NCBI GenBank assembly: GCA_018398765.1
Contig: JAHBMJ010002020.1
Location: forward strand, 17,501 to 81,500
Length of the DNA: 64,000 nt
DNA from: Chromera velia
Lineage: Eukaryota; Sar; Chromeraceae
Direction of reading: 5' to 3'
Of this stretch, positions 1 through 64,000 are shown piece by piece (position 1 is the first letter of the stretch; the number at the start of each line of letters is the position of its first letter). The notes under the pieces were generated by a model. It was not told the DNA's origin. It saw only the letters and a list, made by a program, of their open reading frames with translations, and searched no databases. Both the position numbers and the translations under genes were made by a program.

Positions 1-76
1 TGTCTATCTGTCTATCTGTCTATCTGTCTATCTGTCTATCTGTCTGTCTGTCTGTCTGTCTGTCTCTGTCTGTCTT
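1..76. repeat. TCTATCTG/TGTC microsatellite at window edge
   Basis: Tetranucleotide tract: TCTA/TCTG units, then TGTC units. It runs off the left edge of the window, so its full length is unknown. Confidence 0.95.
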
Positions 77-599
77 TTTACGCGCATGCCTCAAGTACCT
101 CACCCCTCTTTCCTTCCTGTGGGCGTATTTATTCGAAGCTTGCGGTGCGTCCCACTCTGCTCCATCCGTCGGTGTTGCTTTCCTCTTCAGTTCTCCTTAA
201 GCGCAGTCTCTCTCTTTCAACTGATGCAGAACCTTTCTCGCATATGAATTGACTTGTTGTTTCCCAGTGAGGCCGTTTCGTGTGATTGAAGTAGGGTCCT
301 TCTAGGTTCATTGAACTCGAATGGGAGGAACAATACCATTGGACACACAAACAGTCAGACAAGCGAGCAAACAGATGAATGAATAAATGAATTAATGAGA
401 GAATGAATGAAGGGAGAAATGAATAGAAGACATCCGCGTCTTCAGCAGCGTTCTCGAGGTACGCTGTCTGTCCTCTGCCCTGTTCGTCCTGCTCTTCTCC
501 TCCTCTTCTCTTTGTGTCCCTCCCGTCTTGACATCCCTCCTTGTTTCGTCTCTCTGTTGTGTCTACCCTTCTTCCATACCCCCCCTTTCACTGATTCAT
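77..599. other. Non-coding stretch downstream of the ATPase gene
   Basis: No gene recognised. It holds pyrimidine-rich DNA and GAATGA-type short repeats near 380-420, and probably includes the 3' untranslated region and terminator of the minus-strand ATPase gene that stops at 600. No convincing polyadenylation signal was picked out. Confidence 0.5.
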
Positions 600-2168
600 T
601 CACTTCGCCGCCCTTATCGCCTCTGCCTCGTCCTGCGCGTCCAGGTCATCAAGTCTGTCTCTGGCCTCCGCCATGTTGCCGATGTCTGTCGTCCTGCAGA
701 AGGGCGCAACCTCTCCGCGGGCTGCCAGACGCGCAAGGACGACCTTGTCGTCCATCGCCCTCTCGTGCTCTTTTCGGAAGAGGCCCTGCATGAACACCGA
801 CCAGATGACTAAATAAAAAGTTAATGCTGATGCAAACACGAAAAACGGCAATACAGTGTGAACAGAACCGATAGAACAGGCGCCCGCTCTTTTGGAAAAG
901 GAAGCAGAGAACGCAACCTCTCAGAACTCGAAATTGATCTGAACAGTCGCTTTACGCCTTTTTCCCATCACTGTCAGTATGAATAAATTGCTTTTGCGTG
1001 GCTGGTAAGTTGCTCAACTGTTCTGAAGGTCTGGCTGGACGCATCATTCGGTTCTTGATTCCATATTTTCACAAGCGCTGCTGACGATCTCCACCAGCCA
1101 ACGTGACCCTCCGAGAGATTGAATGGGAAGAGTTGTGTGTGGAACGCCGACCTTGAAGAATTCCAAAGAGGCTGCGAAGACTATGGCGAGACCAACGGCG
1201 ATGAAAAAATTCCACAAGTCCAGAGGGGCAAACCCCAGAGGATTCGGGGCTCCCAGAATCTTGGCAGTCGGTGGAAGGTAAACGAAGATGAGCAGAAGGC
1301 CCACCATCGGGACCCAAGCCATGGGGAAGAGCTGCGTTCATTTGTTTTCATCTTCACGCGTGAAATGGGACCAAGAAATGTGTATCGAAGTCAACGTAAG
1401 ATGTCGCATTTTTTCGAAGGAGGGAGCATCACGGCGAAAGGGAGAAAGTAGGGAATCAAGGAAGGAAGGAAGGAAGGAAGGAAGGAAAGAGGAAAAAAGG
1501 CAGAGAAGATGCCTGACGCAGCAGTCACCTGAATCGTTAATCACGGAGCTTTATCTTGTGGATATCAACAGCGAGGACACGACACCATCAGACAAACTTA
1601 CTCACTCACTCACTCACTGACTGACTCTGTTCTCCATGACTGCGTCCCATGAGTACTTGTATTTTGAGATCCCAAACAAAAGGAAGATCTCCATCGTCAC
1701 CATAGTCAACAAAACCATCGAGCGCATCTTTCTTGCCCCGTATGCTGCAGCAGTCCACTGAGAGAAAAGCACTGGCTGGTCTGCATCGTGACCGCCCTCG
1801 TCATCGTCGTCCTCCTCCGCGCTCTTCTCGGCAGACGTCATCTTCCACAGACCTGCAGGTGCGAGCTGCAGACAAACACCAAAGAGAAAGAGAACGTTTT
1901 GAAAGTGGAGAATAGCAACGATGCTCGTTCTCGTGCGTGCTGATGCAATTAGGGGTGCCTTTGCAGCGAAGAAAGTGCATACAGAATTGTCTCCAAGAAT
2001 TGAGCGTTCGGTTGCTGAGGATCCACCGGCATGCGGAGCATTTGTATAGGTTTCGCTCGAAATGTAGGAAGAATCTTCGCAAAAAACATTTTCACGGTGC
2101 TCCCTCACAAACCTGTGGAAAAGCAACACAGAAACTCTCTCTCTCTCTCTCTCTCTCAAACACACACA

Positions 2169-2199
<31 letters not shown>

Positions 2200-3443
2200 G
2201 CGTACAGACATAGACAGAGGTGACAGTGACGGGAAGAAGAAAAAAGACACCGGATAAAATCGAAGACTGACCGATCCGGGTTCTCCTGCAGGAATCGCCA
2301 TCTTCTTGGCCACCATTTCTTTGAAGATGTCTTCTGCGAACTTCGTCTTGTCTTTCAGACTGGGGTCAAGCTGTGCCTCTTGGATGGTCAATTGGAGTTC
2401 CTTCATGTACTCCTTGTCCTCAAAGCAGGCTTTTGTCTCCTGTCCTGGCTTTCCGCAAGCAGTCCAGCAGAGATGGTTGTTTTCCTCTGAACTCTGTCCG
2501 CACTTCTGCAAAAGAGGGTAACTCCACGAGTCGCTGTTGAAGTCTTGGTCGAGGTAGATCCAGGGCCCGCTCTCCTTCTCGAAGTAGTTTCCCCAGTCGC
2601 CTGCAAAAATTAAGGCAAACAAATATCCAAACAAACAAATTGGGATTTGTGAGTCAGGCATGCCTAAGGAGGTTCAAGTTCAACGAGATCAACAGCAGTA
2701 TCGGGGCCTTCAATCAACCACAAGACAAAAGAGTGATGAAGACAGAACGTTAGCAGGTAGGCCGATCTGCGGGGAGCCAGGCAGGCAGGCAGGCAGGAGG
2801 GCAGGAGGGCAGGAGGGCAGGAGGGCAGGAGGGCAGGAGGGCAGGAGGGCAGGAGGGCAGGAGGGCAGGAGGGCAGGTGAGAGAGAGGAAGAGGCCACCC
2901 GACATGCCCAAGCAGCAGGCTGGATGACTAGCAAGAAATGATGATCGACTGACTGACCTGTCATGTAGTCAATCAGATCCAAGGGGGGTTCCTGCAAGAG
3001 CATTAAAAGACACAGACAAGACGCAAGGTTGGATCGGTCAAAAATGTCTGTCCCTGTGACTGCGATATTGAATTCCCTCTCAATCCAATGAAAGCCAGGG
3101 TGCGAAATTGCCTTCTTCAATTTGGCTGTCTGGTCTGACTGACAGACTTCATGAAAGGAAGGAGAAGTTCCGAAAGTTTTTACTTCTTTTTTTCTGGACT
3201 GACTCTGTTGCTCAATTTGAGTTTCAGCTTTCTCCTGTCCAACTCGTGGCCGTTGAACTTGGCCCTCGCCATTGTTGCGGAGCTCTCATCAGTGAACTCG
3301 ACAACTCCTTCTGAGAAAGGAAGAGGAAAGGGGAGGAGAGGAGAGGAGAGCAGAGGGATGTGGACAGGAATGGTCTTGTTTACAGGATATACTATGAAAT
3401 GCCAGCCCTTCTGTGCATTTGTTGAAGTCTGAAAGAGCACACA

Positions 3444-3493
<50 letters not shown>

Positions 3494-5242
3494 GACAAAA
3501 ATTATCCCCAAGAGGCTTCTCGGCCGATTACCTATCAAAACTTTTGTTGACTGACCCGAAAGGCCTCGCGCGACTTTTGCCTTCACAAATCCAGGCTCGT
3601 TGACAAAGAGCCGTGTCAAGGAGTTGGTCGTCGTTCGCACTGAGAGATGAGTCGCCACAAGCGTCACAGGTGTGGGGCGACCGTATTGCTGGTACAGCTG
3701 CAGTCAGGACCAATAAATGCGGGAATCCGTAAAAAAAACAACGAATGAACAGAAAATTGCCAGCGCAGCACCTCATGTTCGTATTTCTCTTTATTCGGAC
3801 ACCAAACGACCCTCTTCTTCTCCCATTTTCTCTTCATTTTCCTTCCTGCATTGGGGTGGTGGGACGGCAGGCCTGCTTTCCGATCGATCTGTCAAAGTCA
3901 CAAACTGCTTACGGAGCTGATGGAGTAAGTGCTTTTCATGTCGCCTGCTTTTTGTCTGGGCGATGAAAGATCTGTCAGCCGCCTTCGGACCATCGATTTG
4001 TCAGTTTGAGGAAAAGAAAATATGTTTATTTTGCAAAATAGCTTTGCTTCATGACTCACCGTCGGGGTTGTTGACCAGAACACAGATCTGACGAAGACTT
4101 CACAGAACAGGGGGCTCCTGTCCTCAAAGAACTTCCCGCTCTCGTCCTCCCGACCCGCTTTGAAGCAGACGTAGTTCGCGTGGTCGTCCTCCATCCAGAC
4201 GTCGATGTCCTCTGTCCCCGTCATCTTGTCACGGTAGATTGTCCCGGTGAACGTGCGAGATCCAATCAGCTGAGCAAATGGAGGGGCAAAGACACACTTA
4301 TCCACATAATTACTCACACGCACTCAGACGCACGGCCGTCCACAGAGAACGAAGAGAGGGCAGGGAAAAGAAAAGGACAAAGCGCAGAAGTCTTGCAGTG
4401 GTTCTAATTCTGCATGCAGACAGACCGAATCAGAGGAGTTCCTTTCGCAACCTACACAGCAAGTTCAGCAGATGATTCTTGAATCGGTGGTGGCAAACCC
4501 AAGATGATCCCTCTTCATCTCTCTCAGTTAGTATGGCACTGATAAGGTAGGACTTTCTATGCTAACCTGTGAGGCGAGCATGCAGGCAGAGTAGGTGATG
4601 AAGGAGAGCCCGAAGATGTAAATCCACTGGAACTTTCCAATCTGCACACACACACACACACACACACACAATAATGTCTTTTCTCCTCTTTGCGTGCATG
4701 TGGTAGGTTTTCTAAAGCCCTCCCCAATCCCAATAGGCTCAACAGCGCACACTCAGAGAAGCGCAAACATGACACACAGAGTGAAGGTCCTCGCGCATGA
4801 CTTCGGCACCCTTGTCTGGATTGTCTCATGCCGAGCTGGACCGCATACAAAATAAGGAAGAAGACAAAGGACTGACCAGGGGCTTCTTTCTGTCTCTGGG
4901 GGGCTGTTGCATGTTCGTTGGCTCGGCAGGCTCAGTGACCATGCACCAGGGGTAGAAATCGTGAGACACGACGTTGGCATAGAAGAGCTGGGCCTCCTCG
5001 AGAGGGACTGCAACCAACAGAAGAAAAGAGAAGCCAATAGAGTATAAAGACGAGTGGACTTGTTTGAGGAAGAAAGGCAATGATTTGTTTCCCACAGCTG
5101 CACATGAACAGACAAAAAAAGTGTTCACAGGTTCCCTAGGCAGGTACAAACTCCGGGCAGCCAAAAGAAAGCACTTCCGAGAATTTCACGTACGTTTTCA
5201 CGCACGCAAGTGTATATCAAGTGTCGGCATCTGCAGAACTCA

Positions 5243-5288
<46 letters not shown>

Positions 5289-8200
5289 TACACACACACA
5301 CACACATACACACACACACACATACACACACACACACTCACACACACACACACACACACACGAACACACGAGATAACACCCGCGCCTCTCTCTGATGGTT
5401 CTCTTCATGCACACACAGGTCTCAGTACAGTTCAATCGACCCACCAGCAAGTCCACAAATCATGGCAATCATGATGACGATGACCTCGAAAAGGTTCACG
5501 CACATCAAGTAGAGGACCAATTTCTGAATGTTGTTGAAAATACGACGGCCCTCTTCGACAGCCGCCACAATCGTCGCAAAGTTATCGTCGAGGAGGACGA
5601 TGTCGGCTGCGGCCTTGGTGACGTCAGTTCCCGTGATTCCCATTGCGACTCCGATATCTGCCGTCTTCAATGCGCCCGCGTCGTTGACGCCATCTCCTGT
5701 CATCGCAGGTACGTGTCCCTGTCTCTGCAAAGATTCGACGATCAGGACCTTATCTGTCGGCCTGGCTCTCGACCAGACGTTGACTCTCTTGGTGAGCTCG
5801 TCCACCTCTCTCTCAGTCTTGTCGACTCCAGATTCATCCTGGAGGGCCGCGCAGATGGAGGCGCGCTTGGCGGGATCCTCAGAGTAACGAAGAATGCCGA
5901 GCTCTCTTGCGATGGCACAGGCTGTGGAAGTCTGCAGAAAGGAGGGAGGGAAAACAAGGGTGACATGTTGACACAAGTTATTGTTTCCGTGCCGTTTATC
6001 TATCGCAATTCTGAAGAATAGACCCCCTGGATCGAATGACCGGATTGTTGACTTCGCTACTTCTCACCAGTCCCTGAAAGATGCACCCGCATAGGATGGA
6101 TGTGCTGCAGGCAATCACTCCTTTCGCGTATAATTTTGCAGCAAAGTGTGTCTCTATATGCACATACGCACGAACTCGAGTATCCTGTTCCCTCAGCCAC
6201 CGACCTGATCTCCGGTGATCATGACAACCCTGACTCCTGCCTGTCTGCAGAGTCTGATTGCGTGCTTCACAGAGGACCGGGGGGGATCCATCAGGCCGAA
6301 GAGACCCAAGAGGGCAGGGGGGTCACTGCCTGAGTTCTTTGCACCCAGCGCGATGTCCACCTTTTCGTCCAGGCTCTTGGTGCTTCTCATGGTCTGCATC
6401 TCCCTCTCATTGATGAAGTTCACGGACGCGAGCAGCACTCGGAGGGCGTCCCCAGACATGGAGGCGTTGATGGCCTCGACCTGGAAGGAAAAAGGCATAG
6501 GGGTGCATGGTAAGTTTTTGTTCAATAAAAGTGACATGTTGATCATGTTGATGCAAAACAGAGACACTTGAGGCGTGAAATTGATGTGTTGATGGACGAA
6601 AGTGATAACTTCCGAATAGTGAAGCGTTCTGGTTTCTGAAGTGATCTGAAACGAATGTGAAGAGCTGAAGTGAGATCACGGAGACGGACCTGCTATACAC
6701 ACACAGAAGCACATACATGGAGGAAAGTAGCCAGCAAGGCATTCGCAAAGCACAGCATGTCTGTGGGTGATATCATTTTTCTATTTTTTTCCACTTCGTT
6801 CGCAACTGGAGGAAAAGACTTCGACAAAAAAAAACAATCGACGCCAAAACGCATCGAACTCCTTCCTTCGAGTTGATGTCTGGAAGCTCCTCCTTCCTCT
6901 ACCATACAGATTGACTGACCCCTGCAACCTCTTCCTCTGTCATCGCATCCTTGGAGACCTTCAGCTTCCCGTTGTCCCACTCGAGGTTTCGAGTCACGTA
7001 GGGCAGCAGCTTATCGGGAGCACCCTTCACGACAGCCACGTATGCGCATCCCTTAGGAGCCTGGATGCCCTCAAACATGCCGTCCTCTGGCAGTCTGTGC
7101 ACCGTGGCTGCGAGCTTGCGGGCAGAGGAGAAGGGGATCTCTGCCTCGATCACGCGGGTGTATTTGCTGAAGGGCTCCGTGCCCGTGATCTGGGCCTTGC
7201 GGGCAGCCACGACCAGGGCGGCCTCGGACATGTTCCCTGCACAGATGGCGTGATACAACAGAGAGAGGGAGAAAAGAAATCAGGATAGATGTAGACAACG
7301 AAGACGATACGGAGACTTCTCTCAGGGAGCTTTGCCTTTCCCGCTAATTCTTTTCTCTACCAGTAAATAGATACACACAGACACAGGCCGACAAAAAGAG
7401 GCAAGCACTGACCGACCGACGGACCGACCGTTGATGACCCAGTATCCGTTGTCATCTCTCTCGAGGGTTGTGCCGTAGCAGTTCAGGTAGAGTGCCATGA
7501 GAGTGGACTGGATCAGACAGGCTCTAGGGTCTGTCGAGGCCTTCTTCTGGTCTCCGAGATCCTGCATGTGAGTCAGGCAGTAGGGGGAGGAGGGGAGCCG
7601 GGGAAAAGAGAGGCGGAGAGCGTCGGAACAACACACAAACAATCTCTTTCCCTTTTTCTTTCCTTTCCGGGATACTCCCGTGTGGTGCACGCACAGAACA
7701 ACGAGAAAGACGGAAAAGGGCTGAAGGGAGAGGGAACCACACCGAATCTTGATTTAAAAAACGCCAGTTGTGAAACAAAAGGACATTACGAAGTTGCTAC
7801 ATTGATGATCTATGCTCTATAGGTATTCTGACGGACCGTGAGGATGGGAGAGAATACGTTTTCTCCGTTGTCTGCCATGCTCTGGATGGCTGTCTTCTTA
7901 GAGTCGTCCAGCTCGTCTTCGTTGAAAATTCCGCCCACAGGATTGAAGCCCTTCTGGGGCCAGAAGGTGAGTGCCGTGGTTCCACCAGGGACACGAGCAA
8001 CGCCTCCAAAGCGGATTGCAGTCATCTTTCCCTCAGTCAGGGTGCCTGCATAGAAAAAACAATCGCACTAGTTGGCTCACTGACCTAGCTGCAGGTACAG
8101 TCGCGTGCTCAACTTGTGTGCATACGAGAAACCGTTTTCTCAAGAGAACGTCACACTGGGTGTCAGAAATCACGGCACAGAGAGTCGACCGTGCTAAAGG

Positions 8201-11200
8201 AATCACCGCAGTAGAGCATGACACACTTACATCACAAGTGAACTGCCCAGAAGATCGCAGACGAGCACTTTTCATGAAAGCGGCGAGGCCAGATCACCCT
8301 TCTAGATTCATCAGTCGACCCACCAGTCTTGTCTGAGCAGATAACGGTGCAGCTCCCGAGAGTGTCGATGGCGGCAAGCTTCGTTGTCGCCGCTTTGTGT
8401 TGTGCCATTTGGGAACATCCCACAACCTGAGGAAGTGAATGCAAGAAGATATTCGAGTGATCAGTGCAACAACAAGAAAGAGAAGTTGCTGCTCTTCGAA
8501 TTGTCCTTGTTGGAAAAAAACTACATTCGGGTCCGTATTCACATTCTGAGAAGGAGAATCAGATTCTCTCTGAAGCACAAAGGAGAGGAGCGGTCGAGAA
8601 GGCAAAGGACTACCCACCAAGGTGAACATGACGGCAGGCTGTAGCGTCTCCGGGATTGCCCCCACGGCGTTGAAGATCGAGCGCATGATTGACTTGGTGA
8701 GGAAGCAGGTCGTGTCGTCCTTCCGGCAGGGATCAGCGGGATCGTTGACCTGCAGACAGAATTATCATATTGATGCGCGATCATTCAGAACACAATGAAC
8801 ATGCCAGTGATATACAGACAGCAAGAGGCTCTCGCAAATCAATGAAAGCATCTGGTTCCCGACACGCTTGTTCTTCAAAGGGTTCCACGGGATGGTTTGA
8901 AGGGACGTCAACGACGCAAATGGGTGCTCCTCCTTCTCATCAAGGATCTGCTTTTGCCTATCCTTTCCCTCCATAGAAGAGCTTCATTTGAGCCGCACAA
9001 TCTTTTTCCTTAATAGGGAGTTCCTCGCTGACATTTCGTCGAATGGCAACAGACAAACGTGTGTTTACGCATGAAACACGAGCAAACATCTGTTTTTTTT
9101 AAAGGACTCTTCCGACACTTTTTCACAGGTTTCCCACGAACTGCCGACCTACCCACCCTGTTGAAGAAAGAGACCAAGAAGATGCCAGTGACAAGCACGA
9201 TACAGAGGATGGTGATCAGACCCCCAATCTTGTTCATGGTCTTCTGCACGGGGGTCAGGCCGACTTCCTCCGCGTTCAACTTTGTGGCGATCAGTCCAAC
9301 CTGACAGAAGGGAGACCAGAGATGAGGCGTATATGTGCTCACCTTAGGGACAATGTAGTCAGAATGTCCTCGCTGATTTTTCATCAAATACAAACATCAC
9401 TGGAATGACTTGAAGGTTTGCGCACGCTGCTTTGATCTGATAGACGAAACCAAGGCAGCGGCATGCATTCTCGGGAAGAAGAATATAGTTACGGATCCCT
9501 GGATAGATGAACAGGAGAGGAGACAAAGCCACACCATCCTCATCCACTCAGACCGCACGGGACATCCACCCACCCACCCGAGTCCTCCTTCCCATCTCCC
9601 TTCCGGTAATGAACAGTATCTGCATTGGACGACGCATGCAGCCTACCCTACCTGAGTCCTGATTCCCGTCTCCACCACGAGGCCTCTGCCGTTGCCGTTG
9701 ACGACTGATGTTCCTCCATAGCAGACATTGGATGGAAACGGTGCAGCAGGGTCTGTGGGAACGAGCGTCTTCACACAGTCGTGAGTCTCTCCGGTGAGGA
9801 TGACCTCGTTGACAGTCAGCTCGACGGTCTCGATCACTCTCTGAATCAATCAAATCAATCAAATCGATCCATCAAGGACATTGTGTGCAGACAGAATTAG
9901 ACAGTTTCATTTGAATGTGCAGAATGGCAATTTTTCCTTTGGACGCAGAGTCACCACTTACTTTGCTCCTCAGCTCCTTGACACAAATTCAGACGGTTCA
10001 ATCCCTCTGTGCCTTCAGTCAGAACAAAATGAAATAGAAACGCCGGAATGCATCGTGACCGACTCTCGTGTGTAACTTTTGATGATCGAAAAGCACCTCT
10101 ATGCATACACCGATTCCCTAACGTGTTGATGCCCCCGGATGCCATCACACGCGCATCCGCACTCTGCACACGTCGCACTGCAGGGTGTCACACACCCAAG
10201 CTCTCGCCCTCTTGACCTACCAGATCGGCCGGAATTGCATCTCCAGTCGAGAGAAGAACAATGTCCCCTGGCACCAGGCATCTGGCTTCAATTTCCATTT
10301 CCTGCCCGTCCCTCATGACCTTGCATGTGGGGGCGGAGAGATTCGAGACGTCTGCCATAATGGCGTTGCACTTCCACTCCATGTATGCACCCACCTGCAT
10401 GTGTATTTAGGGAGGGAGGGAGAGAAGGAATAAGTAAAACAACATCACTCACTTTGGGGTGCCTGTACAGCTGTATGGAACAGGAGATCGACAAAGTGGC
10501 CAAAGAATAGATACCACGCATGCAGATTAATCGACTTACAAGAACAGACGGCAAAAAAAGACTAGTGAAAGGAGTGACTTACAATAATGCAGATGCTCAC
10601 GATGAACAGCAGAAGGACACCACTCCCGTAGTCAGGCTCGTCACCGAATCCTGGAATGTTTCCTTGGAGCATTGCGATCACTGCCGCAGCAACCACCAGC
10701 ATGTTCAGAGCGTTGATCTGTTCCAGTAGAATCCGGTTGAACGATTTGCCCTTGGCCTTCTCGAGCTCGTTGTATCCAAGGGACTGCAGCTTCGACTCAG
10801 CAGCTGCCGAGCTAATGCCTGACTCCAGAGAGGTGTCCAGTTCAGCAGCAAGCTCTTCGAGTGGTTTCTGGAAAACAGACAGAGCAAAAGAAGACATGAA
10901 AGAGACGCACTCTGCAAGTCGAGATGAATTCAAACATAAAGAGACTCAACCCAAGACCAACTCTTGTTTTTCCGTCATTTTCATCCGATCCGAAAGCTAA
11001 GAAGAGATCGGCAGGATCACCAAGAATTTTGTGAGACATTGCGCCTGTCTAATGCGTCGATTGACTCTTGGTCTTTCCACATTGCCCTGTCGATGGCTGT
11101 CTTCCATGCTGCAGGTTTGCTCACAGAAAATGAGCAGAAGTTCTCTAGAGAGACTTAGACGCAACGAAGAGGCAGAGCTGGAAGGGGCTGAAAGGCATCC

Positions 11201-12397
11201 ACCAGACGTGTCACAACAGGGACACCACTAGCCTCATTGTCACGAATGCAGCGAACTGTCCATCGACGTGCCTCCAGCAGGAAGGGCAAAGCAAAACAAG
11301 GAAACCTGTCTTGCTTCCTCTTTCTGATTGACTGACTAACTCACCTGGGTGTTTTGCCTAGCTGCCTGGGCCTTCTGGTCGTGGGTCACTTCAGAGAGGG
11401 CCCTTTCGAATCGTGCTGGCTCGACTGCCTGGACGTACTCGATCTGGTCTCTGGGCTTCATCATTGCCAGCTGCAGGGAAAGAGAGAGAGAGACATTCAG
11501 TGAGGGCATGATATAACTGAAGGGGAAAACGGAAGGGTGTTTTGACATATTTGTGCTACAGAAAAAAATCCAACGGGGACTGTGGGGGGATTCAATTGAA
11601 AGAGAATCTTCTCTCTAGTGTGTCAGCAAGAATGAGGAGCCAGCAGTCGGGATGGTGGTCGAAGAGGATTCCAGACAGACACGCGTTCCAGACATGCACG
11701 AACGAACACATTCATTTTGCGCTCCACCTTCCATCAGAAGGAAGAAAAGTCTCATTTCTCTCTCTGTCTCGCTCGCTCTGCCTGCGTTCACTTTGGACTC
11801 ACCGACATCCTGTGCATGGATGCACGCGCGTTTCCGGCGTCGAATGAAGGACCATCCTCCTGCACGAAGAGAAAAACAGCGACAGATTAGAAGTAAAACT
11901 GTACAGCGGTTTTGGGAGTCAGTAGCAATCGGAGGCGGTAACAGAAATGACCAAAACAGTCGGTGAAAGAAGAAGAGTAATATGAACAGACAAGACGGAC
12001 AGTCAATAGAAAGGTGATGCGTCATCTGTCCGGCCGTTCATTTTTCTTCTTTCCTCGAGCCCTCTTCCCCTCCTCTACTGATTTCAGCCAATTACTGTGC
12101 TGCTGTATTTTCCGCGCATACATGCGTGCGCGTATTTAAAAATCTCCCCATCTTATCTTCTGGAACAGTCCTGTTCAGCACCAATCGCATCGATATGTGT
12201 ATATATACCATGCTTCCATCCATCCGCTTTCCCTGTATGTTTTTAGTCTGCTGGGCGCCGCTTGCTTCTTGATTCATTCTGCTTGCGCACATACGGGTGC
12301 ATATTTGGCAGACTGAGCGCCTCGGTTGCTCCTACTTTGCCTCTCCTCGCTATTTTCTCCGCCTCTCTGTTTCCGACTCTGTCACATTTGCATCCAA

Positions 12398-12491
<94 letters not shown>

Positions 12492-12859
12492 TCCGTCACC
12501 TCCAACCTCTCCTCATTCACCAGTCGCTCATTCACCTTGTCGCTCAAACGACTCAGTCGACGTACCTGACTGCCAACCTGGGCGTCACCGAAAGTGTTCA
12601 CACCCAGCATCGACCGGCGGATCTTCTTCTGTGCAGCCGTCAGCTCCAACCGGTTGGACCCTATTGAAGAAATGGACGTGCGCATCGATGAGCGGGGAGC
12701 AGCAATTGACACGCGGGTGCCTGTCTTTACAGGGACTTCAGAAGGCTCTGCTGCAGGTGCGGGGGAGGAAGAAGGAGCCTCAGATCCCTGGGCCCCTCCC
12801 CCCTCGCCCCCATTCTCGAGGAGAGGGTACTTCAGAGAGTCACCACCGTCACCCTCCAT
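600..12859 (-). CDS. Type II P-type cation-transporting ATPase (ENA/ATP4- or SERCA-like), 25 exons, about 1545 aa
   Basis: ATP-driven cation pump with ten predicted membrane helices. Exons 5' to 3': 12859-12566, 11859-11803, 11470-11345, 10867-10583, 10394-10221, 9840-9652, 9300-9157, 8749-8618, 8426-8324, 8045-7837, 7561-7429, 7236-6920, 6480-6205, 5931-5445, 5007-4877, 4641-4567, 4269-4060, 3697-3556, 3310-3204, 3138-3061 (tentative), 2991-2958, 2600-2272, 1865-1626, 1331-1152, 785-600. Seen: TGET (about residue 328) in the actuator domain, IPET in M4 (E457), phosphorylated aspartate in DKTGT (D499), KGAP (686) in the nucleotide domain, MITGDQ (808), TGDGVND (891). M5 keeps N959 and E962; M6 reads NVVSHD, where SERCA has NLVTDG. 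M9-M10 align with SERCA up to the end. M7 and M8 are separated by about 340 residues, far more than in SERCA or fungal ENA pumps. The serine-rich N-terminus has no signal peptide. Transported ion unknown; Na+ or Ca2+ are candidates. Confidence 0.9.
2136..2205. repeat. (CT)n-(CA)n compound microsatellite in ATPase intron
   Basis: CT dinucleotides followed by CA dinucleotides, within the intron between exons 2600-2272 and 1865-1626. Confidence 0.95.
2779..2877. repeat. 8-bp minisatellite (GGCAGGAG)n in ATPase intron
   Basis: About a dozen near-perfect copies of an 8-nt unit, preceded by GGCA tetranucleotides, in the intron between exons 2991-2958 and 2600-2272. It is G-rich on the plus strand and therefore C-rich in the transcript. 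Confidence 0.95.
3204..3697 (-). other. RRM-like segment inside the M7-M8 loop of the ATPase
   Basis: Exons 3697-3556 and 3310-3204 join in phase 1 and encode a 70-residue stretch (about residues 1126-1195) with the order of an RNA-recognition motif: an RNP2-like strand TLVATHLS, a helix ending SLTRLF, a strand GFVKAKV, an RNP1-like strand EGVVEF, then SSATMARAKFNGHEL and a final strand KLKLKLS. RNP1 lacks the usual aromatic positions. The surrounding loop (exons 4269-4060 and 2600-2272) holds spaced cysteines, as expected for a disulphide-bearing non-cytosolic domain. The RRM reading is pattern recognition only; a ferredoxin-like fold without RNA binding would look the same. Confidence 0.5.
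3437..3490. repeat. (CA)n-(GA)n compound microsatellite in ATPase intron
   Basis: CA then GA dinucleotides in the intron upstream (in transcript sense) of exon 3310-3204. In sense orientation it reads CT repeats then TG repeats. Confidence 0.95.
4642..4672. repeat. (TG)n tract forming the 3' splice site of ATPase exon 16
   Basis: On the sense strand TG dinucleotides run straight into TGCAG and the first base of exon 4641-4567, so the microsatellite occupies the position of the polypyrimidine tract. Confidence 0.9.
5248..5362. repeat. (CA)n microsatellite in ATPase intron
   Basis: Long, slightly interrupted CA array in the intron between exons 5931-5445 and 5007-4877. Confidence 0.95.
12400..12489. 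repeat. (CT)n-(CA)n compound microsatellite in first ATPase intron
   Basis: CT array followed directly by a CA array, about 75 nt inside the first intron of the ATPase gene. Confidence 0.95.
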
Positions 12860-14502
12860 CTCGTAGACGCTCTTTCGTTCTTGTTCTCCTTCTTCGATCG
12901 ATTGGTAGTGCCTGGCTCTTCTACTTCTGTGTTCAACTCAAAAGCGTCAAGAGAAAAAAGGCGAAGAATGTTCTGCTCTCTTGAATCAACACAGAATGAT
13001 CGCTTGCTCTGCTTGGGGCTCCAACCTTCGACAGCGAATTGGGTAATCGCCTTGACTCGATCTCTGCTCAGATCGAAAGCTATATACATATCAATCGTGT
13101 ACGTTTATCATTCCGATACACCCGCGCATGCACGCGGTCAGACATGCACAATAATTAACGATTTTTTTTTAAGGAGCCGAAATTAGCTGGTATAGCGCTC
13201 GTTTTCCCATTTCGTGCGCGGCCTTTTCATGGCGCAAAAAGTTCAGGGTAGTTCAGGGAGTAACAGATAGTGACAGGCCAAATTTAACCTATAGCATAGA
13301 CGGGGGAGAGGCGGCAACGTAGGCCCCCCGGGATGATGGAGACTGAGAGTAAAGTGAAAGACTCGGATCAACACAAAGAGAATATGTATGGGGAAAAAAG
13401 TATAAGGGGGGTTGGTCATATAAGGTATGTCGTATTTACCATATAGACAAAGACACATAAAAGTACATAGAGGCACACTTTAATAAATTAACATTTAAAA
13501 AAACGATGTTTAACCTTGGCAGACTTGGCTGCAGTTAGCTGCCTTAGCTGTACAGTGGCTGTACTTTGTTGTTATGTCAGGCCTCGGCAACCTTGCTCAC
13601 ACTTCAATGTGTTTTAACATGTTTTTTCCCTTATTCACCCCCCTTTAATATTTAGATTACAATTAATTACTATAACACGGTTATACGACATTGTTCACAT
13701 TGTTCTCTTCAAAAAAAAAAAATGTATGTTATCTGGAGTTAATTGGACTAGCAACTGGAGCAAAGCCTCAATTAATTTATGGGACAAACCAGTGAGTGAC
13801 GAAATGTGATTCACTGGCAATCTGCTTTGCACCAATTAAAACCTGCCGATAAAATGCATGGATTCTTCCTGACAGGATGAGCTGTGTTTGTTTCAAAACG
13901 ACTGCTTGTACTGGCCTTGTAGCATTAAGCTGGTTTTTTGTTTCTCTTTCCTTCTTCTCTCTCTCTCTCTCTCTCGCTCGCTCGCTCGCTCGCTCGCTCT
14001 CACACACAAACACACGCTCACTCTCTCGCTCTTCGTCAGTCTGCCAATGCTTTTCTCCATTCGTCTCTATCGAACCAAAAGTGAAGGCCTAATTGAGGCA
14101 GCACCACGGATCCATGCAGATTCACGTTCACGATAAAAAAGAGAAAGCATGAACGCATGCAAAACACATCAAAACGGGCACAAACGCATACCTGACATGT
14201 AAGAAATGAGAACATTTCACTTCCTCCACGTCTACCACTGGCGTGTAAAAAGACGGCCTGAAAAAAAGACGCGAGATGCAACGGAATTGCGCGGACATGC
14301 ATCCACTTAGTGCAGGGAGAAGCCCACTCTACCGACTATCGAAGCTTTGTGTCGGTCGATGAATTCACACAACTCGGCACTGCACTCGAAAGGCCTGCGT
14401 TGACGATAGGGCATCATAAATTCATTCCAAAAAAACACATGCATTCATGGCCTTCTTTCGAACCATCTGAAGGGTCACGTCTCTTCTCCTCTATGCACCC
14501 AC
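12860..14502. other. Non-coding stretch upstream of the ATPase gene, with small AT-rich island
   Basis: No gene recognised. The part next to 12859 should hold the 5' untranslated region and promoter of the ATPase. About 13440-13760 is AT-rich with homopolymer runs, and 13950-14010 is a CT/GCTC simple repeat. Confidence 0.5.
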
Positions 14503-15341
14503 TCACTGGTCACTGGTCACTCTTTCCACCGCACTCTCAAGCGCCTCTTCTTCCTCCTCGGAAAGAGGCAGAAGAGCATCATGTCTGACAGAGGGCGGCT
14601 GATCCCCGACAGAAGGACATCTCTCAGAAGGAGAGGGAACCAAAACGGCTCTGGCGCCACCTCCCTCCTTTTTGACCTTCTCTTCCATTGTTTGCTCTTC
14701 TCTTGCCTCTTCTTTCTTCTGCTCTTCTCTCGCCTCCTCTTTCTTCTGCTCTTCTCTCGCCTCTTCTTTCTTCTGCTCTTCTCTCCCCTCGTCTTCCTTC
14801 TGCTCTTCTCTCATATCTTCTTCTTCCTTCTGCTCTTTCGTGACCTCACCTTTATTCTTCTGATTTCCTCTGGAATCCTCTCCGTTCTGTTCTTTCCTCG
14901 CTTCCTCCTTTTCCCCTTCCTCTTCTCTCTCCTCCTTGTCTGCCGTCTGCTCTTCCCTCACTTCTTTGCTCTCCAGAAGACTCATCTGATTTTCCTGCCT
15001 GACACCCCCAGTCGGGAAGTGCAGAACCTGGCTGTTCTTTTCTTCTTCTTGGCGTTCCTCACCTTCAGCAGGCAGATCCGAACACGCGGAGCGACTGGGG
15101 CTTTGGGGGGGTCCTTTTTCTTCTCCTTGTCCTTCCCGTTCCACCTCCACCTCCTCACCGCTAGACTGCGAGGGTGCAGCGTGGCGGCACCGTTGCATCT
15201 CTGGATCCTCAAAGGCTTCTGTCTCTTCCTTCCCTTGCACCTCTCCGCGTTCCGAGAGGGACGAAGAGGAAGAGGAGGGACTCGAAAAAGAGGGCCCCTG
15301 CAAAAGGGCGCACTCAGCTGCACGCAGCACGCACACACACG

Positions 15342-15422
<81 letters not shown>

Positions 15423-17992
15423 GAAGAGGAGAGGTTGGACAGTTGCATTTGCAGATCGAAACAGAGAGCGAGGAGGATCACAGTGCTGCCTGACGTATGC
15501 CGGCCGGGAAAACCAAGGAAGGGCTCAGAAGAGAAGAAGAAAAGAGAACTCCTCGAAGACGGGTCGGGGAATGCGATCAGGAAGTTTGTGTTGGATGAGA
15601 ACCTCTCTCGATCGGTCGACCAGTCGCGGGAGAATCATCGAGCTGTACGCGTCAAAGAAGAATGGAACGACAGACGAGATTCATGTCATTCTTGAGAAAG
15701 CCAAGATGAAAGGAACGCGAATCCACCATCTTGATTCTGACAGAACCGACAAAAACAGGATGTTCTGCCTGACTGCCTGTCTGTCTGTAATTTTTTTTCT
15801 CCTTCTCTTCATCTCTTTCTCACTTGTTCCCTTGTCTTTCTGTCTGCGTCCGTCTTTTGTTCTTATTCTGACGTGAATCGAAAGAGAAATGCAGGGAACT
15901 TCCTCGAATCAAACACAACACCAAGGAATGGAGTGTCAAAGAAGAAGCAACCAAACAAAGAGAGAAAAAGAGCGACCGCAGGAGGGAAAACCCTTTATAG
16001 GGGCATAGACAAGGACTCAGACAGACCGACCGTTTGACTTCATCTCCCCCTCCACTCCTGTGGAGGCCGCGGTTTTCTTTTTCTTCTCTTCATTCATCTT
16101 CTCCCTCTCCTGCCTCTTCTCCCTTCTGTCTTTGATCACTGCACCGATCCACATGGCTAATTTCATTAGAATGGAGAACGAAGTGGACCCCACAGAAATC
16201 CAGAGAGAAAATTCCGAGCCAACAAGAGCCTCCCTGCCCACCGTGACCTGGACACACACGGTGACCAACTCCAGGAGGGAAAACAAAAACCCGTAGAGGG
16301 CCTGCTTCACCGGAGCGACTGATCCCCCCCTCTGCTCCACAGGGCGCCCTGCCACATGAATTCCCAGGAAGTCAATCGGGAGAAGTGCCAAAATGACCCA
16401 TCCAGAGTGTCTTCCAGGTCCTCTACCGAACAGCAAGACCTGGATGGCAACGCAAATGTCCGAAAAGGCATCGAGAAATCCCATACCGGCAGTGAAGGCC
16501 ATCTTCAGCCATCCCATGGATCTCTGAGTCACGACACAACCAGTCGCCTTACGCATCCACGACACCTCTTTTTCGTTCTCCCCTCTCTCTTTCTCACTCT
16601 CCTCAACCCCTGGCAACACAAACAAAGTGCGGACTCTGAACAAACGCCGGCGAACTGCTCCTGTTCGCTGAGCGATTTTTTCTCTTTCACTTGCCCATTT
16701 CATGATCCACTCACCAGAGAAGTCACGAGACATCACCAACAAAATCCCAGTGAAAGCAGAGAAGACACAAAAGAATGTCAAGTAAAGCTGCACGGCAAGC
16801 GGAGACGCAAAAGTACTGCTGTACTGTTCGGTCGCCTGGTTTTGCCTCTGCACCTGTGCCAGGACTGTGAACGGAATGGCGCTATCAACGAGCGCCCAAA
16901 CACCCCGAAAGTCGCCAGAAGATTCGTCAAGCCCCGAGAGTCTGAGGGCGTGCAGGCAGAGATGACCAGCCAGCCGATGGGTCGTCCCAGATTGGCGAGG
17001 GAGAGGTGAGTGAGCCAGGACTGAAGCTCGCCGAGGGCTTCTGCAGACGGAAGAGATGAGAAATGAGAAATAGGGACACGTGAGAAAGAGCACCGGGCAC
17101 ATAGACGCAACACCAGAAAAAGGACAGCATGGAGACAGGCAATCGTCTTGTGAAGCGGATTGAGGGGAGACAAGAGGAAGAAGGCTTGCATTTGAAGGGA
17201 AGATAATGTGATGCTATCTTCTTCCATCCGCGAGAGGGGGGATGAAGGTTCGAAGATTCGCGTCCCAATGTGAGTTCATTCATTCGTGTGTGCACAGTGT
17301 CCTTGCAAGTTCACCAGCTGACCCGGGTGCAAAAGAAGCCAGAGTCTTGGGGGCACGTAGGAGATCATCAGGATTGTGGACAGAATGATGCACACTCTCA
17401 AGGTGTCCCGCGGAAACCAAAGCAGCTCCACCCTCATGAGGGTCACGTGAAATCCGCGGTAGTAACGCTTTGTCTTATCCACTTCTCCTCCCATACCCTC
17501 TCGCTGGTCCGGAGACGTATTTCCTTCCCAGACAGCTGTCACTCCAGCCGTCTCCGCCGAAAAGCCCAGTTTCCTCTCCTCCGAACTCAAACGTCGGAGA
17601 GATCTCTGGAAAAGAAACGCTACATAGGCAGTCCATACACAAAAAAGGACAATCCCGAGTCGTACAAGCCCAAATGTGACCTGGGAGAAGACATGATTGG
17701 CCTTGAACTGGATATACAGAGCGGACTGCCACGCATACTCAACTGTCCGGAAAACCATGAAGAATATGAAGAACCAAGTCGTGGCTACGCTTCTCAGCAC
17801 CCAAGCCAAACACCCAGAGAACCCCAAAGCCATCACTAGACGACCCCACCAGGGCATGGGCCTGTCAATATCATCCACGAAAGCCCCGCTGTTCACAGCC
17901 TCAAGAGTTAACATGGAGCTCAGAACAAACAGAAGGCTCCCCCACACCCAGACTTGATACAAGTCCGACCTTCTCCGTATCACGCCCACCAT
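14503..17992 (-). CDS. Multi-pass membrane protein with Glu/Lys-rich C-terminal tail, unknown function
   Basis: Not recognised as a named family. Supported exons: 17992-17315 (226 codons, ATG start, donor GTGAAC), a long exon ending at 16031 whose 5' boundary (near 17040 or inside) is unresolved, and 15317-14503. The donor at 16031 and acceptor at 15317 both fit phase 1. Hydrophobic segments: about four in the first exon and about six in the second, including a helix with DAFSDIC and a C-terminal hairpin around 16100-16270. A positively charged stretch follows, then a tail of repeated KEEAREEQK-type units over about 150 residues that should be charged helix or coiled coil. An acceptor-like TTGTTCCAG sits just before the ATG, so a further 5' exon is possible. 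The stop may also be read through as a GTGAGT donor. Confidence 0.7.
15327..15431. repeat. (CA)n-(GA)n compound microsatellite beside a 3' splice site
   Basis: On the minus (sense) strand it reads CT repeats then GT repeats and ends about ten bases before the acceptor TGCAG of exon 15317-14503, acting as part of a roughly 710-nt intron. Confidence 0.9.
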
Positions 17993-18203
17993 CCTGGAAC
18001 AAAGAGACAGCCAAGCACATCAGCCACACGTTACATATAATGCTCAACTGGGCCATATGTAGAGCGTGAGTCTTCGAGAAGCGGCTGAAGGGGTCGAACT
18101 GGATCTGACGCAAGCAAGCTTGCGAACGGCCCCGGAAAGCAAGAAAAATGAGAACATGCAGGAGCTAGCAGGGAGACAGGAAGGGACGCTTCTTCTGCCA
18201 CTG

Positions 18204-20234
18204 TGCAGCCATGTGCAGCCCCTGTGGTCGAAAAAGAACTCGGGCAGACGCCATCTGTCAAGGACTTGTCTCTTCCACTGCAACAGCAGCTGCAGCAGCA
18301 GCAGCAGAATCAAGAAGGAGAAGGCTATGAAGAAGGAACAGGAGAAGACGAAACAGAAGGGGCGAAATCTGAAGACAGCCAGGCATCTCCCCGTTGTCTC
18401 TGCTCCATCCCGCCACTCAGCGCGTACTCACTGGAAAACCTGTGGGAGAAGGGGTGCAGATATCAGGTCACCGCCCTGTGTGCGCTCTCGTTTGTTGCGT
18501 TGCTTGCCGGGGCTGTTTCCCCCATCATCTTCGATTCATCTTCGTCACGGACTCCGAAAACCTCTCCGGTTCCGAACGGCAGTTAGCCATGTCAGTGGGC
18601 GTGTTGTGGCTTTTTGGCATACCAATCGAAGTATCAGAGTGGTTTTTGCCGATTTTCGAGTGCAAAGGTTGGGAGATTGGCGCCAGACTCTTGGGAGGCT
18701 TCGGAGGGGGTGCATTTGCCATTCTGAATTTTTACTTAACGCCGAGACGTACGCTTGTGTGGCGGTGATCACAGCGACCCACGCTGTGTCGATAGCCCAC
18801 ATCAGAGGGTTGGAACAACATATCCTCAACGAGAAGAGACGGAGACGGGAGGCAGCAGAGAACCATGAGAAGGTACGTGGGTCGATGGACAGAATTAAGT
18901 CGTGCACGGGGGGGGCGTTCATCATCTCCAAAACAATTGATTACTTTATCATGTCCTGTATGGATTTTTTCGGTCATCCACACCTCTGCATTGAATTTTC
19001 CACACACAGCAGGCAGGCCTTGGAGTGAAGGGCTGTCTGTCGTTGCTGCATTCGCATACACGTGGACAGGCTGGGATAGCGCGGACGCGACTTGACTGAT
19101 TGTTGGTACGAAAGAATGAAAAGATGCACTCACACGTGGACTGCGGAGGTAAATATGCACGATCACTGGCACAACAGAAGAGTCATCGGCGAGAGCCGCA
19201 TACAGAGCTGCCGGCCCAACAGACGGGTAGGAACCTTTAATTGTTTGTTTTTGCGGGACACCGTCCTTCCTCTGTTTGTTTTTTGAAATTCAATGATCCC
19301 CTCAGTTTGAGACAGAGACCAAGACAGACAAGCAAGGTGATTTGCATGAATTCGGCCCAAAAGTTTGGATGTGGCGATCCGAGTCTATCTCCCTTTGAGG
19401 TTCTTTCTGCATTTCTTTGCAGCAAATCGGATTCATTCCATATTCTTGATGATGCAATGTTCTACGTTGTACGATTGCAGTTGGGAAGAACTGAAGTCGA
19501 TTCTGCAGCGGGTGGGTGCACTGAGAATTTGATTCGCCTCGTGTCACCCAAACTCGCAAAGACTCCGCTGCACTGTGCTGTTCTCTGGTGGGTCCATCCG
19601 TCCGGTCTTTCTTCCTGTGCGGATTGCTTTTCTTCTTTCAATTGGAGCTTGATTAAGTTCCCTTTTTTTCCAGAGGCATCCTCGCTGTTTGTCTGAGCAT
19701 GAACGGCCGGTCAATGGAAAACGTCAGGGGCTTATGCGCAGTCAATCATGAGTGCATTTTGGAATACGGCAAAGAACGTATTGACGCGCCTCTTGCAAAC
19801 AATCCAGGGACTCGACAGTGCAACAAGGATCGATCATAGTTTTCGTCTGCCATGCGTTTCTCTGCAGGTGGGTGAGGATCATGTGGATGTTAGCTCGGAC
19901 ATTGCTGGAGGGTTCCTCTACCTAAACTCTCCCACGACTTTGACCAGAGAAGTCCAAGTTGGATTGGCCAGCGTCCTTCTGGTGTTCGGCATCGTCGACT
20001 TTTTCGTGTTTACGTTCCATCTACGTTTGCAATGGTGGGTCTCCGGTTGTGCAACTCTCAGTCTTCCTCTATCCGTCTCTATCTTTCTTTCTCTCTCCCT
20101 CTCTTTCTCCCCCTCTCTCTCACACTCTCTCTCACACTCTCTCTCGCTCTCTCTCTTGCTCTATTTCTTCCTTACCCTCTCCCTCTCTCGCTCTCTCGCT
20201 CTCGCTCTATTTCTTTCTTTCTCTCTTTCTTCCT

Positions 20235-20276
<42 letters not shown>

Positions 20277-21340
20277 CTCGCTCTCGAACTTTCCCTCGCG
20301 CTCTCGCTCTCGCTCTGTTTCTTCCTTACTCTCTCGGTCTCTCCCCCTCTCCCTCTCTCTCTTCTCTCTCTCTCTGTCTCTCAGTCTCTCTGTCTCTCTC
20401 ACCGTCGCTCTCTGCCCCCCCCGCCCCACGTCTTCTCCCCCCTTGTGCGTCCATCTTCAAATGCATTGTCGCTGTCGCATCTAGCATGATACGTCTCATG
20501 CATGCAACCTAGATTGCCTGACGCAGGAGGTCTCCCCCATTGTTAGTGTCACGGACGAGAGGCATCATGACATTGCATGTGCGTGCAGATCATTCGAGTG
20601 CGGAGAGCGCGCTGATTCACGGCGTGGGTTTAGTATGCGAGATCGTCATCCTTGTTATGATGGCGATTCTAACTGCTGGGGCCTGGGAGAAGTTACGTGA
20701 GAACAGTCTCGACTTGGGCCTTGCATGGGTGAACTTGGGCACGACTCTTTTCGGAATTCTTTTAACCTGTGTGGCGTTATACGTTAACTTGAAAGCGACC
20801 AGTGTCCGACATGCGTGGGTGACCAGCACAAAAAAAGTGACTGGTCTGGCGCGGTCTGTCCGGCCGATGACTGTGACCCTGTGGTTGTCTCCGACTGCTT
20901 CTCCAGCTCTGAAGGGTACGTTGAGGCAAGACAAAAGCGGTTTCAGTGTAAGGGAAGATATGGATAAAGAGAGAGGTGACAGTCACCCTGCAAGTGGTCC
21001 AAGTTGGTCTTCGGGCAGTGTGCAGGGGGAGGTGGCAGTGGAGGCGCTGCTTGAGACGGGAGAGACACATCCTGCCGGTGCCAGTGAGGCTGCCAGAGGA
21101 GCCGTTAGTCTTTCCTGCATTTTAGAGAAAGCCTCAGGAAGGGGTTTGCGTGATTCCTCTCACCTTACAGGTCAAGAGAGGGCAAGGAGCTTTCAGTCCT
21201 GGTCGGATTCCAAAACGGAAGCATGCAGGCTCCGCGTGTTATCCGGCGGAAATGTGGCAGAAGAAGACGTTGATCCTAGGTTTGAAAATGATGTGACGTC
21301 AAAACCTCACCATCCATCAACTTTTTTCATTATTTCCTGA
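18204..21340 (+). CDS. Multi-pass membrane protein, unknown function (5' exon missing)
   Basis: Not recognised. Well-supported exons: about 18204-18514, 18583-18709, 18775-18872 (introns of 68 and 65 nt; phases 0, 1, 0 close), then 19868-20038 and 20606-21340; one or more exons between 18873 and 19867 are likely but unresolved, for example around 19487-19590. The first exon has no ATG in frame and begins after an acceptor-like CTGTGCAG, so the start lies upstream. It encodes a glutamine run, an acidic stretch and a first helix ending LLAGA; exon 2 adds a helix with FGIPIEVSEW. The last exon carries a two-helix hairpin and a hydrophilic, Ser/Glu-rich tail of about 170 residues. The hairpin order resembles the C-terminal hairpin of the neighbouring minus-strand gene, suggesting distant paralogy. 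Confidence 0.65.
20083..20400. repeat. Long (CT)n-rich simple sequence in intron
   Basis: About 320 nt of TCTC with CGCT and TTCC interruptions, in the intron between exons 19868-20038 and 20606-21340. Open frames across it are low-complexity artefacts. Confidence 0.95.
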
Positions 21341-22800
21341 TACTACAGTCATCATCTTATAATGAAAAAACTGTGCGGATATATGAAAACGGCTAAGAAG
21401 GGTTGACAATAGCTGAAGTCCAAAAAGCTGATAGTGGCTTGGGGTTTGGCATCGCGGAATTTATGACTTAAACCCAAATCATTATCTAGATCATCATCAC
21501 TGTTAATATACAAATAGTATATTATTAAATATATTTATATGTCTTATTTCCTAGCTTATTTCAACCGTCACTTGAACCGTGTTAGTACGACAATCAGACA
21601 ATGTATATTCAAGCGGATACTTGACACTGGGCCGGCCTCAGCAATCCCTATATAACGATTATCGAATCCCCAAAATATAAATCTTAGTACCTTTTTTCCC
21701 AGATATCTAATCATATCCTTAGTACTATCTTATATTAAACAACGCGTAGAACTCATCGTCTTACTTACTTACTTAATTGTGGTTTACGCCAGAACCTCTG
21801 GAACTAGAGGTGAATAACAACCTAACTTAAATCAAATTAATCTAATTAATAAATCAAAATCTAGATCGACTGTATAAATTTAATCCCACAATTCCTGCGT
21901 TCAATCTGATCCTAGATCCGATCCTACCATCTTATCCTCTGCTAGATCCTCTGAATGACTCAAAGTCACTCAATTTCGCAATAAATGATTTATCAGATTT
22001 GATTTGAGTTGGTTGTTAAAACTCAATGAGTATAAAGCTAGTAGAATATATAGGTAACTTTTAAAACAGATTTCCCGTTTTTACTTCAAAAAATATATAA
22101 ATTTTTGATTGCATGATCCTAGGCGTATCACAAAAAAAATAATAATGATTAAAGCCAATTCTCGCTTTTTTTTTTTTTACGATGTTCGATGACAAACAAT
22201 GGTTGTTCAAGTGTTGCGTAACTGACCTCCCTGAATCTAATTACTACTTGAAACTTCAAGCCGCATTTTTGGATAAGCTTGAAAGTCCGTGTCGCAGACG
22301 CAGATCATTTACGGTATCTTGAAAGCCAAAGCTACATATCTGGACAGTGTCTTGACCGTCTACGCCACAAGCATAGACGGTCTCTTGAAAAACGATGCCA
22401 CAGATGGAGATCATCTTGATTATATTTTTTCAAGTGACACTTAGGTTCAGGGAGGTTGCGTAACTGTTGATTGGGTGCTGCACAACTGTTACTTAGGTGT
22501 TACACAAAAAAAAAGAAAAAAAAAATAATTAAAGCCAATTCTGGTTTACTTTTTTTTTTTCTTTTTTTTTACTGTGATACGCCTAGGCATGATCAAAGGA
22601 ATAAGTGTAAATGACTGATCTATAGTCACCCCTAGAGTGACCTACCTGCCGTGATACACTGACACATAAAAAGAAATCTATAAAAAAAATATTTTTGATA
22701 AAATAAAAATCGTTTAATAATAATGTATAACTTTAATTTTAACTAGTAGTAGAATTTTAAAAAAGTTTAACCTACCAGTTAACCTGCCTGTGTATAGAAT
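21341..22800. other. AT-rich intergenic island
   Basis: Strongly AT-rich with poly-A and poly-T runs and no coding signal. It contains the inverted-repeat element at 22111-22597. Confidence 0.7.
22111..22597. mobile_element. MITE-like element with terminal inverted repeats
   Basis: CCTAGGCGTATCACA at 22118-22132 recurs as its exact complement at 22573-22587, extended outwards by an imperfect TTG/CATGATC match, giving an element of about 490 bp without coding capacity. Inside both ends lies the same-orientation block ATTAAAGCCAATTCT (near 22148 and 22528), flanked by A and T homopolymers, so the ends combine inverted and direct repeats. The centre repeats TCTTGA-containing motifs around 22310-22425. 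Superfamily cannot be assigned; target-site duplication not clear. Confidence 0.6.
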
Positions 22801-25800
22801 ATATAAATCAATCAATCAAATGGGTACTAATGGGTACTAACTGCATACGTATGTATACTGCATAAATTGCAGCATAATAGTGTGCATATGTATTTTCAGT
22901 TGTTCTCACCGAAGCTTCAGTGCCTGGATCCGCTTTAGATCGGCCGCTCCAGCATGCATGCGGACCAAACATGCACAAATGACACATTGCCTGCAAACGA
23001 GCAAAGCTCACATGTTGCATGTATCTTTGAGTGATTCAAGGCTGCATGGTGGTAGGGCTGGTGGCACGCACCGGTCGTGGATCGATGACACCAACACAAA
23101 GAACTGAAGGGGGCCCAGCCGTGCAACAATACGGGCGTGCAGACACGCAACGATTCGCTGATGACGTTGCGTGCGCATGCGGTAGATGCACGTGCCGGGC
23201 CCTCCTCAAGCTCCTCGTCCGTCCATCGGTCCCCGAGCGCATCCATCCTCCCTTCACCCCGGCCAGACTCTCTCTTTCGTTCTGGCTGACCAAGCCCGTG
23301 GGTGACAGGCACGTTTGATCTTTTTCCCGATTCATGAAGACGTTATTCAGGCAGTCTGCAAGAAACTATGACTGTGCAGTGACGTGCTGAAAGACGGATG
23401 GAGAGTGACAGGCATGAGTGCATTGGAGGATTTCAACTAACTGACAAGAACACGCATGTAGGCAGACGCTCTGACATGAATCAACGACAAGTCGGCTTTA
23501 CATGGAAAACACAGTGAATAGATGAGTGCATGCACATTTATCGAGACGGGAAATCGATCGAAGCATAACGTACAAAGACCTCATACAATCATACAGAGAG
23601 GCACAGCCCTTTTTCTCTCTTTCTTTCTTGCTCTCTCCCCTCCATGAGTGAACGGACAGACACAGATGCACTCGAAAGAAAGACGGGGAACGCTCGCTCT
23701 CAATCGCAAGGTCCTCCCTCCCATTCCTCTTCGATCTGCCCTGGATTCGCTGTCAGGCAGTTACTCATTCAGAGAGTCAGTCAGTCAAGGAATTGATCAC
23801 GCCAAGGGTAGGTGAACACAAAGTACCCTCCCTGCCAGATTGATGCAGTCAGGCCAGTCAATCGTCCATGTGTGTTGATGTACAGACGAAGCTAGAAACT
23901 TCTTTCACGCAGATACGGCAAGCAGGCAGGCAGGGTGTCGGTCGGCCCTTCGTTCGTGTCTTTCGACATCCTGGTATCTCCTTCCTTCCTTCCTTTCCCG
24001 CCCGCCCGAAGGCGTTCATTTGCCTCGACTATTGCCGTGTTCTTCGGTCTTCTTGCCCACAAAATTCAGAAAGAGACACCCCTCCCTGTGCTGAAAGGGA
24101 AAGTCTGTAAAGACACCTTCTGGACCCGGTACGGCAAAGGTCATCGCGGTAATCCACTTGTAGACAGCCATGCAGACACGCAGACAGAAACAGAAAAGGG
24201 ATGCCTTGGAGGGACAGTCTGACTGTTTGTATCTTTGTCTTACTGATTGTGCATGTGCAATGTTGCTTCCTCCTTCCAAGATGCAGGCGAACAGAAAAAG
24301 AATTCAAACGATCACTCGGGCGATGAGGACGGACATTGAGTGATGACCGGCAGTGAATGAATACAGTGATGCTGTCCTCGTTCCCTTTCTGTGTGGAAAA
24401 ATTGAAAGTCGATCGATCGATCGGTTCTCACACACACACACACGTACACGCGTACACACACACAGCCTTTCAGTGGAAAAACAGAGAGAAAGAAAGCTTT
24501 TTCCCTTGCTCTGCGCCCCCTCGTGCATGCAAGCATGCAGGAGTGGGCGACACAAACGCACCCTTTGATTGTTCGAAGAAACTGGTGGTAAGGTCATGAA
24601 GTGTATGTACCTAAGTTTGATTGAACCCTTGGACAGAGAGAGACAGAGAGAAAAGAGAGGAATCAATGAATGAATGAATGGACGCAGGGAACGGACGTGT
24701 GTCGACTGCCTGGCTCATGCATGCACTTGGGCATCGAAGCAACGAACAACCAAGTTGTACAAGAGTTCGAGCAGAAAGAGAGGGAGGCAGCCTTTCAAGC
24801 CTCGTGCGTGCATGCAGTTGTTCGATTTTTCACCTTTTGCCCATCATCCCAGCTAACCAACTGATGAGCCAACCAGCGAAGGACGCTAAGAGAGGACAAG
24901 TCGCCACTCCTTCAAGGATGGCGTTTGCTTGCTAAATTCGTCAAGTTGGGTTGCCTTCCCTTCGAATGGCTATTTCTTTTCGTTTCCTCTTTTCTCATTT
25001 TTTCTGTCGAGTACCCTCCTTCCCTCTCCTTTTCTCCAGGAGGGAACGGAAAGGAAGCTCTGCATCATGGTGTGTTCCTGTCCCTTTCTTTTTCTCAATC
25101 TCACCTTTTCCTTCGCAGTCTCGCTTTTCTCTTCTTGACAGACATGCATGTGTCTTGTTCTTTTGCAGCACCGTCGAGCTGCACGCCGGCCGATTCTCAC
25201 ACAAGGTGACGCAACAACCACTTTTCGGATCAGGACGCTTTCGGGCATTTGCCCTTTCATCAGTTTCGCGTTCTCTTTCGATTTCTTTCTTTCGTTCTTT
25301 CCCCTTTTTCGAAAAGAGAGTCTCGCCCAGATCCGCGCTTGTGTTGCAATGAGAGTCAGCTGGTGCGCATGCTTATGGTCGTTCAGATTGACAGAAACGG
25401 TGGAAAGGAAAAACAAGGCCAGGTTGTCAGTCCTGAGAAAAGGGATGAGCCGAAACAGAGAGAGCGGGAGGGAACACACATACACTCATTCGCTCTTCTT
25501 GTTGCCCCTGTTCACTTTTCCATTCACTCACACATCTCTGCGTCGCATCCGCCTGCTTCCCATTCATTCATCCATCCATCCATCCATCCATCTATTCATC
25601 GATCCGGTCGGCAGGGCACTCGATCGGTCGGTCGGTCGGGAAGTCAAATGGTTCTCTTTTTCTTTTCTTATCCATCTACGATAACAAATCTTTCTCATTC
25701 CTTCACTCGCTTTCGATCAGTGTGCTCTTTCCCGCCTCAAGACTGTCCACCTGCTCACTGCATGCTCCGCTTTTCGTTTCTTTTTTCCCTTCCCCTTTTC

Positions 25801-28800
25801 GGCCTCGTTAGCTTTCGAAAACCCCAGATAGAGTCTCCACTTCTCTCCCACCTCGTGAGAAAGCGGAACCTTCTCTGATCGATCGGGGTCAAACGAAACA
25901 CAAAGCCATCAAAGGGACATACGGACGGACCAGAACGGAAAGAGAGAGCAACGGGAGAAGCTAGGGCTGCGAGAAAGCAAGCTTGTCGACTCAAATCAGA
26001 AGCCGCCAGCCAGTTAATTGCACGGGTCACCCATCGATGCAAGAGAAGAAGAGAGATACAGCAGGAGAGATGCACACAATAAAAAGAGGCCCCTGTACCT
26101 TGCCTTGCACCGTCCATGTTCGGCTAATCACTTTACGCCAAATGGGGTGGGTTGCACTCTACCTTCTGACATTCTAGGGGAAGAACGAAAGAAGGAAAGA
26201 AAGCCAGCCAAACAAGCGGACGGAGAGGAAGGACGGGAGGAGGGAAGAAAAAAAAAAAAAGAAAGAAAAGAAAGAAAAAAAAGAAAGAAAGAAAGAAGAG
26301 AAACAAGGAACCAGTCAGTCACCACCTGAGCAGACACATAGGCCTTCAATGGCCGATGTCCCCTCACGTGAAAGAACCAACACAAAAGAACAAGTCGAAA
26401 CCACAAAGTGAATCAAGAGAGAAGAGAAAAAGACAGACACTCCAGTCGACCAGTCAGTGAATCTAGTGGCCGGTGGCTGAGGAAACAACCACTCGGCCCG
26501 CAGCACAATGCACGTGTGTAAGAAAGTGAAAATGACAAAGAACCATGCAGTACGGAGAAAAATGGAGAACCGTCAAACCCTCACTGACCAACTTCCCTCT
26601 GTTTCTTTTTCCTCCCGCGAAAGCAGCAAAGCCCGTACACGAGAGCACCTTTATGTGTCAACACGTCCATCCAGCACCCACCAATCACTGATCCACAAAT
26701 GGATTTGGTGATATACAGTCAGTCAAGCACGCAGTCGGGCGGTCGGGGGCAAAGAAGAAGGGAAAACAAAAATGTTTCGATCGTTGTCAATCAATCAAAC
26801 AAAAAGGTCCTACAAGGAGGGAAGCAAGGGCCCGACAACCTGCCTAAGGTTCTGCAGTCCTCCATGTCTTGCGTCTTTCTACGCATGTTCGCATTGACCT
26901 GCTCCCATACCCTTCAGAATTTCTCTAGCATTCTCTCGTTGCTTGACTTCCTTCCTTGTGGGCAGATTGAAGCACTTGCTCATCCGGCAACAAGGTCGTC
27001 AGACACAAGAGGATGTACACAAGGTGGACGAAAGGGAGTGGAACACCCAAAGACACAAATGAAAAGAATGTCAAAAGAAACAAAGTAGGAAAGCAAGGAA
27101 AATGTAAAGAAACCAAGTAAAAAAAGAGACTTTCTGGTCTTCTCTCCTCATACAGTCCTCACACAGTTCTCCGGCATCAAACCCTCCATGCTTGTCGTAA
27201 AGACGAGAACTACGTTGACGACGAATCAAACGATTCAGCCATCAACAGTTTCGGCGTAGTGTGTCCAAGCAAAGATATGGCTTTCGACATACTCTTTTAG
27301 AAACTCACACACGGGGGCGAAAGACACATCGGCCAGACGATCAAAACTTCAATGGTTGCCCAACCAAACTTGATCGACAGACTTCAGACAAGCAAACTCA
27401 TTCTCTCTCTCTCTGCCGGCCTGAAGCCATTCAATCAATACCAGTATCTCGAAGTACCAGACAGTTGATGGACACACAGAACAGGCAGGAAGAAAGGGAA
27501 GCTCCTGGTTCTTTCTCCTTCTTCTACGACTCCGCTGGTCCAATTGTCTTCCTTCGATCCTTTCTACCCGGCCTCTGCAGCTAAGCCAACTCACTCACTC
27601 ATTGGAAGAGTCTGGCATAGCCGTCTCTGCCTTCCTTTCCTCCTTTCTTTCTTTCAGTGGGAACGAACATGCTGCATGCATGCATGCAATCCGTATAGAT
27701 AGATACAGGAGCGGACAAGAGTTTGCGGGGTCATACGCTTGGATTGTTGCAGGACAGAAGGACACACGCACGCACGCACACACGACTGCACGGGGAGTGA
27801 CCGGCTCAGGCTGCCAAGGAAGCGTGCGGGAAGGCCGTCAAATAGAAACCTCCCGCATTCAATTCGTTTCTCTCCCATGCAGCTTTGACCAATCATTCCA
27901 ACAACACACACAGTCGGTGCGCGAAACGACTGAGTGTCCAGCTCAGTCCTCACTGTCCATCCGACCCCTTGAGAGAGGAGAGGCAATGAAGACCCCCTCC
28001 TCCCTCTCTCCAAGTCCCCCCTCCCGCCCCCACGAGGGCGAGACGGCGGAACGGGAGCGACAAAAACAAAGGAGCACTCACTCTCCATCGGCTTACGGCT
28101 TCTCCCACATGCCCTACAAGTGCTGATAAAAAAAAAAGAAACGAAAGAACGAAGCAAGTGCAGCAGCTCCAGTGGTCGCCTGTGCAAATACAGTCCCCTC
28201 ACTGCACACATGAAGAGAGCTTCTTGCTTGAATTTCACCCTCCCTTTCTCTTCTTCCTTCTCATCCATCAAATATTCCCTGTCCAAAGTCTCTCTTGCAA
28301 TACACGCTCTTTCCCTTTCGACCCCTTTGAACCCTCTCCTCTCATCCTTTATTTTCCATTCTCTCTTTCTTTCTTTTCTTTTTTCTTGTTTGTTTGCTTC
28401 TCTTGCACCTCGAAAGAAGAAATAAGTTGGGAGGCCTCTCTGCTGGCCTCTGACTTCACTTCCTTCCAGCTTCCTTTTTCTTTCTTTTGCCCCTCCCCGC
28501 GACCTTTCTGGTGTTCTCGGAGGATCGGCAGACGAGCCGTCCTGCGTAATTTCACTCATGAAAGAGAAAAGGGAGAACGAAAGAGTCGCGTCGAAACTCC
28601 GTTCTGTCGATGGATCAAAGTTCAGTCATTCTCTTTCGCAGTCAACCATGCCTGTGTTTCTTTCCATACAGACCCACAACAGCGGCAGACTCCGGACCTC
28701 CACACCCCAGCGAGCACAGGTGAATAATTCACATGGACACACACACCTATGCAAGCACAAAACCATTGACAAAAGAGATCGCGCTGTGAAAGACGCAAAG

Positions 28801-30683
28801 CCCCTTCACCGTTCCCTCTCTTCCTTCCATGGACTCTCTCTCTCCTTTCCTGGCTGGAGAGATTCTTTCGTCTCCCCCTTCCACCTGCCCATCTCTCCTT
28901 TTCTTTCGACCTCAAAAATCAAACCCGCCCGTTCATTCAACTGGAAATATTTATATGTGGCCCCGTTGTCTTCTTTTCAACAAAGCTTGCCCCTCCTAAG
29001 CACGCAGATTTCATTTCCCTTTCCACCTCCTCTTCCGTTATATCCCATTCCATCCCTTTGACGCACGCCTGTCAAGAAGCTTACTTCATCATGCCCCTGT
29101 GCGACGACCGACCCCCTGACTACTTCCTCGACCTGAGGCGTCACTCAGTGCAGAATCAACCGCACCTTTTTTTTTTTTCAAAGTGACGCACGCAGACCCG
29201 GGCACCTGCCGAGCGGCTCACAACCACAATTCAACTACCCGCCCGACACCCACATCCACGCCCACAACCGCGCACCCCTCCATGCAAATTTAAGCTCTGT
29301 CAGTCATTTTCGCCCCGTTTCACCAACACACGAAATTTACACATACGAACGAACGAAAAGGGTAAAGACGGAGCAAGAGAAATGCAGAGAGAGAGAGAGA
29401 GAGAGAGATATGGAACGGCGCAGAGAGAGACAGACGGAAAGAAAGAGAAAAAGGGAAGGGGAGAAGGAAGAAAAGAAGCAAGGAAGCCACCCTGCGCCCC
29501 CCTACTTCTCTTCTTTCCGTGCCACCAGTCGGTTCCCACCTCAAATATATCAGAAGAAGACGCATGCACGCACACGCATGCACACGCACTCACGTATTCA
29601 CACCCTTACATGCACCCACTTTCTGATTTGGATGACTGGTCTCAACCTTCTTCTCTCTCTGTGTCTTCCTCAAACCAAACAGGCCAACATAGAGACGCAG
29701 CCTCCAGCCAACCTTTCCGCACGACAACTTAACCTAGCCGCCGTTGTTTTTTTTTTCGGGCTTTCTTTTTTCCCTTGCTTTCTATCTATGAAAGTTAGGT
29801 GGTCGGTATGGCGGCCATTGATTCCTCTTGATTGATTTGCCTGCCCAGCTCTGCATGTGTCTCCGAGGTTAAATAAAGTCGTCGGAGCATGTGTGTCACG
29901 ACGCATGAAAGAAAGTGAGAGTAAGGAAAGGTGACTGGTTCTCTCCACCACTCTCTGGCGTGCCCATCGGGAGCGTTGACGCACGCAAACAGACAGGAAG
30001 GCAGACAGACTGACTGACAAGACTCAAAACAACAAACGGGGGTGCTCTCTCTCGTCCTTTCTTCGATCCGACCGACCGACCGATCCACCGAGCCATCCGT
30101 CATGCACACGATCAAGCAGACGGCCCAGTTGCAGCCCCTGCCTGCCGATCAATCAACCGAATATGAGAGAGAGAGAAAAGCCACCACCCTCCTTCCATTC
30201 AAACCATCAGTCACTTCTTCTGGGCACGCAAATAGACCGAGTGAGTAAGAAAAAAACCGCTACAGTCACCCTTCTCTCCCCAGACCCCTCCAAAGCTCAC
30301 ATGATGCGGCGAGCGCCTTCCTTCCTGCAATCAAATCAAACAGGAAAAGCAGCACGCTCTAAGTCCATTTCACGTGCACGCATGCAATGATGCACAACCA
30401 GAGAAAAAATGAAGTGGAAACAGGCGGCAAGAACAAGGACCTGAGAAAGACATTGCAAAACGGGGGAACAGACGACAAGGGAGGAGAGGGCCAGGCAAAC
30501 AGAGAAGGGAAGGGAAGGGAAGGGAACGCAAGGGGAGGCAAGAGACGGGAGGGAATGTAGTGGCGGAAAGAGAAGAGAAGATCAGGGAGAGGAGCGACGA
30601 CAAGGAAATGGAAGGGAACAGGGAACGGACTCCGAGACTGACTGCAAGCAAGCGAGTGTGGTCTGTTGTGTCCAATCGTTTCT
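22801..30683. other. Gene desert, about 7.9 kb
   Basis: No supportable gene on either strand. The DNA is rich in CATT, TTCC and CTTT simple sequence, purine tracts (26220-26310), CA tracts (24430-24463) and TGCATGCA palindromes. Overlapping open frames occur on both strands at once and show biased Ser/Arg/Pro or Phe/Ser/Leu composition, as expected from simple sequence. Untranslated exons or non-coding RNAs cannot be excluded. Confidence 0.55.
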
Positions 30684-31319
30684 TCACTCGCTGGTGCTGC
30701 ACTCGCTGATTGGCTCATCCACGTAGTCTGTCAGTATCTCATCGTCTCCTTCCTCCTCTTCGTCGGTGTCGAGGAGGTCGTCCGTGTCATCGCATTCGGG
30801 ACAGAAGAGGCTGAAGTGGAAAGGTCGAGGCTGCGCCAGAGGTCCTCCGGAGGCCTGTAGAATGGCGACAGACGAGTCACCCGGCTCTAGGCAGAGGGCA
30901 TTCAGACAGGAAAGACTGTCACAAGAGGGCACAACAGGCCCCAGAGCTAGGAGGGAAGTTTCTCTGCTGATAAAGTTCGAGGCAAGGGAGGGCGCGTTAA
31001 AGCCTCGAAGAAGAAACTCCTTATGTCTCCTTCGCATCTCCCGAACCTCAGGAGAAACCGCCGCACCGTTCCCTTCCTGAACTGAAGGGGATCGGCTTTC
31101 TTGGCTTTCTCCACTCATACTCTTCCCCTGTTCGGCGACTTCCGTGGTGTTGGAGGTAGAGTTTGAGAGCAAACGCCCTTCAATCAGCGGATTTTTTTGG
31201 GTCGCGTTTTTCTGCTCTCCTTCCTTTGCCACGAGGGTAGCTGCGGGCCCCTCGGCTTGGGCATTTGTTACGGAGAGAGAATCAGAGGAAGAGGAGTCTG
31301 TGCCGTGAGCAGAGATCAT
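30684..31319 (-). CDS. Acidic orphan protein, 211 aa
   Basis: Single-exon reading frame with an ATG at 31319 and a TGA at 30684. No family recognised. The N-terminal half is rich in Ser, Thr, Asn and Glu and looks disordered. A central block (EMRRRHKEFLLRGF followed by a hydrophobic stretch to about residue 150) may be ordered. Near the C-terminus a FCPEC motif precedes a strongly acidic run of Asp/Glu. Acidic tails of this kind occur in nuclear regulators, but no function is claimed. It is transcribed divergently from the PCIF1-like gene, with 448 bp between the two start codons. Confidence 0.55.
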   Translation of the reverse strand: MISAHGTDSSSSDSLSVTNAQAEGPAATLVAKEGEQKNATQKNPLIEGRLLSNSTSNTTEVAEQGKSMSGESQESRSPSVQEGNGAAVSPEVREMRRRHKEFLLRGFNAPSLASNFISRETSLLALGPVVPSCDSLSCLNALCLEPGDSSVAILQASGGPLAQPRPFHFSLFCPECDDTDDLLDTDEEEEGDDEILTDYVDEPISECSTSE

Positions 31320-31767
31320 TTTTTCTTGGGCAACTCGGCGATGTGTCTGTCAACAACAACGAAACCCAACGTCAGCCTGTCCGGCTGAGTGATTTAAGAC
31401 GAAACGGAATTTTCTTCCTTCTCCAGGTGTTTTCTCTCACTGAAGCCAACCTGTTTGATTCAAAGTCACCACACGACTTACGTACGTCGCTGCTGCTTTT
31501 CTCGATTTGGGCAGATGACTGTTAATTCAAGAGGTCAAGTTGCTTCAAAAGGTCTGACAGTCAATTTGAATGAACTGAAATTTCGTGTGCACGAAATTTT
31601 GCATGCACACGAAATTTCGCATGAAATCTTTCGATCGATTGCGCGAAAAAAACGCGACGCGGATCACCCCGGGCATCCCCGGGCGCGCGGGTCGCGCGTC
31701 CGACGCGACGCGTCTGTGAGGCCTCACGCAAAGATCCTGTCTTAATTCATGTTGTCAGGGGCGACAC
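31320..31767. promoter_or_regulatory. Divergent intergenic region between the acidic orphan and the PCIF1-like gene
   Basis: The 448 bp must carry both upstream regions if both start codons are right. Notable are an imperfect palindromic repeat of CACGAAATTT around 31570-31625 and an extremely CG-rich patch at about 31645-31720. No TATA box was identified. Promoter function is inferred from position only. Confidence 0.35.
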
Positions 31768-34104
31768 ATGCTTCCACAGACAGTGCCGTCTACACGACAT
31801 TCGCAGTCGCAGGTGTTTCACAATACCTTTCATTCTTTCGGTTCGTCTAGGTGTTCAAAAGAGAGGAAGAGAGCACACAAGGGAACACTGTGTTGTGGGC
31901 AGTGTAGAAGGGAAAACAACTCTCAGTCTCAACCCCATGTTCAAGAAGAAATGAAGAAATCGGGCGCATCCAAACAACGCCGAAAGGAACGGCAAGATCT
32001 CTGTCCGCAAAGAGAACGTGGGGACTCGCCAGAGATCACCAATGACGTAGCCCTCCCTCTTCCTCATGCTGTCTCCCCAGAACTCAAGCATCCCTCTCCT
32101 GCATTAGAGGCCTCCCGCTTCAGGGCAGTTCGAGATGTCTTTGCGGCTTTCGAGGATACGGCAGGGCAACACATCGGAGGTAGGAAGGTGCACAGGCACT
32201 TCGAGGATTGGTTGTGGAGCAGAAGAGAAGCAGCCAGGGGGAAAGATCAACAAGAAGTGGAAGAAAGGACGGCAGAAAGCACGCAAGAAAGTCTCAGGGC
32301 CAAGGGGAAAACCGATCCCGTCGTTCCCCTTCTGCCCAAGACAACAGAGCCCGACCCCAGCCTGGTCTCCAAACTGGAGGCCACTGGGGTCGCTCATGCA
32401 GAGGCCACCCAGATTGCTTGCTCTCTTGACGGTGCGTGTCGACGTGCATTCAAAAAGTGGGTGAAACCCTTGAAAGCAGCCCATTGCGAAGAGGACTATT
32501 CAGATGTCCCAACGGTTCACCGTGTCACTGACTTCTCCCAGTCTGCACACCCGCCCTCACAGATCGGGTCGCAGTCGAGTGTAGCACAAACTTTTGAGAT
32601 TCGGTTTGAAGACCTTAGATTTCAAATTCATGGTCTCCACCTGTCCCGCCTGTTTGGTCGTTGGAAGACGGCAAGAGAGGAGAATTCTTCTTCCGCCCGC
32701 AACGAGAGTAAGCCGAAAGGAGGACACCCAAAAGGTCTGACGAACAGGGATGCCCGGGAGTTTGTCAGTGCCGTCTTTTGCTTGTTGGCACGGTATGCTG
32801 CGGCAGCGGGAAGTCCGAAAGGGGGGGCTGACCAGGCGGCATGTCCGAACCCAGCCTTTCAAACGATGCAAACGCACTGGAAGGTTACGGCTGAATGCTT
32901 TGCATCTGCTTTCAATTCGCGTCTTCCCTCTTTCTGTTCTGCGTTTCCAGATACCGACCTTCCTTTCGGTAGTTTGGGTTCTTTTTTTGACTTCAAGCCC
33001 CTGGAGGGCTCCTTTGAGGCCAATCCCCCTTTCGTTCCTTCAGTTGTTTCTCAGATGGCAAAACACATGGAATTTCTTTTGTCGAAAGCAGAAAAACGCA
33101 AGAAGGCCCTTTCCTTTCTCGTCGTGCTCCCCTCGTGGGGCTCTTCTGAGAAGAGTGTGGACACAGGAAAGAGGGAGGCATGGGGGGAGGTCAGACACTC
33201 CCGTTTCTGCACGCACTGCGAATCCCTCCCTGCGAACACTCACTGCTTTACCTTGGGTTCCCAGCACACTTCAGGTCAGGTACAGCACTGCAAGGGAGGG
33301 GGGGTCCTGGCAGAATTGCGGCCTGCTGTCACGGGCACAGACCTCATCTGGTTGCAGACACAGGCCGCTGCTGCTCTGTGGCCAGTGACTGCTGGTGCTG
33401 TGAGAGCGCTCGTCGCTTCCTTCGCGTCTCCCCGCATGATCACACAAAGCGGGGGACGGGGGGTGGGTGCAAGTAAGGGAGGAGGGAAAGTAATGGACTC
33501 CGATGGAGAGAAAGAGTCGAAAGAGTGGTTAGCCGCACTGTCTCGTCTTCTCCTCCCCTCAAATTATGAGCAAGAAAAGGGAGATAAAGAAGTAAAAGAG
33601 GAGAAGTTTGCCGGAAGGCCAAGAGACGGGGCAATTCAGGTGTTCAAGGGTGAGAAAGGTGCATCACACGGCGGGGAGGAGGCAGGGTCAAAAAAGAGAA
33701 AAAGGACCAGGGGACCTGAAGAAGAAGAAGGAGGAGAAAAAGAGTTCGTGAAGGCTCGGAAAAGATCGGAAGAGCAAGTAGAACAGGGAAGGTATCGCGG
33801 CAGTTTGAAGGAAAACAAACGGATGAAAGACCCAGAAACAGGGTCTCATTTCTTTTCAGAAAAGAACCAGAATTTGGGCGGGGACAAAAAAAAGAAGCGA
33901 AGAGGGAAGATGGACCTTTCGAGACAAAAGCAAGACCCGAGGTTCATAACGAAAACGGATTCTTTTAAGGAAGAGAGGCGGAAAGGAGGTAGCGTGAATC
34001 CTTTTGCCACGAAGACTTTCGGTCAAAAGAAGTGGACTTCTCCGACAAAACCTCTCAAAAGGGGGTGGAGCAGCGGCAAAAAGGTAAAAGAAAGAAGTCA
34101 ATGA
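31768..34104 (+). CDS. PCIF1: PCIF1/CAPAM-like cap-specific adenosine N6-methyltransferase, 778 aa, intronless
   Basis: The PCIF1 family uses S-adenosylmethionine to make m6Am from 2'-O-methyladenosine next to the mRNA cap. The core is clear: a CSAFPDTD motif, then FGSLGSFFDF, then GSFEANPPF with the catalytic NPPF at residues 419-422, followed by a predicted strand LSFLVVLPSW and later LGSQH, all in the order of human PCIF1. The helical region before it (about residues 110-400) has the family's FEDWL- and ARYAAAAG-like blocks. No WW domain is visible, although animal PCIF1 uses one to bind the RNA polymerase II tail. Instead a Lys/Arg/Glu-rich tail of about 230 residues carries likely nuclear signals such as KKRKRTR and KKKKRRGK. 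The gene has no intron, unlike most neighbours. The ATG at 31768 is the first in frame; the low-complexity first 100 residues make the exact start less certain. Confidence 0.88.
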   Translation: MLPQTVPSTRHSQSQVFHNTFHSFGSSRCSKERKRAHKGTLCCGQCRRENNSQSQPHVQEEMKKSGASKQRRKERQDLCPQRERGDSPEITNDVALPLPHAVSPELKHPSPALEASRFRAVRDVFAAFEDTAGQHIGGRKVHRHFEDWLWSRREAARGKDQQEVEERTAESTQESLRAKGKTDPVVPLLPKTTEPDPSLVSKLEATGVAHAEATQIACSLDGACRRAFKKWVKPLKAAHCEEDYSDVPTVHRVTDFSQSAHPPSQIGSQSSVAQTFEIRFEDLRFQIHGLHLSRLFGRWKTAREENSSSARNESKPKGGHPKGLTNRDAREFVSAVFCLLARYAAAAGSPKGGADQAACPNPAFQTMQTHWKVTAECFASAFNSRLPSFCSAFPDTDLPFGSLGSFFDFKPLEGSFEANPPFVPSVVSQMAKHMEFLLSKAEKRKKALSFLVVLPSWGSSEKSVDTGKREAWGEVRHSRFCTHCESLPANTHCFTLGSQHTSGQVQHCKGGGVLAELRPAVTGTDLIWLQTQAAAALWPVTAGAVRALVASFASPRMITQSGGRGVGASKGGGKVMDSDGEKESKEWLAALSRLLLPSNYEQEKGDKEVKEEKFAGRPRDGAIQVFKGEKGASHGGEEAGSKKRKRTRGPEEEEGGEKEFVKARKRSEEQVEQGRYRGSLKENKRMKDPETGSHFFSEKNQNLGGDKKKKRRGKMDLSRQKQDPRFITKTDSFKEERRKGGSVNPFATKTFGQKKWTSPTKPLKRGWSSGKKVKERSQ

Positions 34105-35728
34105 ACAATTTGAAACAATGATAAATTGTGCTGCATGTTGTGTGTTGTGTGTGTACAGTACGTGGAGCATCTTAGGGATATTTGAATTTCTGTTTATGGA
34201 GCTAGAACTAGAGCTAGAATAACTTAAACTTACATTCTGAAGTTAAATGTAATTCTTCAGATATAAACTTTCGAGTTATGACAGGAAAACTTTATATTTC
34301 TCTGATACTAGCTCTGATAGATCGAGCTTTGAATTGCCTTTAATTCATTAATGAATTTTTAATTGGATTGATTGATTTGTAGAATTATTTACGATAGTTA
34401 ACATGCCCTCTAGGCTCTGGCAGCAATTTAGTGATAATGTAAGTAATCGTTTGAATGATAGTCATTTAAGTGGTGCCCTAGGTGGGCCCAGGTCAAGCAC
34501 TGCCGGTGTCAACTCATTCAATGTTAAGTACAGTTGAAGTAGTAGGGGAAGTACTCTAGCAACTAGTCTAGCAAGTACTATAGGTCAAGTACTGTAGTAA
34601 GTTTTGAAATCACATTCTAAATATGTGTTATAATTACTAGGTTAATTGATCAAAAAATTTAATTTATTCCCGAGATGATCTATAGCGTATCATCTAGGTG
34701 CTACATTGCACTATAAATTTTGAAAAAAAGAAATAAAATCATATTTTTTTAAAAATCTTAAAAGAAACGACTTAAATTAAATGAAGACAAAAAAAAAATC
34801 GCATTAAACTTAGTCTAAAGCCAGGTGCACAAAAAAATCAAAGAAACTAATTGAATGATTTGAATTTCATATATACAAAAAATTTGCTTATATATATATA
34901 AACGAATTTCAAAAAGCAGCCTAGGGAGCCTGAGCAGCAACAATGCAGATTGCAAACTCTGATTTCGTAAAATGCTGCAGCATTGCTGCTCATGCACGTA
35001 ATCAACAGCCTGACCGACAGTCACCGACTTACAAAACTTTTTTGGGGGGGACGCAAAAGCATTCCTCGTCCTATTTGAAGAACTTTCACACACGAGAGAG
35101 TCAGGATAGAAAACCTTCCGATGGATGGTCGCATCTGATGACGTTTCCTCTGTCACTCACCTCACTGGTTATTCATGCTCTCTCTCTTTGTCTCTTTGTC
35201 TCTTTGTCTGTTGTTTGTTCACTTGTCCTGTGCCATTTCCGCCCTTTGTCCTCCTTTTCTCGCTTCCTTCCCTCCCTCTTTCCCTTCCTCCCTCCCTCCC
35301 TCCCTCCCTCCCTCCTTTCTTTCTTTCTTTCTTTTTTTTCCTTCCCTCCTTCTGCCTTGTTTCCTACGCGTTGCCCCACTTATTTCCCAGATCGAATGGA
35401 GGCGAAAGAAGATCTGTCCAACCGATGTCGTTGCCCCTCTCCCCCTTATGTATGTATGATCAGACAGACTGCATCATTGCCCCTCGATCTAGCTGCAACA
35501 TTTCCTTCCTCCATCGCCTCTAGCATGCATGCATGCGCTGCAGGAGCGAGCACGAACATCGACGCGAACAATGCTCTCGATTTGTCATTGACTGATCGTC
35601 CATTAGGCTTCACTCATGTTTGCGCGTCCCTTTCTTCCATCGCCCCGGCATTCAAGGGCAGCATTTTTCTTCTCTTTTTTGTCTTCTCCCTTTTTTCTCA
35701 TGCATCGTCGTGTTTTCTGCTTATCGCA
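34105..35728. other. Intergenic: AT-rich island then pyrimidine-rich DNA
   Basis: About 34110-34930 is AT-rich with direct short repeats (CTAGAACTAGAGCTAG, AGTACTgtAGTA variants) and no coding signal. About 35170-35400 is a TCTT/TCCC pyrimidine tract on the plus strand. TGCATGCATGC occurs at about 35525. No gene supported. Confidence 0.6.
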
Positions 35729-38700
35729 CTACGGGGATCCTCCCAGGGGGCGGGACGGGTGAGCGGGGCGTGGCAGAAGAGCAGCTGAAGAGCGGGTTAG
35801 GTCGATGGGAGTTGCAGCACGCATGTGGAGACTGGCATGACTCAAATAATGGGACACAACGTGGTGCTGGTGTTGTGGGTGTGAGTGAATTTGGGAGTGG
35901 GGGTGTAGGCCCATCCCTACTGCCATTCCCGTCGCCGGCGTCGCTTCTTCAGGTCGGACCCTTCGCGGCGTTACAATCACTGCCTGGTTGTTTGTGTCTG
36001 CTTGAGTTGGCGGGATGAAGGGGGCAGGGGGGCCCTTCTGCAACGCGTGAAGAGGCGGTCCTGATGGGGGGGGTCGGACACTTTGTGCAAGGTTGGGGGG
36101 GTGAGGAAGGAGCACCTGTGGGGGATATGGGGGAATTTGATGGCGATGTGGTGGGAGGGGCAGAGATGGGTAGAGGGATGCGGGAAAGCCTGCGGGTGGT
36201 GGGGGGCGTACACATACGGATTGATGTGGATGTGGAGCCATGGGGGGAAGATTGAGAGTCGACCAGGTCCGCATGAGAACGGGATGGGGACGCGGATGGG
36301 GGTGGGCAGGGGTCGCATAGCGGGGGGGGAAGCTAAACTGTTCAGGTCTTGTGAAAGGAGTTTCGGTTTGTCTTGTTCGGGGCGGAGTGTTCCCCTCGTG
36401 TTGATTGGGTGGGGATGTCAGCAGCCTTGGCTGTTGGAAATGGGGTGGGGGGACTACGGCGGTGTTTGACTGCTCAAATTGCACAGGGAGGGGGGAATGG
36501 AACTCTGGTACGGGTCGGAAGGTGGGAGGGGGGGAAAATGTCTCAGAGGTTGTTCTTTCGGCTCTCTCACTTGCTTCTGTGGCTGTGTGGACGTCCCCAG
36601 AAGTTTCTTCTGAGTCGTCCGCTCCTTCGGTAGCAGAAAGAAGGGGATCATTCGGATTCTCTGCAGCAGAGTCTGTGCCTTCTGCTGGCACGGGTGTGAC
36701 GATGCTTGTGGCAGTGCTGATATTGTGTATTTGCGGGAGCTCTCGAGTGACTGCCTCCACTATTTGGCGGGCAGTTGCCTGATCCACTGCAATGGGTGAG
36801 TCTGGTGGGGGCGGAGGGGGCCGTGAACTGAAAAGAGACGTCCGGGGAGGCGCAGGTCCCCTCGCAGACGAGGCAGAAGGAACAGCAGACGCCGTGGGGG
36901 CATCTCTGACGGTTGTCGTCCTCTGATCGGTGCGAGAGTGGAGTGGTTTGAAGGTGAGAGGCTGTGTGACCGTCGGCGTGTCGGAAGGAACGGATCGCAT
37001 GGGCGGCCGCGCAGTTTGGTGAAACGGTCGCGCGGTCTGTCTGGTCAGAGAGGCAGAGCCGGAAGCGGCACTGGCTGAAGGCGGTGGGGGCCTTGTCTGC
37101 CGGTGCCGGGCTCTGTCTGGAGGGGTCTGTCTGTTTGGTTTTGCATCCACGGATGGGCCTGCAGAGGTGGGCGCGTTTTGGCGGGTTGGATTATTGAGAG
37201 AATGAAGCGCTGCTTGTCGTGTAAGAGTCGGGTTTCCGGAAGAGGAAGAAGACGCGGAACCCTGCGGCGGATTTGACCTGGGTTGTGCATACGCGGGCGG
37301 GCGGATTTGTCCAGAGACGGTGGGGGGTAGGGAATCTGCAAGTGAGTAGACTTGGAGTGGGACGGGGGAGACTTCAGGAAGAACGGTGGTGTGGGGGCGA
37401 TCTCTTCTCGGGGGGACTGCATCTCTTCTCTCGTTGGTTCTTGTGAGGGCCGTTGGCACCCAACGGGACCTCACGGGGGGTAGAGGGATTCCCTGTCGAT
37501 GCCCTCCGACTGTTGGCCAGGGCTGGCGTCTCTGATCCAAATTTTCCCGGACTGGCCGCTCATTCTGCGAAGTCTGTGTGACCCTGTTCGTGTCTGCAGT
37601 TTCTGCTTGCGCGGCCTCTGGCTCACTCTCCCTTCTTGTCTCTGTGTTGTGATTCTGAGTCTCTGAGTTGTTGTCTGAGGATTCGGGACTGTCTGTTTCG
37701 TCTCTTGAGGTGAAAACGGTTTCGTCCAATTCGATCGTCTGGTCAAGAGAGCCTGGCAGAATGTTTTCACGCACCTTCTCTTCGGTCTTGTGTGCATTCG
37801 ATCGACATAAGAAGAGCTCGACAGTGAACGCGTCTTTCAAAGACAGACGCACGCGGTTCGTTTGCATACAGTCGACGATCTCTGCACCCACCCCGAGGTT
37901 GGTCAGAGCAACGGAGGGAATTCTCAACGCATGGTCCAAGCTGACGTCCCGAGGGAAGTCACGTCGGCATGTGGGACAGGTGTGAGCGAGCTGGAACCAG
38001 TTTTTGACACAGCCAGAGTGCCAAAAGTGTCCGCATGGGGAGACAAACACCTGCATAAGAAGATATGATGGGTTCAAAGTGACTATCAGAATACATTTAT
38101 GGGCGCGTCACGCACAGAGACAGAAAGACACACAGAGACAAAGCAAAATTGATGACAGGGAGAGGCGGGCACGCAAACAGCTGAAATTCACGCCCTCGTG
38201 CACAAATTAGAGGGCATCAGCATTTTGCTTTACAGGAAAACGGTCGATGCCATTTTCTTTCGCACAGGAGCAGGGTTGCTGCATCCACCATCTGTGCCTT
38301 CACTCACCTCTTCACTCTCCGTGCACTTTTCGAGGCACACATTGCAGTCCTGCAAACAAAGAATCAGTAACAAAAATTGAATCGATGTAGTCACACCTAT
38401 AAGTCATTCTTTCACAGGGACTACAAAACGCATGGTCCAATTACCCTTGCTTATTCGCCTGCACACAGTACAGGACCACAATTACGACGTAAGGGCTCTA
38501 CTCCAGCAAGTGAAACCATAGTGAGAGTAGATGAATGTGTGCGAATGAGCAGTTTTGATCTACCAATCAGTGGCAAGCAGGGGACTGACACCTTCAATTC
38601 CTTCCTGGCCGCGGTCGTTTGGACTCTCTCCCATTGGATTCTCCCATGCGATCCGCCCCCCCCCTCCCCCTTCTTCTCCATCGTCTTCTGCTGATTGTTC

Positions 38701-41430
38701 TGCGTTCCCTGGTTCTTCTCCCTCCTCAGAATCAGAGACCCTCTCCCTCTCCGCAGTTCTCAACTCATCTGCAAGAGACGGCACCCCATTGGCGCTCCCT
38801 CGCGATTCCCCCCCCTTCAAGGCCTCCCGAGAGAGCAACCCCGTCTCCACGAGTGCACGAAGCGCCCCACGCACCTGAAGTGACACCCACACAGTGTCTG
38901 CCCCCGTACGTTTCTGCATGATCGCAGGAAACAGTCACAACACATGCAGACATCGCAGAAGCAAATCGGGACTTTCACATTCATTGGTGCAGAGTTGACG
39001 CGGTTGCACTGAGGTGCAGCTCTGTGCACACACAGACAGATGACAAACAAAGGGGGGGCACGAAGGGAAGGGAGAAAATAAGGAATGAAGCAGAACAGAC
39101 AGGCAGACAGACAGACAAACAGACTATATGTTTCTTCTTCTTCTTCTCCCTACTTTTCTTCATGAACAGACAAACAGACAGGCAGACAGACAGACAGACA
39201 GACAGACAGGCAGGCAGACAGGCAGACAGGCAGACAAACTGACAGACAGAAAGCAAAAAGAAAAAAAGAAAGAAACAGAGGCATGTGATCAGACAAGCCA
39301 ATATTTGTGTATTGTGTGTTTTTCTTTCAATAGGCAGACGAAACAATAATAGGCAGACGAAACACGCCAACAGATATCTACCATGCAGACAAAGCGTAGA
39401 AGAAGGAGAAGCAAACAATGGCTCACCAGAAATTCGAATCCCTCTCCTTCTGCCCCCACCACCAGATCCACAGGATATCCCACCGTGTCTGCAATCCACT
39501 TTATTTTTCTTCGAAGAGTCACCAGAGGCGAGACCCCCCCCCCTCCCCCCGGACTGCTGTTCTGCTCATACACAAACACCTCAAAATCCTCCAGAGCGAG
39601 CGACCTCCTCAGCATCGTTTGCAAGAACTGACGGTGTCTTCTCACTCGTTCATTACTCCCCTCCGCCCCTCCCCTCTCTCTCTGTGCACGCTCATTGTTT
39701 TGGAAACTTTCCTCCAGAGTCTGCAGCGCAGCAAGAAGGAAACCCATCGGGCGGGCCGAGGCCGACTCGCCGGAAGTGCTGCCAGTGCCGTTGCCTGTCT
39801 GCGATTCTCTTCCAGCAGCACCGTCAGTCTCTCTGTCCTCTGATTGTCCTCTCGACTGCTCCTCCCCGTCTCTATCTCTGCGTGCGGCGGCTCTGCCTGT
39901 GACTATGTTGAAAATCTCCCTGAGCTCCGAGCGTGACCCAGGGAGGACAATAGAGCGATAAGGACGTTCTCCCTCTCCTTCTCTCTGGAACGAGGGGCGG
40001 GGTGGGGGTGGAGGGGGGGGAGGGGGAGGGGGGGTGGTTTCTGTGCCTGTTGGTGGTGCAGGCGAGGAGGGGTTGCCTCCCAAGAGATGCTCTCGAAGCA
40101 TCGCAGAGAAGGTGCCAGAAGGAAGGACCCTTCGGAAAAGGGGGGCTGGAGCCTCAGGGACGCTTCTTGGGTTTCTACTTGCCCCAGAACTTGCCTCTGT
40201 TTCTCTCTCGGGCTGTGAAAGTGGAGGCGCAGAAGCGGTGCCCATCGAGACGGACTGCTCACCGGGCTGTCTGTCTGCAAGAAGACGGGCAGAGAGAGGA
40301 GGGAGGAAATGGCTTTTTGAACCCAGTCAAGGAAGTCTGCCGTTTCAAAACGTAAAGGAGAAGGAAAAGACCGCTAGGCAGAAGCCATATAGCTCACTGA
40401 GCGAGTGGGTGCCTGGGTGAGGGAGTAAAGAAGTGAGTCACTGTCTGACCAATTCACTGCGAACCTGACTGCCTTATGAGGAGCGGACAAGGGGGATCGA
40501 ACGAGAAAGATCGACAGATAGATCAAAACGTGGACAAAAAAGATAGGGAAACAGGGAGGAAGCGAGGGAGAGAGGGAGAGAGAGAGCGTGAGAGGAAGGG
40601 AGGGAGAGATGAAAATGATAAAATCACTAACCCGTGCTCTGTCTTCCGCCTGCCGCTGCATCCCTTTCTGTCCTCTCACGTTCTCTCTCTGATCTCTGGC
40701 GCATTCTTCTTCCAAACTCGGACATGCGAATCTCGAGGTCTGAGAGCCGCTCGGCCATTCTCATCACACCCTCATTTGACATATTCAGATTGTCCTGAAT
40801 ATCTCTCCATTCAGATTGTCCTCCTGTCTCTGTTCCCATCTGCAAACATACAAAATTACGGAGGTTTCAAAAGTAGAAATGCAAACAATGAAGAGCAGCA
40901 AAAAATGTGCCATCGAAAAAAAGGATGAGGCTACAACTGACAAGTCTCTTGATTCGGGCGGTAAAGCAAAAGTACGAATGTCATGGAATTTTTGTGTCGT
41001 AGGATCACACGCGTTTACTTTCGATCGCTGTATAAAAACAAATACCACATGCATTTTCTCACAAAAGAAGGTTCCACGGACTGGTGGAGTGCCAAAGAGC
41101 AGAGTGAGTTATGGGAGGAAGAGAAAAAGGTAGCAGATTGCGCAAGAAAGGGAGCGAATGAAAAGGATCAGTAGCGGCGGGAACCTGCTAAACAAGCAGA
41201 ACCGGTCTGCATAGAGCATCTGAACATACCGAGCTGTTGCCGTGGTTTTCGTTTCTGCCTTGAGTTCCGCTGTTCAAGTGAGTCCTCGGTCCTCCTATTT
41301 GGATCCACCCGAGTCTCTCAAGTGCTTCGTGGGGCGAAGTAAGAGAGTCTTCTGTCCCATTTCTGTTCTCGTTCACAGCTGCCGTCTCCTCTGACTGGTT
41401 GGTCCCACCCACGCGATCGCTCCCAAGCAT
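35729..41430 (-). CDS. RING-H2 finger protein, probable E3 ubiquitin ligase, 6 exons, about 1314 aa
   Basis: Exons 5' to 3': 41430-41230, 40839-40632, 40274-39427, 38913-38590, 38349-38308, 38050-35729; all phases close. The RING is split over the last two introns: C529-x2-C532 sits in the 14-codon exon, and CGHFWHSGC (547-555) with CPTC (566-569) opens the last exon, giving the C-x2-C...C-x-H-x2-H-x2-C...C-x2-C ligand set. RING domains bind E2 enzymes and promote ubiquitin transfer, so ligase activity is the likely role. The N-terminal third has an acidic/polar segment, a charged helix near residues 85-135 and a polyproline run near 220. After the RING come about 740 residues rich in Pro, Thr, Ser, Arg and Gln, probably disordered. 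No membrane segment was seen, so it is not an HRD1-type ligase. Substrates unknown. Confidence 0.82.
39096..39256. repeat. (CAGA)n microsatellite in RING-gene intron
   Basis: CAGA/CAGG tetranucleotide arrays interrupted by a TTCTTC stretch, within the roughly 510-nt intron between exons 40274-39427 and 38913-38590. Confidence 0.95.
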
Positions 41431-42217
41431 CTGCGTATGGCATCAACTCACGCACAGATTAAATCCAGATACGCAGCGCTTAGCTCCGCTCATTCATGTA
41501 GGAAGGGGGCAACATTTCGGACGGATGACATTCAAACTGCATGTAAATTGCATGAGTCAGAAACGCGATGTGAAACCAAACACGCAAACAGGGCGGAAGA
41601 TTTGTCTGTCACTGAAAAGTATATGAAGCGAGTCTTTTGCTGCTGATGGTTCTTGTTGAATGTCCCACGTATATTCGCAAACGCATGTATGCATACTCCT
41701 TCTTTTTCCTATAAATGTGTCTGTGCTGGATGAAATGATACACGGAATGAACAAACGACCGAAACCTTCTTCGAACTCGATACGGACACACGGGATAGCT
41801 CACCGTTTGGGAATTCCTTTTCTTGACAGTCACGTAGGGGATTTGGACATTCGAAGCCTGAGCTAAGCAGCCAGTCGTAAGACGAAGGAAAACTGCCGTC
41901 TACTCACTTCACGAAGTGCGTTGTGTTGTTCGATTCGAGCCCCAACGCGACAAGCAACTTGCGCACTGCAGAAGTTCACAGCCATGTGCCATGACAATCA
42001 CTCAAGAACATCTGCAGAGCTTGCCTGTATGTACATAGCGTCGATCGTCGACGAACCACACTTTAGCTTAACAGAAATTTCAATCTTGTGCATGCAACTG
42101 AAAAATGAAGATCGATCGATTCAATGATTTCAATTATACGCGTATACATGCCAGAATTTAAAAAGAAAAAAAATTAAATTCTTTTTATAATTAAGTACCC
42201 GAAAATTAAATACAACA
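41431..42217. other. Upstream region of the RING gene, non-coding
   Basis: No gene supported. It should hold the promoter and 5' untranslated region of the minus-strand RING gene. From about 42130 the sequence becomes AT-rich and passes into the foldback element. Confidence 0.5.
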
Positions 42218-42221
42218 AGTA

Positions 42222-42586
42222 CAGTTATTTTTCAAAAAAAACCCAAATTTTTTCCTTCAATACAACAAGTACAGTTATTTTTCAAAAAAAAAACTCAATT
42301 TTTTCCTTAAATACAACAAGTATATACAGTTATTTTTCAAAAAAAAAACTCAATTTTTTCCACCCTTAAATACAACAAGTATACAGTTATTTTTCAAAAA
42401 AAAACTCAATTTTTTCCACCCTTGAATACAACAAGTACAGTTATTTTTCAAAAAAAACTCAATTTTTTCCACCCTTAAATACAACAAGTACAGTTATTTT
42501 TCAAAAAAAAACTCAATTTTTTCCACCCTTAACAGTTATTTTTCAAAAAAAAACTCATTTTTTTCCTTAAATACAACAAGTACAGT
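42222..42586 (+). repeat. Tandem array of about seven 44-57-bp terminal units
   Basis: Each unit contains TACAGTTATTTTTCAAAA, ACTCAATTTTTTCC and usually ACCCTTAAATACAACAAG. Units differ by short indels. Because every unit begins with TA-CAGT, each could act as an alternative left end of the foldback element. Confidence 0.9.
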
Positions 42587-43079
42587 TATATACCAAATGC
42601 AACTCAATTTGGCAAACCCATACAGCCAATTACGTTTGCGATTGCAAATGTGAAAAATATTTTTATCGCGGAAACAGTTTTTTCAGACTTGCAATATGTT
42701 TCTGATAATATTCGTAAAGTCTGTACAAATTTTTAAGTTCGTACGCGTGACCGATTACGTTTACAAAAAATATGAAAATTCAAAGTTGGGCGGCCCCGGA
42801 AAACGAATCCTGACTTTGAATTTTCATATTTTTCGCAAACGTAACTTGAATCGGTGGCGCGTACGAACTTGAAAATTTGCACAGACTTTACAAATATTAT
42901 CAGAAACATATCGCAAGTCTTAAAAAACTGTTTGCGTGATAAAAATATTTTTCACATTTGCAATCACAATCGTAATCGTGCCAAATTGAGTTGCGCTTGG
43001 TATATATTTTTCAAAAAAAAACTCAATTTTTTCCTGTGAAAAACCGGAAAAAATTGAGTTTTTTTTTGAAAAATAACTG
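42222..43079. mobile_element. Foldback DNA element with Tc1/mariner-like TA-CAGT termini
   Basis: Non-autonomous, about 858 bp. The termini read CAGTTATTTTTCAAAAA inwards and are each bordered by TA (42220-42221 and 43080-43081), as in Tc1/mariner-type insertions. The core is a near-perfect palindrome: 42587-42790 pairs with 42808-43006 around a short GC-rich loop. The left terminus is expanded into about seven tandem copies, while the right terminus has one inward and one outward copy. No reading frame for a transposase. Superfamily assignment rests on the TA and CAGT ends alone. Confidence 0.75.
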
Positions 43080-43083
43080 TACT

Positions 43084-43495
43084 AAAACCTCCAAGCGCGA
43101 CGTGGCGCCGCAAATTTTGCGCCCGTCTACGTCCGACGACTATAGCTGTCATGCAGAATCATGCAGTCTGATCCTGGGAATTCCTCGGATCCATTGCAAT
43201 TTGCAAAGGACCTCTTACATCCTCCTACTACTTGCAACAAGCTAAGAATACACCGCATTCTGTGCACGTGCACAGCATTATAAGACACCGTGATGTGTGC
43301 GACTCTGTGCAGTCTTGCAGGAGACGGTGACGGGGGAACCGGCCTCTCGCAATAGAGAGGGGAGGTCGATGACATTGCACTCTCAGGATCGACCATTCCG
43401 AAATTCAGTGATTTTCGCTGATCATCCCGCTCTCTGGCTCAAGAGGGGTCCAATGCGGAAGGTTTATAGTCAGTTCAGGACTCAGTAATATTTGA
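43084..43495. other. Upstream region of the glycosyltransferase gene
   Basis: No coding signal recognised. It lies between the foldback element and the ATG at 43496 and probably contains the promoter and 5' untranslated region of the glycosyltransferase gene. Confidence 0.5.
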
Positions 43496-46400
43496 ATGGT
43501 GACAATGCTTTCTTCTCGTGTGCCCAAAAGATCGCTGAGCCCCTCCATGCACCAGCCTGACATTGCAGTGATCATTCCCTGCCACAACGCCGCGACGTTC
43601 CTTGACGAGACCTTCGAATCCATACGGAGGCAGACAGTGATTGCCTCGAGAACAAAGCAGAGAGAAGCGGTAGAAAAACAGGGAGGTGAAGAAGAAAAGT
43701 TTGGAGGGGAGAAGGCGCAAAAATTGGGGGACAACTCGGATGGTAGTGATTCGAGTCGCCTTCTCGTCAGCACGGCATCTGGAGGTTCACTGTCCGTGCT
43801 CGACGCAGGTCTTCTTGTCGAAGTCTGCGTCTATGACGACGCTTCAACCGACGCAACTCCGGAGATTCTCAGGACATGGAAAGGAAGGTTTCAAGAAATC
43901 GGTAAGTCCTCTCTTGGATGGAGGTATATGCTTTTTGAGGAGAATTGTGAGGCGAGGGTGGCCCTGTCTGTCCTTCCTTTGTTCCCTCTGCGAATGAGGA
44001 CAGACATACTGTCCCTTTCCTTCCGTTCGTCCATTATTGGCATTCACAATCCCGCACTTCGTTTCGACCACGGCCGTTACAATGCACTTCTCCCACCTGC
44101 TGTCAGATGTGAAGCATCGGGGGAGGGCTCAGCCACCTTTCCACATATCGACTTGCATTCCGTCAGATCCTCTGTTCCCGCTTTGCGAATTCCACGTATA
44201 CCGACCCTTCTGAATGGGTGAGACAATGGGTTCATGCAGGTGTGCAGATGCACATAGGAGGCCCGAACACCACCAAGAGCTCCGGCTCTACAGAAAAGGG
44301 CGTCAGAGAGAAGGGTTCCTCTTCACGGGGCGGGGCAACAAGCGAACAATACGTTCAGCCAAAAATAAAAAGCGAGCCTCTTGGTGTTGGAGGTGCAAAG
44401 AATGCTGCAGGTCGGTTTTTATCTGGCCAAGGAGAGTCTTTGGAAAGTTTGTTCAGCACAAGTACCTATTGAGAAAGATGAGCACACTGGCAGAGAGTCA
44501 TGCCACCGAAAAGAGCCGAGAAGAGCGGTGAAGCTTTTCTCCTTCCTTTTGTGTCAGACAGAATTCGCATAAGCAAGCAGAAAGAGATCGGGGCGAACAG
44601 CAAAAGGGTGCGTTCTTCCCTCCAATCACTGATTACCGCTCTTCTTAAATCAGTTGCATTGTTCCTCCTTCCCTGCCTTCCTTTTTTCTTTGCTTTTCAG
44701 CGTGTTCCCTCAATTGTCGCTTCTGAGTCTTTGTTGATTCGTTCATTTCCCTTTCTCTGCGTAGCCCCCGAGTATGTTCTCTCTCTCTCTTCCCCCTCCT
44801 TGTGTCGGCCTCCAGTTGCCCTGAGCTCTGCCCCCTTCCTCTGCTTTCACGACGCCGACGACTTGATGGAACCCTCGCGGCTCCAGATACAGGTATGTGT
44901 CCCTTTTCTCTGTGATGAAGGATGAGTAGCGGTCCTAGAGGGACAATTGTAATGTTCAATATCGCTTCTTTTCAATATGCCTCTGCAACAGGCTGACGTC
45001 CCTGCAGATACTCAGCCTTCCCATGCGACATCGAAAGCGGTAATGAGGACTGGCGGTGGAATGTTTTTTCCCTTAGTCCCGAAACAAAACCAACCGGATT
45101 TCTCGTTTCTTGCTTCGGTTTTCACGTCTCTCTCGCTGGTAGTCTCTCTCTGCTTCCTCACTCCCCCGTCTGCCTTCAAAGAAAGGGGGCATTTTGTCCG
45201 CGCGTATGTCTGTGCTCGTGATTGAGAGCTTGTATTGCCGTTTTTGCTCCCTCTCTCGCATTGAGCGATCTGTGCAGTATGACACGGCGTGCTCGCTGCG
45301 CAATTTCATTGTTGGGAGCAGATTCAGAAGGGAGCCGGCCGACTCGACGGAGAGATACGCGAAGTGGTCAGTCAGGCAGGCAGTCAGGCAGCGTAATAAA
45401 TAGAAAGGAAGAGAAATTCTGGTACGTTTCACGCTTTCTTGTTCGGATTCATTCATGAAAAGGACGCCTACTGTCTCAAAATGTGGGTTTGCTTTCTTCG
45501 CTCAGTCATTTCCGTTTTTGTGTGTGTCTCTAGACAGAGGGAAAAAACCCTGTGAATCTTAGACGGCGGAGCTTGCGCTTCTCTTCTTTCTGCCCTGTCA
45601 GAGAGGAATAAAGCAATGCCCAATGGAATAGTCTGTGCAGAATTTCCTTTTGTTCTGCTGGTCGTGGACTAGATGTGCTTGCCCTATGCCAGTGAGGAAG
45701 AAAAGAGGTGAACGGGTGCGCACATGCAGGCTGAACGAGCTCTCTCCTGAACAGCTGTACACACAGAGATGGCGAGAATGCACCCGTGAGTCAGATTTCT
45801 CTCTTGTCGCTTATATGTACTCATTCCCCCCCATTTCTTTTCCTTTCCTTCGCCTCGGCCATTTCCTGTGTGCATCTCGGCTTTCTGTCTCTGTTCTGGC
45901 TTCTACTTCTCTTCGTTCATCATTCTTTGAAGGCCGGAACATTTGCAGATGCGTGTGAGTGCGCGTGTGTTCGTGTATCACCTCACCGGACTGGTGAAGT
46001 CAAAGCCGTTGGTGGGTGAAACAGACATAGCTAATTGAGAGACGAAAACATCAAACGAATGCGAATCGATTCACACCTGCAGTTCTGATGCCCACGTGGT
46101 TCCTTCACAGGAGCGTCTTCGAAAGACAAGGGGGGTTTGAGGACGGCAAAGGGGCGGGACGGCTGTGCTGCACAGCAGAGGAACTCCAAAGAAGCTGTCG
46201 GGGGGACGCGACCTCCTCTTCCTCCTCGTCCTCTTTGTTTGAGTTTCGAGGTGGAATTCCCGAAGACCTTCTGTTCCTCTACAGGCATCTGAGGGCAGGG
46301 GGGGGGCTGATGAGAGTTGATGAGGTGGGTTATGTCCTCTCGAATCCGGCGAGCTTCCGTTATCTCCTCAACACAAGTGATTGGATTGGAAGGAAACAAG

Positions 46401-46758
46401 GACAGCCCGCAGTTTTTGTCTTGCAACGGGAAGAAAATAAGTAGGGGTGTGTGTTGTTGCAAAGTACTTTCCTCCCGTTGTCTCCCTACGTGGTCGTTGT
46501 GTCTTTACCCCAGCTCTTTGATCTCTTTCTCTGAGCTTTCTCTGTCTTTTCAGGCATGCAGCGGTGCAATATCGACATCTGGAGCCTCAGTGCTTCGCCT
46601 CTGGTGTGATGATAAAAATGGTCCCCACGCGCTTTTTGCAGGCCTTGCTTGTGTACCGATACCACGCGCAGTGTGCTTCCTTCCGGGTCGACTGGAGAGA
46701 TATTTGGGACGTCAGGTTGGTTTGTTGTGTGCATCGTTTGTGCGTGAGTATGCATTGA

Positions 46759-46820
<62 letters not shown>

Positions 46821-48266
46821 TGTGTATGTGTGTCTGTGTGCGTGTGTGTGGGTGTGTGTCTGTGTGCGTGTGTGTGGGTGTGTGTCTGTGTGCGTGTGTG
46901 TATGTGTGTGTATGTATGTATGTATGTATGTATGTGTGTGGGTGGGTGGGTGTGAGTGTGGAGGAACGGGGACATCCGAACAGGGTGTGCATGCATGACT
47001 TGGGAGGCTCTGCAAAAGCATCCGTCAGGTGGGATGAGATGTCGCTGAGGAACATGATTATTCTTTCTGTCGGTGCGTTGCTTCCTTCTGCTCTTTCGGT
47101 CAGTGCTTGCTGCGGCTTTTTTGTTTGGTTTTTTTCTGGTCTTCGGCTGTATCTCTTCATCCTGTCCCCTTGCCATCTTGTCAGGTTTCGGGAGTTTGAG
47201 AGAGATGTGCTGGATAAGTGGACAGACTTTGGAGTCTGGAATGCAGGTAAGGCGTTGGGTGTCCTTTGGCTTCGTGGATTTTGCCTTTTTTTTTTTGTTG
47301 CTTCTATTATACTTTTGGGAGACCTTTTTTGCTTGCTTGCCTGCCAAAAGTGAGGATTTTGCCGGTGAAGTCATTCGGAAAGAATTTTCAATCGCTCCAA
47401 AAACCAGTTTTCTTGTCCATTTTTACGCTTCAAAGCTTAAGCCTTGCATCGTCTCCAATGGAATTCTCCTGCTCAGGAAAAGAAGGGCGACATTTTTTGC
47501 GGAGTCTCTCGGAAAAGAACAGAAATAAGGTGAGTGGGGATCGGATTGAGTGGTCGAACAATACTGTTTCCTTTCTCTCGAACTTTTTGGATGATTTTGA
47601 ACAAGCAGAAACTCAAAGCCGATCTGCTCTAACTGAAGCGACCCTGTGAGCGTCACCTTTTTACAGCCGCAAGGTGAGCTGGCTTCCCTTCTCTTGCCCC
47701 AAAGACACCTCAGGTTTTCTTTTCTTGCACATTTCTTCTGGTTGAGGCTTTGTTTGTTTGTCTGTTCAATGTTGGATCGTTCGAAGGTTCGGTGTTTCTA
47801 CGACGTGGACAAGAAGAAGGTGGAGGGCATGAAGTTCTACGTCGACTCTCAAGATCCCCTAAAGAGAAAAGTGCCCATCAAACACTGGACAGAAGCGAAA
47901 CCGAAATTCGTCACGTGTGTCAAGTACATGATCACAGGTCAGTTACGAGGTTGTTGAGAGGGATTTCGATCCGTTAGGCAGCTCCTCTTCAGTCCTATCC
48001 CCCCGGTTCTTCTCTGGTCCCTCATGTGTTTTTTTTTCTCTCTCGTGAGATCCTATTTTGCTGTGTTTTTATAGATTCTCTTGAGGACGCACCTCTTCTC
48101 TGTCGTCACTCTTCCCTTCGCACCTTGCGGTGGCTTCCGCTAAACTCCCAGCGCAAGTTTTTCTTGTGTTTGCTCTTCTACCCTCCTTTTCGCAGGAGGA
48201 ACATTTGAGGAGTATTTGGCCTCTCTGAACCTAAAAGAAGGTATAGATTTCTTCTATTTCAGTTGA
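43496..48266 (+). CDS. B3GNTL1: B3GNTL1/QTGAL-type family 2 glycosyltransferase, 11 exons, 483 aa
   Basis: Exons: 43496-43901, 44240-44410, 44816-44892, 45278-45366, 45730-45785, 46083-46324, 46642-46715, 47185-47246, 47477-47529, 47787-47937, 48196-48266; every phase closes and the sum is 484 codons with the stop. GT-A fold landmarks: IAVIIPCHN at the N-terminus, [10 protein letters not shown] (D114-D115), GVGGAKN, and the metal-binding FHDADD (205-208). Family-specific blocks follow in the order of human B3GNTL1: [48 protein letters not shown], and a C-terminus [16 protein letters not shown]. The human protein has been reported as the tRNA-Tyr queuosine galactosyltransferase. There is no signal peptide or membrane anchor, consistent with a cytosolic enzyme. 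Compared with human it carries extra polar insertions near residues 45-105, 145-185 and 275-300. Confidence 0.92.
46758..46960 (+). repeat. (CT)n-(GT)n compound microsatellite in glycosyltransferase intron
   Basis: CT then GT repeats, followed by GTAT units, beginning about 40 nt after the donor of exon 46642-46715. Same CT-then-GT order in the sense strand as in two other introns of this window. Confidence 0.95.
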
Positions 48267-50678
48267 TAAAGAAAACGAAAGACGGCGGCTAATCATAAAA
48301 CCAACGCGCATACAATGACCAGTTCTAGTCAGATTGACCACGAACTGGAACTATCAACTCAGGCTGCTTCTCATGATTTGATGTGTACAATGACACTTGT
48401 ATAACACTAGGTATAACAGTTTGCGATATTAGACTATATATTAAATATCGATGATAACTAAAGATGGAAAATCTAGATAGCAACTATATAGAGAGAACTG
48501 TTCTTGGTCGGATTTTAAAAATTAGTACTCGACTTGTGAGTGAAGTTTCACAATAACTTTGAACTTTCACTTTCTGATCGACTTTCAACTTTGAAGTTCA
48601 AAATTTTAAATTCTATAGTTCGATTCTGTTCGAATGCAATTCAATGCATAACTAATTTTTAAGACCTGAATTTATTTGAATAAATTTAATTCAAACGTCC
48701 TAGAATTCGTCTAAATTTATACTTCACTGGCACCGTGACTGTTTGAATTTTAGTAATAATATAACACATAAATTCATATAAATTCACCCAAATAATGGGC
48801 CAAATTCATTTTTAAATGTAGTTTTAAATTCCTAGTAGGTAAATTTACCGAGCTAGTTTCATGAAGTTTTCTTTAGGTATTTGCTAGGTATCTGAAAATA
48901 AAACTATGAGGATAAAAATTCTAGTAAAAATTTTAGTAAAGTGAATCACCCTAACGCAGCAGCTAACAAATTTTTTTTCGTTACGGTCTGCGGTAGATCA
49001 ACTCGGATCTAGGTAGATGAAAACCAGACCTAGACCTGGATTACTCACCTAGTTAGCACCTCTAAGCAACTCTAAGTCATGCAGCCACCTACACCTACCT
49101 CACTTGACATCGATCTAGCTTGATAAACTAAACCTATAATCACTTATAATCTATTTTCTACAAATATTTTTTCGAAAACTCAACGTTGCGTCGTTGTCTT
49201 ACTACAAAGAAAAAATATCGCCATGAAGTGCATTAAATATCTTCCTCTTTCTCGTTCCGACCTCTGCGTGACGCACGGTCGGCAGACCTCCTTGTAAGGC
49301 GTGATTGGCTCCCGATCCCCCTCTCCCTCTACCCCCTCTCGTCTGTCCGGCAGAGATTAAATTTTGCAGAATACCTCCGTGAGATGCTAAGGGCTGATTG
49401 GGAAGAGGGGGAATTCATCAAGGCGTCCATGAGCAAACATCGCCACAGAGGCAGCCGGCTTCCTCTCGCCCACCCACTCTTCCACGCATACCCCCCCCAT
49501 CCCATGCTCTCCTGATAGGGAGATCTCGGTGCTGTCGGGAAGAGTGTACTGCTTTCGAATTCGGCCGAGTTCTGGCAGTGTTTCATGGCTGCGCATATGA
49601 AGAGAAAAAGAAAAACGAACCTTGAGTCACAATACAAAAGGCGAGGGCCTCTACGGATTTTGTTCTTTTTATGGTTTCTCCTTCTGGGTGAAGGCAACAG
49701 ATCAGAAACATAACTTTCTTTGTCAGAGAAAAGGCAGCAGGAGTAGACAGGGGACACTCGACCCTTGGCGTTCACATGACAATTCAGGACATTCAACTCA
49801 ACCAGCAAGGCGGAGACAACCATTCGGAAAGAAAACTCAAGAAAAAGCCTTCTTGCTGCTCGTTATTGCTTTGTGTTCCTCTTTTCTGGTCTTTTTCTTT
49901 TTCTTGACGACCTTCCTCAAATTCTTATGCAACGAATTAACGTAAGCGTCTCCTTGATGTCTCTGCAACTTTTCTTTCTGACATTGATGTGAGTGCATAT
50001 CATGCAACCAAGAAGGGGAAAAAAGGAAGAGTTTCATATTCTTGGCGAATCATGCTCTGGCATCAGAAGCATGGTGAGATACATATTCAGAAACGACGTA
50101 CCCAAAAAATGTATGGGGTCCTGCAGCGGCCGGGCAAAGGAAGCATTACGGGATAAATCTGAGAGCGAGCTAGAAATCTTTCTCCTCAAGACTATCTTGC
50201 AAGCTCACCTGCAAGCAAATTTCATGTATGAGCAAGTTGACATAATTCCTCCCTTCTCCTCTGTCGCACGGGAAAACGATCGGCACGGGCGCCCTCAATT
50301 TTCCCCCTCTTTGTTCATGCGCACGGGGCCTTGCGGTCTAGCTTCTTTCCGCAGAAAAAAGAAGGAAACCTGTTCCTGAATGAAAGAAAACAGGTCGGCA
50401 GAGAGACAAGGGTGGCAGGAAGTGTAGATGCAGGGGTGTGCAGGAAGGTGAAAAGCTGGATTCAGAGAAAAAAGAACAGTCAGAGAAGAGACGTGTGCCT
50501 GTCTGTATACAAGGGGTGACATTTTTAGACTACAGCGGGATCTAGGATAAATCTCTCATCATCTTTAGTTTCGTGGGTCATTTCGTTTATTTTCCTTTCA
50601 GGAGAAAATTGTTTGGAACGTAGCATTTAATTCTCTGAAAACTTTTGAAAGCAAGTATCGCCGATCGGAAAAAAAAAT
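48267..50678. other. Intergenic: AT-rich island, then mixed DNA without a clear gene
   Basis: About 48270-49240 is AT-rich with many GAATTT, AATTCA and CTAG words and no coding signal. At 49353 an acceptor-like CTGTCCGGCAG precedes a plus-strand open stretch to about 49517 (starts RLNFAEYLREM), possibly a gene fragment or a stray exon; not called. The remainder shows no gene. Confidence 0.5.
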
Positions 50679-53600
50679 AAGGAATAAGGGTGCAGGATCA
50701 AAAGATCAAAAGACAGAGACAATACAGAGAATGCGTGGGTGAAGAGTCAATTAGTTTGTTCTGAAAGAAAAAAAGAAAGGACCATGAATGTAAAAGAAAG
50801 ATCTGCTTCATCCATCCTCACTTACCCTCTTCCTCAAGGAAGCACAGCTGTACCTGCGTTCTTTTGGAGTCACTGAAGCGTTTGTGCCTGCATACACGTG
50901 AAGAGGAAAGGAGGTTATGACGGGCAGCACTTTGTATGCTTCTTCTTCTTCTTTTTCTTGAGGGGCGGCATCACTGGTTGACTGATATGGTCAGCTAATC
51001 AAAGAGACAGAAATGTGGAGCTGAAGCGAGTGAGACAAAAACAAAAAAGAGAGCCAAACAGAATAAAAAGAAAGAAACAGAAAGACTGATGTAAGAAGAA
51101 GATCAAGCAAGGGCGCCTGCAGGACGCATGCGAAGTTCGAGACCGGAGCAAGCGTCCCACGACCCGACCGACCTGCAACGGTCAAACGCTGCCTTCAATT
51201 GCACAGTAAACCCCCCGCTTAGCAAACCAGCTGCAGCAAGGCCCGAATCGTGACGGTTGGTGCCACTCAATAAACTCCGAAAGTCTACTGCACACAGACG
51301 CATTGCAATTATGGAGCGGCAGGCCCCCACACGCCAAGCTCGGCTCGCAAGGCACCCCCCGTCTGCATCCCCCCCTCCCCTTGTTAACATGAAGGAAGAA
51401 CGGCATCCTCAAAGATTCTTTGCCTGGCAACAAATCCAGACGAGACACCCTCTATACGTTAGTTGTGCAGACCTCTCCGTTAGTTATATTCAGGGATAAG
51501 AGCCAGCCTGCCATGAAGAGACTGAGACCCTGCAAGGCAGGAGTCTCTCTCAACGTTCGACACCTCAGGGGACCGCGAGAACGCCCAGTCGACGGAGAAG
51601 CTTGCGCCCCTCCGCCCGATGGCCTGCGCCTGTCGCCAGCGGTTGCTATTTCTGGCACATCTGTTGACTTTACGAGGATTCATGGTCATCCAACCACAAA
51701 CGCCCCTCTCAGTGGGAGGCTCTTTGTCCCGCTATCTATCTACACAGTCTACATAGACGGATATAGCTAGCTGCTTTGCCGGACGAGAGAGATGACTAGG
51801 AAAAGCAAGACCAAATTGACCAGAGAAAAATAAAAGGCGGGATCCGTACTAACTGACTCAGAGGTACAAGAAGCCCACACACATATACACCCATACTTCT
51901 ACTCACCCATGCATATACCAAGAGGAAGAGTATCCCGTATTAGCTCCTCTCTAAATCCGCAGTCTCCACAGGGAACTCAAAAGACCGTGAGGATCAGTCT
52001 CTGAGTGAACACGCCCGTGCAAAGCAGCATACAGCCTGAACCATACTTTTGTCGGCACCTCCAGAGGCTGTGTCATGCTCTGTGCGGCTGCAGAGATGCG
52101 CACGAAGACGGAAAGGAGGAACTCGGATATTTATGCATCACTCGACACGTGGGGCCACTCTCTCACTTCGAACTGACCCTAAAATATGCAAAGGACTTTC
52201 TGACGCCAGCTTCTGGGAGAGGCCACCAAGACAACCTAGCTGTCGCAAAGTGGTAGGGAGGAAGCATCCCGGTCGGAGAAGATTACAAGGAATAAGGGCG
52301 CGGGATCAAAAGATCAAAAGACGGGATAACACAGAGAATGCGTGGGTGAAGAGTCAATAAGTTTGTTCTGAAAGAAAAAAAGAAAGGACCATGAATGTAA
52401 AAGAAAGATCTGCTCCATCCATCCTCACTCACCCTCTTCCTCAAGGAAGCACAGCTGTACTTGCGTTCCTTTGGAGTCACTGAAGCGTTTGTGCCTGCAT
52501 ACACGTGAATAGAAAAGGAGGTTGTGACAGGCAGCATTTCGTATGCTTCTTCTTCTTCTTCTTCTTGAGGGGCGGCATCACTGGTTGACTGATATGGCCA
52601 GCTAATTGAAGAGACAGAAATGTGGAGCTGAAGCGAGTGAGACAAAAACAAAAAAGAGAGCCAAACAGAATAAAAAGAAAGAAACAGAAAGACTGATGTG
52701 AGAAGAAGATCAAGCAAGGGCGCCTGCAGGACGCATGCGAAGTTCGAGACCAGAGCAAGCGTCCCACGACCCGACCGACCTGCAACGGTCAAACGCTGCC
52801 TTCAATTGCACAGTGAACCCCCCGCTTAGCAAACCAGCTGCAGCAAGGCCCGAATCGTGATGGTTGGTGCCACTCAATAAACTCCGAAAGTCTACTGCAC
52901 ACAGACGTATTGCAATTATGGAGCGGCAGGCCCCCACACGCCAAGCTCGGCTCGCAAGGCACCCCCCGTCTGCATCCCCCCCTCCCCTTGTTAACATGAA
53001 GGAAGAACGGCATCCTTAAAGATTCCTTGCCTGGCAACAAATCCAGACGAGACACCCTCTGTACGTTAGTTGTACAGACCTCTCCGTTAGTCATATTCAG
53101 GAACGAGAGCCAGCCTGCCATGAAGAGACTGAGACCCTGCAAGGCAGGAGTCTCTCTCAATGTTCGACACCTCAGGGGACCGCGAGAATGCCCAGTCGAC
53201 GGAGAAGCTTGCGCCCCTCCGCCCGACGGCCCACGCCTGTCGCCAGTGGTTGCTATTTCTGGCATATCTGTTGACTTTACGAGGATTCATGGTCATCCAA
53301 CCACAAACGCCCCTCTCGGTGGGAGGCTCTTCGTCCCGCTGTCTATCTACACAGTCTGCATAGACGGATAGCTAGCTGCTTTGCCGGACGAGAGAGATGA
53401 CTAGGAAAAGCAAGACCAAATTAACCGGAGAAAAATAAAAGGCGGGATCCGTACCAACTGACTCAGAGGTACAAGAAGCCCGCGCACATATACACCCATA
53501 CCTCTATTCACCCACACATACACCGAGAGGAAGAGTATCCCGTATTAGCTCCTCTCTAAATTCACAGTCTCCACAGGGAACTCAAAAGACCGTGAGGATC

Positions 53601-53862
53601 AGTCTCTGAGTGAACACGCCCGTGTAGAGCAGCATGTAGCCTGAACCATACTTTCGTCAGCACCTCCAGAGGCTGTGTCATGCTCTGTGTGGCTGCAGAG
53701 ATGCGTACGAAGACGGAAAGGAGGAACTCGGATATTTATGCATCATTCGACACGTGGGGCCACTATCTCACTTCGAACTGACCCCGAAGTTTGAAACAGG
53801 ACTTTCTGACTCGAACTTCCCGGAGAGGCCGCCCCAAGAGAATCTAGCTATTGTAAAGTGGT
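50679..53862. repeat. 1.58-kb tandem segmental duplication (two copies)
   Basis: Copy 1 at 50679-52254 and copy 2 at 52287-53862 are in the same orientation, offset by 1607-1608 bp over their length and separated by about 32 bp. They differ by scattered substitutions and short indels, by eye some five per cent. Shared landmarks include AAGGAATAAGGG at the start, GGATTCATGGTCATCC, and GCAAAGTGGT/GTAAAGTGGT at the end. No supported gene in either copy; the short minus-strand frames present in both are uninterrupted by chance of recent duplication. Confidence 0.9.
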
Positions 53863-54893
53863 CGGCGAGTTTCTCCAGAGAAAGAGCAAACGCGCAAGGC
53901 GAAGGCACACGGAGAGACCGAAAGCCAAGTATTCAAACCGCCAATCGAAGTCGGAGGGAGACAACCAGATACCGGAGGTACACGTGACACAAAGAATAAC
54001 ACCCTCAAGAATTAGCCACGAGGTGACAAACCGGGAAAGGAGGTGAGATGGGCGAAGACACTGGGTGGCTGTAGAAATTTGCCGGAAACCTTTGTGCAGA
54101 ATATATACAAATGATGGAGGCTCCATCTATTAATACGGACCCTGCAGTCTTCTCAGATCTCCTCCAACATCTCTCATCGAATTTAATGATCTTCCCTCCT
54201 TCAACTGATCGATCTCATTGAGCTAACTCTGACTGCGCCTCACGCTGGAGCAGTGCAACCCTCACCAGCACCCTTAGGAGAGCAAAGAGGCCCACTTTTC
54301 TTGGCCTCAGTCTTATCAGTCTTCCCCTGCGAGTCACATGCATGCGCAGCACATGCACCCGCGCGCCGCCGCGCCATTGTGCAGCTTGCTTTTCAACAAA
54401 AGTATAGCACAAGATTCAACGGGGCGCTTGGCAGGGCCGGACAGATGCATAGTCCCGAATTTTATTAATATTATATATAAAAGCATTATCATTTCGCGCG
54501 GACGGCGCGCGGTGGCGCTGCGGCGCCCCGGCCGCGGCCGCGATGCATGATCGAAAATGCATGAATGACTGACCTACATAGCACTGAACTACCATGGAGC
54601 ATCCATGCATGCGCAAGAAAGGCAACTCATGCATAAGATTGAGATTTACGGCTGCACGTGGGAAGGAGGCGCAGATAGGCATCTCGTAGAATCGCTCAAG
54701 AGATCGTGATACTCGTTGAGAGGCCAGGTCTTACCAGAGGACAGAACTGGCTGAGTCTTCAGTCTGAAGAAGAAGAACGGAGGGACACACAAAAAGCCTC
54801 AACGACACAAACAGCGTGACCAATCTGAGGACTCAGCGAACTGAAGAGTAGTCCATCCTTCACGGCAGATCGAATCATTCAGCAGCTACAACG
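53863..54893. other. Upstream region of the Cys-rich gene, with CG-rich patch
   Basis: No gene supported. A CG-dense patch lies at about 54495-54545, directly after an AT stretch (54460-54490), and TGCATGCA-like words surround it. The last 150 bp should include the promoter and 5' untranslated region of the gene starting at 54894. Confidence 0.5.
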
Positions 54894-55546
54894 ATGGGAG
54901 GCCTTTGTTGCGCCCCGACGGAGAAGGATGCGACTGCGATTGCCGTCTACGGGATGAACTGCTGCTCCACCAAGGCCAAGATGGCGTGCGACGAGGCCCG
55001 CACGAATAAAGGCTGGGGAAAGGATACTGAGGTCAGAGCGGGTCAGAGCTTAAGGAGATAGGGCGAGAAGGAAGACATGATGCATCAGGGAAACGGATTG
55101 ACTTGTGCTGCAGTTGTGTATGAGAGCGTTGCAGGGATATCAGCTCAAAGCTAGGCTCAAAGAGGCAACCCAGCATGATCGAGCAGCTGCTTAATTGTTT
55201 CTTTCTGGTTCTTGCAATCTGTGTGCAGGTCAGGGCTGTGTTCGAGAAGACATGGATGAAGGAGGCCTGTGGGATCATTGACAAAGAATGTCAAAAGGAG
55301 TGTAAATGCCTAGGAGGGGGGACCCCTCATCAAAAGCACTGCCAAACAACACTCGAGCAGGACGGATGGTCGGACCGAGCGAACGGATTCCTCGAGCCGA
55401 AGGGCTTCCGTGTGAGGCCCAAGACCTACACGACCTACAACCAGTACGGAGCCCCCACGTACCACTTCCAGCTGATCATATACAGCGTCCATGAGCCTCT
55501 TCTCGAGGAGAGAGAGGGAGCGGCGGTGATTCCCAGCCCGAACTAA
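54894..55546 (+). CDS. Small Cys-rich protein with N-myristoylation-type start, 151 aa, 2 exons
   Basis: Exons 54894-55031 and 55229-55546, joined in phase 0 across a 197-nt intron (donor GTCAGA, acceptor TGTGTGCAG). The protein starts MGGLCCAPTEK: Gly2 with a small residue pattern fits N-myristoylation and Cys5-Cys6 could be palmitoylated, so peripheral membrane anchoring is likely. Further cysteines follow in NCCSTKAKMAC and in the second exon as ACGIID, ECQKECKC and KHC, within the first 80 residues. The C-terminal half, from about residue 85, is Tyr/Pro-rich (YTTYNQYGAP) with a predicted strand FQLIIYSVH, and looks folded. No family recognised; metal binding or disulphides are both possible. 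The intron could be retained only with a frame change, so splicing is the simpler reading. Confidence 0.7.
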
Positions 55547-57506
55547 AACTTACCGATAGATCGGCATGCAGATTCGGTACGTGACTTCGAACTTCGGATC
55601 CACGGCCTGAAGGAAATTCAAGTTTCGACTTGTGCTCGCGCGCATGCCACGCGGATTCCTCTCTGCATGGATCTGCGGGCCAGTGCAGCACCTTCCCTCC
55701 CTGTCATTCAGTGTCACACTGCATGGGCCCTTACCGAGGCGATTGTGCTCAGGCTGGCTAAGCTGACGTCGTGTATCGCCCGGACTTGTTTCAATTTGTT
55801 CATATTCGGGACGCTGGCGAGCCCATCTTCAGAACCGGTCTGATACAAGAAAGAAAAAAAAGAGAGGAAACAAAAAAAAAGAGGCGAGAGAAAAAGAGGG
55901 GCAAGAGATAGAGAGAGGAAAGAGCTGGAGTTCAGAAAGGAGGAGAGGAGAGAGAGCTAACACAACGTTCTAACTCTGAATCAGATGTACTGTGGCTGTA
56001 CGTACACTTGTGCAATTAATGCATGTTTCCATAGCGTGCTAGCTAGCATATGTATGTAGATGCTGGCACAACGTTTTAACTTTGAGTCTTTGATGTACCG
56101 TGGTTACACGTAGTATTATTTGTTAACTGTCAGTAAAAACTAGGAGGGCTTCGATCCACAGGCGGGAAAACTAAACTAATTAAAGGAAATGGCCTCGGAC
56201 GTAAAATAATACTAAAATTTAATTATATATTTCAATGCCGAGAAAGGGGGGGAGAACTTCCGGCTAGCTCGGAGAGTCGGAGTCCAAAGAAAGTTATCAC
56301 TCTGAGTGAGAGCTAGAGGCTGTAAGACTGCTGATTGCCTTTGAGGGGTTGCACAGTGAGAGTCGTTTGTGGACTTAATTAGTTATGAAAAAATTTTAAA
56401 CATCTATTTAAAAAACGTACTAGACTGCATGTGCAGAACCGCGTAGGTATTCAAATGAACATTAAATTCTAGATTAAATCCTAGATTAAATCTTTATATT
56501 TGAATTAATTAACACAGCTAGAATAATACTGCAAAAAAAATGTATGACTATGTATAAAAAATATTATAGAGAATAATACTGCGTGGTTGGCCAGAGCCTA
56601 AGTGGTGGCTCACCAGTTTTAACCGCCTCAATTCAATTCGATCAATTCACTTGCATATTTTTATTTTTTATAATGATAACACCATATTTCTTTTTCTTCT
56701 TCTTTTAATTACTTTTAATTAATAGACCACCTATAAAACAATACATTAAAAGATTTAGCTATCCATTAATTATGCTAAAATTTCATTTTTTTCGGTTCAG
56801 AACATTCCACATATATATTATAATTTCTTTTTAAGTCTATGTTTTTTTTTTTTTTCAAAAAAGTTTCAAACTCCTTCAAAAATATTTGAAAATAGAGAGA
56901 AAATCAGGATTATTCAGAATGATTCATTGATTGCGTTAGACTGCGTGTCTAGTTGCGTGTATATTAATTGTATGCGACAAGACTGCTGAAAACAGTGTTT
57001 CAGAAGACCAATGCTATGCACGACGACAGCATAAAAGCACTGGCATACACATTTCTTTGCTTCTCCCCTTGCATACTAGACATACACACTGGGTGCAAAG
57101 TTGCCAATGCATTGTGTGACTGCAAAGCCTTCAAATTTTATGGAGCCCAAGATTCCACTGCAAACCAATATTCCGGCATAGACCACAAGTGATCTACGTA
57201 CCATGTGACCCTCACGTGTAACTGTCCGACCATCATTCCGTGTCGCACTCCCGGAGAGTCTCCCCCCCACACCTAACTCGCATCTGTCTTTCAAACACAT
57301 CCACACCGGGACCCCATCCCTCAGTTACACCCCCACCACGCAAAACGAAGTGAGAATATTAGAAAAACAGCGAAACAAGGAGGAGCACACGCTGACACAA
57401 GAACGAAGAAATAGAAAGATTCTTTTCCCCATTCCGTACGCGACGGTCACAGCTGATTGTATAAGACAGAGCCAGTAGCGAGGGCATCAGCAGCACGGCA
57501 ATTCAA
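55547..57506. other. Intergenic: AT-rich island with local duplication
   Basis: About 56100-56960 is AT-rich with no coding signal. A degenerate direct repeat (CACAACGTTyTAACTyTGA...GATGTACyGTGG) occurs at about 55961-56010 and 56066-56112. A GA-rich tract lies at 55845-55960. No gene supported. Confidence 0.6.
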
Positions 57507-59696
57507 TCACGCGTCTCCACGATGCTGCTTCACCAGCTTCCTCCTTGCCTCCTTCTTGGCCTTGCAGAGCTCCTTGTGAGTCTTCCAGTCAACCTTCTGG
57601 CACTCAACCGAGCAGTACTCTCTGTTCTTGCACTGGCCGCACCTGCATACACAGACGCACAGACAGAGGCAGAGAAAAGAAAAGCTTCGTGTCATTTATG
57701 ATCCACCCAAACGACCTGAACGAGAAGGGAAGCGAAGAGACCAGTAATTGAGCAAATTTCAATCTCTCATTCCGAAGCTGTTTCTCACTTTCCGCCTCGA
57801 TCCCTGAAGATACCTGAAGAGACAGGAAACGGAAATGCACTGCCAGATGAAGAGGAGAGCTCTGGTAGAGGGATCACGACAAGAGAGAACGACAGAAAGA
57901 AATGAAGACAAAAGTCGACCACCACTTGCGTAAAGGTTAAAACTTTGCAAGGATCATACGATTTAGAACTCAGGTCGGAGCTTCAGCTCACTTCTTCAAT
58001 TCCGTCCCTTCCTTCCCGCAGACATCACACTTCCGAGTCCGAACCGCTCCCATCCATGTAAAGGCCTTGTCTCTGCGTGCTTCGCTCTCACTAGCGCTCT
58101 CTTTCTCAGAGGAAAAGACGACCCCGTACTGAAAGATGGTGTCAGGAGTGATGGATCGCCCGGGAAAGTGGACTTTCATGATCTGCATCATCAGATTGGT
58201 CGCTCGGGACACCTGCTTCTCCCTCTGCCTGCACGCAGGCACAAATTTGTGGTACCAAATAGACGCAGCGCAAAACATAATTCAGTCCAGAACCCGCAGT
58301 GCCTTCAGTTCTCAACAAAAAGTGCGGCTGCAAGAATCAATGGCGCTTCTGCATTCTGCCAGAGTCCATTGACAATTATAGAATGTGACTCGATTATGTG
58401 AGGACCACTCGGAGGAGAACGATACACTGGCTCAGGAATTCAGCTGCCAAATCTTCCACGCACTGTCTCGGCCTGACTGTTTGCTTGATTGGAAGTACTA
58501 AGTCTTGTCAATGTTTGCTTAATACCTCAGGCTGCCTGATTGAATCATTGATCCGTTATTTAAGTCAGCGAGTGAGCGAGTGAGCCAGCAAGCAAGCAAA
58601 AAAGATTGTCTTTGACTGACATGTGACTCCCAATAATTCTCCCGCGGGGGCCGTTCTCGAGCACGAGGCAGTTGTCCGATGTGTACAGGCACGCGAAGGC
58701 GTAGTTCAGATGCACCAAGTCCTCGAACTTCGGTGGAGAGGTCTGCTCGAGTCTCTTAGCAAACTCCCACCAGTACTTCTCTGCTTTCTTCCACCACCTG
58801 GCTGCCTCGCACTGCGACTTCCCGCAATCGCTGTTGGCGCCCACCAACTCCTCCATCCGGCTCGTGGTGTTTTTGCTGTCTTTTTTCATGAGTTCTCTCA
58901 CTCGGGTTTTCATCTTTTCGGTGTTGGCGTCCATGAGTTCTTTCATTCTGTTTTTCGCATTCAGTCCCGCGTTGTAGCAGAACATGGAGTCCACACCACA
59001 GGTGCGGGACAACACTTGGAAGTACAAATCAGCAGCAGGACGGTCCCGCAAGTCGTTGGGGGGGTCGTCGAAAATGATGCAGGCGTCGAATGCTCTGTTG
59101 AAGAGATGCGCGATCACAGCGTTCGTGTGCTGATGCAGAGCCGTCAAGCGGGCAGAAAGGGAAGCCACAAATGAGTCCTCTTTCTGCGAGTCTCCAGCAA
59201 ACGAGGCAAAGGTGGATATCGGGTGCTGCAGAGCCTCAAGCACAAAGGCTGCAACACGCTTCTCCATCTTTACGATGGCAAAGTTGGCAACTTTCTGCGT
59301 CCTTCCTGTGTTTCTCCGAATTCCCTTGGTGGCGGCTCCAAATAATATCAGAGCTGCAGGAAGGTCGCGAGGTTCAATGGCAATGTCAATGGCTTTGGAG
59401 AGGAGCAGCACTTTTGCATCTGTTCCCATCAGGTCCTCGGTCTTTGTGAATTTGAACTCAGGCTTCGAAGGCACCTTCCAAATCTCAAGGCAAACCACGG
59501 ACTCCACCCCTCCTTTTCCAAAGACGTGAGGTATAATGTGGAGCACGACCTCTGTACCAGTTTCGATACCGGGGACACCATCGTATGTTGTGATGGCAAG
59601 ACCCTGCCCCCAGTCGGAGGGAAAATCGATAGCCGGCGTGAGAGCCGTCCATGTAGAGCGAGTTGGGTCGTCTTTGGGGAACCAGTACAGATTCAT
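57507..59696 (-). CDS. MYND-type zinc-finger protein, 3 exons, about 482 aa
   Basis: Exons 5' to 3': 59696-58621, 58228-57992, 57642-57507; phases 2 and 2 close. The C-terminal MYND finger is complete and split by the last intron: CDVCGKEG...CGQCKNREYCSVECQKVDW...HKELC gives the C-x2-C, C-x2-C, YC-x3-C, H-x3-C ligand set. MYND fingers bind short proline-containing peptides in partner proteins. The N-terminal about 350 residues have no recognised domain and look helical, with a Lys/Glu-rich segment (NRMKELMDAN, KMKTRVRELM) and WWKKAEKYWWEFAKRL, perhaps a helical-repeat fold. The frame is open upstream of the ATG at 59696 to about 59768, where an acceptor-like CATTCCGACAG occurs, so an additional 5' exon is likely. 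Function unknown. Confidence 0.78.
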
Positions 59697-59783
59697 TTTG
59701 ATTTCAAGTTTTCTTTCCTTGGTCGAAAAGGTGCTTGGCACTTCTGCTGCCACAAGTGTAGACAGCTGTCGGAATGAAGACAA

Positions 59784-60455
59784 AGAAAGACAACAACCAG
59801 AGAGTCAATGGCAGAGAGACACGGAGTACGCCCGCGTAACCCGTCGCTCTTGGGCGTCTGAAGTACTTTGCCGCTCTTTGCTTTTCTTGCTTAATTGTTC
59901 AGCTTCCAATGTCGAAGAGCATGCATTGATCCACTTCGACTCAGCAGCTAGTTGAGAAGATGGAAGGATGAACCGAGCGTGACGATCGTCAAAGTGCAGG
60001 TGTCGGATCGATCGACCGTGCATGATTGCATGAAGATTGCAAAGGCAACTGCAGCATGCGGTCATATGCGGTCCATTTGGCGGCCGGGCCTCGAGTCCCT
60101 CGACCGCGCGCGCGCGGCCTCGCGCGCGGCCTGCATGCACGCATGCTTGCAAATTAAATTTTGTGTCATGCCACGCCCGCGCGCGTCTACACTCTCTCAG
60201 GATCTGTCAGGCATATATGTCAGGCATGCCTGCATGATTCTTCACACTCCATTCCCGGGGATGGTTTCAATTTTTTTGCCTTCAATTGCACGCTGCCATC
60301 TGCTTTCAGTGATTTCAGCCTTTCTGATATTTGCAGGAGCTTGTGCGGCCTGGCCCATGCAAAAAGCCCAGTGAAGCTGAAATCACTGAAAGACAAGCAT
60401 GGATTAATCAGAGTTCATCAGACAGATTGTGTCAGGTCTCAAATCATCCGGGAGG
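59784..60455. other. Divergent region between MYND and flavoenzyme genes
   Basis: No gene called. It contains a CGCGCG-rich patch at about 60093-60133, TGCATGC-type words and a perfect 17-bp inverted repeat at 60303-60392. It probably holds the promoters of both flanking genes and perhaps the first exon of the MYND gene. Confidence 0.45.
60303..60392. repeat. Perfect 17-bp inverted repeat upstream of the flavoenzyme gene
   Basis: CTTTCAGTGATTTCAGC at 60303-60319 is the exact reverse complement of 60376-60392, with a 56-nt spacer. It could form a hairpin in DNA or in the 5' untranslated region of the flavoenzyme transcript. Confidence 0.8.
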
Positions 60456-61742
60456 ATGGGACAGTGCGAACGCTCCAACGCTCTCAAAGTCGATGTTTGT
60501 GTGATTGGGGCTGGATACAATGGCCTTGCTTGTGCTCAGCATCTCCGAAACAGTGGGGTGTCGCACGTTCTTGTTGACAGGGAGGAGACTGCAGGTGCGA
60601 CTTGGCAGCACCACTGGAATACTCTGACACTCTTCTCGACTCGACTGCAGAGTTCCCTTGCCGATGTGGACTTCGGGGGTGATGAATCCACTTACCCCTG
60701 TCGCGATGATGTCGTACAGTATCTTCGGGACTTTGAAAAGGCAGCAGGTGTGGAGGTTGTGCGTCCCGTGCGAGTGGTGTCAGTAGTTTGTCAGACCTCC
60801 GGGGGGTATGTGGTGGAGACGGCGTGTGGCATGATGATAGAGTGCGTTCACGTAGTGAGCTGCACTGGGAGCTTCTACCGTCCAGTCACCCCGGAGATTC
60901 CCAAAATTGGACAGGAGGGGGTTGGCAGTGTGAAAGTGATGCAGCTGCACTCTTCCGAATTCGGACGTTTTCCTTTAAGTGACTTCAAAGATAAGAGGGT
61001 GTGTGTTGTGGGGGGCGGGAACAGCGGTGCTCAAATTTTGGGAGTTCTCTCCTCCATTGCCAAAACGACGCTCTGGTGTGTGCGTTCAAAGCCGGCATTT
61101 TACAGCAAGGAGGAGACGGGAAAGAGGCTTTTTGAAGAGCGTAGCGCTGCCCGGCTGGAGAGGAGGACAGCAGAGTTTCCGTTTGTTTTCTCCCGAATCG
61201 TTCGCACTCCGGATGTCGTCAGGGCAATGGAGTCCTGCGAGTGTTTCACCAGGGCGCTCAGCTCCCCCCACGCACTGGACTTGGACGCTCGGGCGCTTTT
61301 GTGGTTCACAGACACACCGCATACAGTGTGGCATCTTCCCGGTGCGACTGAAAGGGAGGACAAGCGAAAAGAAACCGAACAGAGTGAAGGTTCATTGGAT
61401 CCCAATGGTGTGTATGAGGAGGAGAAGGATGGGGTGAGCGTGCAGAGACCCGTGTTCCGATACGAAATCGATGCCATCGTGTGGGCCACTGGGTACGAGC
61501 CTTGTCTTGGCCATCTGGAGGGGCTGAAGGGGTTTCAGCTTCCTGTGCCGGGAGAGTGCGAGTCCCCCTCTCATAGGGGGTTGTGGTTACTAGGTGTGAG
61601 AGACCTGTGCGGGTATGGGTCTGGAAGTATTCTAGGTGCTGCGTGGAACGGGCCTGAGGTTGCAAAGGCCATTGAAAAGAGACTTCATACGGATGCCGGT
61701 AGAGATGTTACGGTTGCAAACGCAGCTTCAGATGTTGGGTGA
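60456..61742 (+). CDS. Flavin-dependent monooxygenase of the bacterial ArsO/CzcO type, 428 aa, intronless
   Basis: FAD/NADPH-dependent oxidoreductase. The first Rossmann motif GAGYNG (about residues 18-23 from the ATG at 60456) binds FAD; the second, VVGGGNSGAQ (about residue 184), binds NADPH; ATGYEP near the C-terminus is the motif common to FMO and Baeyer-Villiger-like enzymes. Other family blocks are YPCRDDVVQYLRDFE, LHSSEF and GSGSILGAAWNGP. Overall order matches bacterial single-component flavoproteins around ArsO and CzcO better than animal FMOs. An insertion of about 45 polar residues (Glu/Lys-rich, around 61345-61440) is not part of the usual fold. The start MGQCER could allow N-myristoylation. 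The frame extends upstream to 60429 only through non-ATG codons. The absence of introns is unlike the neighbours and agrees with acquisition from bacteria, which is inference. Substrate unknown. Confidence 0.85.
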   Translation: MGQCERSNALKVDVCVIGAGYNGLACAQHLRNSGVSHVLVDREETAGATWQHHWNTLTLFSTRLQSSLADVDFGGDESTYPCRDDVVQYLRDFEKAAGVEVVRPVRVVSVVCQTSGGYVVETACGMMIECVHVVSCTGSFYRPVTPEIPKIGQEGVGSVKVMQLHSSEFGRFPLSDFKDKRVCVVGGGNSGAQILGVLSSIAKTTLWCVRSKPAFYSKEETGKRLFEERSAARLERRTAEFPFVFSRIVRTPDVVRAMESCECFTRALSSPHALDLDARALLWFTDTPHTVWHLPGATEREDKRKETEQSEGSLDPNGVYEEEKDGVSVQRPVFRYEIDAIVWATGYEPCLGHLEGLKGFQLPVPGECESPSHRGLWLLGVRDLCGYGSGSILGAAWNGPEVAKAIEKRLHTDAGRDVTVANAASDVG

Positions 61743-62580
61743 TGCGGGAGAAGTGCACAGTCCCTGAGACAAGCGAACAAAAACAGTCCGTGTCACTCAC
61801 GCATCTGGTTCTGTCAACCTCAGACATGTCTAGATGTATGTGCCCTCAAAAGGAGTCATTCTTAGTATTCGTGCACTCATGCATCCATCCATTCATTCAT
61901 TCCGAGTCGCCCATTCGTTCTCCATTTTATTCATTCCGGAACTGTCATTCATACGCTCACTTTCACTCACCCACTCACTCACCCATTTGTGCATGCATTC
62001 ATTCATTCATTTGTGCCAGTTCAGCACTTCTTTTATCGATTCATTTGTTCATGATCATCCATTGATTTATTCATCTTCATGGCACTGCATGCATGCATTC
62101 ATTTTCACTCGTCCATATTCATTCGTCCATCCATCCATTAATCGATTGATTCATCCATTCATGCACGCACTGATTCATTGATTCATTCATCCATCCATCC
62201 ATCCATCGATTCATTCATCTATTCATGCATGCATTGATTCATTGATTCACCCATTCATTTATTCATTCGTTCATTCATTCAATCCCTCCTTCCTTCCTTC
62301 CTTCCTTCCTTCGTTCGTTCGTTCGTTCGTTCGTTCCTTTGTTCTTTTCTTCCTGTCTTCTTTCCTCCCTCCTCCTCCCTCCCTCCCTTAGTCCCACCCT
62401 CCCTCCCTCCCTTCCTTCCTTCCTTCTCTCCCTTGTTTGTTTGCTTGCTTGCTTGCTTCCTTCCTTCCTTCTTTCCTCCTTTCTTTTCTTCCCTCTTTTT
62501 TTCTTTTCTTCTTTTACTCCTTTATTCATTCACTTAATTAATTCACTTAAATTCACTTTGGCATTTGTTTTAATTTACTT
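61743..62580. repeat. CATT and CCTT simple-sequence block
   Basis: After the flavoenzyme stop codon, about 61880-62285 consists of degenerate CATT/CATC tetranucleotides and 62287-62515 of CCTT/GTTC/CCCT units. No gene. Confidence 0.9.
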
Positions 62581-64000
62581 TCAGTAGAATAGAGCTTAAG
62601 CCTATATGTGAGCATACTATACAAAAAAAGATTGATTTTTTCCCCTGTAAGTGTCTGACTTCTTATATTTTCTCATATTTTATCCGTTTTTGAAGATATT
62701 TTGAATGGTGTGATCGAGGGTTTTGTTATGCATGCCGCATCCCCACCAAAGGTGTTTAATCATGGAATATATTTATTCACTAGTTACTCACTTCAAAAGT
62801 AATATAATCAGGAATATATTCCTAAATTAATTAAGGGGGGGTCCCCCCTGGGCTATATTTTTAATTTTTTTTTTTTAAATACAGTTTATAACTATAAAAA
62901 ATTAGTTTTAAAAAAGATAAACAGGGGCTATCTAGCTGTTAGGCACTGTTAATAGGCAGTAGTGTTACTATACTAGACTGTGTTACAGTGTTACTAGAAT
63001 TTTATAAAATTTTACAATTTATAAATTTATTAAACTAGCAAGTAACATATCATATGAATATGTGGTTGAAAGTTCATACACGTTCTCATTGTATGAACAT
63101 GCACACACTACACCAAAACATGCATGCATACTGCAGCACACACTGTATAGCGAAAGGAGGCCTTACTATATACACTATGTAAGATGCACTCTTTTTCATT
63201 TTCAGCATTCGAACGTGAAACACCAAAACACCACAAGCACTGTCGAGCAAAAAATTATCTGGGTACAAACAAGTAGAATTATCTGGGTACAAAATTATTT
63301 GGACTGCGCCGGCGAATGCATGGCTGGCCCGGGCTGTATGGGCTGGGCCATGCATGCAGTGCACTGGATATGCACAAGCCTCTAAGCTACTCCCAAAACA
63401 TTTGTTTTTATAACGTAAAAAAAAACCACGCACCATTAGAATGACCAAAGGTATTAAAGACTAGTAAGAATCGGACTTTGGCTAATTAATCACTTTATTT
63501 AATCATATTCAATCACTTCATAGGATAATTAAATATATTCTAATCACAAGTGACTAAACACCTTTGGTTCCCACATATGAGGGGCGGATCTAACCTAGTT
63601 TGGATGTTTTGAATCATTTTCATGAGCAAAGAATTGTAAGGGTTAATTTTATTGCGTTATAATCGCTCTTAATATAACTTGAAATAACCTTTGCGAAAAA
63701 ATGAATATGAAAATAAATTTCAGACGGTACGTACTTTTATTTTGTGCCAAGACATTTTTTTGTTCTTGAATGGGAAAGTGTACACAATCATGAAAAGGTC
63801 GAAGGAGGACAAAGGCATTTCGAAGCAGGTAGCTATACCCTGTGCGCGTGATGTGCGCGTACCATGAATTCTTGGGCCATGCAGGCGCGCGTGCGCGCTC
63901 GCGTGCGCGCGCGGTGTCGCTTCGCGCGGCTTTCATGTTTTTTGTCACAAAAATCCACAGAATTCGCGACGGCGACCTCACAATTCAACTCAACTTAACT
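62581..64000. other. AT-rich island ending in a CG-rich patch
   Basis: About 62580-63720 is AT-rich with no coding signal; an exact GGTGTTTAATCA-like word and its complement-like partner (near 62750 and 63550) hint at degenerate inverted repeats. A repeated AATTATCTGGGTACAAA occurs at 63253 and 63278. A GCGCGC-rich patch lies at 63880-63930. No gene supported up to the window edge. Confidence 0.55.

Follow-up and report, generated by a model that had tools for sequence, protein, structure and literature searches.

A gene for a P2-type ATPase in the genome of Chromera velia carries, in the loop between helices M7 and M8, two exons that together match the profile of an RNA-recognition motif (RRM), and the aromatic residues through which such a motif normally contacts RNA are missing from it. 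On balance, and with modest confidence, we hold that this is one gene, an ATP4-like pump paralogue into whose mRNA the RRM exons are spliced, and that the encoded RRM stands outside the cytosol and does not bind RNA. The gene lies in the window, by which we mean the whole 64,000-nucleotide stretch of DNA analysed, within contig C2013 of the 177.8-Mb assembly that we searched.

The pump gene and its RRM exons

On the minus strand of the window we joined 25 exons into a single open frame of 1525 codons, with GT-AG borders and matching phases at every join (Table 1). The frame continues without a break from M7 to M10, as a sequence-only reading of this DNA had proposed when it argued for one gene, and the order of the helices aligns to that of canonical P2 pumps, which agrees with its placement of the module between M7 and M8 of a P-type ATPase. 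Searched whole against Pfam, the protein matched E1-E2_ATPase, Cation_ATPase_C, Cation_ATPase, Hydrolase, Cation_ATPase_N and RRM_1; the pump motifs TGET, DKTGT, KGAPD and TGDGVND were all found, the first of them at a position that usually reads TGES in P-type ATPases. Introns beginning GTCAGT are frequent in the gene (7 of 24 donors), and several introns contain long CT/TG simple repeats.

Exons 19 and 20 lie exactly where that reading had put the two exons of an RRM-like module, and they are in phase with each other, with the end of exon 18 (4060) and with the start of exon 21 (2991); their product, however, is 83 residues long (1121-1203 of the spliced protein) and not 70 as had been claimed. 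The RRM-like character read from the letters was borne out by a profile search of the joined exons, which matched Pfam RRM_1 (PF00076) at 28.3 bits (E-value 1.6e-6, curated cut-off 20.7 bits) from position 6 to position 70 of its 70; the match also passed that cut-off in the whole-protein search (22.2 bits). Exon 20 without its first, split codon scored 22.4 bits and so contributes the bulk of the score, and neither exon 19 alone nor the reversed segment had any match in Pfam. We dismiss a chance likeness to the RRM on the strength of this E-value and of the matchless reversed sequence. At E-values up to 1 the segment matched 17 PDB sequences, a nucleolin chain first among them (E 6.5e-5) and SR proteins, U1A and RBM19 further down, as well as unrelated chains of ClpC and FlgE; no P-type ATPase, PfATP4 included, was among the 17.

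P1B copper ATPases carry HMA metal-binding domains, which are small alpha-beta domains of ferredoxin-like topology located at the N terminus, in the cytosol. The window RRM resembles them in being a small alpha-beta, ferredoxin-like domain joined to a P-type ATPase, whereas HMA domains are N-terminal and cytosolic. We rejected an HMA domain (PF00403) as the identity of the segment, since Pfam gave no such match at E-values up to 1, nor up to 10 with a longer exon 19. This longer exon would end at an alternative in-frame donor, GTAATC (3531-3526), 24 bases into intron 19, and would insert GQSTKVLI in the beta2-beta3 loop; the RRM_1 scores of the longer and shorter forms (28.8 and 28.3 bits) are indistinguishable, and exon 19 may end at either donor. 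A fusion of an RNA recognition motif with a P-type ATPase was not found by title among the literature matches listed, and a literature search for extracellular non-canonical RRMs found none.

Table 1. Position of the pump gene, its M6 motif and the exons of the M7-M8 region in the window
Feature	Position	Strand	Basis or remark
ATP4-like P2-type ATPase gene	600..12859	-	25 exons, 1525 aa; PDB and Pfam matches
M6 motif NVVSHD (residues 993-998), His997 in the Asp position	4958..4975	-	alignments
Exon 17, helix M7	4567..4641	-	aligns to the M7 region of PfATP4
Exon 18, start of M7-M8 loop with two cysteines, phase 0 out	4060..4269	-	gene model
Exon 19, first half of RRM (beta1-alpha1-beta2), phase 0 in, phase 1 out	3556..3697	-	donor GTCAGT
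Exon 20, second half of RRM (beta3-alpha2-beta4), phase 1 in, phase 0 out	3204..3310	-	gene model, RRM_1
Exon 21, further loop (EPPLDLIDYMTG)	2958..2991	-	gene model
Exon 22, further loop, four cysteines	2272..2600	-	gene model
Exon 23, acidic end of loop and M8	1626..1865	-	gene model

For an RRM in such a place the sequence-only reading had offered three options, namely recruitment as an extracytosolic module, an unusual topology or two interleaved genes. Of these the first fits best, while the last fares poorly: a second gene interleaved with or nested in the pump, or a chimaeric assembly, is in our view very improbable. Retention of intron 20 would let the RRM frame end in VSPEKKK followed by a stop, as a separate gene might have it; yet exon 19 contains no in-frame ATG and has an in-frame TGA directly upstream (3706-3704), which makes interleaved genes unlikely, and on these grounds we rejected an independent nested RRM gene. 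The pump, moreover, runs on both sides of the RRM in one frame and on one contig, and positions 1-13000 contain no N.

Relatives of the pump and its altered ion site

Among the best 60 of 127 PDB matches, PfATP4 (PDB 9n10), the ATP4-type Na+ pump of Plasmodium, came first with 560 bits, in an alignment that spans the N-terminal domain to M7, followed by SERCA (333 bits), a type 2C Ca2+ pump (328 bits) and Na,K-ATPase (293 bits), so that within these matches PfATP4 is the closest of the solved P-type ATPases. The C-terminal part of the protein, searched against the PDB without its RRM, retrieved no P-type ATPase and had a viral capsid protein as its sole match (E 0.5). PfATP4 and the window pump have DKTGT, KGAPD, TGDGVND and a large M7-M8 loop in common; the loop is about 130 aa long in PfATP4, counted by eye on the alignment, as against 315 aa, RRM included, in the window pump. 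The two also differ in M4 and M6. In M4, PfATP4 has IPEGL where the window pump has IPETL (8656-8642, minus strand), and the Asp in M6, which is kept in SERCA, in PfATP4 and in all three paralogues whose alignments cross M6 (L030, L033, L035), is His997 in the window pump. We would class the protein as an ATP4-like paralogue and nothing narrower; with M4 and M6 altered, it may transport a different ion or function poorly.

One of these paralogues (L030, G000:C2554:11000-20900) is a closer relative of PfATP4, with 419 bits and a single 390-residue stretch that includes M7-M10. A 160-residue stretch reaching from the P domain to M6 is 55 percent identical in this paralogue and the window pump, and the paralogue retains the M6 Asp that the window pump has exchanged for His997. 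Its M7-M8 loop, with exons joined by eye, is about 100 aa long and bears cysteines, and no RRM was seen in it; PfATP4, too, is unmatched by the RRM, and we thus rejected the idea that an RRM is a general feature of the ATP4 loop. The M8-M10 regions of the two Chromera pumps are alike (z 6.8, none of 1000 shuffles as good). Exon 18 has only a weak likeness to the paralogue's loop (z 2.0, 45 of 1000 shuffles equal or better), and the part of the loop 3' of the RRM aligned with it no better than shuffles did (341 of 1000 as good). A genome search with the loop minus its RRM found no second copy and one weak match (E 0.91). Of the two pumps the window pump is the divergent one, with its altered M4 and M6. 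Such divergence fits a neofunctionalised ATP4-like paralogue that tolerated an inserted domain or profited from it; it would also fit a pump that is losing its function.

Origin of the RRM and the case for its inclusion

When the genome was searched in six frames with the RRM as query, one match at E-values up to 1 was listed besides the RRM itself, on contig C1670 (E 0.066). The gene there (L034) is Mrd1/RBM19-like and seems to carry two RRMs at its end; the first of this pair, its penultimate RRM, has an RBM19 chain (2cpf) as top PDB match (E 1.4e-14). It shares 30 of 74 aligned residues with the window RRM, and its local alignment to the latter scored 89 (z 12.8 against shuffles), whereas none of 31 further RRM stretches exceeded 56 (z 7.4). 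These 31 were the 30 best RRM_1 places of the genome and one more from the C1670 gene, a sample in which intron-split RRMs are under-represented; among the 32 stretches so compared the penultimate Mrd1/RBM19-like RRM is the nearest relative of the window RRM. The two have a PTPV lead-in in common, and in both a phase-1 intron lies between beta2 and beta3 and cuts a Glu codon. Introns of this kind may be common, given that 12 of 104 RRM places start or end near the beta2-beta3 loop by our own count (150 of 208 candidates scored), and the shared intron is therefore weak evidence of origin. The C1670 gene has multiple RRMs and, in the stretch read, no pump domains.

At the DNA level, comparison with the Mrd1-like exons revealed no coding likeness; what aligned was simple repeats and short matches of the kind that chance gives. 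Four families of direct repeats and three inverted pairs, 14-17 bases long, surround the RRM exons, and we could read no target duplication or element ends in them; intron 21 contains a tandem repeat with a period of 8 bases (GCAGGAGG, window positions 2745-2888). By eye, the list of RRM places (104 places, 150 of 208 candidates scored) and that of pump places (40 places) had no contig in common, a comparison that says little because the window gene, its RRM being split, is itself absent from the former.

In an RRM, three positions of the RNP motifs are normally aromatic and stack on RNA. The C1670 relative keeps these residues (RNP2 LFVKNL, RNP1 YGFVEF) together with a long charged loop, and an aromatic RNP1-like pattern, as captured by a loose expression, occurs in 27 of the 32 compared stretches. 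The window RRM, by contrast, reads LVATHL and EGVVEF in the translation and is altered at all three positions. With the aromatic residues gone, RNA binding is unlikely; the sequence suggests an RRM that has likely kept its fold and lost its RNA binding. The sequence-only reading had noted neither this loss nor the two phase-0 introns that flank the exon pair, nor the Mrd1/RBM19-like RRM as the nearest one found in the genome; the ATP4-like nature of the pump, its altered M6 residue and the closer PfATP4 relative without an RRM had likewise escaped it.

The RRM exon pair also bears a coding signal. Its codon score is positive in frame (about 0.096-0.099) and negative in the remaining frames, and it exceeds every one of the 44 overlapping intron windows that formed the background (maximum -0.109). 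At the same time it is the lowest among the gene's 17 equal coding windows, the others scoring 0.184 to 0.610, and its synonymous part is the lowest of the 17 as well (0.023, the next being 0.039). In a neutral simulation, no stop arose in 196 of 1000 copies that had drifted to 60 percent identity, or in 77 of 1000 that had drifted to 40 percent; the simulation modelled substitutions and no indels and thus overstates the survival of an open frame. Stop-free neutral copies being this common, the open frame of 83 codons is weak proof of selection, and the lowest codon score combined with a non-negligible neutral open frame means that a relic and an optional cassette must both be taken seriously.

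By a relic we mean a duplicated fragment of an RRM gene that lies in a pump intron, is always removed with that intron (1068 bases, 4059-2992) and is absent from the protein. The low codon score, the vanished RNP residues and the neutral survival of the frame would all be expected of such a fragment, but its splice borders are usable and its phases match, its in-frame codon score stands above all the intron windows, RRM_1 is above its cut-off across the exon join and the simulated survival is too generous; we regard it as distinctly unlikely. As to the optional cassette, the introns before exon 19 and after exon 20 are both in phase 0 and the one between the two exons is in phase 1. Skipping both exons would consequently keep the frame and yield 1442 aa plus a stop, whereas skipping either one would break it, and retention of intron 18, 19 or 20 would lead to a stop. 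The exons might therefore be spliced together alternatively, giving pumps of 1525 and 1442 aa with the RRM as a regulated add-on. The splice borders are nonetheless ordinary, GTCAGT being the commonest donor and the acceptors ending in TGCAG and CTCAG, so that nothing marks the RRM exons as weak. Such a cassette is unlikely, if a serious contender, and we continue to favour regular inclusion of the RRM in the pump.

Sidedness of the loop and possible role

In P2 pumps the M7-M8 loop faces away from the cytosol, and in the Na,K-ATPase this loop of the alpha subunit contacts the beta subunit. The corresponding loop of the window pump (residues 1054-1368, 315 aa) is predicted from the alignments to be extracytosolic as well. 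It contains six cysteines, none of them within the RRM, and no N-glycosylation sequon. No stretch between M7 and M8 was hydrophobic enough to pass the threshold of a simple hydropathy scan; the scan did not resolve M6 as a peak of its own and gave a peak at 926-944 that is probably false, and the count of ten helices hence rests on the alignments. Were the topology unusual and the loop cytosolic, the RRM could bind RNA or protein there, and the missing sequon and the cysteine-free RRM would suit that location. We give this arrangement very little credence, however, since M8-M10 align to the ATP4 relative, the loop has no additional hydrophobic segment, six cysteines lie in the rest of it and the RNA-binding residues are gone.

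For the extracytosolic RRM we have the following course of events in mind, each step of it conditional. A two-exon RRM unit, nearest to the penultimate RRM of the Mrd1/RBM19 type, would have come to be flanked by phase-0 introns in the gene of an ATP4-like P2 pump, and its exons would be spliced into the pump mRNA. The folded RRM would then stand outside the cytosol in an enlarged, cysteine-bearing M7-M8 loop and, having lost its RNP aromatics, would not bind RNA. Most likely it would be a rigid module with a structural or protein-binding function, in the spot at which the alpha subunit of the Na,K-ATPase meets beta; docking or structural support is the simplest role to conjecture for it. We put forward only tentatively, at somewhat under even confidence, that exon shuffling brought a nucleolar-type RRM into the extracytosolic loop of a pump paralogue with altered ion chemistry, where it was kept as a receptor or subunit-docking domain that does not bind RNA, perhaps as a spliced-in option.

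Should transcripts bear out this gene model, an intracellular RNA-binding fold would clearly have been put to new use on the far side of a membrane, and a single genome would contain its probable donor, the exons that were shuffled and an RRM-free sister pump. One paper (PMC12152296) assigns ATP4-type pumps to apicomplexan parasites only; here the genome in which they occur is perhaps that of a free-living relative, and it also holds a second, divergent ATP4-type member with a changed residue at the M6 ion site.
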